Shown here piece by piece: positions 1-53,403 of a DNA stretch of 53,403 nt (positions are counted from its first letter, which is position 1; every line of letters starts with the position of its first letter). Location of the stretch: assembly GCA_947168725.1 (NCBI GenBank), contig CAMVNA010000004.1:74110-127512 (forward strand), written 5' to 3'. Under the pieces are notes generated by a model. That model worked only from the letters and a program-made list of their open reading frames with translations, was not told the origin of the DNA and did not search any database. This DNA is from an uncultured bacterium. GTDB lineage: Bacteria > Patescibacteriota > Gracilibacteria > Absconditabacterales > Absconditicoccaceae. A program made the position numbers and the translations under genes.

Positions 1-2
1 AT

Positions 3-332
3 ATGATTTATATGTGAATATACTCCCCTCGCCCATGAACTTTTGCGTATAAACAGCTAAAAGATGATGTAACTGCTAAAATTAAACATGAACGTCGAGA
101 GAAAATGAATGAACTTTTGAAAAGATATTCTCAGGAAAATAATAAAGCTGAAATATGATGAGTAAGAAAAGTTTTAATTGATGAGATTAAATGAGATGAA
201 TGGTTTGGTCATACTGATAATATGAAACAGATTTGGTGAAAGATGGATTGAAAAGATATTAAAGCTTGAGAGTTTGCCGATGTGAAAATTATTGATTCAT
301 GAGAATTTAAGTTGGTTGGTGAGATTATTTAA
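3..332 (+). CDS. miaB: MiaB-type tRNA methylthiotransferase, C-terminal part (5' end outside window)
   Basis: C-terminal part of a radical-SAM methylthiotransferase, which adds a methylthio group to N6-isopentenyladenosine at position 37 of tRNAs. Visible in the sequence: the family hallmark YSPRPGT near residue 22 of the fragment (glycine from TGA), then a KxERREKMNELL helix, and a last segment that fits a TRAM RNA-binding domain ending FKLVGEII. The radical-SAM core lies upstream of the window. RimO is the main alternative, but the YSPRPGT motif favours MiaB. The stop TAA directly abuts the stop codon of the convergent dtd gene. Confidence 0.85.
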
Positions 333-782
333 TTAATAATCAAACACATAATTTAGTGGTCATTCATTTATACTGGTAACCATCATATCTGCTCAAAACT
401 CCCCTGTTTGAATTTTTCGTCAATTAGCTTTTGCTTCATCGATAAAATAATCATAAATTTCTTTAGCCTTTTTATATGGTGCTGAATATACGAAATCTAG
501 TTTTGTTCATTTAGTACTTCTTCAAAATAATGTGAAATTAGATATTAATAAAATTTCTCAATCTATATCTTGTAGTGAGGCACTTATATTTCAATCAGAT
601 CAATCTAGACATTTTAATAGCGGTAATTTCTTCATGATTCTAGCTATCTTTTTTTGATAAGTATCTACATCATCAACGTGAATTCATAAATAAATTATGA
701 TTCATTTTCAAATTTCTCTGTGAATATTATCTTCTTTTATATCTAGTTTAGCTGATCTAACTTGTTGAATTAATAGTCTCAT
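333..782 (-). CDS. dtd: D-aminoacyl-tRNA deacylase
   Basis: Deacylates D-aminoacyl-tRNAs and, in characterised homologues, Gly-tRNA(Ala), as a proofreading step in the cytoplasm. The 149-residue protein has normal family length. It begins MRLLIQQVRSAKL and carries the conserved SNFTLFGRSTKG segment (residues about 80-91). The C-terminal part reads TGEFGADM, then INEGPLNYVFDY, matching the family's TGxFGAxM and NDGPVT motifs, the latter with a changed tail. Most glycines are TGA codons. It ends with zero spacing against the miaB stop. It may matter that alaS in this same window lacks an editing domain. Confidence 0.93.
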
Positions 783-805
783 GTTATATAAATTATAATA
801 GTAAA

Positions 806-1012
806 TTATTCTGGTTTATCTTTTCTTTTTCATTCTGAAAATATATAATATATTACTAATAATGGAGCTATAAATATTTTTTTAAGTGTTGGTTTTGTCC
901 AAAAATTAGCGGGAAAATCTTTGAATAATGATGTCATCATTAGATTTCGTTTATTCTTTGATTTATCCTTTTGAAATGGATATGTGAAGAAGTCTTTTAT
1001 AAATTTTCGCAT
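806..1012 (-). CDS. small hypothetical protein with one hydrophobic segment
   Basis: A 68-residue reading frame that becomes open to a TAA stop only when one TGA is read as glycine. It is basic, and has a single hydrophobic stretch (IFIAPLLVIYYIF) around residues 46-58, near its C-terminus. It follows the lipoprotein gene by 17 bases and may be co-transcribed with it and with dtd. I recognise no family. The start chosen (MRKFIKDFF) is the first ATG clear of the upstream gene; no ribosome binding site is visible. Confidence 0.5.
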
Positions 1013-1029
1013 AATCACGTATTTAATAA

Positions 1030-2406
1030 TTAAAATAATTCTACTTCTCCAAATATAGAACAAGGTCCTGGAGCACATCAATCCATAAATACCATTTTAT
1101 AATATTTAGTTTTGTCAGGAGATTCAAAGAATCGTACCAATCATTTATCTTCTCCATCATCAATTTTACAATCTTTTCGCTGCTCTCATTCATAAATTCA
1201 ATAAATAATAGTTCATGGATATGGAGCAAATACTGTATTTTGGCTGTAATAATTATATTCTAATAAGGAACATTTTCAATTTGTGTGCTTACTCTCTATG
1301 ATATCTTTTAATGATTCATTTTCAGATTTTTCAAAAGTTTGAATATATTCCATTTCTTCTCAAGCGATTGGATGAATATATGAAATCTTATTTCAATTTC
1401 TCACAAAAATTGGATTATCTGATTTATCTTTAAAGATAGAGCCTTCATCATAATATCTTCGTCATGCAGGTGTAGAAATTCTGAGTCATAAATCGGGATA
1501 TGTAGTTGTGTAAATATATCATGTTACAAATGAATTTCAGTAGTCTACTCCTGCACATGATACTGTAATGATTGTTTGTGTGTCTCATGGCATTTGTTCT
1601 GGTTCGTATTGGTATAATGAATCTATGCATTCTTGTTCTTCATCACTTCGAGCTAATCATAGAATATTTCATTGTCATCGATATTCAATCTCTCAGTTTC
1701 AATATTCTCACCAATCAGAAAAATCTGATTTCTGAAATGCACAAGTAGTGTCTTTTGTGTAATATTCACCATTTACTGAATATGATATATATCATTCGGC
1801 TTGGTATGATTCTCAAATATTTGTATAACTATACCGACCTTGAGAAACATCTGTAGCATTTTCTATTATCATATTTAGATTTTCTCTAATGTCTTTTTCA
1901 CATGATTTTATGTTACCTGAGAATTCTGTCATGAAATTTGAAAAATCTTCTTCACGTTCTTCATCTGACATTTTGATTCACTCTTCATCGTCTCAGCATC
2001 ATTCGTAAGCATATTCTCTAAACTTTGATATTGAAACTGTATAATTATGTAAATCTCATTTTCATCAGTCTATACAATCTTTTTTGATAAACTCCCCTTC
2101 TAATTCTTCTCATTTAATGTAAAAATTCTCTCATTCTTCGGTGATTGTCACTGCTTCTTCATATTCTGTTTCAAACATTGGAGAAGATAATTTTGCTATT
2201 CATCATGAAATTTCAATGCTCCAAAATGGTTCTGTTCAGAATGCCGTAAGATATTTATTTGTTAAATCTTCTTCGATAGATTCATCTACTGTACAATCTC
2301 ATGGAATAAGACAATCATCAATGACTTCAGGATTGTCATTTTTTAGACATCCCGTGAGTAAAATGCTGCAAGTTAGCAATGAGATAAAAAGTCAGATTTT
2401 TTTCAT
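1030..2406 (-). CDS. large lipoprotein with a GTEPFW motif
   Basis: A 458-residue secreted lipoprotein of unknown function. It opens with a short signal peptide and a clear lipobox (ILLTGC, cysteine at about residue 20). A motif FGTEPFWSIEI follows near residue 55; it resembles the xGxEPFW signature of a widespread family of small lipoproteins (COG3650-like). The rest is rich in Glu, Tyr and Cys, with scattered cysteines that could form disulfides, and ends CSIFGEVELF. About twenty in-frame TGA codons are read as glycine; without them only shreds remain. The gene lies between nrdR and a small membrane protein on the same strand. The 5' third is recognisable; the remaining two thirds are not. 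Confidence 0.75.
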
Positions 2407-2473
2407 GGTTTAAATATTATTTAAAACAAATTTAAATTTTTATAAACTCATACGAAAAATTTCGTAAAAATCT

Positions 2474-2908
2474 TTATCAAATCAGCTGTTTAAAATCATC
2501 CAATGTAGAAAAACTTTTATATACAGATGAGAACCTTACATAAGGAACTGGATATTTATCTTTCAATAATTCTAAAACATCATCTCAAATAACATTAGAT
2601 TGTATTTCCGATCATTCACTTTGCCACTTTATTTCAAGTGTATTAAGCAAATTTTCAATCTCTTCATTTGTAAAATCAATTTTAGCAAAGGCCAAAAGTA
2701 TCGCTTTTTTCAATTTTGAACGATCATACATTTCTTTCGATCAATCTTTTTTTATTACCATCAATTCTGTCATTCATACACGCTCAAATGTAGTAAATCT
2801 ATGGCCACAAACTTCACATTCACGACGACGACGAATAGTTTGTCAATTATCAACAATTCTTGAATCTACAACTTTTGTGTCTGAATTGTTACATTTTCCA
2901 CATTTCAT
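2474..2908 (-). CDS. nrdR: transcriptional repressor NrdR
   Basis: ATP/dATP-sensing repressor of ribonucleotide reductase genes. The 144-residue protein has the N-terminal zinc ribbon (CxxC at residues 3-6, then CEVCGHRF near 31-38), the RRRREC basic segment and an ATP-cone domain beginning at MTELMVIKKDGS. Length and order match the family. The zinc ribbon starts at the third residue, which fixes the start codon. No ribonucleotide reductase gene or NrdR box was recognised in the window, so its targets lie elsewhere. The downstream gene on the same strand is the GTEPFW lipoprotein. Confidence 0.93.
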
Positions 2909-2951
2909 ATTTTTTCTTTTCTAGAAATAAAAATAATCTTCAAATCATAAA

Positions 2952-5162
2952 TTAACTTGGAATCAAATACCTTTTATTATAATAAGTTATATGTTTTAAT
3001 ACTCAACGCAATCGAAGAAAATCCTCAACTGAAAATGAACTTTCTTTCTCTAATTCAGATTTTTTTCACATTTTTTTCAAAAATTCAACCCAATTCTCTT
3101 TCAATATTGAAAAGAATTCTTTGTTATCATCAAATTCTACAAAAGTAGAAAAAGCTAATCCAAATTGGTCCAACAATGTATCTATTAACTTAAATCATAA
3201 CGATAATAATGAAACATCTCGATTGAGAACATGTAATATATACACTTTTTTCAACAACGATAAATTAAGATTCATTTTTTCACCATCAGTATCCTGAATA
3301 TTCTGCAAATATTTATAATAAATTAGAAATCAGAACAAAGTTTCACGCAATAATGATAAATGTTGCAACATCACAGTATCATTATACAGATTTTGGAATT
3401 TTTTCCACGGAAACATAGCAACAACTTCACGAAATAATTGAACATCAAATGCATATAAAGAATTCTTTAAACGAACAACATCTTGATCTGTAAAGGCATT
3501 TTGCAAAATCTTTAATACATTTTCTCACAACTTAAAATTAGAAAAAATTGGCTCATAATATTGATATACAAACTCATTAGATGACAATTGAATTAATGGA
3601 GAAATCTGCTCCGAATATTGAGCTTGAAACCAATCTAATAATGCTTTATTCTTTACATATAATTTTCCTATACGAGGATTACAATCCTGAAGCAATGTAG
3701 TCAACGCAATTTCATCTTCTGATTTTAATAAATAAGCTGTTGCTCTTACAGAATCTGTTTTAATTGGTCATGTAGGAATAAAAAATTTCTCTTTCCCCGA
3801 ACGAATCTTTTTATTTACAAACTGATAATAAGCTTGATTTTTAGTATATATTAAATGAGACATCCCCGAATATTGTATAGCCTGATCTGTTTTGAAACGT
3901 ACATCAAAATATTGTAACAATTCCGAAACCAATTTTCACTTAAAAAATCTAAAGAAAAATGTATCTGATCTAGAAATAGAAAGTCATCACAAATAAGTTA
4001 CATAAAAATTCAAGAACTGTTCCATTATTTTAGATTCCTTTTTTATACTTGCAGGAATTTGCATCTCATCAAGCTTATTGATATCGTCTCAAATTTCAGA
4101 CATCATTTCATCAAGTTCTTCATAACTATCTTGGTTCTGCAAACGCATATGAGAAACATATTGTTTCACTCATTTAAAGAATCCCTTTTTAAAATTATCA
4201 GGGTCTGTTACATAGTCCAGTATAAAATCCAAATCTCACTCATTTTTCATCAATGATGTCAATTTTTTATTTAGCACCTTTTTATCAAAAATGTTAGAAA
4301 TTATGCAAGAAATCACTTCTGATACATCAGTTTCCAAGAATAAATATTTCAAATGAATATCGGCAGGTGCTATCTCAAAAAGTAAGTTTTCTTCAACTTC
4401 CAAAATCTTTGGATCAAATACTGTTTTGTCTATATTTTGCAAAAAGTTTTTTTGAACAATTGATGGTTGAGATCAAAATAACCATTGATAAAATTCATTA
4501 TAATAATTTTTACTCAAATTACCCGAACCAATCAACAGATTATTCACACGCCTTTCATAATAAAACATCATAAAAAATATGTCTATATGAACGAGCATTT
4601 TCGTTCTTAATTTCTGGAGTTGTCACTTTGTAACCTTATGTTTCAATTGAGAAGCCACAATTTCAAAGAAATTAAAATACAAATCAACGAACCATTGAAA
4701 ATCAGATTTTTCATCATCTCATGGAAAAACCTTTATCCTTACTGCAAACAAAAAAGTCAAAAGATAAAACGTATATAGTGCATCCACAAATATATTCTCC
4801 TCTCACTCATCGAAAGCTTCATACAGATACAGTCAACACAAAAGTGTCATTCCATTAGCTGTGTTTCAAATATTATAGAATTTATATCAATTAAAATTTG
4901 CAGCAGATAAATAAGAATAGTAAGCATCTGTCATTTTGGATTGCATCATATCCTTATGAACTCACAATCACAACTTTCACTCAAAAATATCTATGGAAAC
5001 ATCAAACAAATTTAATTTATAATTTTCAATTATTTTTCTATTTATAATAGTGAAAAAATCCTTTGCCGAAATAAAAGAGATAAACATCGACGCAGGATTA
5101 AACGAATCTTTTACTAAAGAATCCGGAAAACAAGAAAGCAAAAGTCTCCTAAATAATTGCAT
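2952..5162 (-). CDS. large orphan protein, 736 residues
   Basis: A continuous 736-codon frame under code 25, rich in Phe, Leu, Tyr and Lys and poor in Gly. No P-loop, zinc motif, signal peptide or clear run of membrane spans is visible, and I recognise no domain. Predominantly helical composition with long hydrophobic patches suggests a cytoplasmic helical scaffold, but this is inference. The start codon is the first ATG after an AAATCTGATTT palindrome 17 bases upstream. It lies between nrdR and an FKBP-like lipoprotein gene on the same strand. Probably lineage-specific. Confidence 0.7.
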
Positions 5163-5191
5163 AATTTTATGGACTTTCTAAATCAGATTTA

Positions 5192-5695
5192 CTATTTCTT
5201 TTCTATATTTGTAACCTTTATTGAATAAGATAATTCTGAATATGTTTTTGGATCATTAAAATTCACCTCATATTCATTATATCATTCATCATTTTCTTCT
5301 ATATTTGTAATCACTCAATTTCAAATACTACTTACTTCAACCTCTGTTCAAACAGTTGGATCTTCGATTCACATAACTTCAGTCAAAATTATATTTGGAT
5401 ATTTTTGAATTTTATTTGAATCATATTCAGATTCATAAATCTCTTTTCAATTTATTACTCAAAAAAATTCATCATCCTGCTTTGCTCATCTAACTAATTC
5501 CTCAATCCAAGCCAGCTCTCACGCATTTCATACTGTAAAATCCTTTGTTCATTGTTCAACTACTGTTCAATCACTAAATGTATATTTATAATCAATAGAT
5601 ACCAAATCTGAATCATCTATGACTTTTGGTCAACATGCCGCCAAAGCCAATAAAGATAAGTAACCTCCTAATACTAAAGCTCTCTTTTTATACAT
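5192..5695 (-). CDS. FKBP-type peptidyl-prolyl isomerase lipoprotein
   Basis: Probable surface prolyl isomerase or chaperone. The 167-residue protein has a signal peptide with lipobox LALAAC (cysteine at about residue 21). An FKBP-like segment follows: VSIDYKYTFSDGTVVEQG, then a FTVG stretch, ELAWIEELVRGAKQDDE and a VINGKEIYE loop. This order matches the SlyD-like two-lobed FKBP fold (residues about 30-160). The typical PGFE of FKBPs is replaced by LAWIEEL, so catalytic competence is uncertain. It lies upstream of the 736-residue orphan, 29 bases away, probably in the same transcript. Confidence 0.7.
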
Positions 5696-5774
5696 TTTTT
5701 GTTAATTATTAAAATAAAACGAATGAAACTAAGATTGTCTATATCTTTTTTCCTATGATATGCAAGGGAATTTA

Positions 5775-5806
5775 ATAAAAAAAGTAGACACCTATTGATG
5801 TCTACT
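5775..5806 (-). terminator. rho-independent terminator
   Basis: On the minus strand, an 8-bp perfect stem AGTAGACA/TGTCTACT with an 8-base loop is followed by a run of T. It lies just after the stop of the acidic membrane protein gene. Confidence 0.75.
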
Positions 5807-5840
5807 TCATAAACAATTTTTCCACATATAAGCTCCGAAA

Positions 5841-6719
5841 TTAAAACAATACAGAGAAAATTTCTTCCGCCTCCTTCTGTTCCTTTTGAGTCAACTTACT
5901 AGATGTACTTCTTTTAACAGTATTAGAACCATTTTGTTCTTTTGATTTTTCGACAACTACATCAACAGAATTTTCGCTAACTTCTCCATTTTCTCAATTA
6001 CCTAATAATTTCGATGAAAAATATATTGATTGTCTATTTCATGTAGTCTTTGGTCTAGTTTCCAATATCACTCTTTGTGGTTTATCTCCTTCATCTTCAT
6101 ATTCTACCGTAACTAAAATATCAGTATTATCATCCAGATTTTCTTCAATATATTTATTAATCACCAACAATAAATCTGATTTAGAATATCATTCTAAATT
6201 TCAATCTACTTTCGAAATATTTTTTTCTGTCATTTGAGAAAATTCAACAAACTTTACAGACCTCGGAAATGCTTTAATTGCACGCTTATCTCTATTTTGA
6301 GATGCCATATCTTCTTCATTTTCTTTTACATCAGTTCCCATAATATCTTTTTCATCTTTCTCCACGTCAACATTACTCTCATCTAACTCAATATCATCTA
6401 ATTCTAAATCATTTTTATCTTCTTCATCATCTAAATCAATTTTATCTCAGACTTTATCTCAAATAGATGAAACATTTGATTTATAAGCATCATAATCCAA
6501 AAACTCGGATCCTGATCACATCCATCACGCTACTCTCTCAGGGAATGTTCTCACATTATACCACATCCTTGCAGCTCATGATGGATTAAAAATTCAATAA
6601 ATAAGGAACGCCAATGCCAACAAAATGATAATAAAAATTATTCTTTTAATCCATTTTCTCAATAGCCATATCAAAAATATAATCAAAAGAATCATAATAA
6701 TCCACACCACTACTTGCAT
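5841..6719 (-). CDS. membrane-anchored acidic protein
   Basis: A 292-residue protein of unknown function. Two hydrophobic segments at residues about 2-20 and 26-43 anchor it. They are followed by a soluble region with a very acidic stretch (residues about 85-125, runs of D and E) and a mixed C-terminal region ending EEIFSVLF. The alternation WLLRKWIKR between the segments suggests a short cytoplasmic loop. TGA codons encode glycines at several sites, for example in YGIFNPSGAA. It is transcribed alone, away from trpS, and is followed by a terminator. No family recognised. Confidence 0.7.
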
Positions 6720-6894
6720 GAGAATTGCTAATAAAAATTAAAACATAATTTTATAGAATCAATTATAAACTTTTTTTTAACAATGTCAAATATTTTTTCC
6801 CATAAATCTAAAAACTACGAATCTAAACTTGAAAACATCCAAAAATTTTCTACTATCTACGACAGATGTTTTACCATATCATTTGTTATTTATT
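6720..6894. other. divergent intergenic region before trpS
   Basis: Very AT-rich 175 bases between two divergent genes, so it must carry promoters for both. A short frame from 6783 is open for about 50 codons and ends inside trpS; it shows no glycine-TGA codons or known motif and is not called as a gene. Confidence 0.4.
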
Positions 6895-7878
6895 ATGTCG
6901 AAAAGAATTTTAACCTGATTAAAACCTACAGATAATCAGCTCCACTTGTGAAACTATTTCTGAGCTATTATCCCATTTTTAAAAATGGCAGAAGAACATC
7001 CAGATGCAGAAATATTCATGTTTTTAGCAAATATGCACGCACTAACTGCACTTCACGACTGAAACGCAATTAGACAAAATTCCATAAATATCGTCAAACT
7101 CTATGCTGCCTGTGGAGCAGATTTAAATAGATTTTATATATACAATCCGGCTGAAATTCCAGCTCACGCACAATTAAACCGAGTTTTCTCATGCTTAACA
7201 ATTATGTGAACAATGGAAAGAATGCATTCATACAAAGAAGCTTTAGCCAAATGAAAAGCATGAACAATTAGTGTATGAACATTCAATTACCCAATTTTGA
7301 TGGCCGCTGATATTTTGATTTACGATGCAGACTATGTACCAGTTGGTAAAGATCAAAAACAACATGTAGAATATGCTAGAGATTTTGCAGAAAAATTTAA
7401 CAGAGAATATGGAGAAACTTTCAAAATTCCTGAACCATTAATTGATAATAGAGTTGCCACAATAATCTGAAGTGACTGACGCAAAATGTCTAAATCATAC
7501 AACAATTACATTTGACTCCTTGATGATGAAAAATCAGTTCTCAAAAGAGTAAAACAGATTCCAACATCTACACAAACTGTAGAAGAACCAAAAAATCCAG
7601 ATGAATGTAATGTATATAATCTTTGTAAATTATTTCTCACTCCAGAAGAAGACGAAACTTTAAGAGCTAAATACTTAAAAGGCTGACTAAGTTTTAAAGA
7701 AGCCAAAGATTATTTATTCGAAAAAATTATGGAAACTCTCACTCCAATCCAAAAAAAATACTCTGAAATCTCTGATGAAAAAATTATCAAAATTCTTAAA
7801 AAATGAAGAGATGCAGTTTCTCCTATTGCAGAGAAAAAAGTTGAAGATGTTTATAAAAAAGTCGGATTCATACTATAA
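6895..7878 (+). CDS. trpS: tryptophanyl-tRNA synthetase
   Basis: Charges tRNA-Trp with tryptophan. The 327-residue class I synthetase has normal bacterial length. HIGH motif: LHLGN at residues about 17-21; KMSKS motif: [10 protein letters not shown] near residue 197; the Rossmann segments [18 protein letters not shown] and TFNYP are also present. Glycines in TGLKPT, HLGNYFG and GSDGRKMSKS are TGA codons, which helps to fix the code as UGA = Gly rather than the more common UGA = Trp. Conserved tryptophans of other genes in the window are TGG. Confidence 0.96.
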
Positions 7879-7907
7879 CACACATAAAACTTTTACAACT
7901 AATTCAA

Positions 7908-7938
7908 TTGACATTATATAATTTTTTATTATTATATA
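7908..7938 (+). promoter_or_regulatory. candidate sigma70 promoter of the GNAT acyltransferase gene
   Basis: A perfect -35 TTGACA at 7908-7913 is followed by an AT-rich stretch with TATATA at 7933-7938. The 19-base spacer is longer than ideal. It lies 46 bases before the start codon. Confidence 0.45.
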
Positions 7939-7984
7939 AAACAATAAAAAATAAATCTGAAAATAACAAAAATAAATATAAACT

Positions 7985-8845
7985 ATGAAACTAATCAGTA
8001 AGTTTAAAGACATCTTCTTCATCTTCAATATGAAGAAAAAAGATGATCCTCCTCTTTTTGAGGATACTCAGAAAGCTATCGCAAATGCTTTCAATTTAGA
8101 ATGTGCAGAAGATGTTTTCGACAACCAATACAACTATATTGTAAGCATCGACAAAGATGAAAACAATGAAGTTGTATCCGGATACCGATACATTCTCTGC
8201 AAAAATGCTCATAATGGAGAATCTTTCAACTTAAATACATTTAAGTATTATAAGTTTTCAAAAGATTTCTCGACAAATTTCGCAGATTTTACATTAGAAC
8301 TTGGACGCTCTTTTGTAAATCCAACTGCCAAACGAAAAATGTGGGGATTATTTTCCATCTGGGAATCTGGTCTCGGCCCTCTAATTAATTATCAAAAAAA
8401 TCATAATGGCATAAAATACGTTCTCGGTCAAGTATCTCTCAAAGAATGCATTTACGACTTGGAAAGTATAAAAGCCATATTAAAAATGTTTTGGATTAAT
8501 TTTGGAACAACAAATCTACTGTTCCCTAGAAAAGCGACATTTTCACAAAACGAACTAGAGACATATAATCCAGATTCAAAACTTGATTTTATTGGTGATT
8601 ACAAAAAGGATAAATTAAAACTAATAAAAATCCTAAAAGAAAAAAATCAACCCAAACCTACGCTCTTTCTAAACTATGCCGATTTGATTAACGGAGAAAA
8701 AGATGGACTGCTTTGTTTTCTTCCCATCTACAATCCACTATTAAAGTGTTACGAAATGGGATTCTTGCTTAAAATAGATAAAATTTCACCTGAAAAAGCT
8801 GAGAAATATCTACAATCTGACTTCAATCCTCTTGCATTTGAATAA
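7985..8845 (+). CDS. GNAT-type acyltransferase (hemolysin/OlsB-like), TGA-free
   Basis: A 286-residue protein resembling the 'putative hemolysin' GNAT family, whose members transfer acyl chains to amino acids or lipids. The best match is a central ELGRSFVNPTAKRK segment (residues about 105-118), then LFSIWESGLGPLI and YVLGQVSLKECIYD, in the order seen in Bacteroidetes members. About 13 glycines are all GGN and none is TGA, unlike the neighbouring trpS and pyrG genes. It has its own promoter-like sequence and a strong terminator. Recent acquisition from a standard-code bacterium is the simplest reading. The substrate is not deducible. Confidence 0.7.
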   Translation: MKLISKFKDIFFIFNMKKKDDPPLFEDTQKAIANAFNLECAEDVFDNQYNYIVSIDKDENNEVVSGYRYILCKNAHNGESFNLNTFKYYKFSKDFSTNFADFTLELGRSFVNPTAKRKMWGLFSIWESGLGPLINYQKNHNGIKYVLGQVSLKECIYDLESIKAILKMFWINFGTTNLLFPRKATFSQNELETYNPDSKLDFIGDYKKDKLKLIKILKEKNQPKPTLFLNYADLINGEKDGLLCFLPIYNPLLKCYEMGFLLKIDKISPEKAEKYLQSDFNPLAFE

Positions 8846-8856
8846 TCCCTAATATT

Positions 8857-8885
8857 AAAGCTGAACAGAATTCTGTTCAGCTTTT
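8857..8885 (+). terminator. rho-independent terminator
   Basis: A perfect 28-base inverted repeat centred on GAATTC, with arms AAAGCTGAACAGAA/TTCTGTTCAGCTTT, runs into a T tract 11 bases after the acyltransferase stop codon. The effective loop is very small. Confidence 0.8.
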
Positions 8886-9026
8886 TCATTCATAAATACC
8901 TTATCGATATTAAAAATTAAGCTTATAAAGTAGTATTTCTTCGTTTTTTATACACATAAAATTTTTTGCTATTGAAAAATATAATTTCATGAGTATATAA
9001 TTTTTTTACCCACTAAAAAAATCATC

Positions 9027-10652
9027 ATGAAACTGATTTTCGTAACTTGATGAGTAATTTCCGGATTAGGTAAATGAATTACCGCCGCATCAATTGGTAG
9101 AATACTAAAATCCGCCTGATATAAAGTAACTATGGGTAAAATGGACCCATATCTTCAAATAGATGCATGAACAATGTCTCCCTTTGAGCATGGAGAAACT
9201 TTTGTCACAACCGATTGATTTGAAACCGATTTAGACCTGGGGCATTACGAAAGATTTATCAATGAAGAACTAACTAAATATTCCAGCACAACTACGGGTC
9301 AAATTTATCTATCCGTAATAAATAAAGAGAGAAAATGAGAATATCTTTGAAAAACTGTACAAGTAATTCCACACATAATAAATGAAATAAAAGAAAGAGT
9401 AAATAAAATAGCACAATGAAGTGATGTTGCTATAATAGAAATATGATGAACAGTTTGAGATATCGAATGACCTCATTTTTTAGAAACGATGAGACAATTC
9501 AGATATGAACTTGGAAAAGAAAATGTTCTATTTATTCATGTTGCTCCTATCATATCTGTAACTACATCCTGAGAGATGAAAACCAAAGCAATCCAGCATT
9601 CAATCGTAAAACTTAGAGAACTTTGAATACAAGCTGATGTTCTTATCTGCAGAACTCCTCGCCCATTAGAACCATGAATAAAAGCCAAACTATCAATGTT
9701 TTGCGACATGGAAAAAGAGTGTATTATAGAGAATTTAGACCAAAATATTTATGAGCTCCCTCTATCCTTCCAAGAACAATGATTAGACAAACTACTCATC
9801 AAGAAACTATTCAATGAAAATAAAAGTTCAGATTTGAGTAAATGGGCCGAGTTAGTTTATAAATTAAAAAATCCCGAATTCGAAACTACAATCTGAATTG
9901 CTGGCAAATATACACATTTGGATGATTCATATATCAGTGTCGTCGAAGCTCTAAAACATGCCTGAGCATTTTACAAAACAAAAATTAATATCGAACGAAT
10001 CGATACTGAACAATTCGAAACAGATGATTGGGAAAATAATTTTGCAAATTTATGTAATTCAAAAAACATTTCATGAATAGTTGTTCCATGATGATTTGGA
10101 AATAGGTGAATTCAATGAATGATAAATATTGCTACATTTTGTATGAAAAAAAATATTCCATATTTATGACTTTGCTTATGACTACAAATCGCAACAATAG
10201 CTTTTGCCAGATTTATTTGTAATATTTCACAAGCAAATTCATGAGAATTTACACAAGAAAATGAATTCAACGTAATAGATATTATGGAAGACCAAAAAAC
10301 TATAACTGATAAATGATGAACCATGCGTTTATGATCTTATGATGCTGTTTTGAAGCCAAATACTAAAATATGGGGATTATACAAAGAATTCAATCAGATC
10401 GATTTATCCTCTAATATCGTAAAAGAAAGACATAGACATAGATATGAAGTTAATCCAAAATTTCATAACACATTATCAAAAAATTGATTGATGTTTTCAT
10501 GATTATCTCCGAACTGAAAATTAGTTGAATTCATAGAATTACCAGAACTAAGATATTTTATAGCAACTCAAGCACATCCTGAATTTAAATCAAGATTAAA
10601 TAGACCTCATCCATTATTTGCATGACTTATAAAATCTTGTTTAAATATTTAA
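9027..10652 (+). CDS. pyrG: CTP synthase
   Basis: Makes CTP from UTP and glutamine-derived ammonia. The 541-residue protein has the normal two-domain layout. The N-terminal synthetase begins MKLIFVTGGVISGLGKG, with the P-loop, and has [31 protein letters not shown] and the RTPRPLE region. The C-terminal class I glutamine amidotransferase carries LGLCLGLQ with the nucleophile cysteine (about residue 384) and a terminal HPEF. The first line contains two consecutive TGA codons at the invariant glycine pair, strong proof of UGA = Gly. No Shine-Dalgarno sequence precedes the start. Confidence 0.97.
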
Positions 10653-10727
10653 CATTAAAAATAAGTTGCAATCAGCATAAAAATTAATAATTAAAAATTA
10701 TATTTTTACTTTTTCATATGAAACAAC

Positions 10728-12035
10728 ATGGCAGATAGTGTATCAGTATCATCACATCATTCCTACGGATCTCGTGTTGGAAATAGCTTTAAAAGCATTT
10801 TATGAGGAATTATCCTCGTCATTGTTTCGATTTGTCTTCTCGCACGGAATGAAAACAACTACGTAAAACAAAAAGCCGCACTCAAAGAATGAGCAGAAAT
10901 CGTTCAAGAAGCTACTATTGATCAAATTGATTCTGAACTTGAATGAAAAGAAATTCACGTTTCAGGAGAAACTGCATCAAAAGCTGAAGCCTTACAAGAC
11001 TCTACATTTTGAATCAAAACAGATGATTTGAAATTGAAAAGAACTGTAGAAATGTACCAATGGTATGAAGAAGAACATGAAGAATGTCATGATAATTACT
11101 GATGAAGTGAAGACTGTAAAACTACTTATACATATGATACAAAACGAAGTGATGAAGCTATTTCATCTAATGATTTCTACCAAACAACAAACCATGAAAA
11201 TCCATCAACTTGGGAATATGAATCAGACGAACGAGTAAAAGAACCCATCACATTATGAGTCTATACTCTTACTCCTATTTTTATAAACCAACTTACAAAT
11301 TATAAAACTATAAACCTATCCGAACAAAGCATTAACATACCAGAAAAATATAAACTAATAGCGGATCAAACAACTCAAACTAATGATACTACAACTGTAG
11401 AAGATAACAACAATAATTACTTATACTGAGATAATGAAACTACTACAGAAACCACAAATACGACAGTAGCTACAAATAAAAATTTCCATATAAACGGTAA
11501 TCAAATTTATATTTGAGCTGACCCAACCAAACCAGCCGTATGAGATTTAAAAATTACATTCTCTTCTATAAAACCATGAACTGTTAGTATAGTATGAAAA
11601 CAAATGGGAAATGAATTAACTAGCTATAAAGTTTCAAACTGAAGAAATATAAATCTATTGAGTCAAGGTAATGTAAGTGCAGAAGATATGTTCCTACAAG
11701 CACAAAAAGAAAACAAGATGATGACATGGATAATCAGATTTATCGGCTTATTATTAATGTATTGTGGATTTGCTGCAATGTTCAAATTTATTGAGACTTT
11801 AGCGAAAGTTCTCCCTTTCTTAGCAAACATCATCTGAGTTTGAACAGGAATCATTGCTTTATGATTAACTTTAATCGTAGGATTTGTAACTATCTGAATC
11901 GCGTGGTTAGCTGTTAGACCTGTGATTTGAATATGTTGTTTAATTGTAGCTGCCTGTGGAATATTCTTTCTCATAAAGAATAAAAAAAGCAAAACTCCTG
12001 CCAAAGAAATCACTAACGAAATAATCGAAAGTTAA
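10728..12035 (+). CDS. TMEM43-family membrane protein
   Basis: A 435-residue protein resembling the TMEM43 (DUF1625) family, found in bacteria and eukaryotes without a settled bacterial role. The layout fits: a hydrophobic segment at residues about 22-40, a long extracytoplasmic region (about 45-325) containing the family-like DTxxLKLKRTVEMYQW segment, and a cluster of three to four C-terminal hydrophobic segments (about 335-420). The N-terminal SYGSRVGNSFKSILGG motif is also typical. It starts 75 bases after pyrG and is followed by a terminator shared with adk. Confidence 0.8.
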
Positions 12036-12056
12036 AATTAAATAAATTTGATTTAT

Positions 12057-12092
12057 AAAAAATCCCTGATAAATTGAATCCAGGGATTTTTT
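12057..12092. terminator. bidirectional terminator between the TMEM43-family gene and adk
   Basis: Arms AAAAATCCCTG and CAGGGATTTTT form a GC-capped stem flanked by A and T runs, so it can act for both convergent genes. Confidence 0.85.
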
Positions 12093-12104
12093 AAAATTAA
12101 ATCA

Positions 12105-12743
12105 CTAATTAACATATTTCATCACATCTTTGAAAATCTCTTCCACTCACCTATTAGCATCAATATGCACAAGCCAACCATTTTCTTCCACCCATTTAAG
12201 TCAAGGTTCCGTTTCTTTATGAAAAGCTTCAATTCTAGTTTTTATTGCTTTAAGATTTGAATCATCTTCACGACGAATAAGCTCTCATCCACATTTATCA
12301 CATTTTCATCAAACTCCTCCTCAATTTGCATTATTTCCACATTTACTACAAACTATTCTAGAAGCCAAACGCTGATATACGACCTCATCTGGTAAATCAA
12401 AATGCAAAACTACAAATTCACGACCAGCTTTTTGCATTTCTTTACATACAGCTTGAGTCTGTCACATTTTACGCAAAACTCAATCCACAAGCAGAATATC
12501 TCATTTTTCTACAGTCTGAAGAAACACATTAAAAATCGATACAGTAACTCCGTCTTTTATCAATTCTCAAGATTCTACGGCTTTTCTAATATAATTTCAA
12601 ATTGCATTATCATTACTAGATAATGCACGCAAAATTCCTCATGTTTCAAAATATTTAAATTTATTAGGAAATTTCTCCATCAATAAATCTGCCTGAGTTC
12701 ATTTTCAAGATCCTTGAATTCACGACAAGAAAATATCTTTCAT
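12105..12743 (-). CDS. adk: adenylate kinase with zinc-binding lid
   Basis: Interconverts AMP, ADP and ATP. The 212-residue protein opens MKDIFLSGIQGSGKGTQ, with the P-loop at residues 8-15. It has the NMP-binding region with TGGILRAL, the DGVLRKMGQT segment (in place of the usual DGFPR), and a lid with four cysteines in two CxxC pairs (CSKCG and CDKCGGELIRREDD), so a structural zinc is likely. An in-frame ATG nine codons upstream (12770) was not chosen: a TATAAT lies between it and the start used, and the homology begins at MKDIF. Confidence 0.94.
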
Positions 12744-12879
12744 TCTACCCAAATCATTATATAAAACCATATATATTATACATAAATAAACTCTAAATGC
12801 AAAAAATAAACAAAACACATTCATACAAATTTTCAACAAAAAATGTCAATCCAAATATTAAATAAATATACCAAAAATT

Positions 12880-12908
12880 TTGCATTTTTTAATCATATAG
12901 AATATAAT
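12880..12908 (+). promoter_or_regulatory. sigma70-type promoter of ftsE
   Basis: TTGCAT at 12880-12885 and TATAAT at 12903-12908 are separated by 17 bases. This places transcription start near 12915 and excludes an in-frame upstream ATG at 12843, which supports the ftsE start at 12942. Confidence 0.8.
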
Positions 12909-12941
12909 CGATTATGATTTATATCCAAGAAAAAAACAGTA

Positions 12942-13616
12942 ATGATAGATGATAGCAAATTTCCACTAATTGCAATTAAAGATTTAACTCGATGATATCC
13001 CGATTCAAAAAAACCATTATTCAAAAAGCTTAATTTTGAATTATTTAAATGACAATTTACAGTTATTATATGAAAATCTGGAGTATGAAAATCTACAATT
13101 GTAAAATTTTTAATTTGACAATTCAGACCATATACTAGAACCGTATATTACAAAATGGATGATATGGCTCATTATAGTGATGCAGATATACAAAATTATA
13201 GAAGAAAAATCTGAATCGTTTTTCAAGATTATAAATTAATCGATGCATTATCTGTAAAAGAAAACATCATATATCCTCTTAGAATACAATGAGATGACGA
13301 CAATACAATCCAAATGAAATATAGAAACATTACTGCCAAGCTATGAATTGAAAACATAAACAAACTTGACTGCAATGCTCTTTCTTGATGAGAAAAACAA
13401 AAAGTAGCTATTGCAAGAGCTATGATTAACAATCCAGAATTCGTCATCGCAGATGAACCAACGGGGAACTTGGATTGGGAATATACACAAGAAATTGGAG
13501 ATCTTTTAGTTGAAGCCAACAAATCTTGAAACACAATCCTTTTGATTACACATGATGTCCACCTTTTGAATTACATCAAATCAAAAACTAACGTAAACGT
13601 TTTCAATTTATGATAA
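12942..13616 (+). CDS. ftsE: FtsE-like ABC transporter ATPase
   Basis: ATP-binding subunit that, with FtsX, controls peptidoglycan hydrolysis at division. The 224-residue protein has Walker A GKSGVGKST (about residues 42-50), the Q-loop FQDYKLI, the signature LSGGEKQK, and Walker [15 protein letters not shown] followed by the H-loop THD. TGA codons fall on P-loop and signature glycines. The D-loop-adjacent tryptophan and Q-loop are typical of FtsE rather than LolD. Its partner ftsX lies about 16 kb away at 29337-30353 on the other strand, which is unusual because the two normally form an operon. Confidence 0.87.
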
Positions 13617-13661
13617 TTAACAAAAAATTAAGATCAGATTTTATTGCTTTTTGCAATATTC

Positions 13662-14138
13662 ATGCCAAAAAATCAAACATCTAAAACTGAAAAAGATATA
13701 TTGTACGAAGAAATTGCAAACCATTGTGATTGACTTTGTATTGCTAGATATCTAAAAAATGAAGCAAAAAATGCTCTTAAATATTTTCACGTTCATAAAC
13801 TTTCGAACATCAAAAAAAATCTGAAAGAATTCTCTGATTATCTAATATTTTTAAATACAGAGAACTGTCAAAAGATTGAAAACTTTACAGAATGAAAAGA
13901 AAGAAAAAGGAATCTAAACAATTCAATATCATATTTTTATAACTATGAAAATTTTTCAGACTCTGACCTACCATCAATTCAAAACAAAATAGAAACAAAC
14001 ACGTATGAAACTATAACTTTAATGCAAAGTATCAAATGATGTTTAATATTAACCATTGACGAATTTTGTAACGCATCTCCAACTAGAATAGATATTATGC
14101 GCTACAATTTATGAAAGAAAAAAACAAAAACAAAATAA
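13662..14138 (+). CDS. hypothetical protein, 158 residues
   Basis: An unrecognised soluble protein, Lys- and Asn-rich, with several cysteines (NHCDGLC near residue 20). The central region is helical, and a basic tail of lysines and threonines ends the protein. Four TGA codons encode glycine. It starts 45 bases after ftsE and may be read through from its promoter; a hairpin terminator follows the gene. A degenerate copy of the AAATCNGATTT palindrome lies about 20 bases before the start. Confidence 0.6.
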
Positions 14139-14155
14139 ATTAATCACTAAAAAGG

Positions 14156-14185
14156 AATCGGCGTAAGATTTTACGTCGATTTTTA
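14156..14185 (+). terminator. rho-independent terminator
   Basis: Imperfect arms AATCGGCGTAA and TTACGTCGATT, with one G:T-type mismatch, enclose four bases and lead into T5. It lies 18 bases after the preceding stop. Confidence 0.7.
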
Positions 14186-14237
14186 TTATTGACTTGAAAA
14201 CTTAGGAACAAATACTAAAATTTCATCAATTTACATA

Positions 14238-14735
14238 ATGCACAAATTTATGAAAATCCTAACCTGAGAAGCATCAAAAAAATCTGAACAATATTTTAAA
14301 TTGACGTGAAAAATCGCACAAAAAGCAACATGTGAAAGATCCAAATGCTGATGTATAATTGTAAAAGATGATGAAATAATCTGACAATGACGAAATACTC
14401 CCCCACATAACCTAGAATCACAAAGAAAATGCACTTATGATAAAAAATCTTACGATTTCAAAGTTACAGATAAAACCTGCTGTATTCACGCGGAACAAAG
14501 AGCAATTATGGACGCCCTCAGAAATCATCCGGATAAAATTGAAGGTTCTGATTTATATTTCGTTCGTTTAGATAAAGAATGAAATATGTCTAAAGCATGA
14601 AAACCATATTGTACTATCTGCTCTAAAATGGCGTTAGATACTTGAATTAAACATTTTCTACTCCGACATGAAGAGTGAGTCGCTCAATATGACACTGAAG
14701 AATATAATTTACTTTCATATCAATACTCTGAATAG
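14238..14735 (+). CDS. dCMP/cytidine deaminase-like zinc enzyme
   Basis: Zinc-dependent deaminase of the cytidine/deoxycytidylate deaminase superfamily. Visible motifs: CIHAEQRAI (residues about 86-94) with the HAE zinc ligand and catalytic glutamate, and PYCTICSKMA (about 128-137) with the PCxxC pair, in which tyrosine precedes the first cysteine. An extra early CGCIIVKD strand and a NTPPHNLE loop follow the dCMP-deaminase plan. The 165-residue length fits. The substrate (dCMP, cytidine or a modified base) cannot be decided from sequence. An alternative start lies four codons downstream at MKILTGEA. The stop codon directly abuts the murI start. Confidence 0.8.
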
Positions 14736-15566
14736 ATGATTTGAATTTTTGATTCATGACTATGATGATTATCAGTACGAACACAGCTGGCAAAACTTAT
14801 GCCAGAGCAAAATTTTTGCTATATCGCAGATTCTGCATATTGTCCTTACTGAAGAAAGGAACCTGAAGAATTACAAGATAGATGTAGGAAACTGGCTGAT
14901 TTATTGATTAAACAATGAAACTGTGATATAATCGTGGTCGCATGTAATACTGCTACTGCTGCAGCTATTGAAGTTTTGAGATCAAAATATTCTATTCCTT
15001 TTGTATGAATGGAACCAGCAATTAAACCCGCACTTTTGCATTCTAAAACTTGAATAGTTTGAGTTCTAGCTACATATGGGACATTCAAATGAGCACTTTA
15101 TCACAGGACTTTAACAGAATTTCAGTGAGATGTAAAAGTAATAGAACAAGTCTGAGATGGATTGGTTGAACTAGTTGAAAATAACCAAACAGAAAGCAAT
15201 AAAGCAAAAGAATTACTAACAAAATATCTCACCCCAATGATAGAAGCAAATGTCGATCATCTAGTTCTTTGATGTACTCACTACCCTTTCTTAATTCCTA
15301 TGATAGAGAAAATTTTGGAAGAAAAAAAAGTCTGAAATAAAATCACTGTAATAAATCCAGCTCCATCAGTTGCACTACAAACTCAAAGGATTTTGAAAAC
15401 ATTAGAACAACACAACAAACAAAAAAAAGAAAACATATTTTACTCCACATGAAATGAACAAATTTTAGAGAATTTTGTTGTAAATATTATTTCATGATTT
15501 GAAACAAATATACAAACAACTCTAATAAAAAAATGAAACATATTTGAACATTTAACACTTCAATAA
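14736..15566 (+). CDS. murI: glutamate racemase
   Basis: Makes D-glutamate for peptidoglycan. The 276-residue protein has all hallmark residues: IFDSGLGGLSV at the N-terminus with the catalytic-site Asp-Ser, ADSAYCPYG, the first catalytic cysteine in VACNTATA (about residue 71) and the second in LGCTHYPFL (about residue 180). Both glycines of SGLGGL are TGA codons. The gene begins directly after the deaminase stop, so the two are translationally linked. A divergent paralogue without these cysteines lies at 33939-34751. Confidence 0.96.
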
Positions 15567-15572
15567 ATCATA

Positions 15573-16778
15573 ATGAACAACGAACCATTAGCATATTTTC
15601 TTCGTCCAACCACACTTGATGAAGTGGTATGACAAGAGCAAACTAAACTTTCAATCCAAAAATTTCTAGAAAACTGACAAGTCCCATCAATGATTTTTTG
15701 GTGAAGCCCTGGATGTGGGAAAACCACAATTGCTAACGTATTATCCCATCAATTACAAGCAGATTTTTTTGAACTTTCGTGAGTAAAAAGCAAAAAAGAA
15801 GATTTGAATACAATTCTTGAACATGCAGAAAAAAATAAAGCTTATTGAAAAAAAACTCTCCTTTTTTTGGATGAAATTCATCGTCGAAATAAAGCTCAAC
15901 AAGATTCTCTGCTCCCCTTCGTCGAAAGTGGATTGATAACACTAATCTGAGCTACAACTGAAAATCCATCATTTACTATCAACAATGCCCTTCTTTCTCG
16001 TGCAAAAGTTATCGTTTTCGAAGCATTAAAATCTGAAGATATTATTACATTTTTCCACAACAACCAAGAAAAGATTCATTCTCGTTATCCAAATATCAAA
16101 ATCACAGAAGAGAATCTGACTACTATTGCAAATTTGGCTAATTGAGATTTGAGAAATGCTTGCAATCTCCTAGAATCTTCAATCATGCTTAGTACGGACT
16201 GAAAAATTAATAATGAAATAATACAAAAAGCATTTGGAAAACCAATGTATTATGATCGTGACTGAGAAGAACACTACAATATCATTTCCGCAATTCACAA
16301 ATCATTACGTGATAGCGATCCACATGCTGCTTGTTACCGGATTCAAAGGATGCTTGTATGATGAGAAGATCCACGTTACATTGCTCGCCGTTTATTACGC
16401 TTTGCTAGTGAAGATATTTGACCTGCCGATAATAATGCACTACTTTTAGCAAATCAAGTATATGATGCAGTACAAAAAATCTGAATGCCCGAATGTAGAG
16501 TTTTTCTATTTCAGTTAGCTTTATATTTATGAAAAGCTCCTAAAAATAATGTTTGTGATAGAATCGATAGAGAAACTATGAAAGATGTAGAAAAATACTG
16601 AAATCTACCAGTACCAATGCAAATTCGTAATGCGCCAACCAAATTAATGTGAGAATTATGATATTGAAAATGATATGAATATGCACACGATCATCCAGAA
16701 AATCGTCAAGCTGATTGAACTATTAAAATGAATAATCAACATTTTCCTAATGAATTGAAATGAAGAAAATATTTCTAA
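15573..16778 (+). CDS. rarA: replication-associated recombination protein A (MgsA/RarA) AAA+ ATPase
   Basis: AAA+ clamp-loader-like ATPase acting at stalled replication forks. The 401-residue protein shows [17 protein letters not shown] at the start, Walker [11 protein letters not shown] (residues about 44-53), Walker [10 protein letters not shown], sensor 1 GATTENPSF, and LLSRAKV. The C-terminal part has the typical [25 protein letters not shown], cited here in two overlapping pieces, and ends with the PNELKGRKYF-type tail. Six bases separate it from murI, so murI and rarA probably share a transcript. Length is slightly below that of E. coli RarA. Confidence 0.95.
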
Positions 16779-16785
16779 AAATAAC

Positions 16786-16813
16786 TTGACTTTTTTTAAA
16801 AAAAACATATGCT
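16786..16813 (+). promoter_or_regulatory. sigma70-type promoter of the TGA-free lipoprotein gene
   Basis: TTGACT at 16786-16791 and TATGCT at 16808-16813 are separated by 16 bases, 43 bases before the start codon. Confidence 0.6.
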
Positions 16814-16856
16814 ACAAACAATAAATAAAATGTCAAACTAATCAACTTCAACAAAA

Positions 16857-17549
16857 ATGGGAAAAAAAGTTTTATTCGCCATCTTGATTGCAGCCATTGT
16901 AGTCATGTCTACTGGTTGTAGTGAGAAGAAAGTGTTAAATTTCCACGACACTGCCGTGTCAGATAGCACACTAAAGAAAAATGTTCCTTTACAAGAATTC
17001 TATAAGGAAAATCTTGAAGGGAAAAAGGCATTCATCGAACGTCATAGGATGCAACTAACGTACAACTGCTATGATTACAGCTACGTCAAAGGACCAGAAA
17101 GCATAACCTTCATTATCGCTTCAGGAACTGCCGCCAATTTACAAGGAAACGATAGCAAAGAGCTCTGTAATGCGAATTTCGAAAATGAAATTTTAGTCAT
17201 TACTGATGGATTCAGCCGTGATACAGTATTCGTTTTCAATGGCTCAAGTTTCAATGGCAAAATTACAAACGTAACTGAAGTAGGACATGGTTCTCCTTGG
17301 CGATTTGAGATTAAAGACAGTCAAAAATTGAAAGACTGCTTAAACCTCATTGAAAAATGGGATTCACTTCACATTGAAAGTTCTTATTCAATGCCAGGGC
17401 TTAAAAAAGAAGATAAATTCTCAACTTTCCTTAAGGAAAATGAGAAATTACTTAAGGATGGAGATTTAATCGACTGTTTCGACAAACGCGTGATTGACCA
17501 GCAAAAACACGATGTCGTGAACTTCAAAAAACGTCAAAAGGGCAAGTAA
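16857..17549 (+). CDS. lipoprotein of unknown function, TGA-free
   Basis: A 230-residue lipoprotein with a clean signal peptide and lipobox (VVMSTGC, cysteine at residue 21). The mature part has two further cysteines near residues 71 and 102, a HGSPWRFEI strand, and a charged C-terminus ending KKRQKGK. I recognise no domain. All 14 or so glycines use GGN and none TGA, and codon use (CGT, GCC, GGC, AAC) is visibly less AT-biased than that of rarA and frr on either side. It forms a stand-alone unit with its own promoter and terminator. Likely a recent import from a standard-code donor, possibly of Bacteroidetes type, since it also lacks a Shine-Dalgarno sequence. Confidence 0.75.
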   Translation: MGKKVLFAILIAAIVVMSTGCSEKKVLNFHDTAVSDSTLKKNVPLQEFYKENLEGKKAFIERHRMQLTYNCYDYSYVKGPESITFIIASGTAANLQGNDSKELCNANFENEILVITDGFSRDTVFVFNGSSFNGKITNVTEVGHGSPWRFEIKDSQKLKDCLNLIEKWDSLHIESSYSMPGLKKEDKFSTFLKENEKLLKDGDLIDCFDKRVIDQQKHDVVNFKKRQKGK

Positions 17550-17572
17550 ATTCAAATCACTGCACTTTTCTA

Positions 17573-17607
17573 AAACCGCTCAGCATTTCTAGAGCGGTTT
17601 TTTTAAA
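17573..17607 (+). terminator. rho-independent terminator
   Basis: Arms AAACCGCTC-type and GAGCGGTTT around AGCATTTCTA, followed by T7; a GC-rich stem for this genome. Confidence 0.85.
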
Positions 17608-17692
17608 CTAAAAAAGATATTGCAAACAAAACAATTTTTCCTATAGATAAAATGATTGAAAAATCAGATTCTTTTATTTTATTTAAAAGATT

Positions 17693-18241
17693 ATGGACAT
17701 AAACGCCTACCAACAGCAAATGGAGAAAGCCATTGCATACCTAGAAAATGAATTCAAATGAATGCAAGTATGAAGAGCTACTACATGACTTGTAGAAAAT
17801 CTAAACGTAGAAACAGACTATGGAACCATGAAAATGAACTGAATTGCTCTTATCACAGCTCTTGATCATTCAACAATAAAAATCGAACCACGAGATAAAT
17901 CATCTGCAAAACACATCGCAAACGCGATTTATGAAGCAGATTTATGAGTGTGAGTGGACAACCAAGGTTCTCACATTTTGGTGAAAATTCCTCAACTTAC
18001 ACAAGAAAGAAGAGAACAAATTGCAAAAAATATCAAGGCTATGTGAGAAGAAACTAAATGAAATATTAGAAAAATCAGACAAGATGCTATGAACGATACC
18101 AAAAAATCATTCACAGCCAAAGAGATTTCAGAAGATGAACACAAAGCAAATGAATCAAATATCGATGATTTAACTAAAAAAATGAACACAAAAATCGATG
18201 ATATAGTTAAAGCTAAAAGTGAAGAAGTTTTAAAAGTTTAA
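17693..18241 (+). CDS. frr: ribosome recycling factor
   Basis: Releases ribosomes from mRNA after termination, together with EF-G. The 182-residue protein has normal length and layout. The first helix carries LENEFKGMQVGRATTGLVENLNV-type residues, with the RATTGLV hallmark near residue 30. The central beta domain includes IKIEPRDKSSAKHIANAIYEADLGV (quoted in part), and the last helices include ERREQIAKNIKAMGEE and IRKIRQDA. TGA codons encode the glycines of KGMQVGRATTGL. It begins a run of frr, yidC and rubrerythrin. Release of ribosomes at UAA and UAG needs only RF1 in this code; no release factor gene is in the window. Confidence 0.95.
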
Positions 18242-18273
18242 AAAATCAGATTTTATTTCTATTTACATAAATA

Positions 18274-19089
18274 ATGAATATTTGGAATATATTAGTAACC
18301 CAAATATTGTACCGTCCCGTGTTCAATATTCTAGTAGTATTTCTAGCAATTTCTGGATGACAACTTCGACTAGCTATCGTCGCACTAACATTACTCGTCA
18401 GATGATTGATGTACAAATCATCTGCTGCATCAAACAATATGACACAGTGAATGAGTAATATCCAGCCAAAAGTAGAAGAATTACAAAAAAAATATGCTGA
18501 TGATCCTCAAAAACTCAGTGAAGAGACAATGAAACTATTCAAAACAGAATGAAAATGACCATTCAAAGGTTGTTTGACTATGCTTATTCAAATACCAGTT
18601 TTCATTGGACTTTATAGAGTTATTTGGATGATCGCTCAAAATGGATGAATCCCTGCAGATGTAGATTGGTTATATAGCTTCTTTTATAGTTTCTGACAAA
18701 AATATTTAGAAGCCTGAAGTATAAATCATATGTTCTTAGGTATAGATTTATTCACTAGTGGGAACTGGATATTAACTATTATAGTTACAGCTCTATACTA
18801 CTTACAAATGCAATTAACTCAACTCACTCAAAATAAAAAATCTATGCCTAAAGTCCCAGGAGCTTCAATGCCTGACATGACAAAAATGATGTGAGGAATG
18901 AATATTGGAATGAGTCTTATGATGTGATTAATGGTATTCTGATTAAATTCAGCAGTTGGACTTTACCTTTTGACTTCTTGTCTGTTTAGTATTTGTCAAT
19001 TTTCTCGAAGATATAGAGCTATACTCAAAGCTAAATGGAATGAAAAATTTCATAAAAATGAACCAACAATAATCGAACCAACCAAATAA
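18274..19089 (+). CDS. yidC: YidC/Oxa1-family membrane insertase
   Basis: Inserts proteins into the cytoplasmic membrane. The 271-residue protein lacks the large periplasmic domain of Gram-negative YidC, as in Gram-positive and CPR forms. Visible features: the conserved cytoplasmic loop MSNIQPKVEELQKKYADDP (residues about 64-82), KGCLTMLIQIPVFIGLYRV with the hydrophilic-groove segment, and four to five hydrophobic segments, the last ending ICQFSRRYRAI. A copy of the AAATCAGATTT palindrome lies 20 bases before the start, right after the frr stop. Confidence 0.93.
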
Positions 19090-19129
19090 TAAAAATCAGC
19101 ATTATTTTATTTCTTCAATCATTAAAATC

Positions 19130-19714
19130 ATGAAAAAAACATTAGAAAACTTGGCAAAAGCATTCGCATGAGAGTCTCAAGCTAGAAACCGTTATACAAT
19201 CTATGCAAGTGTAGCTAGAAAAGCATGATATTTACAAATTGCAAATGTATTTCTTGAAACAGCAGAGCAAGAAAAAGAACACGCCGAATGGCTATTCAAA
19301 ATGATGCAAGAATTTGTAGAAAAAGAATGAGTAGAAATGCCATATATTGACGTAGAGACTACTACAATGATTAAATTTGGAGATACTAAGACAAACCTAG
19401 AAACTGCCATTGCTGGAGAATACGAAGAATGGGCTGATATGTATCCTGAATTTGCAAAAGTTGCAGAAGAAGAATGATATCCACAATTCGCAGCTAGAAT
19501 CAAAGCTATCATGGTTGCAGAGAAACATCATGAAGAGAGATACAAGAAACTTCACGACTTAGTAAAAGATGACTTGATATTCAAGAGAGAGGAGGAAATT
19601 TATTGGACCTGTACAAAATGTGGATACGTTTGGAAAGGTAAGGAACCTCCAAGGGTTTGCCCATTATGTGGACATGATCAAGGTTATTACGTAAAAATGA
19701 ACGAAGATTTTTAA
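19130..19714 (+). CDS. rubrerythrin
   Basis: Non-haem diiron peroxidase that removes hydrogen peroxide in anaerobes. The 194-residue protein has the ferritin-like four-helix domain with ESQARNRY (residues about 15-22), EQEKEHAEW and AGEYEEWADMYPEFA, supplying the diiron carboxylates, and AEKHHEERYKK. The C-terminal rubredoxin domain has CTKCGYVW and CPLCGHDQ for an iron-sulfur(Cys)4 centre (residues about 160-185). It suggests life in an anaerobic or microaerobic niche. The C-terminal rubredoxin part has no TGA codons, but the first domain has several. A terminator follows. Confidence 0.95.
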
Positions 19715-19738
19715 AAGCCAAACAAATAGAATATTATA

Positions 19739-19769
19739 AAAACCTCAGTTATCAAACGAGGTTTTTTAT
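19739..19769 (+). terminator. rho-independent terminator
   Basis: Arms AAAACCTC and GAGGTTTT around a 12-base loop, followed by T; 25 bases after the rubrerythrin stop. Confidence 0.8.
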
Positions 19770-19793
19770 TTATAAAAATATATATCGAAAAAT

Positions 19794-19821
19794 TTGACAA
19801 ATTTATTTTTTTTGATATAAT
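19794..19821 (+). promoter_or_regulatory. sigma70-type promoter
   Basis: Consensus TTGACA at 19794-19799 and TATAAT at 19816-19821 with a 16-base spacer, 36 bases before the next start codon. This is the best promoter match in the window. Confidence 0.8.
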
Positions 19822-19857
19822 ACATAATAATGTTTTACTTAAGGTATCCATAATACC

Positions 19858-20310
19858 ATGAAAAATCGACTAAAAAACAAAAACTACAACACCCCACAGA
19901 ATAAAGAGAAACAAAGCTGACACGAAGAACTTTGAGAATGAATATCAAAAATAACTAGATGAACATGTGATGCTCTATTCAATACACTAGCAGCGACATG
20001 GGAATTAACCAAAGCTTGAACTTCCAAGATTGCAGAAAAAATGTGAAATAAGAATCCAGATATAAAATCATATAGAAAAGATATAAGCAAACATCATATT
20101 GAACAAGCAAAATTTGCTTGAGAAACTGCATTAAAATGAATATGAAAAACAATAAATTGATGATATCATACAGCTAAATGAGCAATAAGAACTATTTTTT
20201 CATCTAGTAAAAATTCCATAAAAGACACCATACAATGATTAAGAGAAGATCACTCGCAGAATAAACAAGAAAATAAACAGGACAATAAACAAAATGATAA
20301 ACAAAAATAA
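19858..20310 (+). CDS. hypothetical protein, 150 residues, strongly transcribed
   Basis: An unrecognised soluble protein. Both ends are Lys/Asn/Gln-rich (the tail is built of NKQ-type repeats, such as ENKQDNKQNDKQK). The middle (residues about 30-125) looks like two or three amphipathic helices separated by glycines and resembles small 'alpha-helical membrane-associated' proteins. More than a dozen TGA codons encode glycine, so this gene is fully adapted to the altered code. The consensus promoter just upstream suggests high expression. Function unknown. Confidence 0.65.
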
Positions 20311-20509
20311 TTAAAAAAATTAACCAATTCGCAAGTAATCATCTTCCTCACAACATTAAAAAACATATCATTTTATATAATTTTCCATATTAGTTATTAA
20401 CTAAATAATTAAAAAACTGAATTACTAATAATATTATTTTTCACTTTCCTTTGACTTTAATAGCTCAAATCATATAATTTCATCGAATTTTTTAATTTTA
20501 AAATTAAAT
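20311..20509 (+). other. AT-rich intergenic region before glyS
   Basis: About 200 bases without an open frame or clear hairpin. It contains several runs of A and T and a TTTCACTTTCC stretch. No T-box-like leader is visible before the synthetase gene. Confidence 0.4.
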
Positions 20510-21940
20510 ATGACATACTCTTTGGATACAATCGTTGCTTGGGCAAAAAGAAAGTGATTTGTCTATCCAAACTCCGAAATCTATGGATGACTTGCAAATG
20601 CTTGGGACTTTTGACCATATTGAGCCAAATTGAAAAAAAATATTTCTGACATCTGGGTAAAACATTTTACCCAAGAGAGAGATGATATGGTTTTTATGGA
20701 CACTGCTATTATTGCACATCCAACAACATGGAAAGCTAGTGGACATCTAGCTTCATTTTCTGATGCTTTAATTGATGACAAAAAAACTGGTCAGAGATTC
20801 CGTGCAGATAAAATCATCGAAGATTTTTTTGAATCAAACAGAGATTGAATGTCTGATGAGCAACTAGCTGAAAAATATTGAGTAAAAAATTTATCTCCTG
20901 AATCTCGATGAAACGATTGAATGAGAGATTTTATAGTTAAAAATATCCCAAACAATCCTGATACATTGAAAGCAGCAGAATGGACTGATTGTAGAAATTT
21001 CAATTTAATGTTGGATACTCATCTTTGACCTGTTGCAAATGATACTAGTAAGGTTTACATGAGACCCGAAACTTGTCAGAGTTTGTTTACAGATTTTAAG
21101 GCCGTCTTAGATACGACTAGATGTAGAATTCCATTTGGATTAGCTCAGATTTGAAAAGCTTTCAGAAATGAAATTACACCGGGACAATTCTTATACAGGA
21201 CAAGAGAATTTGAACAGATGGAAATTGAATATTTCGTTGAAGATAATGAAGAAACAGCAATGAATACTTACAATCAATGGAAAGAAGATTGTATGAATTA
21301 TTGGACAAATATTATTTGAATTAATCCAGAACATTTGAGATTTAAAGATCATGAAAAGTTAGCTCATTATGCAAAGGCGGCTACAGATGTAGAATATCTT
21401 TATCCACGATGATTTGGAGAGATTCAATGAATCCATAATAGAACAAATTTTGACTTATCTCAGCATCAAAATGAATCTGGAAAAGATATGCAATATTCTG
21501 ATCCTTACACATGAAAAAGATACATTCCACGATGTATTGAAGCTTCTTTTGGATTAGGAAGACAGGTAATGGTAGTAATGCTTGAATTTTATGACGAAGA
21601 ACAACTTGAATGATGAGATTCTCGCGTTGTAGTCAGATTCCCAAAACAATTGGCACCCATAAAATTTGCTGTTTTACCATTAGTAAAAAAAGATGAAAAA
21701 CAAGTAGAAATTGCTAAATCAATATTCAAAGATTTAACTAAACAATTTGCATGTGAATACGATGATAATGGTGCTATTGGGAAAAGATACAGAAGACAAG
21801 ATGAAATCTGAACACCTTTCTGCATAACAGTTGATCAACAAAGCTGCAAAGACTGAGAAACCGTAACCATCAGAGATAGAGACACTATGCAGCAGAAAAG
21901 AATCAAAATTTCTAAAATTGCCGACTATATGAAAAATTAA
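20510..21940 (+). CDS. glyS: glycyl-tRNA synthetase, dimeric type
   Basis: Charges tRNA-Gly. In a code-25 organism this must include the tRNA that reads UGA. The 476-residue single chain is the alpha2 (class IIa, GlyQS) type, not the bacterial alpha2beta2 type. Visible: [21 protein letters not shown] at the start (quoted to glycine 20), motif 1 [12 protein letters not shown], motif 2 [13 protein letters not shown] with [11 protein letters not shown], and motif 3 near [12 protein letters not shown]. The C-terminal anticodon-binding domain begins near [14 protein letters not shown]. It is followed by murE with 19 bases between, in one transcription unit. Confidence 0.94.
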
Positions 21941-21959
21941 TTTATAATCTTATTAAATA

Positions 21960-23504
21960 ATGAAAAAACTTATAAAAAAGCTTATTTGATATGATAAAAT
22001 ATATGTAACACTAAAAGACAGTTTTTTTTATCAAGCATATAAAAAATTCCGTACTAAAATTGCAAATGAACTATATGACAATCCATCCAAAGACTTTTTT
22101 GTTATATGAGTAACATGAACTAATTGAAAAACCACTGTTGTAAACCTATTACATAAAATACTTAATGACAATGTAGCTCCTACTGTAGCTATCAGCACAG
22201 CAAACATAAAAATCTGAAATGAGGTCATGGAAAATAAAAAAAAGATGACTTCACTAGATAGTTTTGATCTTCAACGAACTCTAGCTTCTGCTAAAGCATC
22301 GTGATGCAAAATAGCAGTATTAGAAACGAGTTCTCAATGATTAGATCAATACAGATTTGAATGAATTAAATTTGATTTCGCTGTTCTTACAAATATTACC
22401 ATGGATCACTTAGATTACCATAAAACTATGGATAACTATGCTGATGCAAAAAAGAAGCTATTCAAATATGTACTAACTAACTGAAAAGATAAAAAATATG
22501 CAGCATTTTGTACTGACGACAAAATTGGGAAAAAATGGTTTGAAGAAATGGCTTTTGACCAAAAGATTTCATACAGTATATACAATTCAGCTGTAATTAA
22601 AGCTACAAAAATAGAAGAATGATTTGAATGAACATATTTTGAATTTTCTTACCTTGGACAGAAATATTCATGAACAACTCAATTAATCTGATCTTACAAT
22701 ATTTGTAACATAATGTGAGCCATTTCCGTTGGGGTTGCTTTATGATTAAAAATCGAGCCAATATTAAAATCGATAGAATGATTCGAATGAGTTGCATGAA
22801 GAATGGAGCCAATTTATACCGAATGAGTCAAATATTTCATTGATTTTGCCCACACTCCAGACTGATTAGAAAAAACCTTAAGTTTTGCATCTAGCAGAAA
22901 ATGAGAATGAAGATTAATCACAATTTGTGGAGCTCCATGAAATCGTGATAAAGAAAAACGTCCAATTATGTGAGAAATAGCTACAAAATATTCAGATATT
23001 GTAATATTCACCGATGATGATCCAGATACTGAAAACAGGCTTAGTATATTGAATCAACTATCAAAAACTATCCAAGAAAAATGATACCCTTCTAGAAAGA
23101 AAGTATTTGTTATACCAGAAAGAAGATATGCCTTACAATTTGCTACTGAAATAGCAAAAAAATGAGATATTGTTGTTTCTTGTTGAAAATGACACGAGCA
23201 AGTACAACTTACAAATTTCTGAAAACGTAAACGAAATGATAAGAAAGTATTGGCTAAAATACTGCAATTTCAACACAAAACAATATTAAACACAAATGAA
23301 ATTAAAAGAGCATACCTACAAAATTTAAGAATTGAAAAAAGTTCAAACAGCATTACAACTCAGCAATACTATTCTCAACCTAAAATTTCAAATAATACAA
23401 CGAATATAGAAAATAACATCACAACACAGAATCCTCAAACAGAACAAAAACTTAAAAACCAAAACTCACAGACTCCTAGCTGAATGTTTAAACGTATAGA
23501 TTAA
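21960..23504 (+). CDS. murE: MurE-like Mur ligase lacking most of domain 1
   Basis: ATP-dependent ligase that adds an amino acid to UDP-MurNAc-dipeptide. The 514-residue protein has the ATP-binding GVTGTNGKTT (residues about 50-59), [21 protein letters not shown], and the C-terminal [22 protein letters not shown] and SCGKGHEQVQ segments typical of MurE. In usual MurE the P-loop lies near residue 110, so most of the UDP-sugar-binding domain 1 is missing. The DNPR-type specificity motif is replaced by DDPDTEN, so the added amino acid is uncertain. An Asn/Gln/Thr-rich tail of about 60 residues follows the catalytic domains. Confidence 0.85.
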
Positions 23505-23522
23505 ATTCTAAAATCATACAAA

Positions 23523-24071
23523 ATGTTAAAAGATTTAAAAAATACTGAATATGTAGTACTAGATTTAGAAACTACATGATTAACTCCGTACAGAGAATGA
23601 ATCACGGAAATTGCCGCTATTAAATGTAAAGATTGAAGAATTATAGATGAATTTCAAACTTTAATAAATCCTGAAAGACACATTCCAAATTGAATTGTAA
23701 GATTAACATGAATCACAAATGAAATGGTCGCCAATGCTCCAACTATTGGCAAAGTTATGCCAAACTTTTCTGAATTTCTTTGAAATGATATAATAGTTGG
23801 ACACAACGTAAATTTTGATTTCAGATTTTTGAATTATTATCACTACCAAATCATGTGAGCATATCTCGAAAACCAAACAATATGCACACTAAAAATAGCC
23901 AGAAGATTACTCCCTTGATTACCAAATAGAAAACTTTGAACAATATGTGAATATTTTGGAATAACAAATGAAAGAGCACATAGAGCAATGTGAGATACTC
24001 GTGCAACACTACAAGTCTTACAAAAATATGAAGCAATACTCAATACTGCGGAAAACCATTGAAATTTTTAA
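23523..24071 (+). CDS. DnaQ-like 3'-5' exonuclease
   Basis: DEDDh-family exonuclease, a candidate proofreading subunit or activity for DNA polymerase III. The 182-residue protein shows ExoI VVLDLETTGL (residues about 11-20), ExoII VGHNVNFDFRFL, and ExoIII AHRAMGDTRAT with histidine at the DEDDh position. The NPERHIPNGIVRLTGI segment is typical of DnaQ and PolC exonucleases. There is no polymerase domain, so it is a stand-alone protein. It follows murE by 18 bases and may be co-transcribed with glyS and murE. Confidence 0.88.
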
Positions 24072-24134
24072 TATTTTTTTTATAGTCGTATTCAGATAAT
24101 AAATCTGATTTTTTATTTTTATTCAAAAATAAGT

Positions 24135-25331
24135 ATGAAAATCTTAGTTCTTAACGCTGGAAGCTCTTCATTAAAATACCAGCTTTTCGATGTAGATAAT
24201 AATTTCTCAGTGGAAGCTAAATGATTAGCAGAAAGAATCGGTATTGATTGATCAATTATCACACATAAAGACAAAAACTGAAACAAAACTGAATTCCCTA
24301 GAGATTTAGCTAATCATGGAGAAGCCTTGAAAAAAATCTTAAATATTCTAGTTTCACCCGAAAATGGAGCAATCAAATCATTAGACGAAATTGGAGTAGT
24401 TTGACATAGAATGGTTCATGGATGAGAAAAGTTTCACGAATCAGCTTTGGTAACTCCTGAAATTATGCAAACTTTGAAAGATTTAATTCCTCTTGCTCCA
24501 TTGCATAATCCTGCAAATATTACATGAATCGAAGCTGTACAACAAGTTTTACCAAATGTACCGAATGTAGTAGTTTTTGATACAGCTTTTCATCAATCAA
24601 TGGATCCTGAACATTTCTTATATCCAGTTCCTTACGAATGGTATGAAAAATATGGAGTAAGAAGATATGGTTTCCACGGGACTAGTCATAAATATGTTTA
24701 TCAAGAAATTTGTAAACACTTGAATAACGATAAACTCAAAGTTATCACATGTCATATCGGAAATGGTGGTAGTATCACAGCAATCGATGCATGAAAAGTA
24801 ATCGAAACTTCAATGTGATTTACTCCATTACCAGGAATTATGATGGGATCTCGTTCATGAGATATAGATCCAAGTATATTAGAATACATTTGTACTAAAA
24901 AATGAATTACTATCAATGAAGCAACTAAAGAACTAAATAAAAATAGTGGACTACTTGGAATAAGCTGAATTTCATCAGATTCGAGAGATATAGAAGACGC
25001 TATCAAAGAGTGAAATGAAAGAGCAAAACTAACTCAAGATATGTACGTTCAAAAGATTGCCAATTATATTGCAATGTATAATAATATGCTCAACTGAACT
25101 GATGTAATAGTTATGACTGCTTGAGTATGAGAAAATAGTATAAGTACTCGTAAAATGATATGAGAAAAAATATCATCTCTATGAGTAAAGATTGATGATG
25201 AAAAAAATAATTTCAGAGGAGAATTTAGAGAGATTTCTGCAAGCGATTCTAAAATCCCTGTATATGTTATTCCTACAAATGAAGAATTAATGATTGCACA
25301 GGATACTTACAACATAATTAAAGAAAACTAA
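24135..25331 (+). CDS. ackA: acetate kinase
   Basis: Converts acetyl phosphate and ADP to acetate and ATP, a substrate-level energy step in fermenters. The 398-residue protein has normal length: [19 protein letters not shown] at the start, [33 protein letters not shown] (ASKHA signature with catalytic Asp/His), CHIGNGGSI and the GRSGDIDP-like SRSGDIDP. No phosphotransacetylase gene is in the window. A copy of the AAATCTGATTT palindrome lies 23 bases before the start. The gene ends at a terminator shared with the convergent TGA-free gene. Confidence 0.96.
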
Positions 25332-25369
25332 AACAGTTTTGGAAATTTTGAATTTAAAATAAAAAATAA

Positions 25370-25402
25370 AAAAGAACTGAACGAATCCATCCAGTTCTTT
25401 TG
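25370..25402. terminator. bidirectional terminator between ackA and the 150-residue orphan
   Basis: Arms AAAGAACTG and CAGTTCTTT around a 12-base loop, with A and T runs outside, serve both convergent genes. Confidence 0.8.
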
Positions 25403-25420
25403 AGATTAAATAAAGGAGAT

Positions 25421-25873
25421 TTAGTCTTCCATCTCTAACATCTTTTGGAGTTGTCCCCTTTTGCTTGAAAGAACTTTATCAATCTCCTTAAGGGTCATTT
25501 TTTCCATACCCGGAAAATAAGATACAACAGTAGGTGTAATGACCATGGCAAAGAGATAATCATCTACCGATTGATATTTGGAAATAAAATCTTCCATAAT
25601 TTCTCTCCGTTCATCATCATCCACTATTAGTTCAAAGAGATTTATAATATTTCTTTGAACATCCGAGGCAGTCTTTTCATTAAAGACAGTTGCTTTCATC
25701 TTCTCTTGAGCAAGAGACTGATACGATCCATCTCCATATCGGTGAATAATAGTCCAATCATCAAAAGACTTTGCACACTTGACCATCAACTTATAAAGCT
25801 CAGGTCTCACACCATCACTTAAAGAAGCTGTTCTGTACTTAGAATACACTTCATTGAAACGAGTTGTTTTCAT
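25421..25873 (-). CDS. hypothetical protein, 150 residues, TGA-free
   Basis: A soluble, mostly helical, acidic protein with no domain I recognise. It has a central VDDDERREIMEDFISKYQ helix and a C-terminal LKEIDKVLSSKRGQLQKM helix. Its five glycines are GGN (none TGA), and codon use is less AT-biased than in the flanking ackA and tatD genes (CTC, ACC, GTC are common). It has its own promoter and a terminator. With the genes at 7985 and 16857, this is the third stand-alone gene of foreign appearance. It reads identically in the standard code and code 25. Confidence 0.65.
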   Translation of the reverse strand: MKTTRFNEVYSKYRTASLSDGVRPELYKLMVKCAKSFDDWTIIHRYGDGSYQSLAQEKMKATVFNEKTASDVQRNIINLFELIVDDDERREIMEDFISKYQSVDDYLFAMVITPTVVSYFPGMEKMTLKEIDKVLSSKRGQLQKMLEMED

Positions 25874-25908
25874 ATAATTTTTATATTCATTTTTTTATAT
25901 ATCTTATA

Positions 25909-25937
25909 TAGATAAACATTTTATAATTAAAAGTCAA
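25909..25937 (-). promoter_or_regulatory. sigma70-type promoter of the TGA-free orphan
   Basis: On the minus strand, TTGACT (25932-25937) and TATCTA (25909-25914) have a 17-base spacer, 35 bases before the start codon. Confidence 0.6.
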
Positions 25938-26017
25938 TAGATAAACTTTATAAATATTGAATCATCACAAAAGAATCATAAAATGCATCATACATTATAT
26001 TTACCTAAAAAATCAAA

Positions 26018-26818
26018 ATGATAATAGACGCTCATACTCATCTTAATACTAATCAACTTTTTTGAGATTACAAAAAATATTTAGAAAATTTTGAAAAAAT
26101 CTGATGAAAAATCGTAGTTAATGCATGAGCGAATAACGAATATAATCAAAAATGAATCCAAATTTCACAAGAATCGATTATCATATTTTCAAATCTAACT
26201 GTAAAAACTGCAATCTGACGACATCCGTGTGATATACCACACAATGAATCAGATTTTTTACCACTTTTGAATGAATTAGAAAAACTATATGAAGCAAATA
26301 AGGACTATATCGTAACGATTTGAGAATGTGGAATCGATCTTCATTTCCCAGAAAATCCTACGGTCGAAGTACAGCAAAATGCACTAAAATTACAAGCAGA
26401 ATTGGCTAGAAAATTAAATCTCCCGTTAATGATTCATTCTCGTGATGGATTTCACGAAACTATGGAAATTCTCAAAGATTTTTCAGATTTAAAAATTTAT
26501 TTTCATGCTCGAGGATATTGACCAGATGAATTAGAAGAATGTGAAAAAACTTTTCCGAATCTACGAATAGGTTGTACAAATGTAATCGAATATCCAAGTG
26601 CAGAGAAAATTCGTGAAGCTATTCGCAATATTAAAACTGCAAAAATTCTGACTGAAACTGATGCTCCTTTTCTTCCCCCACAAACCATGCGTGGTCAACA
26701 AAACGAATCTGCTTATGTCATATACGTATATGAAAAATTATGTGAAATTTTGGGAATTGAACAAAAAGAATTAGAAAAAATAGTTGAAAAAAACACAAAG
26801 TCTCTTTATAATATTTAA
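26018..26818 (+). CDS. tatD: TatD-family metal-dependent hydrolase (DNase)
   Basis: Metal-dependent phosphodiesterase/DNase of the amidohydrolase superfamily. The 266-residue TIM-barrel protein shows the N-terminal IIDAHTHLN with the HxH ligand pair (residues about 6-8), IGECGIDLHF with the bridging glutamate, PLMIHSRDGFHE with a metal ligand histidine, FHARGYGPDELE and the ETDAPFLPP aspartate near residue 215. Family members more often have FHCFSG where this has FHARGYG. A terminator follows, then the convergent DJ-1/PfpI gene. Confidence 0.93.
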
Positions 26819-26819
26819 T

Positions 26820-26850
26820 AAAGCTGACTATGAGTCAGCTTTATTTTTTA
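26820..26850 (+). terminator. rho-independent terminator of tatD
   Basis: Perfect arms AAAGCTGACT and AGTCAGCTTT with a three-base loop, then a T-rich run. The terminator overlaps the stop of the convergent gene. Confidence 0.85.
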
Positions 26851-27366
26851 TATTGTATCATCTTCCAATAATTTTATACACTCTTTACCAAACATTTCCG
26901 CTGCTTCTGGTCCATTTGCTGTCACTATATTTCCATAACGAATTACCATTTCATCTTTCCACACTCCACCATTTTTTTCTATAAAATTTTGCTGTAATCA
27001 TTCATCATCTCGTGAAGTAACAATTTTTCAGTTGAATACACCACTTTCACTCACTACCATTGGAGCTATACAAATTGCTCATAATTTCTTAGCCTCCTGA
27101 GCTATACGTAAATAATCTGAATTATGTAAATATTGAGTCAAGCAACCTCATCATCAGATAAAAATCACCATTTCAATTTTATCTCACTTTATTTCTGATA
27201 ATTCATAAGCTGCATCTATTTTCTGACCAAAAACTCATACACACTGACCTTTTCTTCATGCAGCGATAGTAATTTGTGCATTAGCTTCTTGTAGAGCTTC
27301 ATAAGTCGCAGAAAATTCATGATCCTGAAATCCATTATTTGCAACTATCATCACAGCCGTTTTCAT
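26848..27366 (-). CDS. DJ-1/PfpI-family protein
   Basis: Class I glutamine amidotransferase-like protein of the DJ-1/PfpI family (proteases, chaperones, deglycases). The 172-residue protein has the family fold pattern: VMIVANNGFQDHEF at the start with the conserved glutamate, VIFIGGGGCLTQYL, and the nucleophile elbow AICIAPMVV with the cysteine near residue 106. The usual AICHG histidine is replaced by IAP. All four glycines of GGGG are TGA or GGT. An ATG just upstream (27369) is equally possible. It is transcribed alone. Confidence 0.85.
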
Positions 27367-27537
27367 CATCCAAAAATTAAGAGATAAAATCTGACTACAT
27401 TATCAAGGTAAATTTTCAAATATAAAAAGCAAGAGATAAACAAAATTTAAATATGTCATCCCTAAAAAACGATAATTGCTTTTAAATAGGAAATAAATAT
27501 ACTTATTAAGTAAACTTTTACTTTCACAAAAAAGTAA

Positions 27538-29310
27538 ATGAAAATCTGACTTGTATGAGCCACAAATGTATGAAAATCCACTCTTTTCAATAGATTGATT
27601 GGACAATTTCGTGCAATTGTAACCGATATTCCGGGGACTACAACTGACATTATTCAACATAAAGTAGAAACTGATAATTGAGTTTATACTTTTTTTGATT
27701 CTCCCGGATTGCTCGATTTTACGGAAGAACTCGAATATATTGAACAGATTATCAAAGATTCAGATTTACTCCTATTTCTCATTGATGATAGTGTATGAAT
27801 TACTGCAAAAGAACAACATATTTTAGATTTAATCAGAAAAGAAAAAAAACAAAATTCTACAATTTTGATAATTAATAAACTAGACATAAAACGAAAAGAA
27901 TCTGAAACTGAAATGGCAATTTCTGACTACTACACTCTAGGATTATCCAATGTAATCGGAGTCTCTGCCAAGAAAGAAAGAAATTTAAGCACAATCGAAA
28001 ATCAGATTAATTCATTCTATAATAAACGAAAAAAAACTCATAAAGATGAAGAAGAATCTGTGGAACCATTCAGGATTTGACTTGCTATTTTATGAAAACC
28101 TAACGCTGGAAAATCTACATTGCTAAATACTTTAGTGGGAAAACCTCTCGCAAAAGTGGCAGATATAGCATGAACTACCAGAGATTATGTAGCTGGAAAT
28201 TTTTCATGGAAAGGTAGAGATTATGTAGCTTACGATACAGCTTGAATTAAAAAACGCTGAAAAATTCATTGAATAGAAAAAATAGCTTACGACAAAACCA
28301 AAGCCATGCTTGAATTCGTACGTCCTGTAGTTATTTTCATGGTAGATTGTACTCAATGAATCACTCATCGTGATATGACATTATTACAGGAAGTTCATCA
28401 GCTCGCTTTACCTATGATTTTTGTGCTAAATAAGGTCGATCAAGTAAATCCAAAAGCCATAGATGCAATGATAAAGAATACTCAGACTTATTTGGATTTT
28501 GCAAAATATTTGCCAATCGTTCCAATGATTGCCATCAAGTGAGAGTGAATCGATGATGTAATGAAATTCGTTTCAATTTTGCAGAAAGAGAACACAAAAA
28601 GAATCGCTACAAGAGATTTGAATGAAGCTTTACAGCACGAGATGATTCAGCGTCCTCCTCGCTTTCCAAAAAATAAAATCTGTAAAATACTTTATGCCAC
28701 TCAAATCGCTATAGATGCTCCGACTTTTATAGTTTTTGTAAATCATAAAGCTCGTGCCAATTTTGCGTTTAAAAAATGGGTTGAGAATAGCATAAGGAAA
28801 AATTTTGGATTTATCGGAGTACCTATCGTGATTAAATATCGTAACCGCTGAGAAAGCTGAAAAGAACGTGATATTTTTGTAAAATATAATGAAGAAGATG
28901 TAAGAAATGCATGACTTGAAGGTATCCAACCATGAGACGTCTTTGAGGAAGAAATGCCAGAAAAAAAATCTAGAAAATTTGAACAAATTGAAAGAAATCC
29001 TTATACAAATAAATGAGTTCGTAAACGAGAAAAACACGTTAGCAAATACGATGAAGTAAAAAAATCAAGGGAAAATCAAAAATTCCCTAATGAATATGAA
29101 TCAGATTCTTCAAATACCTGAAAAAATAGCAAAAAAGTCTGAACTCAAACAACTAAAAAGTCTTCAACCCATGAAGCGAAAAAAAAGAAAAAACTGAATC
29201 AATATTCTAACGTAAAAACTGCAAATCAGTGAAAATTAAATGCAATGTTTGCTGAAGCTTACTGAAATAAAAAGCAAAAAAATTCCAAAAAAAGGAGCCC
29301 AAAAAGATAA
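27538..29310 (+). CDS. der: ribosome biogenesis GTPase Der with long basic tail
   Basis: Double-domain GTPase needed for 50S subunit assembly. The first G domain has a G1 of GATNVGKST (GRPNVGKST is usual), G2/G3 DIPGTT and DSPGLL, and G4 NKLD. The second has GKPNAGKST, DIAGTTRD, DTAGIKKRGKI and NKVD. A KH-like domain follows (about residues 350-450). The protein is 590 residues, about 150 more than typical. The extra part is a low-complexity tail rich in Lys, Asn, Ser and Gln that may bind rRNA. TGA falls on the P-loop glycines. Confidence 0.94.
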
Positions 29311-29336
29311 GACTCCCCTAATAAGATATTAAACAA

Positions 29337-30353
29337 TTATTTAAGCTTTTTATGTAATTTTGAAACAAATCCATAAGAAATTCCCATTAACAAACCTACA
29401 ATAACTAATATTTCTACAACAAACAATACTACAATAACTCACCATTTTGCAAATAAATGGGCCGTAAGTGTATAAGAGAACAACTGCGACATATAATAAT
29501 CGAATACTCACATTGACACTAATGTCAACAATAGCGAAATCAAAAATCCTCATATAATTGAGTAAAGAATTAATGTTAAGAATGGCATAACAATCTGAGA
29601 TTTAGTCGCTCAAAGCAGCTTTTTAACCTGAATATCATGCCAAAATCTACTAAAAATCGAACGCAAGAAAAATATAGAAAATGATAACACTGCTGCTACC
29701 AATATAAATATCAAAGACATTGATAATACCTGCACAAAATTCGAAAGTTTGATTACATTTCTAATTCTATTTTCTTGACTTTCCAAATTATCCAACTGTT
29801 CTACATCTTGAATATTTAAAATAATATCCTTATTTTCTAGCATTACTTCCTTCAAAGTTTCATATTTGGAAATATCTGAAAGTGTTACATAAAGAGTTGC
29901 TGGTAATGGATTATTCATTCAAAATTTTTCTAAACTTCATGTTAATTCTGGCAATCTTTTCATCATAAAATCCATCGCATCTTCTTTTGTTAAAAAGTTC
30001 ACATGTAATCCTTCATTCTCAAGTCTATCCTTCAATTGAATAACCTGCTTATAAAGCTTTGTTTCTGTTTCTACATCGTCATTCAAATAAAAATACATTC
30101 ATAGTTTATTATTTAAGGATTCATTTAACGTATTTCCATACATAGAAACTCAAATCAAAACATTTAACAAGAAAAGAAGAAATCCAGATAAAACACTGAT
30201 CCAAATCATTTGTCATCTATATGAACGAAAAATTGATTTTACATCATCAATAAACGGTTTAGTTGGTTTTTCTCTTTTGTTTGAAACAAATGCTTTCGGC
30301 ATCTTCATTTTTGGGAATTTAATTTTCGGAAATTTTAGTTTTTTAAGTTTCAT
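29337..30353 (-). CDS. ftsX: FtsX-like cell division permease
   Basis: Membrane partner of FtsE in controlling cell-wall hydrolases. The 338-residue protein has a basic cytoplasmic N-terminus of KFPKIKFPKMKMPK-type repeats, a first hydrophobic segment at residues about 50-70, and an extracytoplasmic domain (about 75-190) with the FtsX-typical LPATLYV segment. Three further hydrophobic segments follow (SLIFILVAAVLSF onwards). The cytoplasmic loop after the second, DIQVKKLLGATKSQI, matches the E(I)xxxxxLGAtxxfI coupling motif. It is adjacent to der on one side and a TPR gene on the other. Confidence 0.87.
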
Positions 30354-30400
30354 TTGTATAATTAACTATAAATATAAATCCTAAACCTGATTAAAACAAC

Positions 30401-31024
30401 TTATTTTTCTAATTTAAAGTAATTTTTTCACTTCAAATATTTTTCAAACAATGCGATTTTTTTATCATACCGTTCAATTGGCTTATCTACAATTTTTAAT
30501 CCTGAATGATTATCATAATAATATGAAATCATTTCCTGGGATTCTTCATAATCTTCATCTAAAATCGCTAACTGAATGATATTATAAACTACTTCTGCAT
30601 CTAAAGAATTCTGTTTAAACGCCTTTTTTAAGAAATCTCTTCATTTTTCACGATTTCCATATCGATATTCACTCAATCCATAACAACGCATAATTTCGTG
30701 ATTCTCTCAATTTGTAAGCTGCATCGCTTTTTTTAAATAAGAACGAGCTTCTTTCCAATTGTTCTTTTCCATCTCCAATAATCATTTCACATATAATCAG
30801 AGTGGATCATCCTTTTTTGTTGAGTTCAAAAAAGTCACCGCCTTGTCTGCTCATTCCATATTTCACTGACGATATTGGATATCTGCAATCAACAATAACG
30901 CTTGCTCATTTTTGGGGTCTCTCGTAAGAATTCTATTCACCATTTCAATCGCTTCATCATACTTTCCCTCATCTGTCAGTCCTGCAATTTCATCCAAGAC
31001 TTCTTCTGGTATATATCTATCCAT
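30401..31024 (-). CDS. TPR-repeat protein
   Basis: A 207-residue cytoplasmic protein made of helix-turn-helix tetratricopeptide-like repeats: LTDEGKYDEAIEMVNRILT, DPKNEQALLLIADIQYRQG, and further units around NNWKEARSYLKKAMQ, each with the A-x-x-x-L spacing. It probably scaffolds protein contacts; no partner is deducible. A good promoter lies upstream, and an in-frame ATG 11 codons earlier (31057) falls at the expected transcription start, so 31024 was preferred. It precedes ftsX on the same strand by 47 bases, and the two may be co-transcribed. Confidence 0.8.
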
Positions 31025-31058
31025 ATCAAAATCTTTTAAATAAAATATTGTTCACATA

Positions 31059-31087
31059 ATTATAGCCATCAATTATTAAAAAAGCAA
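31059..31087 (-). promoter_or_regulatory. sigma70-type promoter of the TPR gene (and perhaps ftsX)
   Basis: On the minus strand, TTGCTT (31082-31087) and TATAAT (31059-31064) have a 17-base spacer. Transcription start would fall near 31053. Confidence 0.65.
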
Positions 31088-31222
31088 AAAATCTAAACCT
31101 TTTTCTCTCACTTTAACTTTACTTTTCCATAGAAAATTATACAGCAACTTTTTATTTTGAAATAACTTGTATTTTTACTCTATATTTTTATTCTTAAATT
31201 AATATTTACATCTATTCCCAGA

Positions 31223-31762
31223 ATGAATTTAGAAAAGCTCTTTTGAAGTAAAACCAAGGTAGATATACTCAAATACTTAGTTTTCCGCAGACAATGAGTT
31301 TCTATGAGAGCATTAGAAAGTGAAATCTGATGGACTTTCCCTGCTATCAAAAAACAAATTGATTCTTTGGAAGAATCTTGAGTTTTAGATATTCAAAAAG
31401 AAAATTCAGGTTTTTCTATTTCAATAAAAAAAGAATACTTCGATTTATTCAAAGAAATATTTTTCACCGCATTAAAATCCAACTTAACTAACTTATTCGA
31501 CACATACTCAGTCATGATAAATAAATATTTTTTGTGAAAAATCTTCTGAATTCCACTAGATATGGATATTGTGATAATTTACCAACATATGGAGAAGCCC
31601 CAAATAGACGAATTAAAAAGCTGAATCGCTAACTTATTTAGAGAATTTTTTATTGAGAACGCTTCCGTTGTATTCATGTCTGCAGAAGAACGAGAAAAGA
31701 GGTACAGACTAGCAGATAAATTTGTTCTCCAAGTTATAAGATATTTCCCCGACATAAAATAA
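31223..31762 (+). CDS. winged-helix transcriptional regulator-like protein
   Basis: A 179-residue protein whose first 70 residues form a winged helix: KTKVDILKYLVFRRQG, then MRALESEIGWTFPAIKKQID (recognition helix) and LEESGVLDIQKENSGFSI (wing), as in small ArsR/MarR-like regulators. The second half (VDIVIIYQHMEKPQIDELK, then FFIENASVVFMSAEE) resembles a nucleotidyltransferase-type or effector domain, but no active-site motif is clear. It precedes galE by 75 bases, divergent from the TPR gene. It is a plausible local regulator, but its targets are unknown. Confidence 0.65.
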
Positions 31763-31837
31763 TAGTTGAATACATCCAATAAATAGATATCATTAAATTC
31801 TAAGTAGTTATACAGAATTTTATTTTCTACATATTTC

Positions 31838-32899
31838 ATGGCACAGAAAAAAAAGATCTTAATCACTTGAGGACTAGGATATATCGGTTCTCACACAACC
31901 ACAGTTTTTATTGAAAATTGATATGATGTTATCATCGTTGATAATCTATCAAATTCTCATGAATCTGCATTAGAAGGCATAAAAGCCATTACATGAAAAA
32001 CTCCGAAATTCTACGAATTAGACCTCAGAAATTATTCAGATTTGGATTCGATATTTGAAAAACACGGAAATGATATTGCTCTCGTTATCCATTTTGCAGC
32101 TAAAAAAGCTGTGTGAGAAAGCTGTCAAGATCCTTTCTTATATTATGATCACAACATTCTAGGAACAATAAATTTATTGAAAGTGATGAACAAACATCAC
32201 ATTAATCAGATTATATTTTCGAGTAGTGCTACTGTATATGATGCAGAAAATTTACTCCCTCCTTTTAGTGAAACAGACAAAACCAAAACCACTAATCCGT
32301 ATTGAACAACAAAACTTATAATCGAGAATCTGCTCCGCGATATGGTAATGCAAAAATGATTTTCTGCAATTGCTCTCAGATATTTCAATCCCATCTGAGC
32401 TCATTCATCTCATATTTTATGAGAAAATCCAAAATGAATTCCAACAAATTTGCTGCCATTTTTGCTAAAAGTAGCTAAATGAGAGATAGAAAAATTGAAT
32501 GTGTTCTGAAATGATTATGACACAGAAGACTGAACTTGTATTAAAGATTATATCCATGTAATGGATGTTGCTGAAGCACATTATGCCGCTGCAAAATATC
32601 TATTCGATAGAATAGAAATCAATGAAACAAGTGAAATGTATACAGCAAATCCTACGTTTGAAATATGCAATATTTGAACATGATATTGAAAATCTGTAAC
32701 AGAAATGATATGAATCGTAGAAACAATAGTTGATAAAAAAATTCCTTATGAAATAGTGGCAAGAAGACCATGAGATGTTGCCGTATCCTTAGCTAATCCA
32801 ATAAAAGCTAAACAACTCTTAAATCGAGAAGCCACAAGAACAGTTGTTCAATGAGTGGAAGATGCATGGTGATACTTGAATAACGAAAAGAGAAAGTAA
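31838..32899 (+). CDS. galE: UDP-glucose 4-epimerase
   Basis: NAD-dependent epimerase interconverting UDP-glucose and UDP-galactose (or the GlcNAc/GalNAc forms) for surface glycans. The 353-residue extended SDR has ITGGLGYIGSH (NAD loop, residues about 10-20), VDNLSNS, HFAAKKAVGES, IFSSSATVY and the catalytic Tyr/Lys in NPYGTTKL. RYFNPIGAH and IKDYIHVMDVAEAH follow, as in GalE. TGA encodes glycines at GTG-type loops and at YGTTK. A terminator follows. Together with the glycosyltransferase at 40201 it suggests surface polysaccharide synthesis. Confidence 0.93.
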
Positions 32900-32920
32900 A
32901 TATTATTCAACGATATAAAA

Positions 32921-32954
32921 AAATCCACAACCATTTAGGATTGTGGATTTTATC
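32921..32954. terminator. bidirectional terminator after galE
   Basis: Arms AAATCCACAA and TTGTGGATTT around a 10-base loop, flanked by A and T runs, between galE and a convergent gene. Confidence 0.85.
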
Positions 32955-32967
32955 TTAGAACTAATTT

Positions 32968-33579
32968 CTATTTTTCATTATGTAAATCATCAAATAGATG
33001 TGTAACCTGTCTTGTCCTTTGAGGTTCAGACTTTGGATGATTTTCTTCTACTATATTTACAATTCTAGTTTTTCTATTCGACTTATTTGAAATTTTTCGA
33101 AGAGATATAAAGCTCCAAACCAATCATCACAATAACAATAACCCATCGATAGCTACTCGTCCACTTAATAACGAAATTTTCTGAGTTACTCCACTTTCTA
33201 AAGCAATACCAGCTCAATCCAATACTCACATAAATACACTAGCTATAATCCATAATAATAAGAAATCCACCAATGGTTCATCTTCACGTAATGCACACAA
33301 TTTAGTAATCCAACCTTTGAAAGATATGCTCAAATTCCATAAGAACAATCCTACCATTGCAATCAACATTACAAATCCAGATTTAAATAACATTCCAGAA
33401 AGCAAAAATCTAACTCCACTTCCATTTGCATTCACTACAGGAAACAAAAATAAGAAAAAAGTCAAAACACATAGATAAAGCACAAACCACTTTTTTGTAT
33501 TTTTATAATTAGCAAATCTTATATACAACTTTGAACAAAAATTCTTAACTTTCTTAAAATAATCCTTAGTTTTTTTCAT
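32968..33579 (-). CDS. integral membrane protein of unknown function
   Basis: A 203-residue protein with four hydrophobic segments: about residues 31-49 (WFVLYLCVLTFFLFLFPVV), 60-80 (MLFKSGFVMLIAMVGLFLW), 103-120 (VDFLLLWIIASVFMGVL) and 140-155. Its N-terminus is strongly basic, and it has a polar C-terminal tail ending FDDLHNEK. No charged residue pattern points to a transporter family. TGA encodes several glycines in the third and fourth segments. It is transcribed alone toward the galE terminator. Confidence 0.7.
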
Positions 33580-33806
33580 AATTAAATTAATTAAAAAATA
33601 AAATTAACAAACTAACATCAAACTAATATCAAGATATAAATATTTTTTAATTTATCAAGTGAATATTAAAGAAAATACGATAAAAAATTCTGACTTAAAA
33701 AAATAAAGGATTAAATCCTTTAATTAACCTTAAGAACTTCAAACCACCGATGAACCCAGTTCTTTACACCATTCTGAGAGATTTGTCTCAAAAAAGTACT
33801 CTTACT
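33580..33806. other. intergenic region with hairpins downstream of tRNA-Leu
   Basis: About 227 bases with no gene. On the minus strand it holds, after the tRNA, an AAGAACT/AGTTCTT stem with a 20-base loop (33728-33763), a GAGA-rich short stem, and an AAAGGATT/AATCCTTT inverted repeat (33704-33722). These may terminate or process the tRNA transcript. Confidence 0.4.
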
Positions 33807-33890
33807 TACCAGGGATGGGACTCGAACCCACACGACCGTGAAGTCACCAGATTTTGAGTCTAGCATGTCTACCAATTCCATCACCCTGGC
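33807..33890 (-). tRNA. tRNA-Leu (anticodon CAA)
   Basis: An 84-base class II tRNA. Acceptor GCCAGGG pairs with CCCTGGT (one G:U pair), the D-arm contains AATTGGTAGAC, the anticodon stem CTAGA/TCTGG encloses the loop CTCAAAA with anticodon CAA, a long variable arm follows, and the T-arm has GGTTCGAGTCC. It reads UUG leucine codons. The CCA end is not encoded. It is the only tRNA gene I can find in the window, and the glycine tRNA reading UGA is not here. Confidence 0.93.
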
Positions 33891-33938
33891 ATACTTGTAA
33901 GCTTCTTATAATTTTTTGCTCAACAATTTCAACTTGTT

Positions 33939-34751
33939 TTAAACCTCTTCAATATTTACTTCCACAGTTTTCCCCCTTTGCATCAGCCACATCAATTGCT
34001 TATTCCTAGTCAAAAATTTTAAAGGCTGATTTATCCAAACATTAACTCAATAATTTCAATTAGACTTTCCCACTAATTTTGTAAAACATTCCTCAACAAC
34101 AGAAAAATCATGAAATCTAATCTTGTGAAAATTAAAAAATGATTTTATCGCTCTCTGCATACAAAAATAATGATAATGCATAGGCAAAATTGTATCCACA
34201 TATGCATCCTTGAAATAACGCAAATCATTTTTCATCGTACGAATCAAATACGGATTATGTACTCATAAATTATTTATATTTGCCGTCCATGAACTAGCTG
34301 ATTTTACTCGATAAATAAACGGATGTCTAAATTTCTTAATTGATTTTTGTTCATTTGTTGGCTCATAGTTCTTTTCTTCTTTTTCGAAGAATTTTTGGAT
34401 ACTTGAAGAAGATCAAAAATCTGACAAAATTCAGATTTTACCCACTAATGAATGTTTGAATGCATATTCCTGTAAATATGTTTTAAACAATGGTAAAATT
34501 TTAAATCAAAGTTTCTTATCTGAATATTTAAAAGCTAATTCATAAACTGGATCAAGAATAATTACTTCAGCTCATTTTTTAATCAAAAACTCTCCTGCTT
34601 TCTTGATGCAATCTAAGGCATAATCCAAAGATTTTTCTCAATATGGAAAATTAGTCTGATCACAATAAATCAAATATTCATTATCGTAACGTGTCAAAAA
34701 TTGAAATAATGAAAGAGTATCTACTCCTGAACTAACTATCCCTATTTTCAT
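33939..34751 (-). CDS. glutamate-racemase-like protein without catalytic cysteines
   Basis: A 270-residue protein whose first 75 residues align by eye with MurI: MKIGIVSSGVDTLSLFQFL matches the IFDSGLGGLS start, then YCDQTNFPYGEKSLDYAL and LIKKGAEVIILDP. At the positions of the two catalytic cysteines (ACNTAT and GCTHYPFL) it has LDPVYE and PMHYHYF. The aspartate of FDSG is serine. Racemase chemistry is therefore unlikely, and it may have become a binding or regulatory protein. An active murI lies at 14736. Its start overlaps the end of the upstream gene by 10 bases, so translation is coupled. Confidence 0.6.
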
Positions 34752-35335
34752 TCTATTTCCTTCTTTAAGTAAAAATAAGAAGAAAGCACTTCTACAATAT
34801 TATCCAACTTTTTTGCTCCCAAAATATGTTTCACATTTCACATTTGTTGCTCCAATTGAGCAAGTTTCAAAGAATAATTTGATGTTCTCAATTCTGGTTT
34901 TTGATTTATTAATATATAATATTGCACTTCCAAATCTGAATAATAATTTTTCATTGGTTTCTGCATCATATTATAATACTTATCAAATAACAATCATTCA
35001 AATTTATCCATCGCCATCTTTATCTGACTTCTATAATTCACCAATTGAATAAATTCCGACTTTTTTTCTTCTAAAATCTCTTTCCGATAATACACATCAT
35101 CTCACTGGTTTATATATGAACGAATTGCCGAGATTTCACTATATTTTTTCATAGCCAATTGATACAATGTATTCAAATAAGTCTGACATTTTACAGTTCA
35201 TCACCCATTTTTAAGAAAAACTATTACATTTTCATTTTCTAAATTACAATATACTACATTCTCCAAATATCAAAAAGTCTGACTAGACAATAAAGTCATA
35301 ACTACCAACAACACAAATATCCAAAGTTTACGCAT
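34742..35335 (-). CDS. secreted helical protein, hypothetical
   Basis: A 197-residue protein with a signal peptide (MRKLWIFVLLVVMTLLSSQ, cleavage perhaps after TFG near residue 22). The mature part is rich in Tyr, Asn and Gln with long predicted helices, and has two cysteines (residues about 30 and 50). No known domain. The last codons overlap the start of the racemase-like gene, so the two are co-translated and may act in one surface process; this is inference. Confidence 0.65.
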
Positions 35336-35407
35336 TCATTTCACCTCAAATAAAAATATCCAACAACCTGATTTATAATAAATTATTTATAAAAATCAAA
35401 TAATGGA

Positions 35408-36421
35408 CTAATTCTGAAGTAACACTTTTTTCATTGTAAAAAAATAACTTTCAGGCTGAACATTACCGCTTTTTATACCATAATCTATATCTACGATACT
35501 TTTGAATAAAGACTGAATCAGATCTCTTTTTTCCTTTAGAAGTGATAATTTTTTTGTTATATTCATAATTGCTCGCGGATTTTGTTTTAGTTCACTTGCT
35601 ATTTGTTTTGAATCTGTAATTCAGTGGTCAGCATAGTCGAGTACAAATAGATAATTTCTAAGTCCCCATGCGAATGAACCATTTACTGCATTGCGGTCTA
35701 GTCAATCATCCTGTAGTCATTGAACAAATTTAATGGCTAATTTTGTATCAGTTAAAGCCAAATCTAAAAGCTGAAAAATATCCTCTTCTATCATTCCAAA
35801 GCATACTTCATCTACCACCTTTGACGTAATTTCATCATTATAATATTTCTTTCGATATCTTAATTTATCTATTTCTGATTCTAAACGGAACTGATCATTT
35901 CAAACCTTATGAATCAAAGCCTGAATAACTTTTGAATCCAGATTTAAATCTTTTGAAGTTTCTTTCACAAAATCAGGCAATTCACGCTCAGATAATGGAG
36001 CGAATGTTTTTATAAGTTTCTGAGATGAATTATCTTTATCCAATTTATCAAATCGCTTATAAAAGCGACCACGCTTATCGGGTTTATATGATACACAAAT
36101 CAAAAGGACTTCACCAGGAAGCGGATAATTCATAATATCTTCAGCTAATTTTTCTATTTCATCAGCTTTGATTGCATTAGATTTTTCTGTATCTAATGGA
36201 ACTCCATAAAGAATAACTAATTTATTAGTAACGAAAAATCCTCCACTAAAAATAGTTTGTTTTATCTGCCCATAATCTCGATTTTCACGATTAAACGAAA
36301 AAACACTGTCTATCCCATTTTTTTCAGCAAACATATCTTTCCATCTTTTAAGTTCTTTATTTAATGTATAAACATTCTCTCACGTAAAAAGATAGATTTT
36401 CTTTGGAGTATTTTCTGTCAT
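35408..36421 (-). CDS. holA: DNA polymerase III delta subunit (clamp loader)
   Basis: Opens the beta sliding clamp as part of the clamp loader. The 337-residue protein has the family's usual length and layout: IYLFTGENVYTLNKELKRWK at the N-terminus, LVILYGVPLD near residue 70, LLICVSYKPDKRGRFYKRF, the ERELPDFVKETSKDLNL segment and a C-terminal domain with RLESEIDKLRYRK, IFQLLDLALTDTK and NPRAIMNITKK. The family is divergent, and the call rests on this order and spacing. It sits upstream of the secreted helical protein gene. Confidence 0.82.
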
Positions 36422-36487
36422 TCAAACAAAAACTGAAAATAAAAATTTGATTTATTTGTTTTATTTTTTTATCAAAAATTTTCAATA

Positions 36488-37267
36488 TTACTCCCATTCA
36501 GTAATTCCACTCATCATTTCATATCATTTTTCTGTAATCAAGAGCATATACTCCCACTGACATCATAAATCTCCATGTTTAGTATACATTCACTCATCTC
36601 CATATTCCATAAAGAAATCATCACTCATTACAGCTGTGATTGGTTCAAAACAAAGAACCATTCATGGTTTAAAGAATTGTTTTTTCATATCCGGATGACC
36701 ATAATTAAAAACATATGGCCTTTCATGAACTGCACTTCCACATCCATGCCCAGTCAAATCTTTTAAGACTTTGAATCCCGCATTACGAACAATAGTTGAT
36801 ACTGTATTCCCATAATCATACATAGATTTTCATGGCTGGATAGTTGCTATTCAATTATCTAGTGCATTTTTTGTGACAGTAATTAATTCATGAGCTAAAG
36901 GATTAGCAAATTCTCATCAAATCAATACAGAAATTGCTGAATCAGAATATCATTTTTCATAAATCACTCATGCATCGATTTTGAGCAAATCTCCATTTTT
37001 GAGAATATATTCATTTGGAATTCAGTGAACTACACAATTATTTACGGATAAACACAAATTCGTAGGATATCCATCGTATCACTTAAATGCTCATCTTAAA
37101 TGATGCTGCTGAATAAAGTGTTCTGCTATAAATTCAAGCTCTATTAAAGCAACTCATGCTTGAGCTTTTTCTCTAAGAATTAACAACATTTCATTTAAAT
37201 ATTTTCAGCTTTCTTTTATATTTTCTATCTGTTTTGGAGTTTTGATTGCTCATTCAACTATTTTCAT
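36488..37267 (-). CDS. map: methionine aminopeptidase, type I
   Basis: Removes the initiator methionine from new proteins. The 259-residue protein has all five metal ligands: KIDAG and YSDSA aspartates (residues about 93 and 104), the histidine in TGHGCGSAVHERPYV, FEPI glutamate, and the last glutamate in CQWEYMLLIT. The EFIAEHFI and NNCVVHGIP segments with catalytic histidine are also present. The KEGDxxKID motif of other MAPs is KNGDLLKID. It lies next to holA on the same strand. Confidence 0.95.
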
Positions 37268-37422
37268 ATTACTCAATAATTAATAAAAATTTTGATTAAA
37301 AATTACGCTTTTATATTACAAATTCAATATAGAATTTATTAAAACATTTCTAATGTGATAATTTATTATAATAACTTTAAAAGTAAGACACTAGTCAACA
37401 AATCAGATAAATACAAAAAGCA

Positions 37423-37472
37423 TTGACAATAACGACGATATATGTATATACAATTAACTTTTAATGTATAAT
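37423..37472 (+). promoter_or_regulatory. promoter region of the DUF5662-like gene
   Basis: TTGACA at 37423-37428 has TATATA 16 bases downstream (37445-37450). A second TATAAT at 37467-37472 lies only 5 bases before the ATG, which would give a leaderless mRNA if used. Confidence 0.45.
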
Positions 37473-37477
37473 ATGCT

Positions 37478-37957
37478 ATGCGAAAATATCCAGAAAATAC
37501 AAACAACATAGAATATACACAAGAAAAGTGTATAGAAATAACAAGACAACATAGAAGATTTGTTATGGATATCATGGATATTTTTTATTATAAATTAAAA
37601 GTTTTATGAAAAAATCACGATAAAGATAAAGAAACTCCAAAAAATTTAAAAAAATATACATATTTATTGAATCATCCTAATGAAAAAGAGATAAATCGTG
37701 AACGAAAAAGAATACACAATCACAACAATACTCATCATGTAGAATGATTTTTGGAATGCGATGAACCTAAACTACAACATTTAATCGAAATGGTCTGCGA
37801 TAATGTAGCAACAGCCATAGCAAGAGATGCAAAATATGAAGACATTTTTGAAGAAAATAAGGAACGATATATTAAAAAATGATTACCAGAAAAATTAGCC
37901 ATAATTTGTACGAATACATTCATTGATTTATGGAATACTGTACATGATAATAAATAA
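37478..37957 (+). CDS. DUF5662-like protein
   Basis: A 159-residue soluble protein rich in His, Asn and Lys. The spacing NHDKDK (near residue 46), HNHNNTHHVE (about 81-90) and LIEMVCDNVAT (about 102-112) resembles the DUF5662 family, in which H-D, N-x-H-H and E-M-I-C-D motifs probably bind a metal as in HD-type hydrolases. This match is by eye and tentative. Only a few glycines are present, and three are TGA. No neighbour shares its strand nearby. Confidence 0.5.
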
Positions 37958-38219
37958 AAATACTTCTCTCTCTTCCTTCAAGATAATTTCTATAATCATA
38001 AAATTTCACTCAAAAACTTATCAAATTTCTTCAATTGCAAACCGACAGTTATCAAATCTTACTCAAAATCACATAAAGTAAATATTAAAAAAGTTAGATT
38101 CTCAAAACGTAAGATGATTGAAACTCAAAATTATAAAAATTTTTGCATATTTTTTATTTTAGGAATATAATTACATCGTCAAACAAAAATAAACTTTTTA
38201 TTTCTAATTTAATAATATC
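37958..38219 (+). other. AT-rich intergenic region, 262 bases
   Basis: The longest gap in the window between genes on the same strand. No open frame with glycine-TGA signature, no tRNA fold and no strong hairpin is visible. Confidence 0.4.
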
Positions 38220-38636
38220 ATGGAATCATCAAATTCAATCCTATCAAACGAAAAGCTATCCAATTTGATAGATAAAATTAATGAAACATGTAACGCTCTA
38301 ATCTCCGCTCTTGAAATAAATGCAGAATCTGTTGGAGGATATAGCTGATGAGTTGCTCATCAAATCAACACAGAATATATTGATATTCTAATCAAGAATA
38401 TTCTTAAAATTAAATATCACCTACTCCGCCTCGAAAAAGAATTAAATAATTGATTTGCTTCTTCTCAAGATGAATTAAAATACATCATCTGAGGACTATT
38501 AGATACAATTGATACAATTGATACAGTTTGTGCAAATGATGGATATCTTAGAAATCAATTTTCATTTGCTACTAATGAATTAAAAGATTTAATCACAAAA
38601 ATGTTAGATGAAATTACTATTCCAACAGCAGCTTAA
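38220..38636 (+). CDS. helical hypothetical protein, 138 residues
   Basis: A small soluble protein, largely helical by composition, with a glycine-rich turn (VGGYSGGVAHQ, residues about 39-49, with glycines from TGA and GGA). The second half contains a short internal DNA repeat, GATACAATT three times, giving IDTIDTID (residues about 95-102). It ends TIPTAA. It has no known domain. The preceding gap is long enough for its own promoter, and a hairpin terminator follows. Confidence 0.6.
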
Positions 38637-38675
38637 AAAAGCCTTCGTACAAAAGGAAATGAAATAAAAAGTCAC

Positions 38676-38713
38676 AAAAAAATCCAGCCTGTATTTCTTG
38701 TCTGGATTTTTCT
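38676..38713. terminator. bidirectional terminator
   Basis: Arms AAAAATCCAG and CTGGATTTTT around a 16-base loop, between the 138-residue orphan and the convergent serS. Confidence 0.8.
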
Positions 38714-38727
38714 TTTTACAATTTACA

Positions 38728-39960
38728 TTAACCGATAATATTTTTTCACATATATTCCTGTAAACATACAGGAACTTTTATTTTTCCATCAGCAGTCTGA
38801 TTACATTCAATAAGTGAAATCAGTATTCTTGGAGATGCTACAACTGTATTATTTAATGTATAGCAATATTTGATAGTTCCATCCTCTGCACGATAACGCA
38901 AATTTAATCTTCTAGCTTGGAAATCCAAGAATGATGTAGCAGAATGTGTTTCTCAATAACTATTCCTAGATGGCATCCAACATTCTATATCGTGCGAATT
39001 ATATTTTCCTAATGCTAAATCTCATGAACATAACTGTAATAAACGATATGGTAATCACAAATCTTCTACAAGTTCCATAGAATTTTGTAAAATCATTTCA
39101 TGAAATTGCTCCGACATTTTCACATCAGCAGGAAGGATAATTACTTGTTCCACTTTCATGAATTGGTGAACTCTATAAAGTCCAGATGTATCTTTCCCAT
39201 AACTTCATGCTTCACGACGATAACATGGACTCATTCCAACCATTTTTTTAGGCAAATCTGATTCATTCAATATTTCTCCGCTATAATATGAAGTTAGAGG
39301 AATTTCAGCTGTCGCAATCATCCACTGATCATCCCTTTCGAGCCAATAAGCATCTTCTTCTCCTCATGGGAAATATCCAGTTCAAACCAAACATTCTGGA
39401 TTTACCATATTAGGTACTTGAAATGGAGTAAATCCTTTCTTTACCATCTTTTTGAGAGCATGTTGTAAGATTGCTTGTTCGAGTAGCATTCCATCATTTT
39501 TGAGAAAATATGAACGTGCTCCAGCTAATTTAACTCATCTTTCTACATCCACCATATCATATTTTTTCATCAATGTCACGTGGTCCTGAACTGGGAAATC
39601 GAACTGTGGAATTTCTCAGACTCTTTTTACTTCTACATTTTCAGTATCATCCTTTCACTCTGGTACATTTGGTGAAATAAAATTAGGCATTTTCAATTGA
39701 TATTTTTTCAATTCATCCTGCAATGCAGTTTGCTGATTTTCTAGTTCTTGAATCTGACCTTTCAAAGCTTTTGCTCATTCATAGTCTTGCTGTGATGCTA
39801 AAGTCTTTTGTTGAAATTTCAGCTCATCAACTTTTTGTTGAATAGCTTTTCTTTCATCATCTTTGGATAAAATCATATCTACATCACAGTCACTATGCCT
39901 CTTAGCAAGAGCCTGTTTATATTCTTCTAAATTCTCACGAACTTTTTTCAAATCTAACAT
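38728..39960 (-). CDS. serS: seryl-tRNA synthetase
   Basis: Charges tRNA-Ser. The 410-residue class II synthetase starts MLDLKKVRENLEEYKQALAK, the long antiparallel coiled-coil arm (residues about 1-105) that holds the tRNA variable arm. The catalytic core has NPECLVGTGYFPGGEED, TAEIPLTSYYSGEIL and motif 2 CYRREAGSYGKDTSGLYR with the following HQFMKVEQ, and motif 3 GDLALG with the ARRLNLRYR region. Upstream in-frame residues exist, but the homology begins at MLDLKK. It is transcribed alone. Confidence 0.96.
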
Positions 39961-40141
39961 CTTAAAAAACAACAAAAATAAAAACAACTTAATATTTTAC
40001 AAAAAACTAATAACGTACTTTATACCTCCATATCACCATCTAATAAAGTCATTTCCACCATAACCACAAAATATATAAACATCAAATTTATATAAATTTC
40101 AAAAAGTAATGCAACAGCTTAACCTACTTTTCAATCGATGC

Positions 40142-40169
40142 TTGCATTGAATATACAAAACGATATAAT
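40142..40169 (+). promoter_or_regulatory. sigma70-type promoter of the glycosyltransferase gene
   Basis: TTGCAT (40142-40147) and TATAAT (40164-40169) with a 16-base spacer, placing transcription start about 25 bases before the ATG at 40201. Confidence 0.7.
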
Positions 40170-40200
40170 CAATACGGTTTTTTATTTAAACAACTTCATT

Positions 40201-41007
40201 ATGAAGTCTACTCTACAAAAAATCTCTACAACTGATTATGCAGAAACTAGTGACAATATAATTTCTGTATACAATGAACAGTGACATTGTGTAGTAAATT
40301 TCATTTATTTTTCACAACTTGTTTCTCAAAAAGTTTTTTCTTCTGCAAAAAAGAAAACTGAAAAAGAAAAAGAGTATAAAAAACTAATTCTAAAAGCAGA
40401 TTTTTTGTTGCCTGATGGAATTGCTTTACAAATATTTTATTATTGTGCTGTACTATTCTGAGTTGTAAAATCTGATAAAAAATGGATTCCAAATTTAAAT
40501 TGAACAGATTTTACTCCATATTTTTTGAACGATACAAAACAGAAATATTGAAGCCAGAGAATCAACATATTATTGTATTGATCTAAACCAAATGTCGTAG
40601 AAAAAGTAAAAGAAAATCTAAGTTTAAAATGATATAATGTAATATACAGTCAAGATGGATTCAGTGAATTTGACCGAGATAAAGCAGAAAAATCTTTAAA
40701 TGAATATGTAGATACCACAAATATCTTATTAGTCGCTCGCTCTACTCCAAAGATTCCTTTACAAGAACTGTGGACTTCTAGAAATTACCAAAAAATTCAA
40801 GACAATAAATTACTTGTAATGAATGTTTGATGACTATTCGATTTTATTGCATGAGTACAAAAACGTGCACCAAAAGTATTCCGTAAACTAAAATTAGAAC
40901 GATTACGAAGACTGTGTTCCCAGCCAAAAAGAAATTATAAAAAAGTAGTTAATTCTCTGATGATAATTCCATACATTTTTCGTTATTTAATATTGAAAAA
41001 AGATTAG
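40201..41007 (+). CDS. WecG/TagA/CpsF-family glycosyltransferase
   Basis: GT26-family glycosyltransferase that moves N-acetylmannosaminyl-type sugars onto lipid-linked acceptors in wall or capsule polymer synthesis. The 268-residue protein shows KADFLLPDGIALQIFY (the hallmark ADGxG region, residues about 63-78), LNGTDFTPYF, NVGGLFDFIAGVQKRAPKV and an RRLCSQPKR C-terminal tail that suits membrane association. In the first motif, LLPDGIALQI departs from the usual PDGxGVxW, but the second motif is standard. The specific sugar is unknown. Confidence 0.87.
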
Positions 41008-41085
41008 CTTTTCATAATTATATATACTATAAAAAAGTAAAAATCAGATTTTTCTATACTTTTATTTTCAATAATAGCAGGCATA

Positions 41086-43170
41086 ATGCAGCTTCAGGAA
41101 CACAAAAAAGTTTATGTACAAGATGATGAAATATTTTCATTTCAGGATACATTATTAGATAATATTTCTTTCAAAGTTTTTGTTCAGTGCTCAAGAGAAA
41201 AATTTCTTCAATATCAAAAAGACATTCTTGAAGAATTTGTCGCAGATTTCACAAATATAATCAGGACCTCAGAAGAATTAGATGTTGTAGATATAAGAGA
41301 AATTTTTGAACAAAATTTACAGCTTCTCAATACTAAACTAAAACAATTCGCAGAAAAAGTTCGTGATATTGAGCATTTTTCATTAAAATGAATCATACAG
41401 CTTGTTGTCGACGAAAAATTAATGTCTTCAATGATTGGAAACGTAAGTATGATTGTTTTGAGAGACCAAAAAACCGCATATTCTGTACCAAATAGTATAG
41501 ATACAAAAGCTAAAATTGATTTATTCTCAGATTTTATCGAATGAGAACTTGAAAGAGACGATCAAATTTTGTATGTTTGACTCAAATTTGCAGATGTAAT
41601 GGATTCTCACGACCTCAAAGAAATGGAAAAATTATTGGCTCAAGAAGAATCTTCAGAATGAATACTATCTTTTTTAGAAGAATTACTAACTACTAGAATA
41701 GAAAATTTTAACATATGATTCATTATCAGTTATTTTGTTCAATGACCATCAATTTCTTTTGCTACTACAAGAAAATCAGGACTAAAATTAACATGATGAA
41801 TGACTTGAATTAAGTGAAAATCAATTAGATATATATCAAATATATGAAATAAAGTTCATAATTCTGAACGTATTCAAAATATCAAAAAACAATTATATGA
41901 GAACAAAACATACGTTGTAGGACTTGTCCTAGTTATTCTTATGTTTGTATTCTTATATTCACTAGCTTCACAAATTTTAAATAACAGCAACCACACTGAC
42001 AAATTCCAAACATCTGAATGAACTTATATAGATATAAATTTGGAAGATTTACAAAATGATATTACAGAATTCAAAACATTAGATCCTTCATCTAACCTAA
42101 AATCTGCCAAATATACAGAAATTTCTCAAAAATTACAATTCTTAGAAGATCAATGAAAATGGTTAGAAGATGTCAAAGATTTAAAATCCCAACTTGAAGA
42201 GAATTATTATGAATGATTTCGCATTACTCAATTTAAGTCAGAAAACGAATTAAATAATATTGCCGGTAAAAACACCCAAATACTTACATTTAATGCATCT
42301 GATACAAGCAAATTATGAGATTTAGTTTCTATTTCTGCTCCTAGAAATATTATGATTGCTGGAAGTAAATGAGCAATAATCGATGCCTCAAGTGATACAA
42401 ATAGATGATATTTACAACCATATAATTTAACAAAGCCCCTCAAAAATTGTATTTCTTCATTAAATTCTAACTGAATATATTGTTATAATGATGAATGAGA
42501 AATATATATGATTTCAAAATCTTGAATTGTACCTCTAACCACAGAAGATTGAAGTTTCCATGCATGAATATGATGATTATGAACATACAGCAGTAGAAAT
42601 CTATACGTATTCAATTCAAACATCTCTAACTTATGAAATATTCTACTTTCCAGATATCAAACAAACAACGATTGAACTTATGCAAATTTCAAATGATGAT
42701 CTTCTTATTCTATAAGTGCATCTGGAGTAGATTTTGGTACTTTCTCTAGCTTTGCCATAGATGGAAATTTCTTTGGTTGGGCTAACTGAAAATTCTATCT
42801 CTTCCGAAGAGATGACGCAGCATGAACTACACTCAATTATCGTGAGATTAACGTTAAATGATCAAATCCTTTGATAGATTCTCATTCTGATAATGTAAAG
42901 ATTTTGGCATCAAAAGACTCTAGATACATATATACTTACGATAAAGAAAAACAATTATTTACGGTATATAATACCGAACCTACAAAATTAAACGATGAAA
43001 GGAAAAGAGAATATCAATTAGTTTATTTACTCAGTCTAAAGTTTGATATAGAATGAATAACTATATATGATGTAGATATATTGGGTAATTCCTGAGATAA
43101 CCCTGAGCTATATATCCTTTCAAATATGTGAGTAAATAAAATTCCTCTATATGAATACCTAAATTCTTAA
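41086..43170 (+). CDS. membrane protein with degenerate PP2C-like domain and propeller-like C-terminus
   Basis: A 694-residue protein with one hydrophobic segment (residues about 274-294). The cytoplasmic N-terminal part has the strand-helix order of PP2C phosphatases: NVSMIVLRDQKTAYSV, LERDDQILYVGLKFADVMD in place of GDxLLLCSDGLTD, and IENFNIGFIISY in place of DNITVIVV. The metal-binding aspartates are absent, so it is probably catalytically dead. The external part (residues about 295-694) has repeated strands around CYNDEGEIYMIS, NLYVFNS and YLFRRDD, like a beta-propeller. It precedes alaS by 116 bases. These domain calls are by eye. Confidence 0.5.
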
Positions 43171-43185
43171 GCATATACCAAACAT

Positions 43186-43218
43186 AAACACCATTCAACA
43201 GTAGAATGGTGTTTTTTA
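43186..43218 (+). terminator. rho-independent terminator
   Basis: Arms AAACACCATTC and GAATGGTGTTT around a 7-base loop, then T6, between the membrane protein gene and alaS. Confidence 0.85.
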
Positions 43219-43285
43219 TTTGAAATCATTTAATTAATACATAATATTCAAATCAGATTTTTAATCATCTTTAAATAAACAATTT

Positions 43286-44878
<1,593 letters not shown>

Positions 44879-44892
44879 ATAAACTTTATAAT

Positions 44893-44922
44893 AAAAGACT
44901 GGATTAAAAATCCAGTTTTTTC
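44893..44922. terminator. terminator after alaS
   Basis: Arms ACTGGATT and AATCCAGT with a three-base loop, followed by T; it also serves the convergent gene. Confidence 0.85.
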
Positions 44923-44939
44923 TATTTAAATAACTATAA

Positions 44940-45404
44940 TTATTCCACCGAATTATACCTAGGGAAAAACGCATATACTATATTATAGAATGATTCAATT
45001 ACTTTGTCTAATCATTTCTCCTGTTTTAACATTCTATCTGTCAAAATTCATTCCAAACGAAACATCTCTTGTTCTACTTTTTTTCAGATTTTTTGGAATT
45101 CTGGAGAAGATGCAGTTTCATCGTTTTCATTCAACTCTCTAAACTTCCAAAAAAGTTCATTTTCAGATTCATAAAATCTTTGAAAGAGCTGTCATCATTT
45201 AGTCTTTCATAAAGATTCTACCTTCATCTTTACATATTCATTTATACATTTTTGAATTTCAGATTTTTCTTTTCATTTCATGGCAGAGAATCTAGCTCAC
45301 AATAGTGGATGTTTACACATATCCGAAAAAGTTGGGATTACTTTCTTACTTTCTTCAATATTTGACAAGAGCTGAAAAATTTGATCCTTTGACTGCTGAT
45401 CCAT
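44940..45404 (-). CDS. helical hypothetical protein, 154 residues
   Basis: A soluble, charged, helical protein without recognised domains. It contains two segments of glycine-rich basic turns (GARFSAMKGKEKSE, then SLGKTKGGQLFQRF) whose glycines are TGA, flanked by coiled-coil-like helices (LENEDET-type and VEQEMFRLEGIL). It might bind a partner protein or RNA, but nothing in sequence decides this. It converges on alaS, and the upstream region is divergent from the CAP-domain gene. Confidence 0.6.
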
Positions 45405-45501
45405 ATTACAAAACTGAAAATAATAAAAAGCCCCAACGGGACTAATCAAGTCGACCGAAATATAGAAATTTTACTTTAAAATGCAAATAAATTTAAAAAA
45501 T

Positions 45502-45529
45502 TTGACATCACATATCAAATCCATATACT
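45502..45529 (+). promoter_or_regulatory. sigma70-type promoter of the CAP-domain gene
   Basis: TTGACA (45502-45507) and TATACT (45524-45529) with a 16-base spacer, 32 bases before the ATG. Confidence 0.7.
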
Positions 45530-45561
45530 CCCTCAATCAAATTTAATTTCAAATTTTTGTG

Positions 45562-46437
45562 ATGAAAAAATTTTTAGTGATAATATCTAGCATATTATCC
45601 ATAGTCATAATTTCTATCAATCAAACTCAAGCTGTTAGTGTTGCAGATTTTACGCCCATATTGGACAAAAAAATATCAAAAATGGAAACTACTGAGGAAA
45701 AAGTAAAATATTTACAATCTTTTTCAGAATTACTAACTAACTCCAAATACACTAAAAGCAAAGACGCCCGATTATATAACGGAATTAGAGAATATTGTCT
45801 AAATATGCTGAATGTTTTCCAACATGAATTAAATGAAGAACAAGGAAAATCTTTTCAATGAATCGTATCAAACAATTCTGAATTCTTAGTAAAAACTTCA
45901 ACTCTTGAACTATCTCATCTTTCCAATAATTTTCCTAATATTGATATACAAAAAGTTCGTGAATCTATACTTTCATGGCATAATCAAGAAAGAGCATCTC
46001 TATGACGTAATTCTTATAAATACAGTTTAGATCTTGAATGATCAGCCACAACTCGAGCTAATAATCTAGCCATTTCCGGAAAAACAAAAAATCTACACGC
46101 TAGAAAAGCTTCAGACTGATACTATAATTATAATTCCATGACAAACTGGTTTTCAAGTTTATGAATAAATTTTTGAAACGCTCCAAAATGAGCTACCGCA
46201 TTTTCTGAAACGGTATGACGAAATGTATATAAATGTAATAAATCTGACTGTACTGACGAATTAATTACAGCTATCAAAAAAACCTGGGCATGACTAATTA
46301 TGTGAGAAAAAGCTTCAAATGGGAGCCACTATAAAGCTGCTGTAATGAAACATTTCACACAAATGTGAGCATGAATTGCAATTGATAAAGTAAATAACAG
46401 ATATTATGTCGTACTGCATTATGGAGTTGACTTCTAA
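45562..46437 (+). CDS. secreted CAP/SCP-domain protein
   Basis: A 291-residue protein exported by a signal peptide (KKFLVIISSILSIVIISI, residues 3-20, cleavage near TQA). After a helical region, a CAP (cysteine-rich secretory/PR-1-like) domain covers residues about 135-290: ILSWHNQERASLG at its start with the histidine, ATTRANNLA, GATAFSETVGRNVY, WAGLIMGEKASNGSHYKAAV and MGAGIAIDKVNNRYYVVLHYG at the end (both quoted in part). Bacterial CAP proteins are often surface or wall-associated. A GTG one codon earlier is not needed. Likely an attachment or envelope factor. Confidence 0.85.
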
Positions 46438-46455
46438 ATTATTTATGTTTTATAA

Positions 46456-46484
46456 AAAATAGCCCCCATGAGCTATTTTTATTT
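46456..46484. terminator. bidirectional terminator
   Basis: Arms AAAAATAGC and GCTATTTTT around CCCCCATGA, flanked by A and T runs, between convergent genes. Confidence 0.75.
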
Positions 46485-46498
46485 TATAATTAAAAATC

Positions 46499-47686
46499 TT
46501 ATTTATAAGGCCAAGGGTTTTCGCATTCCCATTTAACATTATTTTCTTCATTTTTATTAATTTCAACAAATAGACACTCAGCAATTGGCGACATCATCAT
46601 ACCTCCGTAAGATCCTGGAATACTTAAATCCTTATACTTAACATTTACCCCAAACAATGGTCATGGAATTCTATTTACTGAAGTTATATCCAACCCTTTA
46701 TCTGCAGTACTAGTTCCTCTATGATAATAAAGTGCTAAAGAATATTGTTTAAAATAATTATCATCATACTTATCATACAAATTAGGTCCAAACTTTTTCA
46801 ATTCTTCTCTATCCTTTATTATCAATTGCGAACCATTCGGCAAATTATCAACTACAGCACACATTTCTTTTCAATATGTTAAATCTCTATGTTCTTCTAC
46901 TCCATCATCCACCTCATCTTTATCACCCGGGTTATCGCCTTTCTTTTTTTCCTTGTCTCCATTGTCATTCCTGTCATCATTCTTGTTTTCTTCAGTTATT
47001 TCAACCACTACCACTACAATAACATTGATTGTTCTCGTTTCTTCCCCTACCTTTACTATTAATGTTACCTGTACTTCCCCTGTTTTACTAGTATCAATTC
47101 CATTTCCTTCCACTTCTACTGTTCATCAATCTGGTAAATTATCTACCAAATCTTTTGGATCGACTTCAGATCATTTTTTTACTTGTTTCTTATCTTTTCA
47201 CTTTACTTTATCTATTTTCTCTTTATCTGTTTTCTCTTTATCTCCCTCTACTCAACCTGATTTTCATCATAAAACTTCTAATAATTTATTAATTGTTTTA
47301 GGTCCAGGAATTCCATCAATATCTTTTCAAGTAAATCAATTTTTTTCCTGAAACTTTTTAATTGCTGCTTTAGTTTTTTTTCATAATATACCATCAATCT
47401 TACCGCAATCATAACCCTTTGACTCCAAAGCAATTTGTACAGCCATAACCATAACTGCAGAATTAGACTTGGTCATCTCTACATAACTCTTACCTTTTAT
47501 ACTTTCAAGGTAACTTATCACAAGAGTCATATTATATTCTACACTATCACCTTTCTTTTCATAAAAATTATCACCAACACTGATATTTAATTTATCAAGT
47601 TCCTTCTTTACTTGCTGTGAAACCCAATCAATCTCCCTAAGGTTATCAGCAGAAGATCTACCATTTTCAATAGTTGTCATTCCCAT
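46499..47686 (-). CDS. peptidoglycan-binding and Rib-like domain protein
   Basis: A 395-residue, probably wall-associated protein. A helical region is followed by a PG_binding_1 domain (residues about 78-140) with AVQIALESKGYDCGKIDG, GKKTKAAIKKFQ and the repeated IDGIPGPKTINKLL. Then comes a lysine-rich linker and a Rib/alpha-like or YPDG-type beta domain (about 165-225): DPKDLVDNLPDGTVEVEG, DTSKTGEVQVTLIVKVG. A charged linker of D, E, K and N leads to a C-terminal region with LYYHRGTSTADKGLD and no known fold. No standard signal peptide is seen at the chosen start; an earlier in-frame ATG gives a weakly hydrophobic N-terminus (MYNRIINYFYSVIF). Confidence 0.7.
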
Positions 47687-47844
47687 AAAAATTACAGAAT
47701 AAAAATAATTTATAATCCTATTATACATAAAAAAATTAAATTTGTCAAATTTTCGAAGACTTTTCTTTATTCTCTCTTGAAATTCACCCATCAATAAGTA
47801 TTTTTTCTATGTTCGAAATTTATTATTCATGCTAATTAAAAATT

Positions 47845-50289
47845 ATGGCAAAGTACAATTTTTCAGAATCTGAACCCAAATGGCAAGCATACTGGGAAGA
47901 AAATCAGATTAACGCTTTTAATATGGATGAAAGAGATTCTAACAAAACTTTTTCGATAGATACTCCCCCTCCAACAGTCAGCTGAAAATTACATATTGGA
48001 CATATCTCTTCATATACACAAGCTGAAATCATCGCTAGATACAAGAGGATGAAAGGTTTTAACGTATATTATCCTATGGGATTTGATAATAACTGAATTC
48101 CTACAGAACAGCTTGTAGAGAAAGATTTGAAGATAAACATCAAGGAGATGGAAAGAAAAGATTTTATCAAGAAATGTTTGGAAACTAATGAGAGATACGT
48201 AGAAATCTACAAAAATTTATGGACTAGAATGTGACTCTCTGTAGATTGGACTAAATGTTATAGTACTATTCAGTTATCCACACAACAGTTAGTTCAGAAA
48301 GAATTTGTAAAATTATATAAAAAATGAGAAATTATTTCTAAGGATTTTCCTGCTTTATGGTGTACTAAATTACAAGCCACAATTGCACAAGCTGAAACTG
48401 AGGAAAAAGAATTTAATGAATTTTTCAATGATATAGAATTTACTCTAGATAATGGAACAAAACTCGTAATTGCTACGACTAGACCTGAATTACTCCCGGC
48501 TTGTAAAGCAGTTTTTGCTCATCCTGATGATGAAAGGTATCAGCAATATTTTGGTCATAAAATCACTACTCCGCTCGGAGATACTGTACCTTTATTACCA
48601 GATGATAAAGCAAAAATTGATAAGGGAACTGGACTAGTAATGTGCTGTAGTTACTGAGATGAAGTAGATGTTTATTGGTTTCAAAAACATGAATTAGAAC
48701 CAAAAATCTGTATCGATAGATATGGAAGGATGATAAATACTTGATTACCTGAAATTGATGGACTCAAAGTAGAAGAAGCTAGAGAAAAAATGATGGAAAT
48801 CTTGACTGAAAAATGAGTAGTTAGAGGTAGAACTCCTATCATTCAGAGTAAAGCAATTTCTGAAAGATGAAAAGTGCCTGTGGAAATTTTACCAGTTCAT
48901 CAATGGTTTGTAAGAATTCTGGATAAAAAAGATATTTTGTTAGCTCAAAATGACAAAATGAATTGGTACCCAAATTTCATGAAAAAAAGATCAAATGATC
49001 GGATTGAAAACTTACATTGGGATTGGAATATCTCCAGAAATAGAAAATTCTGAATCCCTATTCCTGTTTGGTATGATATTAATACAAATGAAATAATTTT
49101 GCCAACTGAAGAACAACTCGAAAGATGACCAGTAGATCCAAGTGTAGATCTACCAGACGGATATACGGCCGACCAAGTAAAATGAGAAACTTTAGTTTTG
49201 GATACTTGGTTTACTTCTGGATTATCTCCTTTGATTAATAAAAAGATGCTTGAAAGAGACGGATTTGATACTTCAAATTTCTTCCCTATGGATCTTAGAC
49301 CACAAGCACACGATATTATCAGAACTTGGTTATTATATACCACATTACATAGCTATCTCAGAGAAAATGATGTACCATTCAAAAATGTAATGATATCAGG
49401 TTTTGTAATGGCTCAGAAATGAGAGAAATTCAGTAAATCAAAATGAAATGCTAAATTCGATCCAGAAACACTTATCGACCAACGGTGAGCTGACGCTGTA
49501 AGATATTGGGCAGCTGGATGACAACTCGGAAAAGATATGCTTTTCGAAGAAAATGAATTTAAAAACTGACAGAAATTAGTTACAAAACTTCGAAATGCAG
49601 CTAGTTTCGTAGGAATGTTGACTGAATGATTTGATCCAAAAGCAGATTTCGATACTTCTACTTTGCTTGAAACTGACAAATGGATTATAGCTAGAGCAAA
49701 CGAAACTATCAAAAAAATGTCAGAATACTTAGATAATTTCGAATACGGTTTAGCAAAAATCGCTTTTGAAGATTTCTTTTGGCATGATTTGTGCGACAAT
49801 TATCTTGAATTAGTAAAAGTTAGATTATATAAACCTGAATTATTTGAGAATTGAGAAGTTAAGAAATTAGCATGACAATGGACTTTGTACAATGTGCTAT
49901 TCGCCACTCTCAAAATGATAGCTCCATATTTGCCACATATCACTGAAGAAATTTATCAAAATCAATTCAAAGATTTTGCTAATGAAATATCTATCCATAA
50001 ATGCGCATTCCCTACAGAGATATTAAGTATCAATAATCCAGAAAAGATTATATCAGAATTTGAAAAAGTTGGTGAAGTTATCGAAGCAGTTAGAAGATTC
50101 AAAACTGAATCTCAAATCTCAATGTGAACAGCTCTCGAAAAGATAGTAATTTATTGCAGTGATGAAGATAGAAAAAGTATCGAATCATTTGAGGACGATG
50201 TGTTATGAGTAACTAAAGCTGATAACATCGAATGGAAAGCATGAGATTTGACTGTAGATTGTATAGTTAAAAATTCCCCATCAATATAA
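47845..50289 (+). CDS. valS: valyl-tRNA synthetase
   Basis: Charges tRNA-Val and edits Thr-tRNA(Val). The 814-residue class I synthetase is shorter than most (about 880-950) because the C-terminal coiled coil is absent. HIGH is KLHIGH (residues about 48-53, in PPPTVSGKLHIGH), the editing domain has [20 protein letters not shown] and the [12 protein letters not shown] segment, and KMSKS is KFSKSKGN (about residue 531). An extended FDNNGIPTE block with TGA-Gly follows the HIGH region. It stands in the order valS, hisS with 72 bases between. Confidence 0.95.
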
Positions 50290-50361
50290 CAAACTTAACT
50301 TGAATTTTATAAATAATCAAATATCATTCATCAGAATGTTTTACTTGTTTTTTATGTTATT

Positions 50362-51690
50362 ATGTCTTTACGTCCATCAGGATTTGTGGAATACTCACCT
50401 AGCGAACAACGTATTTTTGATCAATTAATCAGCGAAATTCAGAATCAATTTCAGCTATTTTGATATACTCATATTCACACTCCTGCAGTTGAAAGTAATG
50501 CTGTACTATTATCCAAAAACTGAGAGGAAACATGAAAACAGATTTTTGGACTATATGGATTAGCTCAATGAGCTAGTGATTTGAAAGATTATGCTCTACA
50601 TTTTGACTTAACTGTGCCTTTTGCTAGATATGTACTAGACTGGGAAGATAAGATCACTTTTCCTTTCAAGAGATTTCAGATCCAGCCAGTGCGACGTGGA
50701 GAGAGAGCTCAAAAAGGACGTTATCGTGAATTTTGGCAATGTGATATAGATGTAATTTGGAGAAACGATAATGAAAAAACTGTGCTTTACTATGATGGAG
50801 AAACTATTTTGACTTTGATGCATGCATTGAATGCAGTTTTGGATAAGTTGGAAGTAAAAGATGAAGCCATATTTCATATAAGTAATAGAAAATTAATAAT
50901 CTGACTTTTGAATGAATTGATTGGAGAGGAAAAGACTCCTGTAGTTTGTTCATATATCGATAAAAGAAAAAAAATCTGAGCAGAAAACTTTATAGCATCA
51001 TTGGTTGATGCATGAATTAAAAAATCAGATGCTGAAAAGATAAATGAAATAATTTCTCGCACTTATACAGTGGGTGAGATCAAGGAAATAGATAAATTAA
51101 GTGAAAATAAACTTTTCTTCGAGTGATTAGCTGAATTAAAATCTGTTATAAATTTCTTCGAAAGCTGGGAAGAAAGCACATGAGAAAAGTTGAATTACGT
51201 AGTAGATTTACAAATCATTCGTGGACTAGATTATTATAGCGGAACTGTATTTGAAGCCGTTTTGAAAAATGATGAATGACTAGGTTCAATCTGTGGCGGA
51301 GGAAAATATGACCATTTGACATGATACTTAAATCCAAAAAAAGATATTTATGCATGATTTGGAGGATCTATATGAATTTCTCGTTTGTTGTCCAAAATTT
51401 TTGGAGAAGAAAATGAAAAAATTGAACAAAAAACGTCGACTGAATACCTATTTTTGAATTTTGAATGAACAAGAAATCAAATTTTAAAGCTTATAAACGA
51501 ATTTCAAAAAAAATGAAAAAATTGTGAATTATACTATCAACCTGAAAAATTAGGAAAACAATTTGGATATGCAGACAAGAAATGAATTCCTTATGTTGTA
51601 ATTTTGTGAGAATGAGAATGGAGTGAGTGAATATATAAAATGAAAAATATGCAAAATGGGGAAGAAGAGACTATAAAATTGGATAAATAG
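50362..51690 (+). CDS. hisS: histidyl-tRNA synthetase
   Basis: Charges tRNA-His. The 442-residue class II synthetase has [17 protein letters not shown] at the start, [14 protein letters not shown] (motif 1 region), motif 2 [20 protein letters not shown] (residues about 112-131), the HisA motif [12 protein letters not shown] (about 290-301) and motif 3 in the AGFGGSIGISRLL region. The C-terminal anticodon-binding domain starts near YLFLNFEGTRNQI. It ends with TAG. The usual RYERPQKGR reads RGERAQKGR here, with one glycine substitution. It follows valS, probably in one operon. Confidence 0.95.
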
Positions 51691-51709
51691 TAAAGTAAGT
51701 TAATTTATA

Positions 51710-51772
51710 AATAGTATAAAATATGTAATTAATAGTATAAAATATGTAATTAATAGTATAAAATATGTAATT
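51710..51772 (+). repeat. three tandem copies of a 21-base unit
   Basis: The unit AATAGTATAAAATATGTAATT occurs three times without any mismatch directly after hisS. Each copy holds a TATAAA-type sequence. A hairpin AAAAAGCT/AGCTTTTT (51774-51811) follows. Confidence 0.95.
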
Positions 51773-51833
51773 TTAAAAAGCTAACTTGAATCAATAAATC
51801 AGCTTTTTATTGTATTTGTTACTCTTTTTTAAG

Positions 51834-51980
51834 TTAGAGTTTTTCTGGATTTTTAACTATAATATCTCAATATCATTCTTCTATCATCTCTTTTTCTATA
51901 TCTTTGTTAAAACAGTCAAATTTTTTTAAATTTTCTGCTACTGCCCATCTCATTCATTTTTCTATTAGCTTTTCTGCCAT
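51834..51980 (-). CDS. small hypothetical protein, 48 residues
   Basis: A short frame MAEKLIEKGMRWAVAENLKK that becomes open with two TGA glycines further on (EEGYGDIIVKNPEKL). It is charged and amphipathic and has one cysteine (residue 23). Codon usage and the glycine positions suit a real gene of this genome, but length makes this uncertain. It lies downstream of the DUF333 lipoprotein on the same strand, past a weak terminator. Confidence 0.4.
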
Positions 51981-52026
51981 ATTTTATGAAAATCTAGATT
52001 TCTAATACTATTAAAAGAAATTTTAA

Positions 52027-52066
52027 CAAAAAAAGGGAGTAATTCAGACTACACCCTTTCTTTTTA
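52027..52066 (-). terminator. imperfect hairpin terminator after the DUF333 lipoprotein
   Basis: On the minus strand, AAAGAAAGGG-type and CCCTTTTTTT arms enclose about 16 bases and end in a T run after the lipoprotein stop. Confidence 0.55.
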
Positions 52067-52079
52067 TGTATAAATCGAA

Positions 52080-52415
52080 CTATTCAGCTACTTCTCCAGT
52101 AACTTCTTCAACTACTTCTGGTTCAGCAACTTCTTCTTCAACTACTTCTGGTTCAGCAACTTCTTCTTCAACTACTTCTGGTTCAACAACTTCTTCTTCG
52201 ATAGGATTAAGAATCATTTCTCCAGCTTTACATTCTCCGCTTTGGAAAGCTTCTTCTGCACAGTAAGATCCATCTTCAAACAAACAGATTCCTTCTTGAG
52301 ATACTCCTCCATTTTCTTCACAGAATTCAGTTGGAGTTAATTCTTTAGTTCCACATCCTGCAAGTAATACTACAGCAGACAATGCAGCAACTCATAGTAA
52401 ATAATTTTTTTTCAT
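52080..52415 (-). CDS. DUF333-domain lipoprotein with Glu-Val-Pro repeat tail
   Basis: A 111-residue lipoprotein. The signal peptide with lipobox VVLLAGC (cysteine at residue 21) is followed by a DUF333-like disulfide-type segment (residues about 31-62): FCEENGGVSQEGICLFEDGS and YCAEEAF then GEC. The C-terminal half is a repetitive EEEVAEPEVV sequence, three near-identical 10-residue units encoded by a 30-base DNA repeat. The repeat probably acts as an extended spacer from the membrane and could change in copy number. TGA occurs once or twice only. Confidence 0.8.
52120..52205 (-). repeat. 30-base coding repeat in the DUF333 lipoprotein
   Basis: On the plus strand, TCTTCAACTACTTCTGGTTC recurs at 30-base spacing, nearly three times over, differing mainly at one position (GCAACT versus ACAACT). 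Confidence 0.85.
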
Positions 52416-52504
52416 TGCTACAAAAATAAAAAATAAAAATCACATGTTTATGTGTAGTAATTTTACAACTAAAATCAAGCTGAAAATCTTAAATTTTTTC
52501 TTTG

Positions 52505-53374
52505 CTATCAACATTCGTATCAGACTTCAACATTATTCGCCTTTTCTCACGATTTTTCCAGCATTGCATTCAGCTTTTTTGCTAAACGTTTTGGCTCTGG
52601 AATATATGACAATTCCAAATTTTTACTTCATTTATTTCCGATTTCTGAATCTGTATAAATATTTATATTACCATATTGAAATAAAGCACTTTTGATTCAT
52701 TCCTTAGAATGCTGAATCACTCTAATGGCATCCCTAGAAATATTCATGGTTTTAGTCTTGAAAAATCAGTCCTGTTTGTATGAGATCACTCCATCTTTTG
52801 TACAAATATCGAAATTCATTTCATACTCTATAATTCTATAAATAACCCTATTGAGAATTATTATAAACACTAAGTCTAGAATCAGCGCTCATATCGCAAT
52901 AGCTACACCTCTTGTTGAATTTTCATTTATTACAAACGGAACAATCGCATTAAATATGAAAACTAAAACATGAAAAGAAAACGTAACAAATGTACGTTTC
53001 AAAAATTTTTCAAAAGTTTTCTGTTTAAATTCCGCAATTGAAATGTCATCTATATATTTTTTCTTTGCCTTAATTTGTCAGATTATATTTGTCATTATTC
53101 AGAGTATTGCATACAAACTCCACGTAACACACGTATAAACATAAAATATTGCTAATATTCGAAATAAAACCTTATGATCATGAAAAAGATGAATATAAAT
53201 GACATATAACATAGAATTTAGTAGCAACATTGAAACGAAAACCAATACCAATGGCAACAATAATTTTACCCAATGTTTTTTCACTAAAATTGCATTTCAT
53301 TCTCCATATTTTTCAGTTGCTTCGAGAAGTTCTTCTGCATCTATTTTTGTATCAAATGATTTTAAAATTTTCAT
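52505..53374 (-). CDS. membrane protein with PH-like C-terminal domain
   Basis: A 289-residue protein with four hydrophobic segments: about residues 36-60 (LLLPLVLVFVSMLLLNSML), 72-95, 132-150 and 163-180. The last part (residues about 185-275) reads as a strand-rich domain: MNFDICTKDGVISYKQDGFF, MNISRDAIRVIQHSKEGI, LFQYGNINIYTD, in the order of bacterial PH (YdbS/YdbT-like) domains in membrane proteins. Role unknown, perhaps in membrane or stress homeostasis. TGA encodes most glycines. The terminal codons read TGA TAG, so one extra glycine ends the protein. Confidence 0.7.
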
Positions 53375-53403
53375 AAAAATAGAATATTTAATTAAAAATT
53401 AAG

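Follow-up and report, generated by a model that had tools for sequence, protein, structure and literature searches.

The closest described relatives of the protein analysed here are glutamate racemases of the MurI type (TIGR00067), for which the Aquifex pyrophilus structure 1b73 serves as reference and numbering scheme. MurI belongs to the PF01177 superfamily, which also includes EcL-DER and MMP0739. In these two proteins one catalytic Cys is replaced by Thr and the other is retained (PMC8142540). MurI proteins may also act outside catalysis: those of E. coli, B. subtilis (YrpC) and two mycobacteria inhibit DNA gyrase in a manner not coupled to racemisation, by a mechanism that is not known (PMC10886550). 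In the open-licence literature, no paper was found that names both Absconditabacteria and glutamate racemase.

The window, which is the whole 53,403-nt stretch of DNA analysed, carries both a bona fide murI and a second, MurI-like gene. The features of the locus are as follows.

14736..15566, (+) strand: bona fide murI encoding 276 aa in code 25; DSG, ACNTA and GCTHYP motifs all present
33806..33891, (-) strand: tRNA-Leu(CAA), downstream of the MurI-like gene
33939..34751, (-) strand: MurI-like protein without the catalytic residues, 270 aa; ATG at 34751, stop at 33939, code 25
34742..34751, (-) strand: 10-nt overlap of the UpSP TAG and the MurI-like ATG, ATGAAAATAG; translational coupling
34742..35344, (-) strand: UpSP, exported helical protein, 200 aa; GTG at 35344 or ATG at 35335; no Pfam match
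35408..36421, (-) strand: holA, DNA polymerase III delta subunit (PF06144, 1.3e-7; PF21694, 5.2e-8)

Code 25 (UGA = Gly) is familiar from SR1/Absconditabacteria and Gracilibacteria, and it is the only code that gives an open MurI-like frame, with eight in-frame TGA codons read as Gly. The murI gene contains 17 such codons, including those for the conserved Gly of DSGLGG and GCTHYP. The standard code was rejected, because TGA interrupts both frames and code 25 opens both. The complete murI reported in the earlier note is present with its motifs intact and is located about 18 kb from the MurI-like gene; at another locus (L032, 7324-8148), murI lies one gene downstream of the MurI-like gene. The tRNA-Leu(CAA) neighbour recurs at two loci of the same genus (L031 and, on the other strand, L033) and is not kept family-wide. 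The gene order at L031, from the public Patescibacteria MAG UBA3291, resembles that of the window, and this resemblance and the code together point to the lineage of the host. Elsewhere in the window, positions 41086-43170 (+) encode a 694-aa protein with no Pfam match and a single mid-protein hydrophobic stretch.

Homology to MurI and the catalytic positions

The MurI-like protein descends from glutamate racemase MurI. It shares 28% identity over 122 aa with the window MurI (BLASTP, E 6e-8). Searching the HMMs of the racemase families, a check named in the earlier note, gave a divided result: TIGR00067 covers residues 3-58 (E 2e-8) at 34 bits and does not reach its curated cut-off of 146.65, and PF01177 matches neither the window protein nor any of 23 family members. 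The likeness first noticed in the N-terminal 75 residues is real, and the homology extends further. PDB 1b73 is matched at E 7.5e-5 by the single sequence and at 5.2e-9 by a profile of 23 orthologues, with both halves aligned. Profile-profile comparison (HHalign) against nine MurI sequences is full-length, with a probability of 98.8% and an E of 1.2e-16 over 231 columns. Length and the xSG start motif also agree with MurI, and a D-x4-PYG loop and a VDTxI strand ahead of the second catalytic site are common to both proteins. Two AlphaFold runs on shallow alignments (4 or 6 sequences) gave a pLDDT of 37; by profile homology, the protein is predicted to adopt the two-domain α/β MurI fold, which it would share, via MurI, with the PF01177 superfamily.

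The catalytic positions were assigned by HMMER and HHalign, which agree. The corresponding codons are listed below with their conservation in the family.

34731..34733, (-) strand: Ser7 codon, site of the MurI catalytic Asp; T/S/G/A in 44 sequences
34548..34550, (-) strand: Pro68 codon, site of the first MurI catalytic Cys; Pro in 44/44
34539..34541, (-) strand: Glu71 codon, family-specific invariant; 44/44
34176..34178, (-) strand: His192 codon, site of the second MurI catalytic Cys; N/S/H/Q/D/T in the family

Asp7, Cys70, Cys178 and Thr179 of 1b73 correspond to Ser7, Pro68, His192 and Tyr193 of the window protein, in which His192-Tyr193-His194 is aligned to the MurI Cys-Thr-His. The Asn-Thr that follows the first Cys of MurI is replaced as well. 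The residue comparison covers positions outside the stretch around the Glu147 site of 1b73, where the alignment is poor. Across 44 orthologues, position 192 is mainly Asn, Ser or His, and position 193 is Tyr, Trp or Arg. Position 194 is mainly Gly, with His in only 6/44, and the His194 of the window genus coincides with the MurI His (His180 of 1b73, an auxiliary catalytic residue like Asp7). In contrast, 37/37 MurI controls of the same class have Asp6, Cys70, Asn71, Glu148, Cys180, Thr181 and His182 (numbered as in the window MurI). The Asp and both Cys are thus lost in 44/44 orthologues compared with 0/37 controls, and Pro68 and Glu71 are invariant in the MurI-like family, in contrast to MurI.

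The loss of both catalytic cysteines, as claimed in the earlier note, was borne out: position 68 is always Pro, position 192 is never Cys, and no cysteine is placed at a catalytic position in the 44 orthologues. The motif pairing in that note led to the right conclusion but was shifted by roughly one residue at every site; the pairing of ACNTAT with LDPVYE, for example, is better drawn as D67-P68-V69-Y70-E71 on A-C-N-T-A, which leaves the conclusion the same. A few orthologues carry a Cys at a distance of one or two residues from one site (C69 in L018; C70 in L027; C191 in L020, L023, L025, L028 and L044). None of the 44 has one close to both sites, and shifting the register by a single residue would therefore not restore the catalytic pair. 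A MAFFT alignment of six sequences placed LGVHNPYLI (162-170) on GCTHYP; this placement is unsupported by the family profiles and is also without Cys. EcL-DER and MMP0739 retain one catalytic Cys, whereas the MurI-like protein retains neither. Its sequence supports a MurI-like protein that would be incapable of cysteine-pair racemisation.

Conservation of the family and of its upstream partner

The MurI-like gene was found in 45 of the 49 genomes of the order, including all 26 high-quality ones. The exceptions are G008 and G022 (incomplete) and G031 and G032 (both members of one genus). A family wider than the order was rejected: among 192 genomes sampled across the class, matches from beyond the order were weak, reaching 3e-17 at best compared with 1e-45 to 1e-114 inside it, and all 17 that were inspected are MurI with both cysteines, carrying ACN and GCTHY or ACTHY motifs. 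No match was observed in the viral contigs searched.

In the phylogenetic tree, 41 MurI-like members form one clade (support 100/100), and two branches, 1.86 and 0.96 changes per column long, connect it to MurI. The suggestion of a duplicated local racemase fails here, since recent copying of the local murI is incompatible with a separate, ancient clade that lies about 2.8 changes per column from all sampled MurI. Because the tree is midpoint-rooted, the sequence of events is tentative. The dN/dS of the MurI-like gene is about 0.11-0.16 (against three relatives, with dS of 0.69-0.95), compared with 0.16 for MurI. This low ratio, together with the conservation, indicates a functional gene under purifying selection and rejects a decaying pseudogene.

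The orthologues are very divergent (22-55% identity). Asp31, Pro68, Glu71, Ser101, Gly104, Lys105, Gly107, Gln135, Lys174 and Asp186 are invariant or near-invariant, with Asp31, Pro68, Glu71, Gln135, Lys174 and Asp186 among them as family invariants; these residues indicate a fixed function. The ancestral cleft loops show no significant enrichment of conserved positions (30/269 circular shifts were as low), and thus neither retention of a ligand pocket nor formation of a new active site is demonstrated.

UpSP is a protein of roughly 200 aa that is helical in appearance; it carries two invariant Cys residues (C30 and C50 in A5) and what looks by eye like a signal peptide, and it has no convincing relative in Pfam or the PDB. 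The proposed translational coupling to this upstream signal-peptide gene is supported by the 10-nt overlap, and the pair is conserved in relatives. UpSP adjoins the MurI-like gene at 37 of 44 loci, and the two overlap at 31 of the 35 junctions that could be measured, by exactly 10 nt in 18 cases (typically ATGAAAATAG) and by 16 nt in nine. UpSP is present in 39 genomes, every one with the MurI-like gene, while six genomes with the MurI-like gene have no detectable UpSP (G001, G002, G017, G023, G027 and G029). The pair is thus not obligatory, and UpSP depends on the MurI-like gene, not vice versa. The usual order is holA, UpSP, MurI-like gene; holA lies beside the MurI-like family at 30 or more of the 44 loci, a lower bound because the flanks are short at some loci. 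At one locus (L039 in G027), the upstream gene with the 10-nt overlap (1537-2010, next to 2001) looks RuvC-like by eye and stands in place of UpSP. Fragments of UpSP and the MurI-like gene also occur as an inverted repeat at a contig end (G036:C5:3-196 and 206-1003), probably an assembly artefact.

MurI and D-glutamate supply in the order

Once matches that are the MurI-like gene itself or another racemase type are set aside, MurI is left in only 21 of the order's 49 genomes; among the 26 high-quality ones, MurI was seen in 12. Three PF01177 matches that are not MurI (G038:C30:9797-10450, G019:C1:99673-100323 and G021:C55:18491-19078) probably represent another type of Asp/Glu racemase. MurD-like ligases are present in 48/49 genomes, and class-IV transaminases (PF01063, which includes D-amino-acid transaminase) in 5/49. 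The MurI-like gene is present and MurI is not detectable in 25 genomes. In 19 of these (G004-G007, G009-G011, G014-G017, G024, G026, G027, G029, G036, G041, G045 and G048), MurD is strongly matched, whereas searches for MurI, for further PF01177 proteins and for PF01063 proteins found none. G002, which is complete in one contig, lacks MurI and carries a class-IV transaminase and the MurI-like gene. In draft genomes the absence of MurI or transaminase may reflect incompleteness, and the pattern persists in the high-quality genomes.

Bacteria of this order are probably host-dependent. Uptake of D-glutamate from host or prey is plausible, because Vampirococcus, which belongs to Absconditabacteria, lives by predation, has a reduced metabolism and carries peptidoglycan genes (PMC8080830).

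Possible functions of the MurI-like protein

The loss of the racemase residues, set against near-universal retention in the order, indicates that the MurI-like protein has a new job. We favour, at a probability of roughly one half, a neofunctionalised, non-racemising cytoplasmic protein on the MurI fold that belongs to the lineage-specific core and is likely linked to the envelope via UpSP. The gene would have diverged from MurI no later than the ancestor of the order; its members form one clade, and the timing is our inference. The two-cysteine racemase site has been lost. The two-domain fold may since have been used for binding a small molecule or a protein partner, and co-production with UpSP would probably serve envelope building or remodelling, a probable role suggested by the fact that the two are made together and UpSP is exported. 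The earlier note called the protein non-enzymatic; cysteine-pair racemase chemistry would indeed be excluded, but the absence of all enzyme activity goes beyond the evidence.

A new enzyme on the MurI fold, with non-cysteine chemistry based for example on Glu71, Asn/Ser192 and Lys174, is possible but doubtful. It would act on glutamate, on an intermediate of the Mur pathway or on some other carboxylate. Strictly invariant polar residues at such low orthologue identity and the purifying selection are consistent with this explanation, and the invariant charged residues Asp31, Glu71, Lys105, Lys174 and Asp186 might just as well be the signature of a new active site. Among Asp/Glu-racemase relatives, proteins in which Thr replaces one Cys stay active, in altered form (PMC8142540). 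However, the acid/base residues of the superfamily are replaced here, the first Cys by proline, and the variability at position 192 leaves no fixed replacement base at that site.

A dedicated DNA gyrase inhibitor, in which a side activity of MurI is kept without catalysis, appears improbable. The gyrase inhibition by four MurI proteins is independent of racemisation (PMC10886550), and the usual upstream neighbour, holA, is a replication gene. A possible non-catalytic role of a MurI-type protein is common to both cases, but the gyrase inhibitors are active racemases, whereas the protein described here lacks the racemase residues. Furthermore, no gyrase-binding motif or mechanism is on record that a search could use, the link with an exported protein gives no hint of gyrase, and nothing specific was found in this analysis.

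The pattern of D-glutamate genes invites two related proposals. It is a long shot that the family is a cysteine-free MurI-fold enzyme of core cell-wall metabolism, supplying or handling D-glutamate where MurI and D-amino-acid transaminase are missing; on the same long shot, the chemistry of such an enzyme would be one of which no example is known in the superfamily. That the MurI-like protein replaces MurI as the D-glutamate source where MurI is absent is quite improbable too: the 19 genomes with strong MurD and no other candidate argue for it, but the gene is kept equally in MurI-bearing genomes, where its invariant residues are identical and the cysteines are likewise absent, and probably host-dependent bacteria could take D-glutamate or muropeptides from prey.

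An inactive, prozyme-like partner or regulator of MurI, suggested by the paralogy of the two proteins and their joint presence in the window genome, is very improbable as a general role, because the MurI-like gene is kept in 25 genomes without detectable MurI, including the complete G002, and no alignment column tracks the presence of MurI (best normalised information 0.21). The co-occurrence rejects a MurI subunit, and at the level of gene content the MurI-like protein is not an obligatory subunit or regulator of MurI.

The preferred reading, a non-racemising protein with a new function, has consequences for annotation. Automatic pipelines likely overlook the gene, which has no Pfam match, or its N-terminus likely prompts the label 'glutamate racemase', by which D-glutamate synthesis would be wrongly credited to these genomes. 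The finding also raises the question of how D-glutamate is supplied for MurD in about half of the order. The MurI-like protein is more consistently kept in the order than MurI itself, and these reduced, probably host-dependent bacteria would have recruited a racemase relative for something indispensable.
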